Positions 1 to 44,646 of a DNA stretch of 44,646 nt are shown here, piece after piece; position 1 is the stretch's first letter, and the number at the start of each line of letters is the position of its first letter. A model generated the notes under the pieces. That model made no database searches, was not told where the DNA came from, and saw only the letters and a program-made list of their open reading frames with translations. Source of the stretch: Deltaproteobacteria bacterium (GTDB lineage Bacteria; Desulfobacterota; Dissulfuribacteria; Dissulfuribacterales; QOAL01); NCBI GenBank assembly GCA_026995935.1, contig JALWNK010000039.1:1-44646 (forward strand). The letters are read 5' to 3'. A program made the position numbers and the translations under genes.

Positions 1-705
1 AAAGTCATAAACCAGAAGACAAACAAGGTTGTTGCCCGCAAGGAATTTCATAACACCTATGTGCCAAGTTTTAAGATTCCCCTTTTAAGCGGCGATTACG
101 AGATTCGATCATTTTGCTGTGGATTGTATCGGGAAAAGATGGGGGAAGTCGTTGTGGGACGCGTGCACATAGAAAAGGGAAAGACCACTGTATACCGCCC
201 CGGTGTCATATATCTCAATTTCTCAAAGGAAATGGAGTTTCCTGTTATTACTGGTGTCAACTATGAAAAGACTGATGAGCCCAAGATGACCATGAACCAG
301 CACTTGACAGGAGGCTACCCATACTGCGTGCGTGCCCCAAGGGCCCTGATCCCGGGCAGATACAACGTGACCATAAACCAGGAGGTAAATGCCATTACCG
401 TGGCAAAGGACCTGGAGGTAAAGGAAGGACAGGTGAGCAGCATAGTGATTGACACGGGTTTTGTGGTAAAAAAGGCCTCTGATAACGTGGTTGGTTACAG
501 GCTTGTCAGATCTGGGGAAACCAGCCCTGTTCTGGACGTTCATAGGGACTTTTTCAGGGATATCCTCTTTTATGGCAAATACATAGTTGAACCTGGAAGC
601 TACGATCTTTACCTCTATGTTAAGGGCCTTGAAGAACCTCTTGCCGTGGCGAACGGGCTTGAGATAACAAAGGGTCAGGTGCTGGAGTTTGATGCAACAA
701 TTTAA
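1..705 (+). CDS. Hypothetical protein with beta-sandwich-like repeats (5' end missing)
   Basis: The reading frame is open from base 1 to the TAA ending at 705, so the gene begins before the window. A GTG at 61 lies inside the frame but nothing marks it as the start. The visible 234 residues contain two similar C-terminal units. Each has a 'PG-R/S-Y-x-V/L' turn, then a 'VA-x-x-LE-V/I' strand and a 'K-E/K-GQV' turn, with the second unit ending at the C-terminus. This looks like stacked carboxypeptidase-regulatory or Ig-like beta repeats, common in surface or periplasmic proteins; that is inference from pattern only. No catalytic motif or membrane segment is visible in this part. I do not recognise the family. 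Confidence 0.75.
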   Translation, partial: KVINQKTNKVVARKEFHNTYVPSFKIPLLSGDYEIRSFCCGLYREKMGEVVVGRVHIEKGKTTVYRPGVIYLNFSKEMEFPVITGVNYEKTDEPKMTMNQHLTGGYPYCVRAPRALIPGRYNVTINQEVNAITVAKDLEVKEGQVSSIVIDTGFVVKKASDNVVGYRLVRSGETSPVLDVHRDFFRDILFYGKYIVEPGSYDLYLYVKGLEEPLAVANGLEITKGQVLEFDATI

Positions 706-766
706 TGGCGGGCAGTGGGGCAGCGTGGTCGCCTTTCTTTAATCTGGAAAATTTTTGCCATTAAGA

Positions 767-832
767 CCTTGGGCCTGGGGTCTAAAGGCATGGAAATTAT
801 TCATGCCAATGCAGTAAAGCCTCGGCCCAGGG
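767..832. repeat. Nested inverted repeat, possible structured RNA
   Basis: CCTTGGGCC at 767-775 can pair with GGCCCAGGG at 824-832 (nine pairs, one of them G-U). Inside it GGCATG at 787-792 pairs perfectly with CATGCC at 802-807. No T-run follows on either strand, so it is not an ordinary terminator. It lies 60 nt beyond the stop of the first gene. Confidence 0.5.
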
Positions 833-976
833 CCTTCCCCCAAAAAATATTTTCCATATCTTTCGGCCGATTTCTCAGGCCTTTTTTCTCCTATCAGGAC
901 TCTGCAGCCTGGAAAATAAGCGCGTGTAAAACCAGACAACTCTATTCTTCTTGGTGACGACCCAGGTGATTTGGGA

Positions 977-1005
977 TTGACATGGGGGAATAGGTGTTTT
1001 AAACA
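977..1005 (+). promoter_or_regulatory. Weak sigma70-like promoter candidate
   Basis: A consensus -35 TTGACA lies at 977-982 and is followed after 17 nt by TAAACA at 1000-1005, a poor -10. An alternative -10, CATAAT at 1004-1009, has too long a spacer (21 nt). The surroundings are AT-rich. It would serve the DUF1566 gene 240 nt downstream. Confidence 0.25.
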
Positions 1006-1213
1006 TAATTTAAATATAAATAGTTTGCCATGTGATGGATTTGTAGGAAAAAAGCGATAAAGGGTGGAGGCATTTACTTTGCTCGCCTACTTCCTCACTT
1101 ATACACTTTGACACTTTGTTGCATAGTGCCGGGTGGAGGGGTGTATCTGGCCAGCAATTCCGAAATTTGCATTTTGAGCCCGCCTTTTACCCTTTTCTGG
1201 GACTGCCATTAAT

Positions 1214-1230
1214 GGCCGCTTATGGCGGCC
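1214..1230 (+). promoter_or_regulatory. Hairpin next to the ribosome binding site of the DUF1566 gene
   Basis: GGCCGC at 1214-1219 and GCGGCC at 1225-1230 form a perfect 6-bp stem with a 5-nt loop. It ends three bases before the AGGAGG at 1234-1239 that serves the ATG at 1249. Its position suggests an effect on translation or mRNA stability, which is inference. Confidence 0.45.
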
Positions 1231-1248
1231 GAAAGGAGGCATATTAAG

Positions 1249-3195
1249 ATGCATAAAAAAGGTGTGTCACGTGTTGGGTGGTCCCTTTGGTCGGAGTCTG
1301 TGGTCCGGCCTCGGGCAAATCGTTTCGCTGGCTCTTTGCTGGGGATCTGCTTGATGTGGCTCATGGCGGGGCTTTTTAACGGCGCACTGGCCTTTGGAGC
1401 GGACTACAACCCCCTGCCAGATACTGGGCAAACCAAGTGTTACGACACTTCTGGAAACGAGATCGTCTGCGCTGGAAGCGGACAGGACGGGGCCTATTCA
1501 GGGCTCCAGCAATCCTTTACCAAGCACGTAAATTACAACGGCACGGGCGATAGCGTTACTGTTGACAACAACACAGGCCTCATGTGGATGACAGACACGG
1601 CGGATACCAATGACGATGGACAGATAGATTCAAATGATAAATTGACCTGGCAGAACGCGGTTGATTACTGTGATGGGCTTACCTACGCAGGCTATTCCGA
1701 CTGGCGCCTGCCTGCACAGTTCGAGCTTACCACCATGGTGAATTACGCCAGACACGATCCTGCCGTAGACACCGCCTTTTTTTCATCGCTGAGTGATGAG
1801 TATTGGTCGTCCACGCCCTTCGCCGCCGCTTCTTCCGGTGCCTGGGCTCTGGTCTTCACCGACGGCGACGACCAATTGCCCGTCAAGTCCAGCTCCGAGT
1901 ACGTGCGCTGTGTGCGCGGGGATTCCAGTTATGTACACAATTTTCAAGATAACGGCGACCAGACTGTAACGGATCAGGGCACTGGCCTCATGTGGGAGAA
2001 CGATTCCAGTGTGAACACCCAGACAATGACCTGGGAAGAGGCCCTGGCCTACTGCGAAAACCTTACCCTTGGGGGCTACTCTGACTGGCGGCTCCCGAAC
2101 ATCCAGGAGCTGAGGAGCATAGTGGATTACACCAGACATGATCCTGCCATAGATCCCCTGTTTTTATCGCAAAGTGATTGGTATTGGGCGTCCACGTCCC
2201 AACCCCCTTTTCCCTCGTGGGCCTGGGTAACGTACTTTGCCAGAGGCTCCTGCTACCAGGACCTCAAGTCCGGCTCCCACTACGCGCGCTGTGTGCGCGG
2301 TAGGCTATCCAGGTTGACTGTTTCCATCCCTGCAGGCAGCGACTCCACAGACAGCATCACCAGTAACGTGGGAGATATCGCGTGCCAGGGCGGCTCTCCC
2401 AATTCCGGCAACTGCCAGGACAACTATACAGACATCACCACCTTGACCCTTACGGCCCATCCAGGCACGGGCCATGCCTTCACCTCCTGGGGAGGGGACT
2501 GTTCGGGCTGCGGGAGCAATCTGTCCTGCGATGTAACCATGTCTTCTGATAGGAGCTGCACCGCCACCTTTACAGCCGATCCGGACAGAGATGGAATAAA
2601 CAGCAGTACAGAGGCTCAGGTCCCCAATGCCCATGGCAGTGGCACAGAAGACGGAAACGGTGACGGCGCGCCGGACAGTGAACAGGGCCATGTCAGTTCC
2701 CTTCAAGATGTGTCGGGCTCCAACTTTGTCACCTTGGACAATACCTGCAGCTACCAGCTGCAGAATGTGCGTGCAGTGGATCCCCCTTCAGACGCCCCGT
2801 CCAACATCCAGTTTCCCTATGGGATGTTTGAGTTTCAAGTGATACGTGTGACGTCGAGTTGTGACCCCGTTACCATGCGTCTCTTCATCCCCAGGGATAC
2901 CAGGATTACTGGCTACTGGAAGAAGAATCAAACAACAGGCCAGTGGGAGGAGATAGCCACCAGCATAGAGCACGGCCCTGCCTATGCCCCCAATAAGACA
3001 GTGATAACCTTCAGGCTCTCCGACAACGGGCCGTATGACGAAGATGCAACTGCCGGCATCATAAGTGACCAGGGCGGTCCTGGTTTTCCTGGCGGCACAG
3101 TGCGCGTGCCTGCCCTCGACTACAGGGGAATGTTGCTCTTTGCACTGTTGGCCGCACTTATTGGCATCTACGCCCTCCGCAGAAAAACAGTCTAA
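1249..3195 (+). CDS. Exported tandem-DUF1566 (Lcl) protein with IPTL-CTERM-like tail
   Basis: 648 residues from ATG 1249, chosen because AGGAGG lies 9 nt before it; an in-frame ATG at 1222 would place that site inside the gene. A signal peptide with a long n-region and hydrophobic core (about 28-49) precedes two DUF1566/Lcl C-type-lectin-like domains (about 103-224 and 239-351). Both have 'TGLMW', 'GYSDWRLP' and a closing 'Y-V/A-RCVRG'. Domain 1 carries an EF-hand/dockerin-like loop (119-130). A Cys-rich InlB-type repeat (about 355-445), Asp-rich calcium-repeat-like sequence and a 'choice-of-anchor U'-like domain (about 480-615) follow. The tail is a 'VPALDYRGM' motif, a hydrophobic segment and an Arg-Arg-Lys end, matching the layout of IPTL-CTERM sorting signals handled by exosortase H systems. 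Likely surface protein; ligand unknown. A strong terminator follows. Confidence 0.85.
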   Translation: MHKKGVSRVGWSLWSESVVRPRANRFAGSLLGICLMWLMAGLFNGALAFGADYNPLPDTGQTKCYDTSGNEIVCAGSGQDGAYSGLQQSFTKHVNYNGTGDSVTVDNNTGLMWMTDTADTNDDGQIDSNDKLTWQNAVDYCDGLTYAGYSDWRLPAQFELTTMVNYARHDPAVDTAFFSSLSDEYWSSTPFAAASSGAWALVFTDGDDQLPVKSSSEYVRCVRGDSSYVHNFQDNGDQTVTDQGTGLMWENDSSVNTQTMTWEEALAYCENLTLGGYSDWRLPNIQELRSIVDYTRHDPAIDPLFLSQSDWYWASTSQPPFPSWAWVTYFARGSCYQDLKSGSHYARCVRGRLSRLTVSIPAGSDSTDSITSNVGDIACQGGSPNSGNCQDNYTDITTLTLTAHPGTGHAFTSWGGDCSGCGSNLSCDVTMSSDRSCTATFTADPDRDGINSSTEAQVPNAHGSGTEDGNGDGAPDSEQGHVSSLQDVSGSNFVTLDNTCSYQLQNVRAVDPPSDAPSNIQFPYGMFEFQVIRVTSSCDPVTMRLFIPRDTRITGYWKKNQTTGQWEEIATSIEHGPAYAPNKTVITFRLSDNGPYDEDATAGIISDQGGPGFPGGTVRVPALDYRGMLLFALLAALIGIYALRRKTV

Positions 3196-3205
3196 GTGGA
3201 TAAGC

Positions 3206-3244
3206 CAGGGGCTGGATTTGAATCCATCTCCTGCCTTTTTTTTA
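3206..3244 (+). terminator. Rho-independent terminator after the DUF1566 gene
   Basis: Bases 3206-3233 fold into a long stem: outer CAGGGG/CTCCTG with one G-U pair, a single mismatch, then TGGATT/AATCCA with a tight loop. A run of eight T begins at 3236. It starts 10 nt after the stop codon. Confidence 0.85.
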
Positions 3245-3266
3245 TTCTAAGTACTTGAAAGGGCTA

Positions 3267-3288
3267 CCAATAGAAATTGTTCTATCGG
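3267..3288. repeat. Inverted repeat upstream of the MCGCP protein gene
   Basis: CCAATAGAA (3267-3275) and TTCTATCGG (3280-3288) pair at eight of nine positions around an ATTG loop. No T-run follows. It could be an operator or an mRNA hairpin. Confidence 0.45.
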
Positions 3289-3497
3289 AGAAAATTTGGG
3301 GTCATAGACTGTCAGCGAGACATGCTCGTTGTAAAGGCCCTGGAGACCCTGCCTACCTGTTGCAAGGACCTCCTGGACAGAGGCAAAAACAGCATAAAGA
3401 CAATTCATTTCCCCACCACATATTGCCTTTTCCTTAAATAATGCTAATCCATTAGTTTAATGATTATGAGGGGAAGTCTTTAAAAAGGAGGAATGAG

Positions 3498-4316
3498 ATG
3501 CTTTACGGAAAAGACCCATTCAAATTATTCAGGCTGATCCCGGTGGTTTTGGCCTTACTGGTGCTGGCATTTCCCTCGGTTGTGGGGGCAGTCCCCACCA
3601 AGCTTGTGGTGCGGGCAAGGGCAAATGATGCAAAGTTCATAGGTACAGCGGTTGGCGGGCTTGAGGTGACTGTACGAAATGCCCTGACAGGTAAAGTCAT
3701 TGCCCAAAAGGCTCTGGAGGGTGGTACGGGAGATACGAAGCTCTTGATGAAAAGTCCCATTTCAAGAGATACTCTCCTTTCAAAGGGAGGAGCAGCAAAG
3801 GCGGAATTCGTTTTCGACATAAAGGAACCTCTCAAGCTTGAGATCGAGCTTAATGGGCCACTGGGTGCGGGGAACAACATGCACCATGAGGTGAAAACAA
3901 CTTGGCTCATACCTGGCAGGGACATTGTAGGCGATGGGGTTATTTTCACGCTCTACGGCCTGATAGTGCATCCATACAGCCCAAAACCCCACGAATTCTT
4001 TCCCATAGGGTCAAGGGTCACAATTGGCGCACATGTCACGCCCATGTGTGGTTGCCCCGAGCGCCCAGGTTTCCTGTGGGATGCCAACCATGTGACCGTT
4101 ACGGCACAGGTGTTTTTCAAGGGTAAAAGGATTTCTGAAATCCCCTTAAAATGGGCAGGCAGGATAAGCCATTTCGAGGCAGAGTTTTCACCCAGCGAGT
4201 CAGGGAGCTACAAGGTGGTGATCACGGCCAGTGACAACAAGAACAATCAGGGGGTTGGCATAACCGGATTCATGGTCGTGCCAGAAAAGAAATATCACAA
4301 GGTCCTTGGAAGATAG
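3498..4316 (+). CDS. Secreted protein of unknown function with an MCGCP motif
   Basis: 272 residues with a clear signal peptide (hydrophobic 11-28, cleavage near 'VVGA-VP'). AAGGAGG at 3485-3491 fixes the ATG at 3498. The mature part looks all-beta. It has an N-terminal domain with alternating hydrophobic residues, a central 'MHHEVKTTWLIPGRD' segment, a 'PHEFFPIG' turn, then 'TPMCGCPERPG' and a C-terminal Ig-like domain with 'SESGSYKVVITASD'. The close Cys pair and the paired His could bind a metal or form a disulfide, which is inference. Terminator upstream and convergent gene downstream make it a likely single-gene unit. I believe similar proteins occur in other sulfate reducers, but I know of no assigned function. 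Confidence 0.8.
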   Translation: MLYGKDPFKLFRLIPVVLALLVLAFPSVVGAVPTKLVVRARANDAKFIGTAVGGLEVTVRNALTGKVIAQKALEGGTGDTKLLMKSPISRDTLLSKGGAAKAEFVFDIKEPLKLEIELNGPLGAGNNMHHEVKTTWLIPGRDIVGDGVIFTLYGLIVHPYSPKPHEFFPIGSRVTIGAHVTPMCGCPERPGFLWDANHVTVTAQVFFKGKRISEIPLKWAGRISHFEAEFSPSESGSYKVVITASDNKNNQGVGITGFMVVPEKKYHKVLGR

Positions 4317-4329
4317 CTGCGGAGTCTGG

Positions 4330-4370
4330 TTTTAGGCGATAAGGCCTTATGGATCAAGGCCTTGCTAAAA
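4330..4370. repeat. Inverted repeat between convergent genes
   Basis: TTTTAG (4330-4335) and AAGGCCTT (4341-4348) are mirrored by AAGGCCTT (4356-4363) and CTAAAA (4365-4370), with small bulges. It overlaps the 3' end of the minus-strand DUF389 gene. Because the T-runs lie on the 5' side of each strand, it is not a standard terminator, but it may insulate the convergent transcripts. Confidence 0.45.
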
Positions 4371-5385
4371 GCGTCTGCTCAAGATATACGGCGCACGAGA
4401 GAATAATAAGGCTTAAGAGCCATACTGCGATGGAAAGGATTAGGGCCTTTTGGGCCCTTTTCGCCTCCCAAACCTTCAAGGGCCTTATGCCATTTATGGC
4501 AAAGGTGACAACGCCTGAAAGGTTGATGCATACGGCATTAATGAGGAAGACAATAAAGGCGGCCGATGCCTGCACGGGCATATGTTTGGAAAGCATGATG
4601 CCAGAGGCCACCAGGGGCGGAAGTACAGAGACTGCCATCATTACGCCCACAAGGGTCTCTGGCATGTCCTGTGTGAGGGAATAGGCGCCTGCAATACCAG
4701 ATGTGATGGCAAGGAGTATGAAGAGGAAGTCCACCTGGGAGCGGGAAAGGACCTCATGGGAAAAGGCCATGGCGGAGGGGGCAAAGTAACCGGCCAAAAG
4801 GCCAATAGAGACGGCAATGGCGGCCCCTGTAACCACTGTTGGCAGTGAGTTCTTCATGAGCTCAAAATCTCCAAGGACGCTTGCAAGGGAAAGCCCAACA
4901 AAGGGGCCAAGAAGCGGGGCAATTACCATGGAGCCAATAATGACTGCAACATCATCCTTTAAAAGCCCTATTGCTGCAACGATGCTTGAGATGACAACAA
5001 GGCTGACAAAGCGCCTTGATAGTTTGGCCGAAGGGCTGATCTTCTGGTAGAGCTCTTCCACGCTTATGCCTTCGGTGGCCTCTTGGGCTTCAGACGGGGC
5101 AGGTTCTTCGGTGCTCTCTTTTTCTGCCTTGTCCTCCTCTTCCCTGGGGACGGCTGCATCAACCGGCAGCACCACTATTCGATAGCGCTCCTTGTCCTGG
5201 AAAAAGGACTCGAACACGTCCACCACCTTGTCAACATCCCTTGCCCTTAGAAGGAGACGCACGTTCATTCGTCCGTCTGGCAACTTATCTGCCCAGAATT
5301 CGTAAACAGGGATATCTTCCAGAAGGAACTTTAGATCCTCGGGCTCACCCTTCTGGTGAAATATTTCTACGAGCCTGAGGGACAT
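4354..5385 (-). CDS. DUF389 family (TIGR00341-like) membrane protein
   Basis: 343 residues. A soluble N-terminal domain (1-75) resembles a small ferredoxin-like fold. It is followed by a very acidic linker (about 80-107), then a membrane part from about 127 to the end with six or more hydrophobic segments. The family signature 'GSMVIAPLLGP' is at 151-161, with a second hallmark 'VLPPLVASG' near 254-262. The function of DUF389 proteins is not established; they behave as integral membrane proteins. The gene starts 12 nt after the stop of the HDOD gene, so the two are probably one transcript. I see no good ribosome binding site, which suggests translational coupling. Confidence 0.85.
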   Translation of the reverse strand: MSLRLVEIFHQKGEPEDLKFLLEDIPVYEFWADKLPDGRMNVRLLLRARDVDKVVDVFESFFQDKERYRIVVLPVDAAVPREEEDKAEKESTEEPAPSEAQEATEGISVEELYQKISPSAKLSRRFVSLVVISSIVAAIGLLKDDVAVIIGSMVIAPLLGPFVGLSLASVLGDFELMKNSLPTVVTGAAIAVSIGLLAGYFAPSAMAFSHEVLSRSQVDFLFILLAITSGIAGAYSLTQDMPETLVGVMMAVSVLPPLVASGIMLSKHMPVQASAAFIVFLINAVCINLSGVVTFAINGIRPLKVWEAKRAQKALILSIAVWLLSLIILSCAVYLEQTLLARP

Positions 5386-5397
5386 AGACTGGTACGC

Positions 5398-6282
5398 TCA
5401 TTTTGCCCTTATGCCCAGGGCATCTGCTATGGATGAAACCATTGCCTTGGATTCTTCAAAAAGTTCTTCCAGGGTATCACCATCAATACCCATGGCCTTT
5501 GCCTCAAGTTCTGCCTCTTCAATGGACGTCTTTTCCCCAAATGCGACAGACAGCTTGTTTGAAAGCGCAACAGGTCCTACCACGCTATTTTCCAGTTTGA
5601 GTTCTTTGATTTCGTCGAAGGATGATATGTGCAGGCCTATAGAGCAGGTGAAGATGTCGGGAAGCTGCCACGATCTTGATATCCAGGCCCCTGCCTGGGC
5701 ATGGTTCCAGGCAAGAATCTGATCCTCCACCTCGTGGAGTCTCTTGTCACTCTGGAGCCAAGTTTCAAAGACATCCTTGTACAGATCAAACCACCTGTCA
5801 ATCAAGACCGGAATGGCAATGTCCTGAAGAAGGGCGGCAGAAAAGGCCTCGTCAGATTCCACCCCAAGGTGCAGGGCTACCTTTTTTGAGAAAACGGCCC
5901 TAAATATGGAGTCTGCCCAGTATCGTTCTATCTCAAAGCCCTCTTTACCTGGGTCCTTGACCGTCTTGGTCATTGCATAGCCTATGGCAATGTTTCTTAC
6001 CTCCGAAAGTCCAAGTAGCGCCACTGCCTTGGCAATACTTGTGACCTTGCCAGGAAGGCCGTACAAGGCGGAGTTAGCAATCTTCAGTATCTGGGCTGCC
6101 AGGCTTGCATCCGATTCAAGGAGTGGAACGATTTGATCGATATCGATATCAGGTTCATTGAGTTTATGCATGAGTGTTGCCACAACCTTTGGGCATGGGG
6201 GCATCTCCACGTCGGCGAAGATTTTTTCAAAATCGCCGGTGGAGAACTTGGCGTATTCCAGAAATTTTTTGAACAGGTTCAT
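5398..6282 (-). CDS. HDOD domain protein
   Basis: 294 residues. The HDOD domain (about 23-220) is recognised from 'MPPCPKVVATLMHKL', 'ESDASLAAQILKIANSALYG' and 'SIAKAVALLGLSEVRNIA', the usual order in this HD-related but catalytically inactive family. HDOD proteins act in signalling, often with c-di-GMP or stress pathways. No GGDEF, EAL or receiver domain is fused here. An AAGGG sequence precedes the start on the minus strand. It heads a probable two-gene unit with the DUF389 gene and is divergent from the HPP gene, with 35 nt between the start codons. Confidence 0.88.
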   Translation of the reverse strand: MNLFKKFLEYAKFSTGDFEKIFADVEMPPCPKVVATLMHKLNEPDIDIDQIVPLLESDASLAAQILKIANSALYGLPGKVTSIAKAVALLGLSEVRNIAIGYAMTKTVKDPGKEGFEIERYWADSIFRAVFSKKVALHLGVESDEAFSAALLQDIAIPVLIDRWFDLYKDVFETWLQSDKRLHEVEDQILAWNHAQAGAWISRSWQLPDIFTCSIGLHISSFDEIKELKLENSVVGPVALSNKLSVAFGEKTSIEEAELEAKAMGIDGDTLEELFEESKAMVSSIADALGIRAK

Positions 6283-6317
6283 GTTTCCCTTTTCAAGCGG
6301 TCATATAAGATTTTCAT

Positions 6318-7055
6318 ATGAATTATACCAAAAATAAAAAAACACAAGATATAATAGCCCCCAAAAGGCACTATGAACACATATTGTGGAAACTGAGCAA
6401 AATCTTAAGATTCCGCTTCTGGTTTTTGGCAACCAGAACGGATGCCAGGCTCTTAAGCTACATCTACCTGCTTGCCACGTGTTTTCTGGCAGTGATGTCC
6501 CTGGGAATTGCGGCAAGGTTTTGTTCAGTGAACCTCATCTTCCCATCCCTTGGTCCAACGATATTCATGCAGTTTTATGCCCCAAGCTCACCCATGTCAT
6601 CACCGCGGAACACCATTGTGGGCCACCTTATTGGCTGCCTGGTGGGGCTCGGCTTTTACTGGCTTACCATAAAAGCCGGTGGCGTACCAGGTACAATAAG
6701 CATGAAAAACGTGGCAATACTCGGGGCTGCCGTGGGTACATGCGGAACCATCATGGGGATAACGGGACTCTTACATCCTCCAGCCGCATCCACTACCCTT
6801 CTGATAGTCTTTGGATACCTGGGCAGTCCTGTTAACATCCTCGCCTTTTCCCTGTCCGCAATATTCATTTCCTTTGAGGCATGGCTTGTCCACAAGGCAG
6901 CGGGCATAAAGTTTCCCCTTTGGGCCCCTGAAAAAAAGGACTTGGGCCCTCAACTTCAAACCAAGCTTGGGCATCTGGACCTTTCAAGAAAGACCCGGGA
7001 TCTGAGCGTGGAAGAGATTGCTGCAAGGCTCGCCTCCCGCCAAGGCATAAAATAG
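6318..7055 (+). CDS. HPP family integral membrane protein
   Basis: 245 residues. A basic cytosolic N-terminus (1-42) is followed by four main hydrophobic segments (about 46-68, 98-118, 131-150, 172-192) and a soluble tail. The family motif is seen twice over: 'PSLGPT' at 76-81 and 'LLHPPAAS' at 151-158 with His153-Pro-Pro. HPP proteins are membrane proteins of poorly known role; one cyanobacterial member is linked to nitrite transport, so small-anion transport is a cautious guess. The ATG at 6318 has no ribosome binding site and lies within a TTCATATGAA palindrome (6313-6322), so it may be leaderless or start elsewhere. Confidence 0.85.
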   Translation: MNYTKNKKTQDIIAPKRHYEHILWKLSKILRFRFWFLATRTDARLLSYIYLLATCFLAVMSLGIAARFCSVNLIFPSLGPTIFMQFYAPSSPMSSPRNTIVGHLIGCLVGLGFYWLTIKAGGVPGTISMKNVAILGAAVGTCGTIMGITGLLHPPAASTTLLIVFGYLGSPVNILAFSLSAIFISFEAWLVHKAAGIKFPLWAPEKKDLGPQLQTKLGHLDLSRKTRDLSVEEIAARLASRQGIK

Positions 7056-7121
7056 CCAAAGGCTTTTCATCTTTTTCAAAATCCTATGACTTGCCCTTTT
7101 TAGAAATAGCTGTTTTTCTCT

Positions 7122-7145
7122 AGGGACTTTTACGTCACAGTCCCT
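7122..7145. repeat. Inverted repeat AGGGACT/AGTCCCT
   Basis: AGGGACT at 7122-7128 and AGTCCCT at 7139-7145 form a perfect 7-bp stem with a 10-nt loop between the HPP gene and the phosphotransferase gene. No T-run follows. Role unknown. Confidence 0.35.
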
Positions 7146-7206
7146 GGCAGCTCCACTTTTGCAGGTGGGTCTGTGATGAAAGGGGTCCCTGGTTATTTTA
7201 CAAAAG

Positions 7207-8214
7207 ATGAAAAAAACAGTGAACAGGCTAAAAGCCGATGGATCGGACCGTTCCTTTTCAAGGACGCTCTGGAAGGATAGACCGGCCGTAAAGATTGGGC
7301 CCTCTCCCGGAAAAGATGGACTGAGGGAGGCCTTTTCATACTTTCGGATAGGAAGTCATCTTTTCCGCAAGGGCATTCCAGTGCCAGAAATATATTTTTT
7401 TGACAGGCATTCTGGGGTGTTAATAGTTGAAGACCTTGGTGAGACCATGCTTTTTCAGGAGGTGGCAAGGCTCAAAAAAGAGGGCGATACAGACGGGATA
7501 AAAGAGAGGTACCTGGAGGCGGTGGAGACACTGATTCTGATGCAGCTAAAAGGGTCTGAAGGTTTTGATACCTCATGGTGCTGGCAGGAAAAGGTGTACG
7601 ACTCAAGGCTTGTGCTTGAGAGGGAGGTGGGTTATTTCCTCAATGCCTTTGTAACTGAATATGCGGGTTTTAAGGTCTCTCCTGAAGTGGAAGGGGAGCT
7701 TCATGATTTAGCCCGTCAGGTGGATACATTCACCAACAAACGTTTTTTCCTGCACAGGGACTTTCAGTCCAGAAATATCCTAGTAAGACCGTCAGGTGGG
7801 CTTGGAGTGGTTGACTTCCAGGCGGGGAGACTTGGCCCCCTGGCCTATGATCTTGCGTCACTGTTGCACGATCCCTATGTCCAGCTTGATTATTCCTTTA
7901 GGAATTTCCTTTTTGAGGCCTACGTAAACAGCCTTAACGGCTATGGAATGAGGCAGCAGGCAGAGGAGGTGCTAAGGCAGTGGCCTGTCCTTTCTGTTCT
8001 AAGGCTACTCCAGGCCCTTGGCGCCTACGGGTTTCTGGCTGGCAAGAAGGGAAGGCCCTTTTTCAGGGCATTTATCAAGCCGGCCCTTAGGGACCTTTTC
8101 TGGCTTTGCTGTGAAAATTTTCCGGACAGGCTCCCTGCAAGTATTGATATGTTAAAGATGTTGGATAAAGATATCCAGATTCAAGCTGAGGATAGAGGCC
8201 TGCCTTTACCTTAG
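7207..8214 (+). CDS. Aminoglycoside-phosphotransferase-fold sugar kinase, AmgK-like
   Basis: 335 residues with the APH/choline-kinase fold. A nucleotide-binding 'DGSDRSFSR' is at 11-19 and the hinge 'VLIVEDLG' at 71-78. The catalytic loop 'HRDFQSRN' is at 183-190 (Asp185, Asn190), and 'VVDFQAGRLGP' holds the metal-binding Asp203. The 'VxDFQ...GP...YDLASLL-D' run closely resembles AmgK, the anomeric N-acetylmuramate/N-acetylglucosamine kinase of cell-wall recycling, so a sugar substrate is more likely than an antibiotic. The usual partner murU is not next to it. No clear ribosome binding site precedes the ATG. It lies 65 nt before the AsmA-like gene, on the same strand. Confidence 0.75.
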   Translation: MKKTVNRLKADGSDRSFSRTLWKDRPAVKIGPSPGKDGLREAFSYFRIGSHLFRKGIPVPEIYFFDRHSGVLIVEDLGETMLFQEVARLKKEGDTDGIKERYLEAVETLILMQLKGSEGFDTSWCWQEKVYDSRLVLEREVGYFLNAFVTEYAGFKVSPEVEGELHDLARQVDTFTNKRFFLHRDFQSRNILVRPSGGLGVVDFQAGRLGPLAYDLASLLHDPYVQLDYSFRNFLFEAYVNSLNGYGMRQQAEEVLRQWPVLSVLRLLQALGAYGFLAGKKGRPFFRAFIKPALRDLFWLCCENFPDRLPASIDMLKMLDKDIQIQAEDRGLPLP

Positions 8215-8279
8215 GTAATGTTCAGGCCGGTAGCCTTAGTCCCTTTGACCAAAAAGATTGCTTTTAATATCGTGATTAC

Positions 8280-11200
8280 ATGAAAAGGTTCTTTGTATCT
8301 GTCTTTTTCCCTCTTTTAATTGCCTTCCTCTTTATTACTCCCCACATTGTGACCTCTTCTCCAAGAACAAGGTCTTTCTTGAGGGATGTTCTCAAAAAGG
8401 AGCTTCACGCCCATGCAGATTTTTCAGGCCTGACCTGGTACTGGTTTCCCTTTCCGCACCTGGCTTTTCTGGACACAAGGGTCACTTCTTCGGATTTTTC
8501 CCTTACGGCCTCAGTGGTGGGTATATACCCGGACTGGTTATCGCTTGTGTCCGGCACCTTTGCTGTTTCCGGTATGGACCTGGATGACTGCCATTTTGTC
8601 TTGAAAAGGCTTGGAAAAGAGAAAAACAGCACTCTCTTACTTCCAAAGCATATCAGTGTAACAAACGGTTTTTTTGAGGTATCAAAGGGGGTCGGGTTGC
8701 CATTTCTGCCATTTAAGGACAAGAGGCCATATATAAAGAATCTTTACGGTTCCCTGGATATTAAAGGCACGAGCCTGAGTGTGGATATCAGGGGTAATAC
8801 AAGGCAGGCAGCATCCATAGAACTCAGGGGGCAGGCAGACATTGAAGGCCTCAGTTATGACGTCAAAGGCAAGATACATCAGCTGGACCTGTCTGCCCTT
8901 AAGCTAAAAAGTGTTGCGACCATTCGTCAGTTCCCCACCTATGGCTTTGTAAACCTGGAGTTCGACGTCAAGGGCCAGGGGCTGGAAAAATCAAAAGGGA
9001 ACATCAGGGCCTATTCCAACTGTGTGATTGCAAAGGCAAAGAGACGCTCTGCCATATTTTCATGCGGAAGCCTTGTTCTGAAATACTCCTATGAAAAAGA
9101 ACTTGCAGGGATCGTCCTTGAAAACCTTGATTTTCAGCGTCCAGGTCTCCACCTAAAGGGGAAGGCAAGGGTCTTTAAACGCAATGGGCGCTACTGGGCC
9201 ATGTTAGACCTTTCTGGCCATGACCTGGACCTTGGGCAGATTAGGGACGCCCTGGAGGCCCTTGCCATAAAAGATGAAGACGTGGAGGATTTCTGTACGG
9301 CCATAAGGAAGGGGACTGTGGAGCATGCCAGACTCCATCTGGATGCTCCCCTTTCAAAATGGCATTCCCTGTCGGACATGTATATCAAGGGTAGTGCCAG
9401 GGATGTGAACATATACGTGAAAGATGAGGACTTTTTCGTCGACTCTGCAAGTGGGCCCTTTGAAATCATAGACGGGGTGCTTTATGTCAAGGGAGCTACG
9501 GCACGGCTGAGGGATACAACTGGCAGGGATGGACGCCTGGTGCTTGGCCTGTCAAAGGGTTGCGATCAATTCAAGCTCGACATAGGGCTAAATGCACCGG
9601 CCCAGGATGTGAGGTGGGCACTTTTAAAGTTCACCCACGAAAAAAGGCTCCATCAGGAGCTTGGGAAACTTTCAAGGCTGAAGGGCCGCCTCCAGGGCCG
9701 CCTTTTGATGGGGGACCGGAAGCATCACAAGAAGGTAAAGGTGCTGGTCAGGGAGGCCAGGCTTTCTTGTTTTTACGAGACCCTGGGGATGGATGTGAGG
9801 ATAAAAGGTGGCGGTGCAAGGTATCAGGAAGACACCCTTTCCTTTTTTGGTGTTTCAGGCTCTGTCGGGCCAAATCACGTGGAGGGCCTTGGTGGACGCC
9901 TGTCCTGGAAGGATGATCTTTTAGAGGTATCCATAGAGAGGGCAAAGGGGAGATTCATGGCACAATCGCTCCTTTCCCTTTTGAAGAGGTTTGATATCCA
10001 AACATCCTTTTTACAGGAGAAGGGCATTGATGTTTCCGGACCTTTCGCCCTTAACAGGCTGCAGCTAAACATGGGCCTTGATGATCCCTGGTCCATGAAA
10101 TATCTGGTTTCTCTTTCACCCATGGGGATGAACCTTCGTACAAACATGCTTCCTGGTCCCCTTTACCTTAAAGGCGGCACCCTCCAGGTTAGTGACAAAA
10201 GGGTGAGCATGAGGGGACTCAAGGCGAGGCTTGGAAGGGACTGGCTTAATCTGGACGCTGACCTTTCACATCAAGGTTTTAAGAACTGGATGGGTTTTGT
10301 GAAGTCAAGCGGCGTGGTGAGAAAGAGGCTCTGGGCCTGGCTTGAGAAAGAGGGCCTGGAAATGGACGAGTTTACCCCGCGCCTTCCATTTTATGCACGA
10401 GATTTCAAGGTGGAATTCAGAGGGTCCCACACCACTGGCTTTGAAGGGGGGCTTGAGTGGAAAAAGGCAGGTGTAAGGCTCGACTTAAAAGTGGCAAAAG
10501 GCCAGAAGAGCCTGGATATTGAACGCTTGGAGTTATCAAGTGTAGGAACGGCCTGCATTTTGGGATTTCATAGAAGAGGCCTGAAAGAGCAGGAAGTCCT
10601 TTCTTTTTCCTTTAAGGGTCGGCTCAATGGGGACATTCTTAATGACATACTTTTAAAAAACACCATCCTTTCTGGCCATGTCGAGGGAGATTTTGTATGG
10701 GCCTTTTCTCTTTCAGGGGAAAAAAGGGCATACGACCTTAGGGGTAGTATTGATATCAGTGATCTTAACTGGCTATGGGGGCCTGTTTCAGGGCTTACCT
10801 TCAAAAGGCTTCAGATTTCCGCCAAAAACGGCAGGGGTGGTTTGGGGCTAACGCTTGATTTTCTAGGAGACATTGTAGACGTAAACGGCACCTTTGAGAT
10901 CCGGCCAGGGCGGCTTTTGACCGATCTTGATCTGTACGCTTCGAAATTGTCCTCAAAAACCTTTGGCATTATCCAGGAATTTTCAAATAATGGCGTGGTA
11001 TCAGTTGGGCGGTCTGGCCCTGTAAGACGAACCAGGGAGGATTCAGACTTATTTGCCCATATGCTCAAAGGGCTTGATGTCAAGGTCGATTTTAATATTG
11101 AGGAGGTAAGGTATGCGGTCACCGAGTTTGCCAAAAACCGTGCAGGCAAGCCACACGAGCTCATATTGAGGCACCTGAAAGGCAGCGCCCTGGTGGAGAG

Positions 11201-11927
11201 AAAAGCACTAATGCGACTTGAGGCCTACTCCGATGACACCTGCGGGCTTGATCTTTATCTAAAAAAACAAAATGAAAAGGGCCCTGTCCTCAGCGAGTTT
11301 TCTGCCATCACCCCTCCCGGGCAACCTGCGCGCTTTGAGGAAGTCCTTGATTGCCTGGGTATTAAGCAGGATCTCATCACGGGTCCTGTCACCATGAACC
11401 TTTATCTTAGGGGAAAAGACAGGGTGCTTCTTGGAGACGGTTACCTGAAGATAAAGGCAAAAGATGGCTCCATTCACAAATTCGGATTGCTTTCAAAGAT
11501 ATTTAGCGTGGTGAACATCGTTGACATCTTTTCCCTTAACAAGGGGCTTCTGGAGGGAACCTCTCCGTACAAAAAGCTCCTTGTGGATGCAAAGATAAAG
11601 TCAGGGTGTGTTCACATGGAAAAGGCATACGTAAAGGGCCAGGGCATCAACTTCTACGCCACTGGTGACGTTTACCTGGATAAAAAGGCACTGGATCTCA
11701 TCATATTTATTCAGCCTCTAAAGACAGTTGACAAGATCATTACCAGCCTTCCCATAATAGGAGGCATCATAGGAGGTAAAAACAAATCCCTCTTTGCCAT
11801 ACCCGTAAAGGTTAGCGGTAAGTGGAGTGACCCAGAGATAGACATGCTGCAAGCCCGAACGGTTACGGATATTTTCAAGAAGCTGATTTTCAATGTCCTG
11901 ACTGCGCCCTTTTCCCTGAAACCTTAG
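8280..11927 (+). CDS. Large AsmA-like (AsmA/TamB/YhdP superfamily) envelope protein
   Basis: 1215 residues. One N-terminal membrane anchor (about 4-24) is followed by more than 1100 periplasmic residues dominated by alternating beta-strand pattern. The C-terminal region (about 1040-1190) has the AsmA-like C-terminal signature: a 'GDGYLKIKAKDGSIHKFGLLSKIF' type stretch, a 'VDIFSLN...G' segment, 'GDVYLDKKALDLIIFIQPL' and the closing 'PVKVSGKWSDPEIDML'. Proteins of this architecture are thought to form a long hydrophobic groove moving phospholipids between the inner and outer membranes. That role fits a Gram-negative cell but is inference for this protein. No sign of truncation. Confidence 0.82.
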   Translation: MKRFFVSVFFPLLIAFLFITPHIVTSSPRTRSFLRDVLKKELHAHADFSGLTWYWFPFPHLAFLDTRVTSSDFSLTASVVGIYPDWLSLVSGTFAVSGMDLDDCHFVLKRLGKEKNSTLLLPKHISVTNGFFEVSKGVGLPFLPFKDKRPYIKNLYGSLDIKGTSLSVDIRGNTRQAASIELRGQADIEGLSYDVKGKIHQLDLSALKLKSVATIRQFPTYGFVNLEFDVKGQGLEKSKGNIRAYSNCVIAKAKRRSAIFSCGSLVLKYSYEKELAGIVLENLDFQRPGLHLKGKARVFKRNGRYWAMLDLSGHDLDLGQIRDALEALAIKDEDVEDFCTAIRKGTVEHARLHLDAPLSKWHSLSDMYIKGSARDVNIYVKDEDFFVDSASGPFEIIDGVLYVKGATARLRDTTGRDGRLVLGLSKGCDQFKLDIGLNAPAQDVRWALLKFTHEKRLHQELGKLSRLKGRLQGRLLMGDRKHHKKVKVLVREARLSCFYETLGMDVRIKGGGARYQEDTLSFFGVSGSVGPNHVEGLGGRLSWKDDLLEVSIERAKGRFMAQSLLSLLKRFDIQTSFLQEKGIDVSGPFALNRLQLNMGLDDPWSMKYLVSLSPMGMNLRTNMLPGPLYLKGGTLQVSDKRVSMRGLKARLGRDWLNLDADLSHQGFKNWMGFVKSSGVVRKRLWAWLEKEGLEMDEFTPRLPFYARDFKVEFRGSHTTGFEGGLEWKKAGVRLDLKVAKGQKSLDIERLELSSVGTACILGFHRRGLKEQEVLSFSFKGRLNGDILNDILLKNTILSGHVEGDFVWAFSLSGEKRAYDLRGSIDISDLNWLWGPVSGLTFKRLQISAKNGRGGLGLTLDFLGDIVDVNGTFEIRPGRLLTDLDLYASKLSSKTFGIIQEFSNNGVVSVGRSGPVRRTREDSDLFAHMLKGLDVKVDFNIEEVRYAVTEFAKNRAGKPHELILRHLKGSALVERKALMRLEAYSDDTCGLDLYLKKQNEKGPVLSEFSAITPPGQPARFEEVLDCLGIKQDLITGPVTMNLYLRGKDRVLLGDGYLKIKAKDGSIHKFGLLSKIFSVVNIVDIFSLNKGLLEGTSPYKKLLVDAKIKSGCVHMEKAYVKGQGINFYATGDVYLDKKALDLIIFIQPLKTVDKIITSLPIIGGIIGGKNKSLFAIPVKVSGKWSDPEIDMLQARTVTDIFKKLIFNVLTAPFSLKP

Positions 11928-12009
11928 TGGAGGAATTGCAAAAGCCCGTGTATTGTTTAGTCATAGCATCATTTATTACAACAGACAGTAAGGGGATCAG
12001 AAGCCAAAA

Positions 12010-13059
12010 GTGGTAAGCTCACTTCTTTTAAATCTTGCCTCTCTGGTGGTGGTCATTGCAGGCATAAGGGCGTGCACCTCGGTCCTGGTGCCCTTTCTCC
12101 TTTCTGCTTTTTTTGCGGTTCTCATGGCGCCCATACTCTTTTGGCTCAGGAGAAAGGGGCTGCCCGACTGGTTTTCCATCATATTCCTGATAATCCTGTT
12201 CATACTTGTTGAGACAGGGGTTGGTGCGCTTCTTGGTACATCGGTTGCCGAGTTTTCAAGGGAGCTTCCCCTCTACCAGGAAAGGCTTGGTTCCATATAT
12301 AGCGGCCTGACCGCCTTTGCCAAGAGACTTGGATTTACAGATGTAGAGCTTTCGGTTCTTAAGGAACTCGACGTATCCAGGATCATGGGCATGGTAGCGT
12401 CTACCCTTAAGAGCATGGGGGTGCTCATCACCAACACCTTCGTAATCATCCTTACCTTGATCTTTATGCTACTTGAGGCAGGAGGAATGGTTTACAAGCT
12501 TGAGGCCCTGAGCCTTCTAGGCATCCAAAAGACCCATGAGCTCAAGCTGATAATGGACGGCATAAACCGCTTCTTTGCAATAAAGAGCTTTACGAGTTTT
12601 CTTACAGGCCTGTTGATATGGCTTGGCCTTCTCATACAGGGCGTAGATTTCCCAGACCTCTGGGGTGTTTGCGCCTTCGCATTAAACTTTATCCCTACCA
12701 TTGGCTCCATCATTGCCGCGGTCCCTGCAGTTCTGCTTGCCCTGGTGAAACTGGGCTTTGCCCAGTCCCTGATAACACTCATAATATACGTGGTTGTCAA
12801 CATTGCAGTTGGCAACATCCTAGAGCCAAAACTCATGGGCCAGGGGGTGGGCCTGTCGCCCCTGGTCATTTTTCTGTCAATGGCCTTTTGGGGCTGGGTG
12901 CTTGGGCCTGTTGGCATGTTTCTCTCGGTTCCCATTACCATGTCCATAAAGATAGCAATGGGCGTGCATGAAAGAACCAGGTGGATGGCCATACTTTTGG
13001 GCACAAACTCCGAGGCGGGGGCCCTGCTTGTGCAGGCAGAGAAGGACATGGAAAAATGA
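12010..13059 (+). CDS. AI-2E family transporter (YdiK/PerM type)
   Basis: 349 residues from a GTG start. There are about eight membrane segments: two pairs near the N-terminus (about 3-22, 24-38, 52-75), a soluble amphipathic region (80-130), and a C-terminal bundle from about 133 onward. The family hallmark is in the C-terminal half: 'FALNFIPTIGSIIAAVPA' followed by 'GNILEPKLMGQGVGLSPLVIFLSMAFWGWVLGPVGMFLSVP'. The family includes the E. coli TqsA exporter and Na+/H+ antiporters, so the substrate cannot be predicted. Its stop codon overlaps the cobO start by 4 nt (ATGA), implying co-translation. Confidence 0.88.
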   Translation: MVSSLLLNLASLVVVIAGIRACTSVLVPFLLSAFFAVLMAPILFWLRRKGLPDWFSIIFLIILFILVETGVGALLGTSVAEFSRELPLYQERLGSIYSGLTAFAKRLGFTDVELSVLKELDVSRIMGMVASTLKSMGVLITNTFVIILTLIFMLLEAGGMVYKLEALSLLGIQKTHELKLIMDGINRFFAIKSFTSFLTGLLIWLGLLIQGVDFPDLWGVCAFALNFIPTIGSIIAAVPAVLLALVKLGFAQSLITLIIYVVVNIAVGNILEPKLMGQGVGLSPLVIFLSMAFWGWVLGPVGMFLSVPITMSIKIAMGVHERTRWMAILLGTNSEAGALLVQAEKDMEK

Positions 13060-13571
13060 AGGGATACGTACACGTTTACACAGGAGACGGAAAGGGCAAG
13101 ACAACGGCCTCCCTGGGCCTTTGTGTCAGGGCCGTTGGTGCAGGCAAAAGGGTCCTTCTGGTTCAGTTTCTTAAGAAAGGAGAATTTAGCGAGATAAAGG
13201 GACTCAAATATTTTGGGGGCCGGGTAGATGTCATGCAGTTTGGTTCAGGAAGATTTGTCAGGGGAAGGCCAGATAAGTCCGACGTGGAGCTTGCCTCAAG
13301 GGGGCTTTTACGTGCCAGAAAACTCATGGAAAGCGGTAGGTACCATATGGTCATTCTTGATGAGATAAACGTGGCCGTAAACATGGGTCTCTTAGATGTT
13401 GCAGATGTCCTGCAGGTGATTAGAAACAGGCCTGATGATGTGGAACTTGTGCTTACCGGTAGATATGCCCCTGAGGCGTTTGTGGAGGCTGCCGACCTGG
13501 TTACGGAATGCAGGATGGTAAAGCACTATTTTCAAAAGGGCGTCAGGGCCAGAGAGGGAATTGAAAAATGA
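13056..13571 (+). CDS. cobO: Cob(I)yrinic acid a,c-diamide adenosyltransferase
   Basis: 171 residues. It transfers the adenosyl group of ATP to cob(I)alamin precursors in cobalamin synthesis. The P-loop 'GDGKGKTT' is at 10-17, with a downstream 'VILDEINVA' Walker-B-like strand, as in the CobO/BtuR/CobA family. I placed the start at 13056: it overlaps the previous stop as ATGA and begins the conserved 'GYVHVYTGDGKGKTT', whereas an upstream in-frame ATG would add an unrelated 25 residues. Its stop overlaps the cobH start in the same way. The protein is slightly short compared with the ~195 residues usual for CobO, the difference lying at the N-terminus. Confidence 0.92.
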   Translation: MKGYVHVYTGDGKGKTTASLGLCVRAVGAGKRVLLVQFLKKGEFSEIKGLKYFGGRVDVMQFGSGRFVRGRPDKSDVELASRGLLRARKLMESGRYHMVILDEINVAVNMGLLDVADVLQVIRNRPDDVELVLTGRYAPEAFVEAADLVTECRMVKHYFQKGVRAREGIEK

Positions 13572-14209
13572 GTCCACTTCTTAGCGGCCTTACAGGGCCG
13601 GAGATCGAAAGGCTCAGCATGGAAATTATTGAAAGGGAGCTTGGCTCCCATGACTTCGGATATGAAGAGCTCCAGGTGGTCAAAAGGATAATCCATGCCA
13701 CAGCCGATTTCGATTTTGCAAAGACAATAAGGTTCCATAAAGAGGCAATAGGTGCAGGTATAAAGGCCCTGCAGGATGGTTGTCCCATTGTGACAGACAC
13801 CCAGATGGCGGCTTCAGGCATCAGCAAGGGGCTTCTTGCCCGAGGCAAGGCCAGGGTGATCTCACCAATGGGTACTCAGGAGTGCAGGGCGCTTGCAAAA
13901 AAGATGGGTGGCACCATGGCAGAGGCTGCCATGGAGATTGCAGCCCGGATGGAGCCTGGGATAATGGTAATCGGAAACGCCCCCACGGCCCTGTTGAGAC
14001 TCATTGACATGATGAAAGAGGAAAGGTTTCTGCCAAGGCTGGTAATCGGTGTTCCCGTTGGTTTTGTAAATGCGAAAGAATCCAAGGAGCAACTTCTTGA
14101 GCATTCGACCGTTCCATTCATCACCTGCCTTGGTAGAAAGGGTGGCACACCGGTTGCGGTAGCTGCAGTAAATGCCATTATCAGGCTTGCTGCAAAAGTT
14201 TCAGATTAG
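13568..14209 (+). CDS. cobH/cbiC: Precorrin-8X (cobalt-precorrin-8) methylmutase
   Basis: 213 residues. The enzyme moves the C-11 methyl group to C-12, giving hydrogenobyrinic or cobyrinic acid. The catalytic-region motif 'RIIHATADFDF' includes His43. 'TDTQMAASGI' and the C-terminal 'GRKGGTPVAVAAVNAI' are family signatures. It overlaps cobO by 4 nt. Only these two cobalamin genes are present, so the rest of the pathway must be encoded elsewhere. The final part of the gene contains a sequence identical in key bases to a sigma-54 promoter (14143-14157), most likely a by-product of the conserved protein motif. Confidence 0.92.
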   Translation: MSPLLSGLTGPEIERLSMEIIERELGSHDFGYEELQVVKRIIHATADFDFAKTIRFHKEAIGAGIKALQDGCPIVTDTQMAASGISKGLLARGKARVISPMGTQECRALAKKMGGTMAEAAMEIAARMEPGIMVIGNAPTALLRLIDMMKEERFLPRLVIGVPVGFVNAKESKEQLLEHSTVPFITCLGRKGGTPVAVAAVNAIIRLAAKVSD

Positions 14210-14340
14210 GTTCGGATCAGGTTGGGAATTCCAGGTCTTGAACAAATTTTTTCTTGTGTTAAAGCTGTCAGTTGAAGGTGAAACTTTAAAGATTTTCAAA
14301 GGATCTTTTGAGGGTTTCTGACCTGCCTGGAAGAGGCACA

Positions 14341-14383
14341 AGGGCCCGGGTGTTTGATAAACTGGGCCCTAAGGGGATTTTTT
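14341..14383 (+). terminator. Possible terminator/attenuator between cobH and paaK
   Basis: AGGGCCC (14341-14347) pairs with GGGCCCT (14364-14370), and an inner GTTT/AAAC stem is possible. Six T follow at 14378-14383, but with a 7-nt gap that weakens a terminator call. A third GGGCCC copy at 14394-14399 could compete for pairing. Confidence 0.4.
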
Positions 14384-14439
14384 GATATGTCAGGGGCCCT
14401 TCAGATAGTCCAAAATAAGTTGGGAGGAGCGCTACTATC

Positions 14440-15747
14440 ATGTGGAATCAAATCGAGGGGGCTCCACGGGAGGAGCTTGAAAGGCTACAGCTAAAACGGC
14501 TTCAGGACACGGTTCAAAGGGTCTATCATCTCGTTCCCTTTTATAAGAAAAAGTTTGATGAAATGGGTATAGGGCCCGAAGACGTAAGAAACCTGGAAGA
14601 TCTCAAGAGGCTTCCATTTACCACCAAGCAGGACCTCAGGGACCATTACCCCTTTGGACTCTTCACGGTTCCATTGGACCAGGTGGTGAGGATACATTCT
14701 TCCTCAGGTACCACAGGAAAACCCACAGTTGTTGGCTACACGCGCCATGACATGGATGTCTGGATCGAGGTCATGGCAAGGAGCATGTCCATGGTGGATG
14801 TGGGGCCAAGGGATGTGGTGCACAACGCCTACGGCTACGGGCTCTTCACAGGCGGTCTTGGCTTTCATTACGGGGCCGAGCGGGTCGGGGCTGCTGTTGT
14901 CCCTTCAAGCGGGGGGTTTACCAAGAGACAGCTCCTTTTGATGAAAGACTTTGGCGCAACCATTCTCTGTTCCACCCCGTCTTTTGCCCTTCATATGGCA
15001 GAGGTGGCAAAGGAAGACGGATATGATCTTAAGAAGGATTTCAAGATAAGGGCAGGCTTTTTTGGCGCTGAGCCTGCGAGTGAGGGGCTCAGGCAGGCAC
15101 TCAGGGATGCATGGGGTCTTACCTACATCGAGGCCTACGGCCTTTCCGAGATAATAGGCCCTGGTGTGGCAGCTGGCTGTCCATACGGCCATCTCCACGT
15201 ATTTGAGGATCACTTCATCCCGGAAATCATTGACACAGAGACAGGGGAGGTACTCCCTGACGGCTCTGAGGGAGAGCTTGTCTTTACCACCATAACCAAG
15301 CAGGCACTTCCCATCATCCGCTACAGGACAAAGGATGTGACAGTCCTTCACAGGGAGCCTTGCAGGTGCGGCAGGACCCTTACCATCATGGAGTCTGTAA
15401 AGGGCAGGGCAGATGACATGCTCATCGTAAACGGAGTAAACGTGTTCCCATCCCAGGTGGAGCACGTGCTCACCAAGGTGGAGGGTGTTACGCCGAATTA
15501 CGTCATAGTGCTTGATAAGAAGGGTGTGCTTGACAAACTGGAGGTATGGGTAGAGGTGGATGACCGCACCTTTGCAGACGGTATTGGCGCCCTTGAACAG
15601 CTAAAGGCAAGACTTCAGCAGGAGATGCTGAACGACCTCTACATAAACGTCAGGATAAAGCTTGTTGAACCAAAGACCCTGGAAAGAAGCATGGGAAAGG
15701 CGAAGAGGATCATTGACAAAAGAGAGGCAGAGGGGTTGCAAAAATGA
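14440..15747 (+). CDS. paaK: Phenylacetate-CoA ligase family protein
   Basis: 435 residues, the usual length. It activates aryl acids such as phenylacetate to the CoA thioester with ATP. The AMP-binding motif 'SSSGTTGKP' is at 87-95. '[14 protein letters not shown]' and 'YRTKDVT' are core adenylation motifs, and the C-terminal domain begins near '[20 protein letters not shown]'. AGGAG at 14425-14429 precedes the ATG by 10 nt. It overlaps the ACT-domain gene by 4 nt. In anaerobes such ligase/ACT pairs commonly act in aromatic amino acid fermentation or salvage alongside indolepyruvate oxidoreductase, which is not seen here. Confidence 0.92.
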
Positions 15748-16187
15748 TTAACAAATACGGCATAAAGCAGCTTTCCATCTTTTTAGAGAACAGAAAGGGC
15801 AGGCTTCTGGAGGTAACCAAGGCCCTCAAGGATGCGGCCATAAACATCAGGGCCCTTGCCCTTGCCGAGTCTGCTGAGTTCGGCATTTTGAGGCTTGTGG
15901 TCAACAATCCGGAAAAGGCAAAGAGCGTTCTTTCTTCCGCTGGTTTTACCTTGAGGGAACAGTACGTGTTTGCAGTGGAGGTGCCGGATGAACCCGGAAG
16001 CTTCTACAAAGTGGTAAAGGTCCTTTCAGATGCCGACATCAACATAGATTACACCTACGCCTTTGTGGGGGATTCCAGCAAGGCCGTCCTGATTTTCAAG
16101 GTGCCTTCAGAGAAGCTGGAGGCGGCCCTTACAGCCCTTGAAAAGTCTGGTATTGGCCTTGTTGAGCCCATGTTTTTTTACGACTAG
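15744..16187 (+). CDS. Tandem ACT domain protein
   Basis: 147 residues made of two ACT domains (about 6-70 and 74-140), each starting with a strand and a 'E-x-x-x-G-x-L/F' turn ('[10 protein letters not shown]' and 'DEPGSFYKV'). ACT domains bind amino acids and regulate metabolism. With no catalytic domain present, this is probably a regulator or sensor for the phenylacetate-CoA ligase, whose stop codon overlaps its start (ATGA). The ligand is likely an aromatic amino acid, by inference from the neighbour. Confidence 0.88.
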
Positions 16188-16281
16188 GCGCTTGGGGCAT
16201 TTCTTGGGGCGGGTTTCCGTATGGAACCTGGAATGCAGAGGAACGTTTTTAACAAAATAGAAAAAGGGTGGAAGGGCGCAG

Positions 16282-17925
16282 ATGAAGACAAAGTTTATAT
16301 TTGTAACTGGAGGTGTGCTGTCATCCCTTGGGAAGGGGCTTGCTGCTGCCTCTATAGGGGCACTTTTAGAGGCAAGGGGCCTTACGGTCACCCTTCAGAA
16401 GCTTGACCCTTACATCAACGTGGACCCAGGGACAATGAACCCCTTTCAGCACGGTGAGGTATACGTGACCGATGACGGTGCGGAGACCGACCTGGACCTT
16501 GGCCACTATGAGCGTTACACAAGTGTCAAGTGTGGTCAGAGGCACAATTACACCTCTGGGCGCATCTATTACAGTGTCATCAGTAAGGAGAGGGCTGGTG
16601 ACTACCTTGGGGGCACCGTTCAGGTCATTCCACACGTGACAGACGAGATAAAGCAGGCCATACTCCAGTTAAATGGTGAGGCAGATATTGCCATTGTGGA
16701 AATAGGAGGCACCATAGGCGATATAGAGGGCCTGCCCTTCATAGAGGCCATCCGCCAGCTCCGTGGTGATCTTGGCCGTGATAACACCCTTTACATACAC
16801 GTTACCTACGTTCCATTCATAAAGGCTGCAGGAGAACTCAAGACAAAGCCCACCCAGCACTCTGTAAAGGAGCTTCGCTCTATTGGTATCCAGCCAGACA
16901 TAATACTTTGCCGTACTGAAATGGATCTTTCCCCGGAAATAAAGGCAAAGATCGCACTATTTTGCGACGTCAAAGAGGACAGGGTCATTACGGCAAAGGA
17001 TGTGAAATGCATCTACGAGGTTCCCCTATGCTTTCACAAGGAGGGGCTTGACGAGAGGGTGGTCGAGTGCCTGAATATCTGGACTCGCCAGCCCATTCTC
17101 ACTGCCTGGGAAAACCTCATGGCAAGGATAGAGCAGCCCCAGTACACGGTGCGGATTGCCATGGTGGGTAAATACGTGAATCTCAGGGAGTCCTACAAGA
17201 GCCTTAACGAGGCCCTTTTTCACGGGGGTGTTGCAAACAATAGCAAGGTTGAGATCGACTTTATCAACTCTGATGAGGTGCGTGGCGAGGAACTTGAGGA
17301 GAGACTGTCCCAAGTAGATGGCGTCTTGGTGCCAGGCGGTTTTGGAAGCCGCGGCATTCCAGGAAAACTTGAGGCCATAAGCTATGCCCGTGAAAACAGT
17401 GTCCCCTTTTTCGGAATATGCCTTGGAATGCAGCTTGCCGTAATCGAATTTGCAAGACACGTTGCAGGTATCTCTATGGCAGACAGCACTGAATTTGCGC
17501 CCAATACCCCAGACCCTGTCATCTACCTTATGAAGGAGTGGTACGATTACAGAACGGACACCATCCAGAAACGGGACGAAAACAGCCAGATGGGTGGTAC
17601 CATGCGCCTTGGTGCCTATCCTTGCAAACTTGTTCCCGAAACCACTGCCTTTAAGGCCTACCAGAAGGAAGAGATATTTGAAAGACACAGGCACCGCTAC
17701 GAATTCAACAACTTTTATAGAGACGCATTGGAAAAGGCAGGGCTAAAGATTTCTGGACTAAGCCCCAATGGAGAGCTTGTTGAGATAGTGGAGATAGAGG
17801 AGCACCCATGGTTCCTTGGGTGCCAGTTTCATCCGGAATTCAAATCAAGGCCCCTGGAGCCACATCCCCTCTTTGTATCTTTCATTGGTGCCGCCCTAAA
17901 GAGGAAATATGACAAGCAGTCCTGA
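16282..17925 (+). CDS. pyrG: CTP synthase
   Basis: 547 residues, full length. It makes CTP from UTP, ATP and glutamine. The amidoligase domain opens with '[20 protein letters not shown]' (about 7-26), and the class-I glutaminase domain has the nucleophile Cys380 in 'GICLGMQ' and a C-terminal '[12 protein letters not shown]'. It begins a tightly packed series toward LPS synthesis: CTP is also the donor for Kdo activation, which makes pyrG next to kdsA sensible and is a common arrangement in Proteobacteria. The start at 16282 is supported by GGAAGGG about 7 nt upstream. Confidence 0.97.
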
Positions 17926-18751
17926 ACCGGTCCTTGCGCACATATCCGGCGTGGGGGTGGGTACAGGCGCCCCTCCCCTTCTTATCGCAGGCCCCTGTGT
18001 CCTTGAAGATGCAGCAATTTCCCTGGAAATAGGTGCCTTCATGAAAAGGGAGGCAGAAAAAAACGGCTTTACCTACATGTTCAAGGCCTCCTTTGACAAG
18101 GCCAACAGGACCTCCATCTCTTCCTATCGTGGCCCAGGCATGGAAAGGGGCCTTGAGATACTTTCAGTGGTAAAGCAAGAACTTGACTGTCTCGTTATAA
18201 CGGATATCCATCTGCCCGAACAGGCGGCCCCTGTTGCCGAGGTGGTCGACTGTCTCCAGATTCCTGCCTTTCTTTGCAGACAGACGGATCTACTGGTGGC
18301 CGCCGCACGCACCTGCAAGGCAGTAAACATCAAGAAGGGGCAGTTCATGGCCCCGTGGGACATGAAACATGCCGTGGGCAAGGTCAGGGATTCTGGAGGC
18401 CAGGACATCCTTCTTACAGAGCGGGGGGCAAGTTTTGGTTACAACAACCTGGTTGTGGACATGAGGTCCCTTCCCATCATGAGGTCCCTGGGGTGCCCGG
18501 TAATATTTGACGCCACCCACAGCGTTCAGCTTCCAGGCGGCGGAGACGGCTGCTCAAGCGGACAGCGTCAGTTCGTGCCCTACCTTGCCAGGGCAGCGGC
18601 TGCATGCGGCTGCGACGGCATCTTCATGGAGGTGTATCCAGAGCCGGAAAAGGCCAGGTGTGACGGGCCGAACAGCCTCTCCCTTGAAGATGCCAGGCTT
18701 CTTCTAAAGCAGCTTAAAAGCATCCTGGATGCAGTTTCATATCTGTCCTGA
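17909..18751 (+). CDS. kdsA: 3-deoxy-8-phosphooctulonate synthase
   Basis: 280 residues. It condenses phosphoenolpyruvate and arabinose 5-phosphate to Kdo 8-phosphate, the first step of Kdo synthesis for lipid A core. Motifs are 'LIAGPCVLE' (25-33), '[12 protein letters not shown]', '[10 protein letters not shown]' and '[12 protein letters not shown]'. The start at 17909 overlaps pyrG by 17 nt and has GAGG just before it. The N-terminus is some residues longer than typical, so a start slightly downstream is possible. The kdsD isomerase gene often found next is not present. Confidence 0.96.
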
Positions 18752-18762
18752 CAGGTGTCTGA

Positions 18763-19326
18763 ATGGAGGCCATTTCAAAAAAGCACAGCTACAGCTCAGA
18801 TATTCTCAAAAAGGCCAGAAGTGTCAGGCTCCTGGTGCTTGACGTGGACGGCGTATTTACTGATGGAGGTATCGTCTATACCCAAGAGGGTGTCCAGGTA
18901 CAGGGCTTTCACGTTAGAGACGGGCTTGGCATAAAACTTCTTGCCATTAACAATATAGAAACGGCAATAATAAGTGCCAGAAAGTCAAAGGCTGTGGAGA
19001 AAAGGTGTTTTGAGCTTGGCATAAGGCATGTCTTTCAGGCTGCCTCTAATAAATTGGCCTGTCTTTCTGCCCTCCTCATGGAGCTTGGCATTGACCATGA
19101 AAACGTCTGTGCAATGGGGGATGACTGGGTTGATCTGCCCCTTTTGAAAAAGTGCGGATTTTCTGTTACCGTAAGGGATGGAGCAAGTTTTATGGCAGAT
19201 CACGTTGACTACGTTACAAAGGCGCCAGGCGGCAGGGGCGCAGTCAGGGAGGTTTGCGAGCTTATTCTTTATGCCAAGGGCCTTCTTGAAAAAAGCTTCA
19301 GTCTTTATCTCAATCCAACTGCCTGA
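18763..19326 (+). CDS. kdsC: 3-deoxy-D-manno-octulosonate 8-phosphate phosphatase
   Basis: 187 residues of the HAD superfamily, C0 type without a cap domain, which fits tetrameric KdsC. The nucleophile motif 'LDVDGVFTDG' gives Asp27 and Asp29; 'ISARKSKAVEKR' provides the second and third motif residues; 'MGDDWVDLPLL' (118-128) is the metal-binding fourth motif. It removes the phosphate from Kdo 8-phosphate. It lies 11 nt after kdsA and 12 nt before lptC. Confidence 0.94.
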   Translation: MEAISKKHSYSSDILKKARSVRLLVLDVDGVFTDGGIVYTQEGVQVQGFHVRDGLGIKLLAINNIETAIISARKSKAVEKRCFELGIRHVFQAASNKLACLSALLMELGIDHENVCAMGDDWVDLPLLKKCGFSVTVRDGASFMADHVDYVTKAPGGRGAVREVCELILYAKGLLEKSFSLYLNPTA

Positions 19327-19338
19327 TTCACAAACATC

Positions 19339-19902
19339 GTGAATAAAAGACCCTACTTCTGGATCTCGGTTGTCCTTTTTACTGTTGTGGTGGGAATAAT
19401 GTTTTTTAAGGGACAGGACCAGGAGCAGCCCTTTTTCTCCCCTGAGCTCAAGAAGATAAAGGCCGATCTCGTGTTATATGGCGTAAGATACAGGCGTGAT
19501 GCCAGGGGCAAGGCCTCTCAGTGGCTTGTTACAGCCAGCCGTGCCCGTTTTTATGAAAAGAAAAAAGAGGTGGATTTTGATAAAGTTAAGATAACATTTC
19601 AGCCAGAAAGCAAGAGCCCTGTCATGGTTACTGCAAACAGGGGCCAGTACAGGATTCCCAGCGGAACCGTATCTGTTTCCGGAAAGGTGGAGGTGAAGGG
19701 GGTAAAGGGTTACACACTCTTAACGGATGTGCTCTTTTATTATCCAGAAAAGCTGGCCATTGAGGCACCCGGGAGCGTTAAGCTGAAGGGAGATAACGGT
19801 AACGAGCTGCTGGGAAAAGACATGGTTTATCTCCTGAAAAAGCACAAACTTTTGCTTTATTTCCCAAGGGCAATTATAAAAGAAGAAGATGCAGGTGCTT
19901 GA
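19339..19902 (+). CDS. lptC: LPS export protein LptC
   Basis: 187 residues from a GTG start. A single N-terminal membrane anchor (about 5-24) precedes a periplasmic beta-jellyroll domain of the OstA/LptC type, with 'GVRYRRDARGKASQWLVTA' and 'VDFDKVKITFQ' strands. LptC bridges the LptBFG ABC transporter to the LptA periplasmic bridge. Sequence conservation in this family is low, so the call rests strongly on position between kdsC and lptA-lptB. Confidence 0.88.
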   Translation: MNKRPYFWISVVLFTVVVGIMFFKGQDQEQPFFSPELKKIKADLVLYGVRYRRDARGKASQWLVTASRARFYEKKKEVDFDKVKITFQPESKSPVMVTANRGQYRIPSGTVSVSGKVEVKGVKGYTLLTDVLFYYPEKLAIEAPGSVKLKGDNGNELLGKDMVYLLKKHKLLLYFPRAIIKEEDAGA

Positions 19903-20010
19903 GCCAAGGGGCTGGAAGATATCCCAATTGCTGATATGAAAGCCCTTGGATATGGTCCCAACGGACCAGGAGTCGTGATTGCGCCAGGTTTTGAAAGAGG
20001 TGGTTTTGAG

Positions 20011-20544
20011 ATGATGAACAATTTTATGCGGCCTGTTTTATTTTTGATATTTGTGTCCTTTACTTGTGCGTGTCTTATGACATCAGAGGGCCTTTGCAAG
20101 GATCCAAATAAGGGGAAGTCAAAGCCCTCCCAGGCCATAAGGATTGCCAGTGACAGGATGGAGGCCTACGATACAAAGGGCACTGTTGTTTTTATGGGAA
20201 ACGTCGTAGCAAAGAAGGGAAATCTTACCATCTATGCAGACAGGCTTGAGGTCTTTTACGATCAGCAGAAGACTGCCGATAACAAGAAAAAGAGAAATTT
20301 AAAGAAAATCGTAGTTAAGGGGCATTTGAAGATTGTGCAGGGCAGAAGAAGGGCCACAGCAAAGAAAGCAGTATATTTTAAGCCCCAGGAGAAGATAGTG
20401 CTACTAAAAAATGCCCAGGTCTGGGATGGTCAAAACACCATAAAGGGAGACAAGATCGTCCTCTATGTAAACGAGAACAGAAGCGTTGTTGAAAGCTCAG
20501 GAAAGGAGAGGGTGGAGGCGGTTGTTTACTCTGAAGGGGACTGA
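20011..20544 (+). CDS. lptA: LPS transport periplasmic protein LptA
   Basis: 177 residues from the ATG at 20011, preferred over an upstream in-frame ATG at 19936. It gives an immediate signal peptide (hydrophobic 8-25) and has AGAGGTGG about 8 nt ahead. The mature protein is an OstA-like beta-jellyroll with 'ASDRMEAYDTKGTVVFMGNV' type opening, 'ADRLEVFYD', 'VKGHLKIVQGRRRATAKKAVY' and a basic linker. It forms the periplasmic LPS bridge. Its stop overlaps lptB by one base (TGATG). Confidence 0.92.
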   Translation: MMNNFMRPVLFLIFVSFTCACLMTSEGLCKDPNKGKSKPSQAIRIASDRMEAYDTKGTVVFMGNVVAKKGNLTIYADRLEVFYDQQKTADNKKKRNLKKIVVKGHLKIVQGRRRATAKKAVYFKPQEKIVLLKNAQVWDGQNTIKGDKIVLYVNENRSVVESSGKERVEAVVYSEGD

Positions 20545-21275
20545 TGGCTGAAAAGAGCTGTCTTGAGGCAAAAGGGCTCAAAAAGATATACAAGGGACGT
20601 TCAGTGGTGGATGGTGTCAGTCTTGTTCTTGAAAGCTCCACCATTACCGGGCTCCTTGGGCCAAATGGCGCTGGAAAGACAACCACCTTTTACATGATCG
20701 CGGGCCTCATAAGGCCTGATGCCGGTCAGGTATTTCTTGATGGTGCGGATATAACCGATTTGCCAATGCACAAAAGGGCCCAGATGGGGCTTACCTACCT
20801 TCCGCAGGAGCCGTCAGTCTTCAGAAAGCTCACGGTGTTCGAGAATATCGAGGTGGTGTTTGAAAACAAGGGACTAGGCAAGAAGGAACGCAAGAAGCGG
20901 GTCATGGAACTTTTAAAGGAGATGGGCCTGGAATCACTTTCCGGCCAAAAGGCAGAGTCGCTTTCAGGCGGGGAAAGGCGCAGGGTGGAGGTTGCCAGGG
21001 CCCTTGCAACAGATCCAAAGTTCATCCTTCTTGACGAGCCATTTGCAGGTGTGGATCCCTTGGCGGTTGCAGATATACAGGCCATTATAAAGGAACTTAG
21101 GAAACGGGGCATAGGAATTTTTCTGTCTGATCACAACGTGCGGGAAACCTTGACGGTGTGTGATAGCGCCTATATTGTAAGTTCTGGAAGGGTAATCGAA
21201 CATGGCACTCCTGAAAAGATTGCCAGCAGTGAGATTGCCAGAAAGATATACCTAGGAGAAGAGTTTTCGCTTTAA
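20544..21275 (+). CDS. lptB: LPS export ABC transporter ATP-binding protein LptB
   Basis: 243 residues. The Walker A motif 'GPNGAGKTT' is at 39-47, signature 'LSGGE' at 140-144, Walker B 'FILLDE' at 160-165 and the switch His197 in 'LSDHNVRE'. The 'YLPQEPSVFRKLTV' Q-loop region is characteristic of LptB. The membrane partners LptF and LptG are not in the window. It is followed after 3 nt by rpoN, a conserved arrangement across Proteobacteria. Confidence 0.97.
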   Translation: MAEKSCLEAKGLKKIYKGRSVVDGVSLVLESSTITGLLGPNGAGKTTTFYMIAGLIRPDAGQVFLDGADITDLPMHKRAQMGLTYLPQEPSVFRKLTVFENIEVVFENKGLGKKERKKRVMELLKEMGLESLSGQKAESLSGGERRRVEVARALATDPKFILLDEPFAGVDPLAVADIQAIIKELRKRGIGIFLSDHNVRETLTVCDSAYIVSSGRVIEHGTPEKIASSEIARKIYLGEEFSL

Positions 21276-21278
21276 GAC

Positions 21279-22748
21279 ATGGCCCTTGAACTTAAACAGA
21301 ATCTGAAGCTGAGCCAGCAGCTTGTAATGACACCGCAGTTGCAGCAGGCCATCAAGCTGCTTCAGCTTTCCCGTCTTGAGCTCATTGAGACCATAAACCA
21401 GGAGCTTGAGACCAATCCTTTGCTGGAAGAGTCCTCCACGACCGATCTTGAACAGGCCGGAAAGACGGACAGTAAGGATCAGGAAGAGTGGGGGGCACAG
21501 GAATCCGTTCCAGAACTTGCTGCATCTGAGGCGGAAAAGATCCCATGGGAAAAGGATGCCATCAAGGAGACCAACTGGCAGGAGGTCTGGGACGACGAGT
21601 ACAGGCGCGCTCTTCCTTCCTACTCCTTTGAAGAAAAGGAGATGCCAAACTACGAAAACCTGGTGTCATCCAAGTCCGATCTCAAGGATCATCTTACCTG
21701 GCAGCTTCAGATGTCTGATCTTTCAGAGGAAGACCGCAGGATTGCTGGCCTCATAATAGGTAATCTTGACAGAGACGGGTATCTAAAGGCGACCATTGAA
21801 GAGATAGCAGAGGATGTTGGTGTTGATCTTGAACGTGTGGAGAAGGTGTTAAAACGGGTTCAGGAGTTTGACCCGGTTGGAGTGGCAGCCAGGGATCTTC
21901 GCGAGTGTCTGTTGATACAGATCAATCACCTTGGGATAGAAGACCCTCTTGTAAAGGAGCTTGTTTCCAGGCACCTTCACCAGGTTGAGCTTCACAATTA
22001 CCAGCAGATCGCCAAGGCCACGGGAAGAAGCGCCGAGGATGTGGTCAAGGCCATAGATGTTATCAAATCCCTTGAACCAAGGCCGGGCAGGGCCTACTCT
22101 TCGGAGGAGGTCCAGTATATCGTTCCTGACATCTACGTTTACAAGGTTGGGGACGAGTACGTTGTTGCGCTTAACGAGGAGGATCTTCCCAATCTGAGGA
22201 TAAATTCCTATTACAAGGATGCGGCAAAGAATGGCAACGTGTCCAAAAAGGCCAAGGAATTCATCCAGGAGAAGATGAAGTCCGCCCAGTGGCTGATAAA
22301 GAGCATACATCAGAGAAAGAAAACCATCTATAAGGTTACCCAGAGTATAGTCAAGTTTCAGAGGGAGTTTCTGGAAAAGGGGATTACCCATCTGAAGCCG
22401 ATGGTTCTTAAGGACGTTGCCGAAGACGTGGGTATGCACGAATCCACCATCAGCAGGGTGACCAGCAACAAGTACGTTCACACCCCACAGGGAATTTTTG
22501 AGCTGAAGTTCTTTTTCAGCACCGGGCTTCCGAGAAAGGATGGCTCCAAGGACGTGGCAGCCCAAAGTGTAAAGGAGCGGATTCGAAGGCTCATTGAAAG
22601 TGAAGATCCGACAAAGCCCTTCAGCGACAAGCAGATAGTTGAAATCCTTGCCAAGGACAACATAAAGATAGCAAGAAGGACCGTGGCCAAGTACAGGGAC
22701 CTCATGGGGATTTTGCCGTCCAGCCGCAGGAAAAGGCCAAAGGTTTGA
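21279..22748 (+). CDS. rpoN: RNA polymerase sigma-54 factor
   Basis: 489 residues. Region I is the Gln/Leu-rich activator-binding N-terminus ('LKQNLKLSQQLVMTPQLQQ', about 4-22). An acidic region II (about 50-110), the core-binding domain and a helix-turn-helix (near 'MHESTISRVTSNKYV') follow. The diagnostic RpoN box 'ARRTVAKYRD' is at 465-474. It directs transcription from -24/-12 promoters with AAA+ activators, none of which is encoded here. It sits 3 nt after lptB and before hpf and ptsN, the classical rpoN neighbourhood. Confidence 0.97.
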   Translation: MALELKQNLKLSQQLVMTPQLQQAIKLLQLSRLELIETINQELETNPLLEESSTTDLEQAGKTDSKDQEEWGAQESVPELAASEAEKIPWEKDAIKETNWQEVWDDEYRRALPSYSFEEKEMPNYENLVSSKSDLKDHLTWQLQMSDLSEEDRRIAGLIIGNLDRDGYLKATIEEIAEDVGVDLERVEKVLKRVQEFDPVGVAARDLRECLLIQINHLGIEDPLVKELVSRHLHQVELHNYQQIAKATGRSAEDVVKAIDVIKSLEPRPGRAYSSEEVQYIVPDIYVYKVGDEYVVALNEEDLPNLRINSYYKDAAKNGNVSKKAKEFIQEKMKSAQWLIKSIHQRKKTIYKVTQSIVKFQREFLEKGITHLKPMVLKDVAEDVGMHESTISRVTSNKYVHTPQGIFELKFFFSTGLPRKDGSKDVAAQSVKERIRRLIESEDPTKPFSDKQIVEILAKDNIKIARRTVAKYRDLMGILPSSRRKRPKV

Positions 22749-22784
22749 TTTATTCACACATATTGAAATGGAGGACAATTCCTT

Positions 22785-23306
22785 ATGCAAATTAATGTGA
22801 CTTTCCGTCATATGGACCACTCCGAGGAGTTGAAGGACTACATAAACGACAGATTTACAAGGCTCAAGAAGTACAGTGACTCTCCCATGAACGTCAACGT
22901 GGTGCTGACTGCAGAAAAGTTCAGAAAGACTGCAGAGGTGGTCATTACAGGTGACGGAATCAGGGCTGCTGCCAAACAGGAGCACGATGACTTGCGGGCA
23001 GCCATTGATCTCGTTCTGGACAAGATAGAGAGGCAGCTTAAGAAATTTCGTGAAAAGGTGAAAAACAGGCGTGGCGGAAACCAGCCCCATACACCGAGTG
23101 CTGCTTCTACTGCCTCCGAGTCAGAGGACGCAGATCAGGTCATAGTTATACAAAAGATAAATACAAAGCCCATGTCCATTGAAGAGGCTGCGGACCAGCT
23201 CCAGATAAGTGGAAAGGATTTTCTTGCCTTTATTAACGCAGAAACAAACAGGGTTAATGTCATGTACTGGAGAAAGGACGGAGGACTTGGACTGCTGGAG
23301 CCTTAA
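22785..23306 (+). CDS. hpf: Ribosome hibernation promoting factor, long form
   Basis: 173 residues. The N-terminal S30AE domain (1 to about 97) begins with 'MQINVTFRHMDHSEELKDYI'. A variable Ser/Ala/Glu-rich linker and a C-terminal dimerisation domain (about 118-172, 'VIVIQKINTKPMSIEEAADQ' onward) complete the long HPF type that forms 100S ribosomes directly, unlike the short enterobacterial form. GGAGG precedes the ATG. Position directly behind rpoN is typical. Confidence 0.95.
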   Translation: MQINVTFRHMDHSEELKDYINDRFTRLKKYSDSPMNVNVVLTAEKFRKTAEVVITGDGIRAAAKQEHDDLRAAIDLVLDKIERQLKKFREKVKNRRGGNQPHTPSAASTASESEDADQVIVIQKINTKPMSIEEAADQLQISGKDFLAFINAETNRVNVMYWRKDGGLGLLEP

Positions 23307-23310
23307 ATAA

Positions 23311-23787
23311 GTGAGGGTAAGACAGTATTTAAAGGAAAGCTGTATAATTTTTCCCATCCAGGGCTCGTCAAAGCAGGAGATCATCAGGGCTCTCGCCGGG
23401 AAGGCAGCTTTGTGTCTCGATGATCTTTCTGAGGAAAAAATCTTCAATGCCATATTGGAGAGGGAAGAGCTTGGGACAACTGCCATTGGCAGAGGAGTTG
23501 CCATACCCCATGCGCGGGTGGAGGGATTAAATCGGCTTTCCATGGTAGTGGCAGTCAGCCCCACGGGGGTTCCCTTTGACTCACTGGATGGGAAACCGGT
23601 TCATGTGATCTTCATGCTCCTTGCCCCGGAAGGCGCTACTCCAAGCTACCTGCGTGTGCTTGCCAACATTTCCCGTCTCTTAAAAGACAGGGAGTTGATC
23701 TCTGCCTTGAAGGAAGTACGGGAGGTGTCTCAGATTCCGGATATAATTGAGCATGCAGAAAACATGTCCTACGGTGCGTTAGTTTGA
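23311..23787 (+). CDS. ptsN: PTS EIIA-Ntr type regulatory protein
   Basis: 158 residues from GTG 23311, 4 nt after the hpf stop. The EIIA(Fru/Ntr) domain spans nearly the whole protein. The phosphorylated residue is His67 in 'GVAIPHARV'. 'GTTAIGRG' precedes it and 'VHVIFMLLAPEG' follows, as in PtsN. It acts as a phosphorylation-state sensor of nitrogen and carbon supply rather than in sugar uptake. No EI or HPr gene is present in the window. Its stop overlaps the rapZ start. Confidence 0.93.
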   Translation: MRVRQYLKESCIIFPIQGSSKQEIIRALAGKAALCLDDLSEEKIFNAILEREELGTTAIGRGVAIPHARVEGLNRLSMVVAVSPTGVPFDSLDGKPVHVIFMLLAPEGATPSYLRVLANISRLLKDRELISALKEVREVSQIPDIIEHAENMSYGALV

Positions 23788-24668
23788 CACACCCCCAGTC
23801 AAGAAACATCCAGACGGTCATAATCACCGGAATGTCCGGATCCGGCAAGAGTACTGCCCTCAGGGCCTTTGAGGACATGGGTTATTACTGTGTCGATAAC
23901 CTTCCCATTGCGCTCCTGCCAGACTTTTTATCCCTTACGGAAAACAGCACGGAAATTCCAACCAGGGTGGCCCTTGTTATGGATGTTCGGGAAAAGGGCT
24001 TTCTGGACCAGTACGGCTCCATCTTTTCCCAGGTGAAAGGTCAGGGTTTCCATCTTGAGGTGCTCTTTCTGGATGCATCTGATAACATTCTTGTTCAGAG
24101 GTTCAGCCAGACCAGGAGAAAGCATCCGCTTCAGCAAAAGGGCGACATACTTGAAGCCATCTCTGAGGAAAGGAGGAGGCTAAGGGGCCTTCGTGAGTTT
24201 GCAGACAACTATATAGATACATCAAACAGGAACGTGCACCAGCTCAGGCAGATAGTTCTTGACATGTACTCCTTCAGGGAGGACCTTACCAGGCCCCTTA
24301 TCCACGTCATCTCCTTTGGTTTCAAGTATGGGGTGCCTGCCGATGCAAGCCTGGTGCTGGACGTACGTTTTTTGCCAAATCCCTACTTCGTTCCGGAACT
24401 CAGGCCGCTTAGCGGTCTGGACCAAAGGATATACGACTTTGTTCACCAGAAAGAGCAGACCAGGGCCTTTTTGAAACACCTGGAATCCATGTTCTCCTTC
24501 CTTATCCCTCAGTACAGGGCCGAAGGCAAGGTCTACCTGGTTGTGGGCATTGGATGCACTGGCGGCAGGCACAGAAGCGTTGCCATTGCCAGGTGGCTGG
24601 GTGAGATGTTTACACGAAAGGGGGAAGAGGTTATTGTCACCCATCGAGATATGGACAGAGAGGGTTGA
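23784..24668 (+). CDS. rapZ: RNase adapter protein RapZ
   Basis: 294 residues. The start is a TTG at 23784 overlapping the ptsN stop by 4 nt (TTGA). The first in-frame ATG lies inside the P-loop, so TTG is the best choice. The Walker A motif 'GMSGSGKS' is at 16-23. 'YYCVDNLP' and the C-terminal 'GIGCTGGRHRSVAIARWL' are family hallmarks. RapZ binds small RNAs and glucosamine 6-phosphate in E. coli to control amino-sugar synthesis; older annotations call it a nucleotide-binding protein YvcJ/YhbJ. An hprK kinase gene, often found just before rapZ in related genomes, is absent. Confidence 0.94.
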   Translation: MTHPQSRNIQTVIITGMSGSGKSTALRAFEDMGYYCVDNLPIALLPDFLSLTENSTEIPTRVALVMDVREKGFLDQYGSIFSQVKGQGFHLEVLFLDASDNILVQRFSQTRRKHPLQQKGDILEAISEERRRLRGLREFADNYIDTSNRNVHQLRQIVLDMYSFREDLTRPLIHVISFGFKYGVPADASLVLDVRFLPNPYFVPELRPLSGLDQRIYDFVHQKEQTRAFLKHLESMFSFLIPQYRAEGKVYLVVGIGCTGGRHRSVAIARWLGEMFTRKGEEVIVTHRDMDREG

Positions 24669-24671
24669 TTC

Positions 24672-25070
24672 ATGATCGGAGTAGTGGTTGCGGCCCACGG
24701 AAGTCTTGCCCACGAGCTGGTTGAAACCACAAGCTTCATAGTAGGCCATCAGGAGAACATGGTGGCCCTCACCGTAGATCCATCCACCAGTGTTGACCAC
24801 ATGAAAAAGACCATAAGAAAGGCCATAAAGCAGGTGGATGCAGGAGACGGAATCCTTATCCTTACGGACATGTTTGGCGGAACCCCAGCCAACATGAGTC
24901 TGAGTTTCCTTGAAGAGGGTAAGGTGGAGGTTATTACAGGTGTGAATCTGCCAATGCTCATAAGGCTGACCCAGTGCAGGGAAACCATGACCCTGCAGGA
25001 GGCGGCCCAGTCCATAGTTGAATATGGCCGAAAAAGTATCAACCAGGCGACACAGATATTAAAACGTTAG
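24672..25070 (+). CDS. PTS mannose-type EIIA domain protein
   Basis: 132 residues, a single EIIA-Man domain. 'IGVVVAAHGSLAHEL' contains the phospho-acceptor His9, and 'ILTDMFGGTPANMSL' is the second family motif. It starts 3 nt after rapZ. The matching IIB, IIC and IID transport subunits are not adjacent, so as seen here it is an orphan component that probably has a regulatory role together with PtsN and RapZ (inference). Confidence 0.92.
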   Translation: MIGVVVAAHGSLAHELVETTSFIVGHQENMVALTVDPSTSVDHMKKTIRKAIKQVDAGDGILILTDMFGGTPANMSLSFLEEGKVEVITGVNLPMLIRLTQCRETMTLQEAAQSIVEYGRKSINQATQILKR

Positions 25071-25109
25071 TTTCTGTAGGCATCCTTCAAGGCTCTATCC
25101 CACTCATAC

Positions 25110-25565
25110 ATGGCCAGGTGGATACTTAGAAAGGCAGTCCCTGCCGATATTGATAGCATAAAGTCCATTGAAGAGCGGGTCCAGTCCTGTCCCTGGTCAA
25201 AAGAGGGCCTTTTAAGAGAAATAAATGAAAAGAGCGGCAAAACCCACTTTTGGTGCATATGTCCTTCAACAAATACGTCAGAGATATTGGGCTATATCTG
25301 CTTTCGCATTTTGGGCAGGGAGTGTTATCTCCTAAACATTTCCGTTGATAAATCATGCCAGGCCAAGGGCATTGGTAGGCTTTTATTCCGCTTCATGATA
25401 AAATTTTTGGACAGGCGAAAGGTTCAAAGACTGGCTCTTGATGTCCACAAGGAAAACGAGGATGCCATGTCTTTTTATTCAAGGCAGGGCCTTTCGCTTG
25501 CAGCGCCTGTGGGAGAGGTCAGGGGAAATTTTTGTGTAATGGAGATGAAATTGTTTCAGGAATGA
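25110..25565 (+). CDS. rimI: GNAT acetyltransferase, RimI-like
   Basis: 151 residues. The GNAT acetyl-CoA site is 'QAKGIGRLL' (84-92), preceded by 'LLNISVD' and followed by 'ALDVHKENEDAMSFYSRQGL'. The early 'CPWSKEGLLREI' (about 27-38) resembles the Pro-Trp-Ser region of RimI, which acetylates the N-terminus of ribosomal protein S18. The usual neighbours tsaB and tsaD are absent, so a different peptide or small-molecule substrate is possible. It follows the EIIA gene by 39 nt. Confidence 0.75.
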   Translation: MARWILRKAVPADIDSIKSIEERVQSCPWSKEGLLREINEKSGKTHFWCICPSTNTSEILGYICFRILGRECYLLNISVDKSCQAKGIGRLLFRFMIKFLDRRKVQRLALDVHKENEDAMSFYSRQGLSLAAPVGEVRGNFCVMEMKLFQE

Positions 25566-26618
<1,053 letters not shown>

Positions 26619-26621
26619 GCC

Positions 26622-29600
26622 ATGACAAGTCTTATAGCACAATCAAAGGCCCTTGAGATCAACCTGAAGGAGACCCAGGTTGAACAGGTAGAGATCGAGG
26701 AGAAGTACCAGGTATTAAGAAAGGCGGTGGCAGGGTACAAGGGGGTGCTCAGGCAGGCAGACTACCTCCTTTTTGAGCTGCACCATCCTTTCAAAAACTG
26801 GGGTGCCCTTGTTTACGACTTAAGGTCCTTCTCCCTCAAAAATTTCAACACCTACGTCCGTTCACCCTTTGGAGTCCAGGCATGCGAGATACTCCTTGAT
26901 ACATTCCTCAAGCTTATAAAGGAGGCTCCGAGGGAAAAGGAGAAGAAGAGGGCCGCTGATGGTCTTCTTGCCTACATGGAAAAGATAGCAAGGGCCGCCG
27001 ATAATGAAACCCTCCATGGCCTCGTTCCAGCCCTTTCACGGGTCTTGCGGGAGCTTTCAAACGTGGATGATTCCATGGCCTATGCCATAGCAACAAGCTT
27101 TCACCCTCTGGCCAGGCTTGTAAAAAATCTTGCCCGCAGGCTTGAAGACGTGCCTGAGACCGACTCCATGTGGAAGTGGTGCAAGGAGCTTCTTTTGAAG
27201 GTGAGGCGCATAACCTACAACTACTGGCTCAGTCAGGATGGGCCGCAAAAGTGGCTGAAATCGAGTCTCACCCAGTATGGCCTCTGGATAGATGAGGAGG
27301 ACTACAAGCGCATCATGGCGCTTCTTGAGCCCGTCAGCCACGCCACCTTCAAGGCCCTGGTTGAAAGGACCAAAGAGATAGAAAAAGCCGATCATAATCC
27401 CAAGGAGGCTGCCCTGGCACTTGCCGAACTTCCGGGCCACGTGGACGTTGTAAAAAGGTATAAGGAGATAGCAAGGGCCCTCGGGCAGGCGCCCTGCAGG
27501 CTCTCTTTCAAGAAGGGCAAGAGGAAGGACGTTGACGGCATTTCCATCCATCTCCTTTTCCTCTTTCATATGGTGGAGATGGAGGGCCTTAACATCATCC
27601 ACGAGGAAGTTCTTCGCCAGCTCAACAAGAACCTCGTCTGCCTGGTAAAGACTGCAGATTTTGACGAACTGCGACAGATTATCCCCAAGAGTTTTGCTCT
27701 CCTTAAGCAGCAGATAGGCCAGTTTCCAAGGACCGCCCTTCAGTGCATAAATGCCCTGGGAACAGAGATACTTCAAAGGGAAAATACCAGGCTCATAGAG
27801 CTTTTTCTTGAACAGGTGGTTGCCTTTGGCTTCCAGACTCCTGGGGTCCAGGGCGTTGATACAGAGTGGCATGTGCTTTCAAACCCGGCGCATCTGCAAA
27901 ACATCAGGGCCTGGCTGGACCTGGTATGCCAGAAGCCAAAGGTCTGTAGCACCCTTCTTTCTGCCCTTACCATAAACCTCCAGCTGGGAGGCACCTGTAT
28001 TAAGGATACCGACCTTTTCCAGAGGGACATCACAAAGCTGTTAAATAGCGACATAGAGCCCATTTACAACCTGGTGAAGGAATTTGCCCGCTCAATCCCC
28101 GTTTACTTCAATGAGATAGGCGCAGAAGGCCTGCTGCGTGACGTCTCCACAGAGCTAGATGAAATATCCAAAAGACGCGACATACTCATTCACTTTCTCA
28201 GAAAGCAGAGTCACGTTGAAAGCAACAACCTCATTGTGGATTTCATCGAGGCCATCTTCAGTTTCTGGTACAGCAGACAGAAGGAGGGCCTTGCCCAGTT
28301 CCTTCCGCCTGAGATACTTGAGCAGATAAGCCCCTATGGCCCTTATGTGGATCATGTGCACAAGATTGTGCGTCACCTTGCCTCAAGGCTTGGTCTAGAG
28401 CCCTTTGCCAGAAAGGTTCACCTCTTTCTCAGTTCTTCAGAAGATGAGATAAGGCGGATTATTGACGAGGTCAGGGACGTGCCCCCTCAGGAAAAGCGCA
28501 GGGTGGAGCTTCTTATCAAGATGTACCGACTGGAGTACATGAAGTACAATCTTGGGGTCCAGGAGATACGTTTCAATCTGGAAGAGGCCAGGAAGCTTGG
28601 TTTTGAGGGCATGGACAGGGTCTTGGAGGTAATAGACTCAGAAGACAACGAGCATGCCCTTGAGGTCATACTGGATGAGATAGAAGAGCTGAAAAATATC
28701 ATCCTTTCAAAGGAGAAGTATGACGTCCAGGAGACCATCTATCACAAGCGCCACATTGCTGCGGATATCCCTTCCATGTATGGCAAGTACCACGAAAGGA
28801 AGTTTGATGCCCTGGGGCTAACGTTTCGTCTCGAGAACCTCGCAAATCTCTTTTTCGAGCGTCTCATCGCCCAGGTGGAGGTCCCGTTCATAACCAGATC
28901 CACCTTTGTAAATCTTCTTCGTCATCTTAAGCTTCTCTGGAGGGCCGTTCAGTTAAACGGGGTCTATTCCAAAAAATTTGCCACATATCTCACACTTCTT
29001 GAAAAGTCCCTGGGAGTGAGGCGTTTTTCCTTCACCCAATACCTGGACATAGTTAAGGGGCTTTCAGAAGGAGTAAAGGACATGATCTACGTCTATTACT
29101 TAAGCCCCCACGAGGAAAACCTGAACAAGATCATCCGCCAGTTGTGGCCTGACAAGCTTCTTCCAAAGTACAAGGCCATGATCAGAAAGGATGCCTCCAT
29201 ACAGGAGGTGATCCATCAGGTCTCAGAGGCCTTTCTCAGAGGTCTCATTTCTTCAACCTTTGGCCTTCAGCACCTGGACAACTTTGTGGCCAGGCTTTAC
29301 CAGGCATTGTCCAGCCAGAGGGAGTATCTTACCCCAAGGGAGCTGGACATGTTGCTAAGCTATGATCCGGAGCAGGACCTTTGCTCCATTCACCAGCCAG
29401 ACCGGGTGACAGGCAACCTCATTCAGCTAGGCAACAAGGGGTACAACCTCCTGCTTCTTGCACAGGCAGGCATTCCCGTTCCTCCTGCCATAATCGTAAC
29501 AACCGAGGTCTTCAGGTACTATTCCCTCTTTTACAAGCTGAAGGGGGCCTATCAGAATTTCAAAAGGCAGGTGCGGGAGGGGCTTTCCGAGCTGGAAGAG

Positions 29601-30905
29601 CGCTCGGGAATGCGCTTTGGAGACCCAGACAACCCACTTCTTCTTTCAGTGAGAAGTGGTGCGGCAATCTCCATGCCGGGCATGATGTCCACTGTAATCA
29701 ACGTGGGCATGAACCTGGAGATTGCAGAAGGACTTGCCAGGAAATATGGCAACAAGTGGTTTGCATGGGACAACTATCGCCGGTTCGTCCAGTCCTGGGC
29801 AATGTCCTTTGGTCTAGAAAGGGAGGTCTTCACCGCGCTTATGCAGGCCCAAAAGGCCCAGTACAATGTAGAGAAGAAGAGACAGTTTACAGGGGAGCAG
29901 ATGAAGGAGCTTGCCCTTGCCTACAGGGAGGCAGTAATCTCAAGGGGTGTGCATATAGAGGATGACCCCTTTGAGCAGCTTCTCATGTCCATAAGGCTTG
30001 TCCTGAATTCCTGGGACTCTGAAAAGGCGAGGGCCTACAGGGAGATAATGGAGATTTCAGACCATTGGGGCACGGCTGTAATAATCCAGGCCATGGCCTA
30101 TGGAAACCTCTCCGACAAGTCCGGGACAGGGGTCCTTTTCACTGCAAACCCCTACAAGAAGCTCGACAGGGTTAGTCTTTGGGGGGACTATACGGTTGGA
30201 AACCAGGGAGAAGACATAGTCAGCGGTCTTGTGGCAACAAACCCGATTTCCGTTGAGCAGAGCGAGGAGCTTGGCCTGAGCGTAGATGAAAGTCTTGAAA
30301 AAAGGTTTCCTGAAATATACGAGGCCCTTCTCAAGTGGGTCAGGTACCTGATTTTTGACAAGAAGTGGACCCCGCAAGAGATAGAGTTTACCTTCCAGGG
30401 GCCAAAGGCTGAAGACCTTTTCATTCTTCAGACCAGGGACATGGTCACAAAGCGAAGGACGCAGGTGGCCTTCTTTGTCCCATCCAAGGAGCTTGAAAAG
30501 AGCTATCTTGGAAGGGGCATTGGCGTTAGCGGCGGCGCATTAAGTGGCAAGGCAGTTTTCACCCTGGAAGAGATAGAGCGCATACGAAAAGAGGAGGCTG
30601 AAACAAAGCTCATACTTATAAGGTCCGATACGGTCCCAGACGACATCAAAGAGATATCATCTGCCGATGGCATACTTACTGCCAAGGGAGGGCAGACCTC
30701 CCATGCATCAATTGTGGCCTTCAGGCTGGATAAGACATGTGTGGTGGGCTGCGAGCAGCTCAAGGTCTATGAGCTTGAGGGAAGGGCAGAGATAAATGGT
30801 CACGTCATTCGTTCAGGGGATTACGTGAGCATTGACGGGCGAAATGGCTTTGTTTATTTGGGAAAACATCCGGTAAAGACAGAGGAAGATAATGCCATTA
30901 ATTAA
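26622..30905 (+). CDS. PEP/pyruvate dikinase-like protein with a large N-terminal helical region and no PEP barrel
   Basis: 1427 residues. Residues 1 to about 930 are almost wholly helical by pattern, starting with a coiled-coil-like segment (about 7-40), and match nothing I can name. From about 936 the PPDK/PEP-synthase ATP-grasp module appears: 'LGNKGYNLLLLAQAGIPVP' and 'SVRSGAAISMPGMMSTVINVG' (near 1007). The swivel phosphohistidine motif 'GGQTSHASIVAF' follows with His1361. The distance from the first module to the histidine (about 420) fits true PPDK, but the protein ends 66 residues later, so the C-terminal PEP/pyruvate barrel is missing. It should therefore move phosphate from ATP through His to some other acceptor, perhaps bound by the N-terminal region. 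It lies 3 nt after gapA and before gap2-pgk-tpiA, suggesting a carbon-metabolism role. Database names such as 'PEP/pyruvate-binding protein' would be only generic. Confidence 0.85.
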   Translation: MTSLIAQSKALEINLKETQVEQVEIEEKYQVLRKAVAGYKGVLRQADYLLFELHHPFKNWGALVYDLRSFSLKNFNTYVRSPFGVQACEILLDTFLKLIKEAPREKEKKRAADGLLAYMEKIARAADNETLHGLVPALSRVLRELSNVDDSMAYAIATSFHPLARLVKNLARRLEDVPETDSMWKWCKELLLKVRRITYNYWLSQDGPQKWLKSSLTQYGLWIDEEDYKRIMALLEPVSHATFKALVERTKEIEKADHNPKEAALALAELPGHVDVVKRYKEIARALGQAPCRLSFKKGKRKDVDGISIHLLFLFHMVEMEGLNIIHEEVLRQLNKNLVCLVKTADFDELRQIIPKSFALLKQQIGQFPRTALQCINALGTEILQRENTRLIELFLEQVVAFGFQTPGVQGVDTEWHVLSNPAHLQNIRAWLDLVCQKPKVCSTLLSALTINLQLGGTCIKDTDLFQRDITKLLNSDIEPIYNLVKEFARSIPVYFNEIGAEGLLRDVSTELDEISKRRDILIHFLRKQSHVESNNLIVDFIEAIFSFWYSRQKEGLAQFLPPEILEQISPYGPYVDHVHKIVRHLASRLGLEPFARKVHLFLSSSEDEIRRIIDEVRDVPPQEKRRVELLIKMYRLEYMKYNLGVQEIRFNLEEARKLGFEGMDRVLEVIDSEDNEHALEVILDEIEELKNIILSKEKYDVQETIYHKRHIAADIPSMYGKYHERKFDALGLTFRLENLANLFFERLIAQVEVPFITRSTFVNLLRHLKLLWRAVQLNGVYSKKFATYLTLLEKSLGVRRFSFTQYLDIVKGLSEGVKDMIYVYYLSPHEENLNKIIRQLWPDKLLPKYKAMIRKDASIQEVIHQVSEAFLRGLISSTFGLQHLDNFVARLYQALSSQREYLTPRELDMLLSYDPEQDLCSIHQPDRVTGNLIQLGNKGYNLLLLAQAGIPVPPAIIVTTEVFRYYSLFYKLKGAYQNFKRQVREGLSELEERSGMRFGDPDNPLLLSVRSGAAISMPGMMSTVINVGMNLEIAEGLARKYGNKWFAWDNYRRFVQSWAMSFGLEREVFTALMQAQKAQYNVEKKRQFTGEQMKELALAYREAVISRGVHIEDDPFEQLLMSIRLVLNSWDSEKARAYREIMEISDHWGTAVIIQAMAYGNLSDKSGTGVLFTANPYKKLDRVSLWGDYTVGNQGEDIVSGLVATNPISVEQSEELGLSVDESLEKRFPEIYEALLKWVRYLIFDKKWTPQEIEFTFQGPKAEDLFILQTRDMVTKRRTQVAFFVPSKELEKSYLGRGIGVSGGALSGKAVFTLEEIERIRKEEAETKLILIRSDTVPDDIKEISSADGILTAKGGQTSHASIVAFRLDKTCVVGCEQLKVYELEGRAEINGHVIRSGDYVSIDGRNGFVYLGKHPVKTEEDNAIN

Positions 30906-30923
30906 TTGGAAATCTGTAGGTGG

Positions 30924-30947
30924 CTATAGACTTGCTATAGATTTTTT
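30924..30947 (+). terminator. Weak terminator after the dikinase-like gene
   Basis: Two CTATAG copies (30924-30929 and 30935-30940), self-complementary in sequence, can form a 6-bp stem with a 5-nt loop. ATTTTTT follows at once. The stem is AT-rich, so termination is probably partial. Confidence 0.4.
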
Positions 30948-31019
30948 ATAAAATAATTCTTAAAAAATAAGAGATAGAGAGTTGAAAGAATCAGAAAAAG
31001 ATTGGAGGAGGTACCCTAA

Positions 31020-32270
31020 ATGTCTGAAGCCCGCCCCATGAAACTCGGTATTAACGGACTTGGGAGAATTGGAAAGCTCAGTTTATGGTATCACGTCAGC
31101 AAGAAGGATTTTTCCGAAATAGTTATCAACACAGGCCGGCATGTGGGTCAGGGCCTTGCCGATATCGCCCATGCCATTGAGATGGACAGCACCTATGGGA
31201 GGCTAGGAAGCTACCTTTATGGATACAAGTGTCCGCGGGTGGTTGAGAATCTAGATGAAAAGACTGGCCGCATGACTGTAGATGGGGTGCCTGTCACTAT
31301 CTTGAGGGAAAGCCGGGACCCCAGGGGGATAAACTGGGCAGAGCATAACGTAAAGCTTGTCGTGGATACCACTGGCGTATTCAGGGACCCTACTGCCCCT
31401 CCCGATGACCCAAAGGGAAGCCTGAGGGGCCATCTAGAGGCTGGGGCCGAGAAAGTCATCCTTTCTGCACCCTTTAAGATCAAAGACAAGGCGGCCGAGA
31501 TGCCGGAAGATGCGGTGACAACAGTCATGGGAATAAACGAGGATGACTACATTCCTGAAAAACACAAGTTGATCTCTGCAGCCTCCTGTACCACTACCTG
31601 TCTGTCCTTCATGGTAAAGCCTATTCTTGATCATTTCGGTGCAAACCGGATTCTGTCTGCGTCCATGGTGACGGTGCACGCGGCAACAGGAAGCCAGCAG
31701 GTCCTTGACAGGCTTCCAAAGACAGGGGCAAAGGACCTTAGGAAAAACAGAAGTATATTCAATAACATAATCCTCACCACCACAGGGGCGGCGAAGGCCT
31801 TGGCACTGGTTATCCCTGAGATGAAAAATATTGGCTTCATTGCCGAATCGGTACGGGTCCCAACAAACACGGGCTCTCTTATCGTCCTTGTTCTAACCAT
31901 TCATGATGAGAGCCTGGAGGACCCAATCAATCGGAACGTCATAAATTCCATTTACAAAAACGCTGCAGAGGGCCCGATGAAAGGTCGTCTTATCTACACG
32001 GAGACCCAACACGTATCAAGCGACATTATTGGAATGCCTGCTGCGGCTGCCATTATAGAAGGCACCGAGACCCACACCAGGACTGCTGCCATTCAGATAG
32101 ATCCCAGGAAGGCGTGCAGGGGCCTGGAAGAGTCCACTCAGATCATTTGTGATACCATAAGCGTGCCGGTTACCCAGGTGGTTGTTTACGGATGGTATGA
32201 CAACGAGCTTGGCAGTTACACCAATATGCTTGGCGAAAGGACCACATCCATCGCCGATTCCATGCTCTAG
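31020..32270 (+). CDS. Divergent glyceraldehyde-3-phosphate dehydrogenase paralogue
   Basis: 416 residues, about 80 longer than gapA. GGAGGAGG at 31004-31011 supports the ATG at 31020. The Rossmann motif 'INGLGRIGK' (11-19) is kept, but the position of the NAD-selective aspartate (Asp37 in GapA) is Thr38 in 'VINTGR', followed by Arg40. The catalytic Cys190 ('AASCTTTCLS', where GapA has CTTN) and His220 ('TVHAATGSQQ') are kept, as is the sugar-phosphate region 'SVRVPTNTGS'. 'WYDNELGSY' replaces 'WYDNEWGYS'. Insertions around 60-80 and 125-140 account for much of the extra length. It probably oxidises or reduces a triose phosphate with NADP or mixed cofactor use (inference). It leads into pgk and tpiA. 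Confidence 0.88.
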   Translation: MSEARPMKLGINGLGRIGKLSLWYHVSKKDFSEIVINTGRHVGQGLADIAHAIEMDSTYGRLGSYLYGYKCPRVVENLDEKTGRMTVDGVPVTILRESRDPRGINWAEHNVKLVVDTTGVFRDPTAPPDDPKGSLRGHLEAGAEKVILSAPFKIKDKAAEMPEDAVTTVMGINEDDYIPEKHKLISAASCTTTCLSFMVKPILDHFGANRILSASMVTVHAATGSQQVLDRLPKTGAKDLRKNRSIFNNIILTTTGAAKALALVIPEMKNIGFIAESVRVPTNTGSLIVLVLTIHDESLEDPINRNVINSIYKNAAEGPMKGRLIYTETQHVSSDIIGMPAAAAIIEGTETHTRTAAIQIDPRKACRGLEESTQIICDTISVPVTQVVVYGWYDNELGSYTNMLGERTTSIADSML

Positions 32271-32299
32271 CCAAAAAGGAAAGGTAAAGGAGGCCCCAA

Positions 32300-33499
32300 A
32301 TGATCAAGTTCATAGACGAGCTTGACTTTGACGATAAAAGGCTTTTTCTCAGGGTGGATTTCAATGTACCCCTGGATGAGAAACTTGAGATCACCGATGA
32401 CAATCGTATAAGGGCGGCACTTCCCACTGTAAGATACGCCATGGAAAATGGTGCAAGGCTCGTTGTGGCTTCACACCTTGGAAGGCCAAAGGGAGAAAAA
32501 AGACCCGAGTTCAGCCTGGCTCCAGTTGCCGAAAGGCTGGGTCTGCTGCTTGATAAGAAGGTCCTCATGGCCCCTGATTGTATTGGGCCGGACGTAGAAA
32601 AGATGGTAAATAGTCTTGAGCCAGGGCAGGTGCTAATGCTTGAAAACCTTCGTTTTCATAAGGAAGAGACGCAAAACGACCCTCAGTTCGCTTCCTCCCT
32701 TGCATCCCTTTGTGACGTATATGTGAACGATGCCTTTGCCGTCTCCCATAGGGCCCACGCCTCAGTGGTTGGTGTGCCTGAAAGGGTAAGCGTTTGCGGT
32801 GCAGGTTTTCTTATGAAAAACGAGATAACCTACTTTGAAAAGGCCATGAAGGATCCTGAGCGGCCATTTCTTGCCATTCTTGGTGGTGCAAAGGTATCAA
32901 GCAAACTTGGGGCAATAGAGAATATACTTTCAAAGGTGGACAGTCTTCTCATAGGCGGGGCCATGGCAAATACGTTTCTTCTTGCCAGCGGATATTCTGT
33001 GGGAAGGTCTATGGTGGAGAAGGACCTGGTAGAGACGGCAAAAGAGATAATGGACAGGGCAAAGCAGTCTGGAACGGGCTTCTTCCTGCCAGTTGATGTG
33101 GTGGTGGCTGAGGAGCTTGGCCCTGGCGTATCCTTTAAGGCCGTTTCCGTGGACCAGGTGCCAGATGATATGATGATTGTGGACATAGGACCAGGGACCG
33201 TTGACCTTTTCAGGGATGAGATAAAAAAGGCAAAGACCATAGTATGGAACGGGCCTGTTGGGGCCTTTGAAATAGAGCCATTTGACAAGGGGACCGTTGA
33301 GATTGCACGCGCTGTGGGCTCAAGCCCTGCCCTTTCAATAATAGGTGGCGGGGATACGGGTGCTGCAGTCAAAAAGGCCGGCGAGAGTGACAACGTCTCC
33401 TACATATCCACGGGTGGCGGTGCCTTTTTGACCCTTTTGGAAGGAAAAGAACTTCCCGGTTTTAAGGCCCTGGAAAGGTGTGCAAGTCAGGGTTCATAA
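32300..33499 (+). CDS. pgk: Phosphoglycerate kinase
   Basis: 399 residues, normal length. It interconverts 1,3-bisphosphoglycerate and 3-phosphoglycerate with ADP/ATP. 'RVDFNVP' is at 18-24, 'LASHLGRPKG' style substrate loop near 52-62, hinge 'LGGAKVSSKL', and the C-terminal nucleotide loops 'GGGDTGAAVKK' and 'STGGGAFLTLLEGK'. AAGGAGG lies just upstream. It sits 29 nt after the second GAPDH and 9 nt before tpiA. Confidence 0.97.
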   Translation: MIKFIDELDFDDKRLFLRVDFNVPLDEKLEITDDNRIRAALPTVRYAMENGARLVVASHLGRPKGEKRPEFSLAPVAERLGLLLDKKVLMAPDCIGPDVEKMVNSLEPGQVLMLENLRFHKEETQNDPQFASSLASLCDVYVNDAFAVSHRAHASVVGVPERVSVCGAGFLMKNEITYFEKAMKDPERPFLAILGGAKVSSKLGAIENILSKVDSLLIGGAMANTFLLASGYSVGRSMVEKDLVETAKEIMDRAKQSGTGFFLPVDVVVAEELGPGVSFKAVSVDQVPDDMMIVDIGPGTVDLFRDEIKKAKTIVWNGPVGAFEIEPFDKGTVEIARAVGSSPALSIIGGGDTGAAVKKAGESDNVSYISTGGGAFLTLLEGKELPGFKALERCASQGS

Positions 33500-33508
33500 G
33501 GAGGCAGG

Positions 33509-34276
33509 ATGGATAAGAAAAGGAGGCCGCTTCTTGCAGCAAACTGGAAGATGTACAAGACCCTGTCGGAAATGGAGAAATACCTTTCCTCGTTCCTTGG
33601 CCTTGTGGCCGGTATTGACGACAGGGATATCATGCTTGCCCCAAACTACACCTGTCTTAACCGTATGGTGGAGTTGCTCAATGGAAGTAACGTGAAAGTA
33701 GCTGCCCAGAATATGTTTTATCAGGACGAAGGGGCCTTCACAGGAGAGATTTCACCGAAGATGCTCCTTGATATGGGGATAAATACGGTAATAGTTGGCC
33801 ATTCTGAAAGGCGACACATCTTCCACGAAGACGACGAGCTGATAAACCAAAAGATCAGGTCTGCGATATCCCACGAGATGAAGCCTATTTTCTGTATTGG
33901 TGAGACCCTGGAAGAGAGAGAGGCCGGTAAAACCTCCAGAGTCCTTGAATACCAAATAAGGCTGGGGCTCAAGGGATTACAGAACAAGGACGTTCCCAAA
34001 ATAGTTGTTGCTTACGAGCCTGTTTGGGCAATAGGCACAGGCAAGACCGCAAGCCTTGAGCAGATACAGGAGGCCCACAGACTTGTTCGCGACATGGTAG
34101 GGGAACTTGCAGGAGAAGATATTGCAGAAAAGCTGAGAATATTGTATGGTGGCTCGGTCAAACCAGCAAATGTTAAGGATATCATGTCGCTGGATGACGT
34201 TGACGGGGCACTTGTAGGCGGTGCCTCACTTGAACCGGAAAGCTTTGCTAAAATTGTGAGATTTGAAGAAAATTAG
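33509..34276 (+). CDS. tpiA: Triosephosphate isomerase
   Basis: 255 residues. Catalytic residues are visible: Asn12 and Lys14 in 'AANWKM', His98 in 'VGHSERR' and Glu170 in 'AYEPVWAIGTG', with the phosphate loop 'LYGGSVKPAN' and 'VGGASLEPESF' near the C-terminus. AGGAGG overlaps the end of pgk, giving a tight operon. It is followed after 21 nt by secG, an order seen widely in bacteria. Confidence 0.97.
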   Translation: MDKKRRPLLAANWKMYKTLSEMEKYLSSFLGLVAGIDDRDIMLAPNYTCLNRMVELLNGSNVKVAAQNMFYQDEGAFTGEISPKMLLDMGINTVIVGHSERRHIFHEDDELINQKIRSAISHEMKPIFCIGETLEEREAGKTSRVLEYQIRLGLKGLQNKDVPKIVVAYEPVWAIGTGKTASLEQIQEAHRLVRDMVGELAGEDIAEKLRILYGGSVKPANVKDIMSLDDVDGALVGGASLEPESFAKIVRFEEN

Positions 34277-34297
34277 TAATATTTGGGTCCTTATTAA

Positions 34298-34780
34298 ATG
34301 CAGCCATTTTTGATAGCAGTCCATGTGATTACTTGTATAATATTGGTGATTACCGTATTGCTTCAGCAGGGAAAGGGTGCTGAAGTGGGTGCGGTATTTG
34401 GTTCCAGTGAGGCCATATTTGGTAGTGCCGGGCCTGCAACCTTGTTGAGTAAGATAACTACTGCATGTGCCATCATATTCATGCTGACGTCTCTGTCCCT
34501 TACCTACCTTTCCATTCAGAACAGGGGGCAGTCGGTAATGAGAAACGTGCAACAGGTGCCAGTTACTCCCAGCGTGCCAGGCCAGATCGTGCCTAACGCA
34601 CAGGGTACTGGCCAAAAGGTTAAGCAGGCACCAGTGTCAGTTGAACATTCAAAAAAACTGAATAATGAATCAACAAAACCTTCGGGAGAGGCTCCCAGGA
34701 AAGACCAGGCAACAGCGCCTGTGTCCAGTCAAGCCAATGAGCCGGTCAAGGCGGATACCGGCAACAGGGATAAACACTGA
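34298..34780 (+). CDS. secG: Preprotein translocase subunit SecG
   Basis: 160 residues. Two membrane segments (about 3-24 and 48-70) flank the loop 'QQGKGAEVGAVFGSSEAIFGSAGPATLLSK', which is the SecG signature. The C-terminal half (about 85-160) is a long hydrophilic tail rich in Gln, Pro, Lys and Ser, an extension relative to the ~110-residue E. coli SecG. It sits between tpiA and a tRNA-Leu gene that begins 9 nt after its stop. Confidence 0.93.
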   Translation: MQPFLIAVHVITCIILVITVLLQQGKGAEVGAVFGSSEAIFGSAGPATLLSKITTACAIIFMLTSLSLTYLSIQNRGQSVMRNVQQVPVTPSVPGQIVPNAQGTGQKVKQAPVSVEHSKKLNNESTKPSGEAPRKDQATAPVSSQANEPVKADTGNRDKH

Positions 34781-34789
34781 ATCTTTAGT

Positions 34790-34876
34790 GCCGAAGTGGT
34801 GGAATTGGTAGACACGCTATCTTGAGGGGGTAGTGGGCAACCGCCCGTGGGGGTTCGAATCCCCCCTTCGGCACCA
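34790..34876 (+). tRNA. leuU-like: tRNA-Leu (GAG)
   Basis: 87 nt including an encoded CCA. The acceptor stem is GCCGAAG/CTTCGGC. The anticodon stem CTATC/GGTAG frames the loop TTGAGGG, giving anticodon GAG for CUC/CUU leucine codons. A long variable arm (TGGGCAACCGCCCG region) marks a class II tRNA, and the T arm contains GGTTCGAATCC. It is probably co-transcribed with secG, as with leuU in E. coli. Confidence 0.97.
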
Positions 34877-34937
34877 TTTTGGAATTACCCTTGTGGGCCA
34901 TTTTCCACTGGGTGAGGGATGTTACGAATTATTCCCC

Positions 34938-34966
34938 TTGACATTTTTTCTTAATGGTAATATAAA
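34938..34966 (+). promoter_or_regulatory. Sigma70-type promoter of sat
   Basis: TTGACA at 34938-34943 and TATAAA at 34961-34966 are separated by exactly 17 nt, a near-perfect housekeeping promoter. A second TATAAT at 34997-35002 lies downstream with a poorer -35 (TTGAAA, 20-nt spacer). The leader to sat would be about 110 nt. Confidence 0.8.
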
Positions 34967-35006
34967 ATTCTTGAAATTTTCTGAGCGGAGATTCATTATA
35001 ATTCTT

Positions 35007-35024
35007 AATGAATGAGTATTCATT
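35007..35024. promoter_or_regulatory. Palindromic 7-4-7 operator candidate upstream of sat
   Basis: AATGAAT, GAGT, ATTCATT form a perfect 7-bp inverted repeat with a 4-nt spacer. An overlapping repeat, ATTCATTA (34991-34998) with TAATGAAT (35006-35013), shares its left arm. Size and position (about 35 nt after the predicted transcription start) suit a dimeric regulator. The sequence does not match the Rex or HcpR consensus known from sulfate reducers, so the regulator is unknown. Confidence 0.5.
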
Positions 35025-35084
35025 TATATTTCACGGGTAGTAGGCAAAAACTCGAAAAATTCTTAAGAAAGGAGAATTAGGGAA

Positions 35085-36350
35085 ATGGCTTTAGTTAATC
35101 CACATGGTTCACAGAAGAAGCTTATGCCTCTTCTATTGAAAGGCGCTGAGCGGGAGGATGAGATCGGTCGCGCAAAGGCGATGAAGAAGATCAATATTTC
35201 TTCAAGGGAGTCAGGAGATATCCTGATGTTAGGAATGGGCGCCTTTACGCCACTGAACGGTTTTATGTGCAAGGACGACTATGATGGTTGTGTTGAGGAT
35301 ATGAAGCTTCGTAAGGTCGATCCTGGCACCATGTGGCCGCTGCCTGTGACACTCGCGGTTGACGAAGACGTCAGGAAGGATATCAAGGAAGGTGATGAGG
35401 TCGCCCTTCATGACAGTGAGACGGGCGAGCTCATGGCCACCATGAAGATTGAGGAGATATGGGAGCCAGATAAGAGGAAGGAGTGCGAACTTTGCTTTAA
35501 GGGTGCCGGTCCAGATTCTGAAAGGTTCTGGGAGGTAGCAGAGGAAGAACATCCTGGTGTGCAACAGGTCCTTAACTCAGGAAAGTACTATGTTGGTGGC
35601 CCCATTAAGGCCCTTTCAGAGAAGGATTTCAAACAGCAGTATGGTGATGCCTACATGCATCCAGCAGTCTCAAGGCAGATCTTCGAGGACAGGGGCTGGA
35701 CAACCGTTGCTGCATTCCAGACAAGAAATCCCATCCATCGTTCCCACGAATACCTTACAAAGATTGCCCAGGAAGTCCTGGACGGTGTATTTATCCATGC
35801 CCTGGTCGGCAAACTGAAACCCGGTGACATCCCAGGAGACTGGAGGATGAGGTGCTACCAGGCACTCATCGACAATTACTATAATAAGGAGAGGACCGTT
35901 CTTGGTGTCTATCCCCTTGAGATGCGCTACGGTGGACCAAAAGAGGCCCTTCTCCACGGTATTTTCCGCCAGAACCATGGTTGCTCCCACCTGATTATCG
36001 GTCGTGACCATGCCGGTGTTGGTGACTTCTACGGCCTGTTTGAGGCCCAGGAGATCTATGACAGGCTTTGGGATGGCGCTCTTGAGCTCCAGCCTCTGAA
36101 GATAGACTGGACCTTCTGGTGTCATAAGTGTGGAGGCATGGCCTCACTCAAGACCTGCCCCCATGACAAGGAAGATCGCGTGGTTGTTTCCGGTACCAAG
36201 TTCCGCCGCCTCATGAGCGAGGGTAAGGTGGAAGAGGTTCCGCCAGAATTTTCAAGGCCAGAGGTTCTTGCAATACTCAAGGAGTACTATGCGAACCCAG
36301 AGGCACGCGCAGTCAAAATCAAGAAGGGTGCCTTTGAGGATCTCAAGTAA
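35085..36350 (+). CDS. sat: Sulfate adenylyltransferase (ATP sulfurylase)
   Basis: 421 residues. It activates sulfate to APS with ATP, or makes ATP from APS in the reverse direction during sulfur oxidation or disproportionation. The active-site motif 'QTRNPIHRSHE' is at 212-222 (His218, His221), with 'GRDHAGVGDFYG' further on. A C-terminal Cys cluster 'CHKCGGM...KTCPH' likely binds zinc. It is the homo-oligomeric single-gene form without a kinase domain. It opens the sulfate-reduction block and precedes aprB by 73 nt. Arginine codons here are largely CGT/CGC, as in highly expressed genes. Confidence 0.97.
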   Translation: MALVNPHGSQKKLMPLLLKGAEREDEIGRAKAMKKINISSRESGDILMLGMGAFTPLNGFMCKDDYDGCVEDMKLRKVDPGTMWPLPVTLAVDEDVRKDIKEGDEVALHDSETGELMATMKIEEIWEPDKRKECELCFKGAGPDSERFWEVAEEEHPGVQQVLNSGKYYVGGPIKALSEKDFKQQYGDAYMHPAVSRQIFEDRGWTTVAAFQTRNPIHRSHEYLTKIAQEVLDGVFIHALVGKLKPGDIPGDWRMRCYQALIDNYYNKERTVLGVYPLEMRYGGPKEALLHGIFRQNHGCSHLIIGRDHAGVGDFYGLFEAQEIYDRLWDGALELQPLKIDWTFWCHKCGGMASLKTCPHDKEDRVVVSGTKFRRLMSEGKVEEVPPEFSRPEVLAILKEYYANPEARAVKIKKGAFEDLK

Positions 36351-36364
36351 ATCTATGGTAAATC

Positions 36365-36383
36365 GGGCGGGCCTTGCCCGCCC
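36365..36383 (+). repeat. GC-rich hairpin between sat and aprB
   Basis: GGGCGGGC (36365-36372) and GCCCGCCC (36376-36383) pair perfectly around a CTT loop. No T-run follows, so it is more likely an mRNA processing or 3'-end stabilising hairpin than a terminator. It starts 14 nt after the sat stop. Confidence 0.65.
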
Positions 36384-36423
36384 CTGAACGTGGACGAAAA
36401 TAAAAAAAGTAGGAGGTATTAAA

Positions 36424-36873
36424 ATGCCAAGCTTTGTCAACCCAGAAAAATGCGATGGTTGCAAAGGTGGGGAGAAGACAGCATGTATGTACATCTGCCC
36501 CAACGACCTTATGGTTCTCAATCCGGACGAGATGAGGGCCTACAACCAGGAGCCAGATCAGTGCTGGGAGTGTTACTCCTGTGTAAAGATCTGCCCCCAG
36601 GGTGCAATCGAGGTACGCCACTATGCTGACATCTGCCCCATGGGTGGTTACGTGCAGCCAATGCGCGGAACCGATTCCATCATGTGGACCATCAAGTTCA
36701 GGAATGGAAACATGAAGCGTTTCAAGTTCCCAATCAGGACAACCCCCGAAGGTTCAATCAAGCCCTATGACGGAAAGCCATCTCCTGGCGCTGATCAGCT
36801 CGATAACGAGCTTCTCTTCACCGAGACAGCCGACTCAGACAGGGCAACCTGCAAACCGTCTGACTTTGCTTAA
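36424..36873 (+). CDS. aprB: Adenylylsulfate reductase beta subunit
   Basis: 149 residues. The ferredoxin-like subunit carries two [4Fe-4S] clusters that pass electrons to the FAD in AprA. The cysteines are C10, C13, C21, C25 and C47, C50, C53, C57 ('CWECYSCVKICP'), the full set; the extra spacing in the first group is typical of AprB. The C-terminal tail (about 100-149) wraps AprA in known structures. AGGAGG at 36411-36416 gives a strong start. It is followed by aprA after 58 nt. Confidence 0.98.
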   Translation: MPSFVNPEKCDGCKGGEKTACMYICPNDLMVLNPDEMRAYNQEPDQCWECYSCVKICPQGAIEVRHYADICPMGGYVQPMRGTDSIMWTIKFRNGNMKRFKFPIRTTPEGSIKPYDGKPSPGADQLDNELLFTETADSDRATCKPSDFA

Positions 36874-36931
36874 AAGTAGCAGGCAATTTGAACCAAAAAT
36901 TTTAAAGAAATAATTCAGAAGGAGGAAAAAA

Positions 36932-38920
36932 ATGGCATTACCCAATAAACCGACTTGGGAACTTCTTGCCGAGCCAGATCTTACAAAGGTCCCAGTTGAG
37001 GAGCACACCTACGACGCTCTTCTCGTTGGCGGTGGTATGGCAGCATGCGGTGCTGCATGGGAAATTGGAAAGTGGCTTCCCGATGGAGCAACCTGTGCCT
37101 TGGTTGACAAGGCAGCCCTCGAGCGTTCAGGTGCCGTTGCACAGGGTCTTTCAGCCATCAATACCTACATTGGCGAGAACACACCGTCAGACTACGTCCG
37201 CATGGTCAGGAACGACCTCATGGGCGTTGTCCGCGAGGACTTGATCTTTGACCTTGGTCGTCACGTTGACGATTCCGTTCATCACTTTGAGGAGTGGGGC
37301 CTTCCCATTTGGAAGCAGAAGGGAGATGAAGGCAAGAAGCTTACCGAAGGTGGAAAGCCTGTCCGTACTGGTAAGTGGCAGATTATGATCAACGGTGAGT
37401 CCTACAAGTGCATCGTTGCAGAGGCTGCCAAGGCAGCTCTTGAGGAGAAGGGATATGACCTCTATGAGCGTATCTTCATCGTGAAGCTTCTCCTTGATGC
37501 CAATAAGGAAAATACTATTGCTGGTGCTGTTGGCTTCAGTGTCCGTGAAAACAAGGTCCACATCTTTAAATGCAAGGCCATGCTGGTTGCATGCGGTGGC
37601 GCAGTTAACATCTTCCGTCCACGTTCAACTGACGAAGGTAAGGGTCGTGCATGGTACCCCGTATGGAACGCTGGCTCCACATACACCATGTGTATGCAGG
37701 TTGGTGCCGAGATGACCATGATGGAGAACCGCTTCACCCCATCCCGTTTCAAGGATGGCTACGGCCCTGTTGGTGCTTGGTTCCTCCTCTTTAAGGCCAC
37801 TGTTACAAACGGCTACGGTGAGCACTATGTAAAGAGTGACCGTGCAAAGGCAGAGCTGGAAAAGTATGCCCCCTACGGACTTGCTCCAGTCACACCTACC
37901 TGTTTGCGTAACCACCTGATGCTCTTTGAGATGAAGGAAGGCCGTGGTCCAATCTTTATGGATACTGCTGCCGCCCTTAATGCATTCCTCGAAGAGAAGA
38001 AGGCACAGGGCATGGACGAAAAAGCCCTCAAGAGGTACTGGAAAGAGCTCGAGAGCGAGGCATGGGAAGACTTCCTTGACATGTCAGTTGGTCAGGCAGG
38101 TCTGTGGGCATCCATGAACATAGAGCCTGAGAAGGTAGGTTCCGAGATCATGCCTACTGAGCCGTACATGCTCGGTTCTCACTCTGGATGCTGCGGCATC
38201 TGGGTAAGCGGCCCCAACGAAGACTGGGTACCTGATGAGTACAAGTGGGGATACAACAGGATGACCACAGTTAACGGCCTTTTCACCGCAGGTGACGGCG
38301 TTGGCGCATCCGGTCACAAGTTCTCCTCTGGTGCTCATGCAGAGGGTCGTATGGCTGCCAAGGCAATGGCACGCTATATTCGTGACAATGCTGACTTTGC
38401 TCCATCCCTTAAGCAGAGCGAGGAAGAGCTAAAGGAAGAGATATACAAGCCTGTAAAGGTTTACTATGAGAACTATCAGAAGACTACTGATGAGATGGTG
38501 AACCCCAACTACATCAAGCCTCGCCACATGATGGAAAGGCTTATGAAGTACACGGATGAGTACGGTGGTGGTTGGTCCCCATACTACATGACAAATGGTA
38601 AGCTCCTTGAGATCGTCATGAAGCATCTACAGTGGCTCCGTGAGGACTCCGAGAAGATGGCTGCTGGCGGTCTGCACGAGCTTCTCCGCGCTTGGGAGAA
38701 CCTCCACAGGATATGGACCGTTGAAGACCATCTCCGTCACATCCAGTTCCGTGAAGAGTCCAGGTATCCTGGCTTCTACTATCGCGGTGACTTCATGCAG
38801 GCAGATGACAAGGATTTCGATGCTGGTGGATGGAAGTGCTTCGTAAACTCCAAGTATGATCCCAATACTGGCGAGTGGACCTGTATGAAGAAGAAGTGCT
38901 ATCAGATCATATCTGATTAA
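36932..38920 (+). CDS. aprA: Adenylylsulfate reductase alpha subunit
   Basis: 662 residues, normal length. This flavoprotein reduces APS to sulfite and AMP, through an FAD-sulfite adduct, in the cytoplasm. The FAD-binding Rossmann start 'ALLVGGGMAACGAAWEIG' is at 29-46. 'SGAVAQGLSAINTYIG' and 'NRFTPSRFKDGYGPVG' are conserved fumarate-reductase-fold regions around the active site, and 'GLFTAGDGVGASGHKFSSGAHAEGR' is the second FAD motif. GGAGG 6 nt before the ATG gives strong translation. A terminator-like hairpin follows, so its message may be more abundant than that of qmo. Confidence 0.98.
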   Translation: MALPNKPTWELLAEPDLTKVPVEEHTYDALLVGGGMAACGAAWEIGKWLPDGATCALVDKAALERSGAVAQGLSAINTYIGENTPSDYVRMVRNDLMGVVREDLIFDLGRHVDDSVHHFEEWGLPIWKQKGDEGKKLTEGGKPVRTGKWQIMINGESYKCIVAEAAKAALEEKGYDLYERIFIVKLLLDANKENTIAGAVGFSVRENKVHIFKCKAMLVACGGAVNIFRPRSTDEGKGRAWYPVWNAGSTYTMCMQVGAEMTMMENRFTPSRFKDGYGPVGAWFLLFKATVTNGYGEHYVKSDRAKAELEKYAPYGLAPVTPTCLRNHLMLFEMKEGRGPIFMDTAAALNAFLEEKKAQGMDEKALKRYWKELESEAWEDFLDMSVGQAGLWASMNIEPEKVGSEIMPTEPYMLGSHSGCCGIWVSGPNEDWVPDEYKWGYNRMTTVNGLFTAGDGVGASGHKFSSGAHAEGRMAAKAMARYIRDNADFAPSLKQSEEELKEEIYKPVKVYYENYQKTTDEMVNPNYIKPRHMMERLMKYTDEYGGGWSPYYMTNGKLLEIVMKHLQWLREDSEKMAAGGLHELLRAWENLHRIWTVEDHLRHIQFREESRYPGFYYRGDFMQADDKDFDAGGWKCFVNSKYDPNTGEWTCMKKKCYQIISD

Positions 38921-38970
38921 TCCAGGTGCCAATTTTTATTGGCAAATGATCTGAAAGTGAGTATAACTGA

Positions 38971-39005
38971 CCAGGCACCGTTTAGGCGGTGCCTGGCATT
39001 TTTTT
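38971..39005 (+). terminator. Rho-independent terminator between aprA and qmoA
   Basis: CCAGGCACCG (38971-38980) pairs perfectly with CGGTGCCTGG (38987-38996) around a 6-nt loop, followed by CA and seven T. This is a textbook terminator lying inside the sulfate-reduction block. Confidence 0.88.
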
Positions 39006-39062
39006 AACTGCAGGTGGCTGACGGGGTCGAATCTGGTTCGAGGCCGTGAGCTACTTGCCCAG

Positions 39063-39074
39063 AGGGTATACCCT
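39063..39074. promoter_or_regulatory. 12-bp palindrome upstream of qmoA
   Basis: AGGGTATACCCT is a perfect palindrome located 31 nt before the qmoA start and after the aprA terminator. It contains a TATAC that could also act as a -10, though no good -35 is visible. It may be a regulator site. Confidence 0.4.
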
Positions 39075-39105
39075 GTGGGAAAAAAATTCGAAAAGGAGCG
39101 GGGAG

Positions 39106-40353
39106 ATGAGCGATAGCATCCTAGTAATTGGCGGAGGTTTCAGTGGTGTTACTGCCGCCGTCGAGGCCGCCGAAATGGGCTATAACGTATATTTGGTAGA
39201 GAAGGAAAGCTACCTAGGTGGGCGAGTTGCCCAGCTCAACAAGTACTTTCCGAAACTCTGCCCGCCCACATGCGGACTCGAGATAAACTTCAAGAGGATA
39301 AAGACAAATCCACGTATCACCTTTTACACAATGGCGGATGTAGAGTCTGTCTCTGGAGGTCCCGGGGATTTTAATGTATCCATCAAAGTTCGTCCCAGGG
39401 GAACTACCCCCCAATGTACCAACTGCAAGGCCGGGGAGGAGGCAGCTAAGACAGAGGTGCCCGACGAGTTCAACTTTGGGCTAAGCAAGCGCAAACCAAT
39501 ATACATGCCACATCCAATGGCGTTTCCGAACCAGTGTGTTCTGGATATGGAAAATGTCTCAGGTGAAGAGCTAGAGGCCATAAAGGCAGCGATGCCTGAA
39601 GGCCATGTAGATACCAGCCAAGCCGAAGAGACAGTTAACTTGAATGTAGGGGCCATTATTGTTGCTACCGGATGGAAACCATACGACCCTACGAAGCTTA
39701 CCAATCTGAAATTTAACGATTATGACAATGTCATCACAAACATGATGATGGAGCGTCTTGCCTCTCCTTCTGGGCCTACTGGAGGGAAAATTCAAAGGCC
39801 ATCAGACAATGAAGCCCCAAAGAGTGTAGGATTCGTGCAGTGTGCCGGATCAAGGGATGAGAATCACCTTGGATTTTGTTCATATATTTGTTGTATGGCT
39901 ACTCTCAAGCAGATTACCTATCTCAAGGAACAGAATCCCGAATGCGAATGCTATGTATTTTATATTGATATCCGTGCCCCAGGTCGCAAATACGAGAAAT
40001 TTTACAATAAGATAAAGGAAATGGATAATGTCCATTTCATCAAGGGCAAGGTTGCAGACATCTTGCCAGGTGATGCACCTGGTTCTGTTAAGCTGGTTGC
40101 CGAAGATACAATTGGTGGTGGCAAGAAAGAGCAGGAGGTAGAAATGGCAGTGCTTGCCACAGGTATGCAGCCAGTTGGTGCTGAGTCCCAGATACCTGGC
40201 ATCGAATATGATTCGGATGGATTCGTGGTTCCGAAGGAGGGCATTATACCTTGCGGCTGCGCCCAGAGACCAATAGATGTTGTCTCATCTGGTCAAAGCG
40301 CTACGGCCGCCGCACTTAAGGCCGTTCAGACAATCTCTAGGAGGGCAAGCTAA
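39106..40353 (+). CDS. qmoA: Quinone-interacting membrane-bound oxidoreductase subunit QmoA
   Basis: 415 residues from ATG 39106, selected for AAGGAG at 39093-39098; an in-frame ATG at 39046 would add 20 unconserved residues. This HdrA-like FAD protein has 'VIGGGFSG' (7-14) and 'VEKESYLGGRVAQL' (31-44). 'KLCPPTCGLEINFKRIK' gives Cys52 and Cys56, as in HdrA-type flavoproteins. 'QCAGSRDENHLGFCSYICC' is the second HdrA-like Cys region. The Qmo complex carries electrons from the quinone pool towards AprBA. Its stop overlaps qmoB by one base (TAATG). Confidence 0.96.
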   Translation: MSDSILVIGGGFSGVTAAVEAAEMGYNVYLVEKESYLGGRVAQLNKYFPKLCPPTCGLEINFKRIKTNPRITFYTMADVESVSGGPGDFNVSIKVRPRGTTPQCTNCKAGEEAAKTEVPDEFNFGLSKRKPIYMPHPMAFPNQCVLDMENVSGEELEAIKAAMPEGHVDTSQAEETVNLNVGAIIVATGWKPYDPTKLTNLKFNDYDNVITNMMMERLASPSGPTGGKIQRPSDNEAPKSVGFVQCAGSRDENHLGFCSYICCMATLKQITYLKEQNPECECYVFYIDIRAPGRKYEKFYNKIKEMDNVHFIKGKVADILPGDAPGSVKLVAEDTIGGGKKEQEVEMAVLATGMQPVGAESQIPGIEYDSDGFVVPKEGIIPCGCAQRPIDVVSSGQSATAAALKAVQTISRRAS

Positions 40354-42671
40354 TGTCTAAGAAGATAGGATTATACATATATACAGGAGATGGAATAGGT
40401 GAGGCTGTGGATGTGGACAAGCTCCTGGAGCTTGCCACCAGTGAGATGAGTGTTGCAGTGGCCAAAAAGCATGAGGACCTCTACGGCCCAGAAGGCCTGG
40501 CAATGATAAAGGCCGATGTTGAATCAGAAGAGCTCAACGCCATTGCTGTTCTTGGCCTCTCCTTCAGATACGACTTCGAAGGGCTCAAGTTCCCAGGGGT
40601 ATACGTGGAACGCGTAGGAATAAGAGAGCTCGTTGCCTGGTCCAAGAAGGTCAAGGAAGATGCTGAAGATCCTGAGAAGGAGAAGGAGCATATACAGGAG
40701 CTTGCCGAAGACTATGTCCGCATGGCGGTTACAAGGTGTCAGAAAGCTGAACTTCCAACCCCAGATAAGCTTGAAGAGGCTAGTGAGGCGGTGCTCGTAA
40801 TCGGTGGTGGTATTTCAGGGCTTTCAGCGGCTCTAGAAGCGGCTGATGCGGGCCACAAGGTTCTGCTAGTGGAAAAAGAGCCCCAGCTCGGCGGTTTCGC
40901 AGCCAAGGTAAGGAAGCAGGTTCCCGTTGGGCCAAGCTATGATCATCTTGTGGATCCAGTAGTCAATGACCTTATAGAAAAGGTCCAAAACAATCCCAAC
41001 ATTGATGTAAGAACGAGCACCGAGGTTGCAAGAACCGCTGGAGCGCCCGGCCAATTCAGGATTTCTCTCAAGGAGGCTGGCACAAAGAGCGAATGGGATG
41101 CGCCTGTTCCCCTGACAGAAGAAGAAAAGCTCGATGAAAATGGCAATGAGCTTTCTGCTGAGGAGCAGAAGAAAAAATATGATGAGAAAAACGAGGGCCG
41201 TCATGACTACATGGAGGTTGATCCAAATGCGGAAATAGTTGGAGCCATAGTTCTTGCATCTGGCTGGAAGCCCTATGAGCCTGGCGAAGGTGAATTTGAG
41301 CATCTTGCCTGGGGTAACCCAAATGTAGTTACCAACGTACAGTTTGAAGAGCTGGCAAAGGCAGGCAAGATCAAGAGGCCTTCGGATGGAAAGGAAGTAA
41401 AATCGGTGGCCTTTGTCATGAGTCCAGGTGGTAAGGAAGATGACGCTGACTTTCCTTATGCCGGTGCTGTCACAAGTCTTGTGGCCCTTAAGCAGGCAAA
41501 GTACGTAAGGGAAGACAACCCGGAGGATGGTAAGGCCTTTGTATTTTACCAGCACATGAGGACGCCTGGTCAGTATGAATATTTCTACAAGGGGCTTCAG
41601 AATGACCCGGGAATCTTCCTTACAAAGGGAGCAGTAACCAAGGTTGAGGCTGCTGGAGACGGTCTCAATGTCACGGTAGAGGACACCATTCTCGGCGAGG
41701 ACATCAATGTGGATGTCGATATGGTTGTACTCGCCACAGGCATGGTGCCAACCACCAAGTTTGAGCCTGTAGTAAACTTTGCATACAGACAGGGTCCTGC
41801 ATTCAGGGACCTGGACCTTTTTGGCGGATACTGTGATTCAAACTTCATCTGCTTCCCCTATGAGACACGTCGTACAGGCGTCTATGCAGCAGGTGGGGTT
41901 CGCCGTACCATGACCATCGAAGAGGCCATGGAGGATGCCACTGGCGCTGCTCTTAAGGCAATCCAGTCGGTGGTTGCCGCTGAGGAAGGACATGCGGTTC
42001 ACCCCCGTACCTGGGACTTTGATTATCCAGATTTTTACTTCCAGCGTTGTACCCAGTGTAAACGCTGTACAGAAGAGTGTCCCTTCGGTGCCTTGGACGA
42101 CGACGAGAAGGGTACTCCAAAACCAAACCCCACTAGGTGTCGCCGTTGTGGAACCTGTATGGGTGCATGCCCTGAACGTATCATAGGATTTAAGGACTAC
42201 AATATTGACATTGTAGGGTCCATGATAAAGGCCATTGAGGTGCCTGATGATGACGATGACAAGCTCAGGATGATATGCTTTGCGTGCGAAAATGACGCAT
42301 ATCCGGCCCTGGAAATGGCTGCAAAGAACGGACACACATGGTCACCTCTCGTCAGAATTATACCAGTACGCTGCCTGGGGTCTGTTAATGTATCCTGGAT
42401 TAAGGATGCCATGTCCAGTGGACTTGACGGTGCCTTGCTGCTTGGATGCAGGTATGGAGATGACTACCAGTGCCACTTCGTCAAGGGTAGCGAGCTTGCC
42501 AACAGGCGTATGGACAACGTTGCTGAGTCCCTCAACTCCTTGGGTATGGAGCCTGAAAGGGTTAAGCTTCGTGAGATAGCAATAGATGAATATGACAAGC
42601 TTCCTCAAATAATAGATGAATTTGTAGAGGAAGTACTGGGAATGGGACCGAATCCATTCAAGGGCTGGTAG
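40353..42671 (+). CDS. qmoB: Quinone-interacting membrane-bound oxidoreductase subunit QmoB
   Basis: 772 residues. An N-terminal domain (1 to about 140) is specific to QmoB. An HdrA-type FAD domain starts at 'VIGGGISGLSAALEAADAGH' (about 149-168). Two [4Fe-4S] motifs follow at about 565-610 ('CTQCKRCTEECP' and 'CRRCGTCMGACP'). The C-terminal part (about 640-772) is MvhD/HdrD-like with 'CFACENDAYP', 'VRCLGSVNVSWI' and 'GCRYGDDYQC'. It is a fusion of HdrA and MvhD modules, cytoplasmic. Possible electron confurcation in Qmo is discussed in the literature but cannot be judged from sequence. Confidence 0.96.
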   Translation: MSKKIGLYIYTGDGIGEAVDVDKLLELATSEMSVAVAKKHEDLYGPEGLAMIKADVESEELNAIAVLGLSFRYDFEGLKFPGVYVERVGIRELVAWSKKVKEDAEDPEKEKEHIQELAEDYVRMAVTRCQKAELPTPDKLEEASEAVLVIGGGISGLSAALEAADAGHKVLLVEKEPQLGGFAAKVRKQVPVGPSYDHLVDPVVNDLIEKVQNNPNIDVRTSTEVARTAGAPGQFRISLKEAGTKSEWDAPVPLTEEEKLDENGNELSAEEQKKKYDEKNEGRHDYMEVDPNAEIVGAIVLASGWKPYEPGEGEFEHLAWGNPNVVTNVQFEELAKAGKIKRPSDGKEVKSVAFVMSPGGKEDDADFPYAGAVTSLVALKQAKYVREDNPEDGKAFVFYQHMRTPGQYEYFYKGLQNDPGIFLTKGAVTKVEAAGDGLNVTVEDTILGEDINVDVDMVVLATGMVPTTKFEPVVNFAYRQGPAFRDLDLFGGYCDSNFICFPYETRRTGVYAAGGVRRTMTIEEAMEDATGAALKAIQSVVAAEEGHAVHPRTWDFDYPDFYFQRCTQCKRCTEECPFGALDDDEKGTPKPNPTRCRRCGTCMGACPERIIGFKDYNIDIVGSMIKAIEVPDDDDDKLRMICFACENDAYPALEMAAKNGHTWSPLVRIIPVRCLGSVNVSWIKDAMSSGLDGALLLGCRYGDDYQCHFVKGSELANRRMDNVAESLNSLGMEPERVKLREIAIDEYDKLPQIIDEFVEEVLGMGPNPFKGW

Positions 42672-42683
42672 GAGGTAGTGAAA

Positions 42684-43961
42684 ATGGCTGAAACAAAGAA
42701 GATACAGCCGGATTTATCGTTCATCAGGGGGTTGATGGAAGCAGGCGGAGATACGGTTAACCGCTGCTACCAGTGTGCAACATGCTCTGTGGTTTGTCCT
42801 CTCTCCACCGAGGAGAGAGCATTTCCTAGAAAGGAGATGTTGTGGGCCCAGTGGGGCTTGGCAAGTAAGATCGCAGGGGATGCAGATGTATGGCTATGTC
42901 ACCAGTGTGGTGACTGTTCTGCATATTGTCCAAGGGATGCCAAACCGGGTGATGTCCTTGGTGCCATTCGTCTTAACGCCATCAAGTACTATGCAGAGCC
43001 CAAGGCCTTAGCGGACTTGCTTTCAAACAAGGCTGGGGTCATAGGTACGGTAGTTGCGGCGTTCGTAGTCTGGTATATTGTCGCATTTTTGTGGTCACTT
43101 CATACGGGTGAAGGCTTTCCATTTCCAGAAGGCACTGTTGCCTATCACAAAATATTGACCTTTGTCCCCATAGACATTGTGGTCTTACCTATAGTTGGCC
43201 TGATAGTCTGGGCTGGCTATAAAGGAGTCACCGCCTTTTGGAACGACATAGCCAAGGCCTCCGGGGTAGAATCCTATACAGGTACTGCTCCGAAGCCAGC
43301 CATAGGGCCACTTTTTTCCAAATATGTGGTTCCAGCTGTGCAGGAGATCCTTGCGCACACAAGGTTTGAAAAGTGTGGTGAGACAAAGGAGAGGGCAAAG
43401 GGACACAAGTTACTCCTCTGGTCCTTTATTATGCTCTTTATTGTGACCACCACAGTCTTCATTATTAACGACATCATCTTTGTTCCGTTACTTCACAAGC
43501 ATTTTACGCCAATGCCGCTGTGGAATCCCATCAAGATCTTCGCTAACGTGGCTGCAGTAATGCTCATTGTTGGAATATGGATGATCTTTCAGATGAGGAA
43601 GCAGAAGACCGCTGAGGGCGTTCTTCAAAGCTCGGAACAGGATTGGATACTTATATGGTTGATTTTTGCCGTGGGTATCACGGGTGTGTTGGCTGAGCTT
43701 CTCAGGCTCATGAACATAGCCGGGCTGGCCTATCCAATATACATTTTACACCTTGCCACTGTGGTAACGCTGTTTCTTGCCGTACCCTACAGCAAGTTTG
43801 CACACCTCATTTACAGGACCACCGCCTACGTTTACCAGCGGTATGAGGACGACATGAGGCAGGGGAAGGCAGGATTCGGAATGGAAAAGGATGTCCTGCC
43901 GCCTGGTCCTCCTGAAGGTGAAAGTACGGATGAGGAGAAATCAGAAGAATCTAAGGAATAG
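42684..43961 (+). CDS. qmoC: Quinone-interacting membrane-bound oxidoreductase subunit QmoC
   Basis: 425 residues from ATG 42684, which has GGAGG 8 nt ahead; a GTG at 42678 is too close to that site. The N-terminal HdrC-like domain has two [4Fe-4S] motifs, C28-C31-C34-C38 and C72-C75-C78-C82. The C-terminal part is a membrane domain of about six helices (from about 110, and again 235-400), a b-type cytochrome of the NarI/HdrE kind that takes electrons from menaquinol. An acidic tail (about 405-425) ends the protein. It anchors QmoAB to the membrane. A strong terminator follows. Confidence 0.96.
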   Translation: MAETKKIQPDLSFIRGLMEAGGDTVNRCYQCATCSVVCPLSTEERAFPRKEMLWAQWGLASKIAGDADVWLCHQCGDCSAYCPRDAKPGDVLGAIRLNAIKYYAEPKALADLLSNKAGVIGTVVAAFVVWYIVAFLWSLHTGEGFPFPEGTVAYHKILTFVPIDIVVLPIVGLIVWAGYKGVTAFWNDIAKASGVESYTGTAPKPAIGPLFSKYVVPAVQEILAHTRFEKCGETKERAKGHKLLLWSFIMLFIVTTTVFIINDIIFVPLLHKHFTPMPLWNPIKIFANVAAVMLIVGIWMIFQMRKQKTAEGVLQSSEQDWILIWLIFAVGITGVLAELLRLMNIAGLAYPIYILHLATVVTLFLAVPYSKFAHLIYRTTAYVYQRYEDDMRQGKAGFGMEKDVLPPGPPEGESTDEEKSEESKE

Positions 43962-43982
43962 ATAACCCAAAAATTGTTCTTG

Positions 43983-44010
43983 AAATGGGGCCCTTAGGGC
44001 CCCATTTTTT
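43983..44010 (+). terminator. Rho-independent terminator after qmoC
   Basis: AAATGGGGCCC (43983-43993) pairs perfectly with GGGCCCCATTT (43997-44007) with a TTA loop and ends in a run of T to 44010. It closes the sulfate-reduction block. Confidence 0.93.
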
Positions 44011-44022
44011 ATTAAAAAAGAC

Positions 44023-44050
44023 TTGCATTTTCCATTTTTGAGACTATTAT
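44023..44050 (+). promoter_or_regulatory. Promoter of the tRNA-tuf operon
   Basis: TTGCAT (44023-44028) and TATTAT (44045-44050) are 16 nt apart. The -10 is good, the -35 modest. Transcription would begin near 44057, about 10 nt before the first tRNA. Confidence 0.5.
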
Positions 44051-44066
44051 TCTCTCCTCAGCTTGA

Positions 44067-44142
44067 GCTGGCGTAGCTCAATTGGTAGAGCAGCTGATTT
44101 GTAATCAGCAGGTTGCGGGTTCGAGTCCCATCGCCAGCTCCA
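44067..44142 (+). tRNA. thrU-like: tRNA-Thr (TGT)
   Basis: 76 nt with encoded CCA. Acceptor GCTGGCG/CGCCAGC; anticodon stem GCTGA/TCAGC with loop TTTGTAA, anticodon UGU for ACA/ACG. It is the first gene of the four-tRNA cluster. Confidence 0.97.
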
Positions 44143-44153
44143 GAAAAAGACGT

Positions 44154-44238
44154 GGAGAGGTTCCCGAGTGGCCAAAGGGGACAGACTGTAAATCTGTTGG
44201 CGAAGCCTTCGGAGGTTCGAATCCTCCCCTCTCCACCA
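44154..44238 (+). tRNA. tyrU-like: tRNA-Tyr (GTA)
   Basis: 85 nt with encoded CCA. Acceptor GGAGAGG/CCTCTCC; anticodon stem ACAGA/TCTGT with loop CTGTAAA, anticodon GUA. A long variable arm is present, as in class II bacterial tRNA-Tyr. Confidence 0.97.
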
Positions 44239-44303
44239 CTTGTTGACTGATCCCCTTGAATGGATCAAGGGTTAAGATATTAAGTTAAATAAAATAAGGG
44301 AAT

Positions 44304-44380
44304 GCGGGAATAGCTCAATTGGCTAGAGCATCAGCCTTCCAAGCTGAGGGTTGCGGGTTCGAGTCCCGTTTCCCGCTCCA
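44304..44380 (+). tRNA. glyT-like: tRNA-Gly (TCC)
   Basis: 77 nt with encoded CCA. Acceptor GCGGGAA/TTCCCGC; anticodon stem TCAGC/GCTGA with loop CTTCCAA, anticodon UCC for GGA/GGG. Confidence 0.97.
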
Positions 44381-44385
44381 TCGCT

Positions 44386-44461
<76 letters not shown>

Positions 44462-44524
44462 TTGGGGAATTAATTAGTCTAGGCCAAATATTCCAAAAAT
44501 TTATACCTTAGGAGCAATCAGGTC

Positions 44525-44646
44525 ATGAGCAAGCAGAAATTTGAGCGCAAGAAGCCGCATGTAAACGTGGGGACTATAGGTCACATAGACCATGGTAAGA
44601 CGACTTTGACGGCAGCCATAACCAGGGTATTGGCCCAGAAGGGCTG
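44525..44646 (+). CDS. tuf: Elongation factor Tu (3' end outside the window)
   Basis: Only the first 40 codons are present. The sequence reads [19 protein letters not shown], then the GTP-binding P-loop 'GHIDHGKT' at 19-26 (Ile where Val is more usual) and '[14 protein letters not shown]'. AGGAG at 44510-44514 precedes the ATG. EF-Tu delivers aminoacyl-tRNA to the ribosome. The four upstream tRNA genes on the same strand make a tRNA-tuf operon. Confidence 0.96.

Follow-up and report, generated by a model that had tools for sequence, protein, structure and literature searches.

Judged by its sequence, the dikinase-like protein encoded directly behind gapA in the window (the whole 44,646-nucleotide stretch of DNA analyzed here) is probably an undescribed ATP-driven phosphate-transfer enzyme of the swivel type, which combines the working parts of PPDK with a large new front module instead of the pyruvate-binding domain. 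We hold with middling confidence that it may be an active AMP-forming dikinase that acts on a small molecule and is functionally coupled to Gap2, the second GAPDH of the same gene cluster.

A PPDK-type core without a PEP/pyruvate barrel

The dikinase-like open reading frame starts 3 nt past the gapA stop (26618), with gap2 (31020), pgk, and tpiA downstream, all on the same strand; these coordinates bear out the arrangement described in an earlier note on this DNA.

Table 1. Positions of the dikinase-like gene, its parts, and its neighbors in the window
Feature	Position	Strand	Basis
Dikinase-like gene, 1427 aa	26622..30905	+	ORF; Pfam PPDK_N and PEP-utilizers; orthologues in 124/395 genomes
Variable α-solenoid (HEAT-like), residues 1-415, possible docking scaffold	26622..27866	+	AlphaFold, Foldseek/VIA, low conservation
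Helical module, residues 416-930, proposed acceptor site	27867..29411	+	Charged segments 416-550 and 641-760, both highly conserved
PPDK-type ATP-grasp module, residues 936-1290	29427..30491	+	phmmer/HMM/structure match to PPDK; invariant residues
Phosphohistidine swivel domain, residues 1291-1420	30492..30881	+	Pfam PEP-utilizers; 2fm4 carrier domain, Z 13.1
His1361 codon, predicted phosphoryl carrier	30702..30704	+	GGQTSHAS aligned to PPDK GGMTSHAA; invariant 48/48
gapA, canonical type I GAPDH, 337 aa	25605..26618	+	TIGR01534, 435 bits, above cut-off
gap2, long divergent GAPDH, 416 aa	31020..32270	+	TIGR01534, 335 bits; 121/121 co-occurrence; active-site motifs
pgk, phosphoglycerate kinase	32300..33499	+	Pfam PGK, E 1e-158
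tpiA, triosephosphate isomerase	33509..34276	+	Pfam TIM, E 4e-95

Pfam places PPDK_N at residues 979-1217 (E 1.7e-27) and PEP-utilizers at residues 1329-1409 (E 6e-18), and phmmer aligns residues 936-1422, including His1361, with residues 18-513 of PPDK (1kbl; E 1.4e-83). The predicted structure of residues 415-1427 superposes on 1kbl over 482 residues at 2.5 Å (Z 40.9), in its C-terminal part only. All three approaches thus agree with the ATP-grasp module and phosphohistidine motif (His1361) that the earlier note had placed in the C-terminal ≈490 residues. The six catalytic residues that we checked (K939, R1011, E1255, Q1270, R1272, and H1361) are invariant in 48 of 48 relatives with sequence at those positions; a loss of ATP-grasp catalytic residues, which the note had named as a refutation, did not occur, and because of this invariance we regard the core as not degraded.

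The barrel, in turn, is absent, as had been claimed: the chain has no Pfam match to PEP-utilizers_C, the PEP/pyruvate barrel, it stops 66 residues after His1361, and its N-terminal region is predicted to be helical. Orthologues with an open frame of 1370-1590 residues occur in 124 of the 395 Desulfobacterota genomes sampled, and since the same layout recurs throughout them, the architecture lies far beyond chance. A pattern-based scan of contigs for the protein returned only Deltaproteobacteria-type records.

A variable solenoid and a conserved helical module

AlphaFold confidently models residues 1-932 as helical (pLDDT 88; mostly 80-95 in the solenoid of residues 1-415), with one long β hairpin as the sole nonhelical part. 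Because the region is otherwise predicted to be all-helical, it is probably not a displaced barrel, and the displaced PEP-binding barrel that the note had also listed as a refutation is not seen in the model. Pfam gave nothing credible for residues 1-930 and, when the N-terminal regions of 53 family members were compared with it, chance-level matches only. Searches for a known fold returned designed or repeat helices only (PDB profile search) and low-TM solenoid matches only (Foldseek), with the solenoid matching solely HEAT/ARM-type solenoids in Foldseek/VIA. The VIA match list mainly spans residues 2-499 and hardly covers residues 500-930, where a known fold is possible. Residues 415-932 had no match in plasmid and phage collections, and the N-terminal region occurs separately from the core only as two frame-broken copies and contig-end fragments.

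Conservation divides this region. The solenoid is poorly conserved, with a mean major-residue frequency of 0.37 for residues 61-300. The corresponding value for residues 416-550 is 0.73, compared with 0.63 for the ATP-grasp module, and the segments 416-550 and 641-760 equal the catalytic core in conservation and contain many invariant charged residues. H424, D462, D464, R506, E514, R527, H531, K641, Y642, Y723, E725, and E738 are invariant even when a 22%-identical subfamily is included. This pattern suggests that the two charged segments form a putative acceptor site, and the solenoid, to go by its modeled shape, may be a docking site for Gap2 or a complex. The N-terminal region, for which an acceptor domain or an interaction scaffold had been envisaged, looks like both.

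Inheritance together with Gap2

Gap2 is a distinct GAPDH of ≈410-460 residues, and all 121 genomes that carry it also carry the dikinase. None of the 395 genomes has Gap2 only, 271 have neither, and the three with the dikinase but without Gap2 all belong to a divergent subfamily (f64), in which the dikinase gene adjoins a sigma-54 regulator. This co-occurrence, measured within one phylum, has a Fisher p of 1.4e-99, a value inflated by relatedness. The two genes are adjacent in about 93 pairs, both are retained though far apart in the single-contig genomes G229 and G059, and their presence and absence covary within six GTDB families (f12, f20, f21, f43, f58, and f63). In genus g6, gap2 has been lost from the ancestral operon, where one dikinase copy still adjoins gapA-pgk-tpiA; dikinase and Gap2 are each sister to L125 in their respective trees, which suggests joint horizontal transfer of the pair. 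The link to triose metabolism that had been proposed is made far stronger by this co-inheritance than by neighborhood alone, but it is a tie to Gap2 and not to gapA, pgk, or tpiA. As a pattern among genomes, the co-inheritance points to a step in central sugar metabolism.

The gap2 product scores below the TIGR01534 cut-off (335 against 367 bits) and retains the GAPDH Cys, His, Thr, and Arg motifs, the catalytic motifs that it has in common with the type I family. It differs from that family in being ≈80 residues longer, with insertions, and in carrying N-x-G-R at the coenzyme site, where GapA has N-D; this motif is compatible with NADP(H) and the reductive direction. Because canonical GapA coexists with it, Gap2 probably has a separate role.

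Coexisting enzymes

PGK is present in 379 of the 395 genomes, including nearly all of those with the dikinase/Gap2 pair, which rules out the pair as a PGK replacement. Since PGK, canonical GapA, and sometimes a complete PPDK coexist with it, the dikinase replaces none of the three. The source genome, which the earlier note had wanted checked for a separate ppdK or pps, has a PEP synthase and no complete PPDK. Its PF02896 matches are PpsA and PtsI and not a free-standing barrel; an apparent barrel on contig C56 is the end of PtsI, whose gene is broken over contigs C56 and C66: the stretch TTDGYRIKVMANMELV.. both closes L003 and opens the L001 frame.

CdhC accompanies the dikinase in 110 of 124 genomes, by our reading of the tabulated matches, but because f25 genomes (e.g., G059 and G095) lack CdhC, this link is an enrichment only, and a strict tie to Wood-Ljungdahl carbon fixation was rejected. 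PDRP-type regulation was likewise set aside, PF03618 being absent from the source genome.

Proposed function and alternatives

Because the PPDK-type residues are intact, the ATP-grasp module would be expected to transfer the β-phosphate of ATP to His1361 with release of AMP and PPi, phosphate probably serving as co-substrate just as it does in PPDK. The swivel domain would then turn not to a PEP/pyruvate barrel but to an acceptor site that conservation places in residues 416-760, and the phosphoryl group would pass to an acceptor at the level of 3-phosphoglycerate/glyceraldehyde-3-phosphate, the product of which, given the co-inheritance, Gap2 would use. The most economical acceptor would be the carboxylate of 3-phosphoglycerate, yielding 1,3-bisphosphoglycerate for reduction by Gap2. 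The protein would in that case be a 3-phosphoglycerate dikinase that converts ATP to AMP and hands 1,3-bisphosphoglycerate to a dedicated NADP-type Gap2, a one-way gluconeogenic PGK bypass; 3-phosphoglycerate is the foremost candidate acceptor, but we advance this specific assignment tentatively and consider it rather unlikely. Such an enzyme would stand to PGK as PPDK/PEP synthase stands to pyruvate kinase, as a counterpart with a strong driving force. Against it, PGK, present in nearly all of the same genomes, already offers a route with ATP from 3-phosphoglycerate to 1,3-bisphosphoglycerate. The f64 subfamily without Gap2 and the g6 copy beside gapA-pgk-tpiA without its own gap2 also count against a dikinase paired with Gap2, and the HEAT-like solenoid would fit a regulator, too.

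That solenoid is one reason to consider a protein phosphotransferase or regulator, in which His1361 would phosphorylate a protein, most likely Gap2 (or one of PTS type), recognized by the solenoid, and in this way act as a switch on triose-phosphate flux, on either its direction or its activity. Strict pairing with a single protein, Gap2, would suit this role, PTS enzyme I is a known swivel-domain protein phosphotransferase, and several lineages have the operon next to rpoN-hpf-ptsN-rapZ-EIIA(man)-GNAT. However, no more than roughly one locus in four has PTS genes as neighbors, conservation is lowest in the solenoid, with the invariant charged residues falling in 416-760, and the f64 subfamily lacks Gap2; we see the regulator as possible, if on the improbable side. 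A second alternative, a dikinase for another small molecule (e.g., glycerate, a triose, or a coenzyme-like compound) that merely shares a pathway with Gap2, could draw on the f64 subfamily, which works without Gap2 and beside a sigma-54 regulator, and on dikinases of the same core that act on rifampin and phenolics (PMC4844700, PMC12167813). A pairing of 121/121, unlinked cases included, is tighter than loose pathway membership predicts, and we think this explanation decidedly unlikely. Very improbable, finally, is a PPDK that is degraded or has its PEP/pyruvate domain on another polypeptide. The core is closest to PPDK, and the Dissulfurimicrobium orthologue (in D. hydrothermale, LGS26_08520 to judge by position) was published as a PEP synthase (PMC8780430), but the source genome has no free-standing barrel, a complete PPDK coexists with the dikinase-like protein in at least 20 sampled genomes, and the catalytic residues are invariant.

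Reuse of swivel-domain dikinases with new acceptor domains is known, and few acceptors have been identified. The present family occurs in about a third of the sampled Desulfobacterota genomes, with a dedicated second GAPDH alongside, and at least one published genome lists it wrongly as PEP synthase. If conversion of ATP to AMP does drive 3-phosphoglycerate to glyceraldehyde-3-phosphate, the pair would constitute an unrecognized branch of lower glycolysis/gluconeogenesis, which ranks among the most thoroughly known areas of metabolism, in anaerobes near the thermodynamic limit, the sulfur- and sulfate-metabolizing Desulfobacterota. Even with a different acceptor, the strict pairing with Gap2 would leave a short, testable list of candidates.

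Comparison with known systems

We found no literature on a phosphoglycerate dikinase or on this family, and thus met no already assigned substrate of the kind that the earlier note had reckoned with. The dikinase GWD resembles the dikinase-like protein in having a large N-terminal part that PPDK lacks. In GWD, the His domain precedes the ATP-grasp domain and the N-terminal modules bind starch; here, the order is ATP-grasp and then His, and no Pfam GWD model matched. PPDK (TIGR01828; 1kbl) shares the order of ATP-grasp followed by phosphohistidine domain, at 33-35% identity, with Lys22, Arg92, Glu323, Gln335, and Arg337 corresponding to K939, R1011, E1255, Q1270, and R1272, and His455 to His1361. 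Unlike PPDK, the dikinase-like protein has no PEP/pyruvate barrel, has 930 extra N-terminal residues, falls below the TIGR01828 cut-off (383.8 against 843.45 bits), and is linked to a GAPDH instead of the PEP/pyruvate node.

Dikinases with other acceptors are known (PMC4844700, PMC12167813). RPH and the two-component HpeHI/CreHI/PpsAB enzymes likewise combine an ATP-grasp domain and a swivel His with a non-PPDK acceptor part and produce AMP, and their ATP-grasp domains match ours structurally at Z of about 20-24. VIA/Foldseek align RPH to the ATP-grasp and His parts only, with no VIA match to the N-terminal module, and the NF041857 (RPH) score of 28.6 bits lies below the cut-off of 999. In these enzymes the acceptor domain is found between the ATP-grasp and His domains or on the His subunit; HpeHI and PpsAB carry ATP-grasp and His/acceptor on separate chains, whereas the dikinase-like protein is a single chain. 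In contrast to the RPH order of ATP-grasp, rifampin-binding, and His domains, its His domain directly follows the ATP-grasp module, and the extra module is N-terminal.

Domain organization of the dikinase

The 1427-residue dikinase product matches Pfam PPDK_N at residues 979–1217 and the PEP-utilizers mobile domain at 1329–1409, with no Pfam match N-terminal to PPDK_N. The NCBIfam PPDK model scores 384 bits, below its cut-off of 843, and phmmer aligns residues 936–1422 to residues 18–513 of PPDK, placing the PPDK phosphohistidine at His1361, 66 residues before the C terminus. The earlier note, which had described a PPDK nucleotide module and phosphohistidine motif behind about 930 helical residues of no recognized type, is borne out in each testable detail. 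The note had considered loss of the ATP-grasp catalytic residues, but all six catalytic positions checked (K939, R1011, E1255, Q1270, R1272, and H1361) are unchanged in every one of the 48 relatives whose sequence covers them, even in a divergent, ≈22%-identical subfamily.

The chain itself contains no PEP/pyruvate-binding barrel (PF02896), and a PPDK whose barrel acts in trans is nearly excluded. In the dikinase's own genome (2.59 Mb, 100% complete), PF02896 occurs only in PpsA (822 aa, contig C8) and in PtsI, split over contigs C56 and C66; of the separate ppdK or pps that the note asked about, the genome has PpsA but no complete PPDK. In a sample of 148 genomes, full-length PPDK accompanies the dikinase family in at least 20 and is missing from other carriers (e.g., genomes G000, G023, G073, and G192), so the dikinase neither requires nor substitutes for PPDK. 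Three more PPDK_N proteins in the own genome are possibly dikinases like rifampin phosphotransferase (RPH).

An AlphaFold2 model of residues 1–932 (53-sequence alignment; mean pLDDT 87.6) is nearly all helix, with one β hairpin at 703–724. Foldseek and VIA returned only helical solenoids for this module, at levels that their own notes assign to a common arrangement, mainly over residues 2–499 and barely covering 500–930. Mean conservation is low at 61–300 (0.37) and 551–640 (0.42) and reaches 0.73 at 416–550 and 0.61 at 641–760, versus 0.63 in the ATP-grasp and 0.66 in the His domain. Charged residues invariant across the family include H424, D462, D464, R506, E514, R527, H531, K641, E725, and E738, and the two conserved stretches would look like a putative second active site. 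A second model (415–1427, pLDDT 87.6) aligns with the PPDK structure 1kbl across 482 residues (Z 40.9); its matches to RPH and HpeI run through the ATP-grasp or His domain only.

Locations of the dikinase and associated features
Feature	Location	Strand	Remarks
Dikinase ORF	window 26622-30905	+	1427 codons; gapA stop 3 nt before start
Genes ahead of gapA-dikinase	window 20544-25565		lptB-like ABC gene, rpoN, hpf, ptsN (EIIA), rapZ, EIIA(man), GNAT gene
Three further PPDK_N genes	own genome C64:7189-8121, C27:12662-13534, C19:21895-22647		862, 844, 909 aa; no PF02896 match
Genus g6 loci, home operon/extra pair	L128 7156-12692; L129 6916-12457; L101
gap2-pgk, Dissulfurimicrobium (G023)	C1:505482-507924; C1:1777503-1779945		identical scores
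Split dikinase, G108	L127 6430-10597		two overlapping frames; break near residues 570-620
Split dikinase, G327	L130 6164-10454		two overlapping frames; break near residue 495

Co-occurrence with a second GAPDH

Directly downstream of the dikinase lies a 416-residue GAPDH, Gap2, distinct from the canonical upstream gapA. The dikinase family occurs in 124 of 395 sampled Desulfobacterota genomes, mostly as a single frame of 1370–1590 aa; the split frames are frameshifts, sequence errors, or genuine two-part versions. Gap2 occurs in 121 of the same genomes, all 121 with the dikinase (Fisher p = 1.4e-99, a value that ignores relatedness and is not a probability). The 1e-60 search threshold does not create this agreement, as the best match per genome ranges from 1e-281 to 1e-128. 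Only G337, G405, and G421 carry the dikinase without Gap2; theirs is the divergent subfamily (loci L122, L123, and L121; ≈1490–1550 aa), whose histidine motif reads GGRGAHAA and whose neighbor is a GAF-AAA sigma-54 regulator.

Both genes are present or absent in step inside GTDB families f12, f20, f21, f43, f58, and f63, so the pairing is not due to a single ancient split. The genes adjoin in 93 pairs (76 same strand, 17 opposite), and probably across contig ends in G335. Another 24 pairs lie on different contigs, some of which may be assembly breaks, but in the single-contig genomes G229 and G059 both genes are retained at distant positions. The home operon of genus g6 is gapA-dikinase-pgk-tpiA, having lost gap2, and another copy of the dikinase is found elsewhere, paired with gap2. 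Trees built separately for the two members of that pair each place them as sister to one outside lineage, L125 (support 0.97 and 0.89), and leave the operon dikinase with its own order; the pair appears to have been transferred as a unit. The mirror correlation of 0.87 over 31 shared dikinase/Gap2 pairs is explicable by shared ancestry alone. Coupling to Gap2 is our best-supported functional statement.

The identical scores of the two Dissulfurimicrobium gap2-pgk copies suggest a recent duplication. At L053, L105, L106, and L112, in other lineages, the dikinase adjoins CODH/acetyl-CoA synthase-type genes, assigned by sequence reading with CdhC presence checked. In Dissulfurimicrobium hydrothermale, LGS26_08520, given as PEP synthase, is flanked by GAPDH genes LGS26_08515 and 08525, with PGK 08510 near (PMC8780430); its position identifies it as the dikinase gene described here, and our results do not support the PEP synthase label.

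Proposed acceptor and relation to known dikinases

The catalytic Cys and His of GAPDHs, and the Thr and Arg motifs that bind phosphate, are retained in Gap2, whose coenzyme site reads N-x-G-R versus N-D in GapA. In GAPDHs, loss of the coenzyme-site Asp with an adjacent Arg fits NADP(H), which we infer, from these residues, to be the Gap2 coenzyme. Canonical GapA is also present in almost all Gap2 genomes (60 nearest relatives), and PGK in nearly all genomes with the pair. The pairing of a second, reductive GAPDH with a dikinase that takes ATP to AMP would point to an anabolic step under strong drive. The intermediates common to both would be 3-phosphoglycerate, 1,3-bisphosphoglycerate, and glyceraldehyde 3-phosphate; 3-phosphoglycerate is our leading guess for the acceptor because it would be the only one that a phosphohistidine could convert into the Gap2 substrate.

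The main rival is that the dikinase regulates Gap2 or proteins of the PTS, as its solenoid and the rpoN-hpf-ptsN-rapZ-EIIA(man) neighborhood, recurrent in several families, would favor; however, conservation is concentrated in residues 416–760, which argues against it. The acceptor may also be some other small molecule. The architecture is new among swivel-domain dikinases and, judged by the features tested here, places the protein outside PPDK, RPH, HpeHI, and glucan, water dikinase alike.
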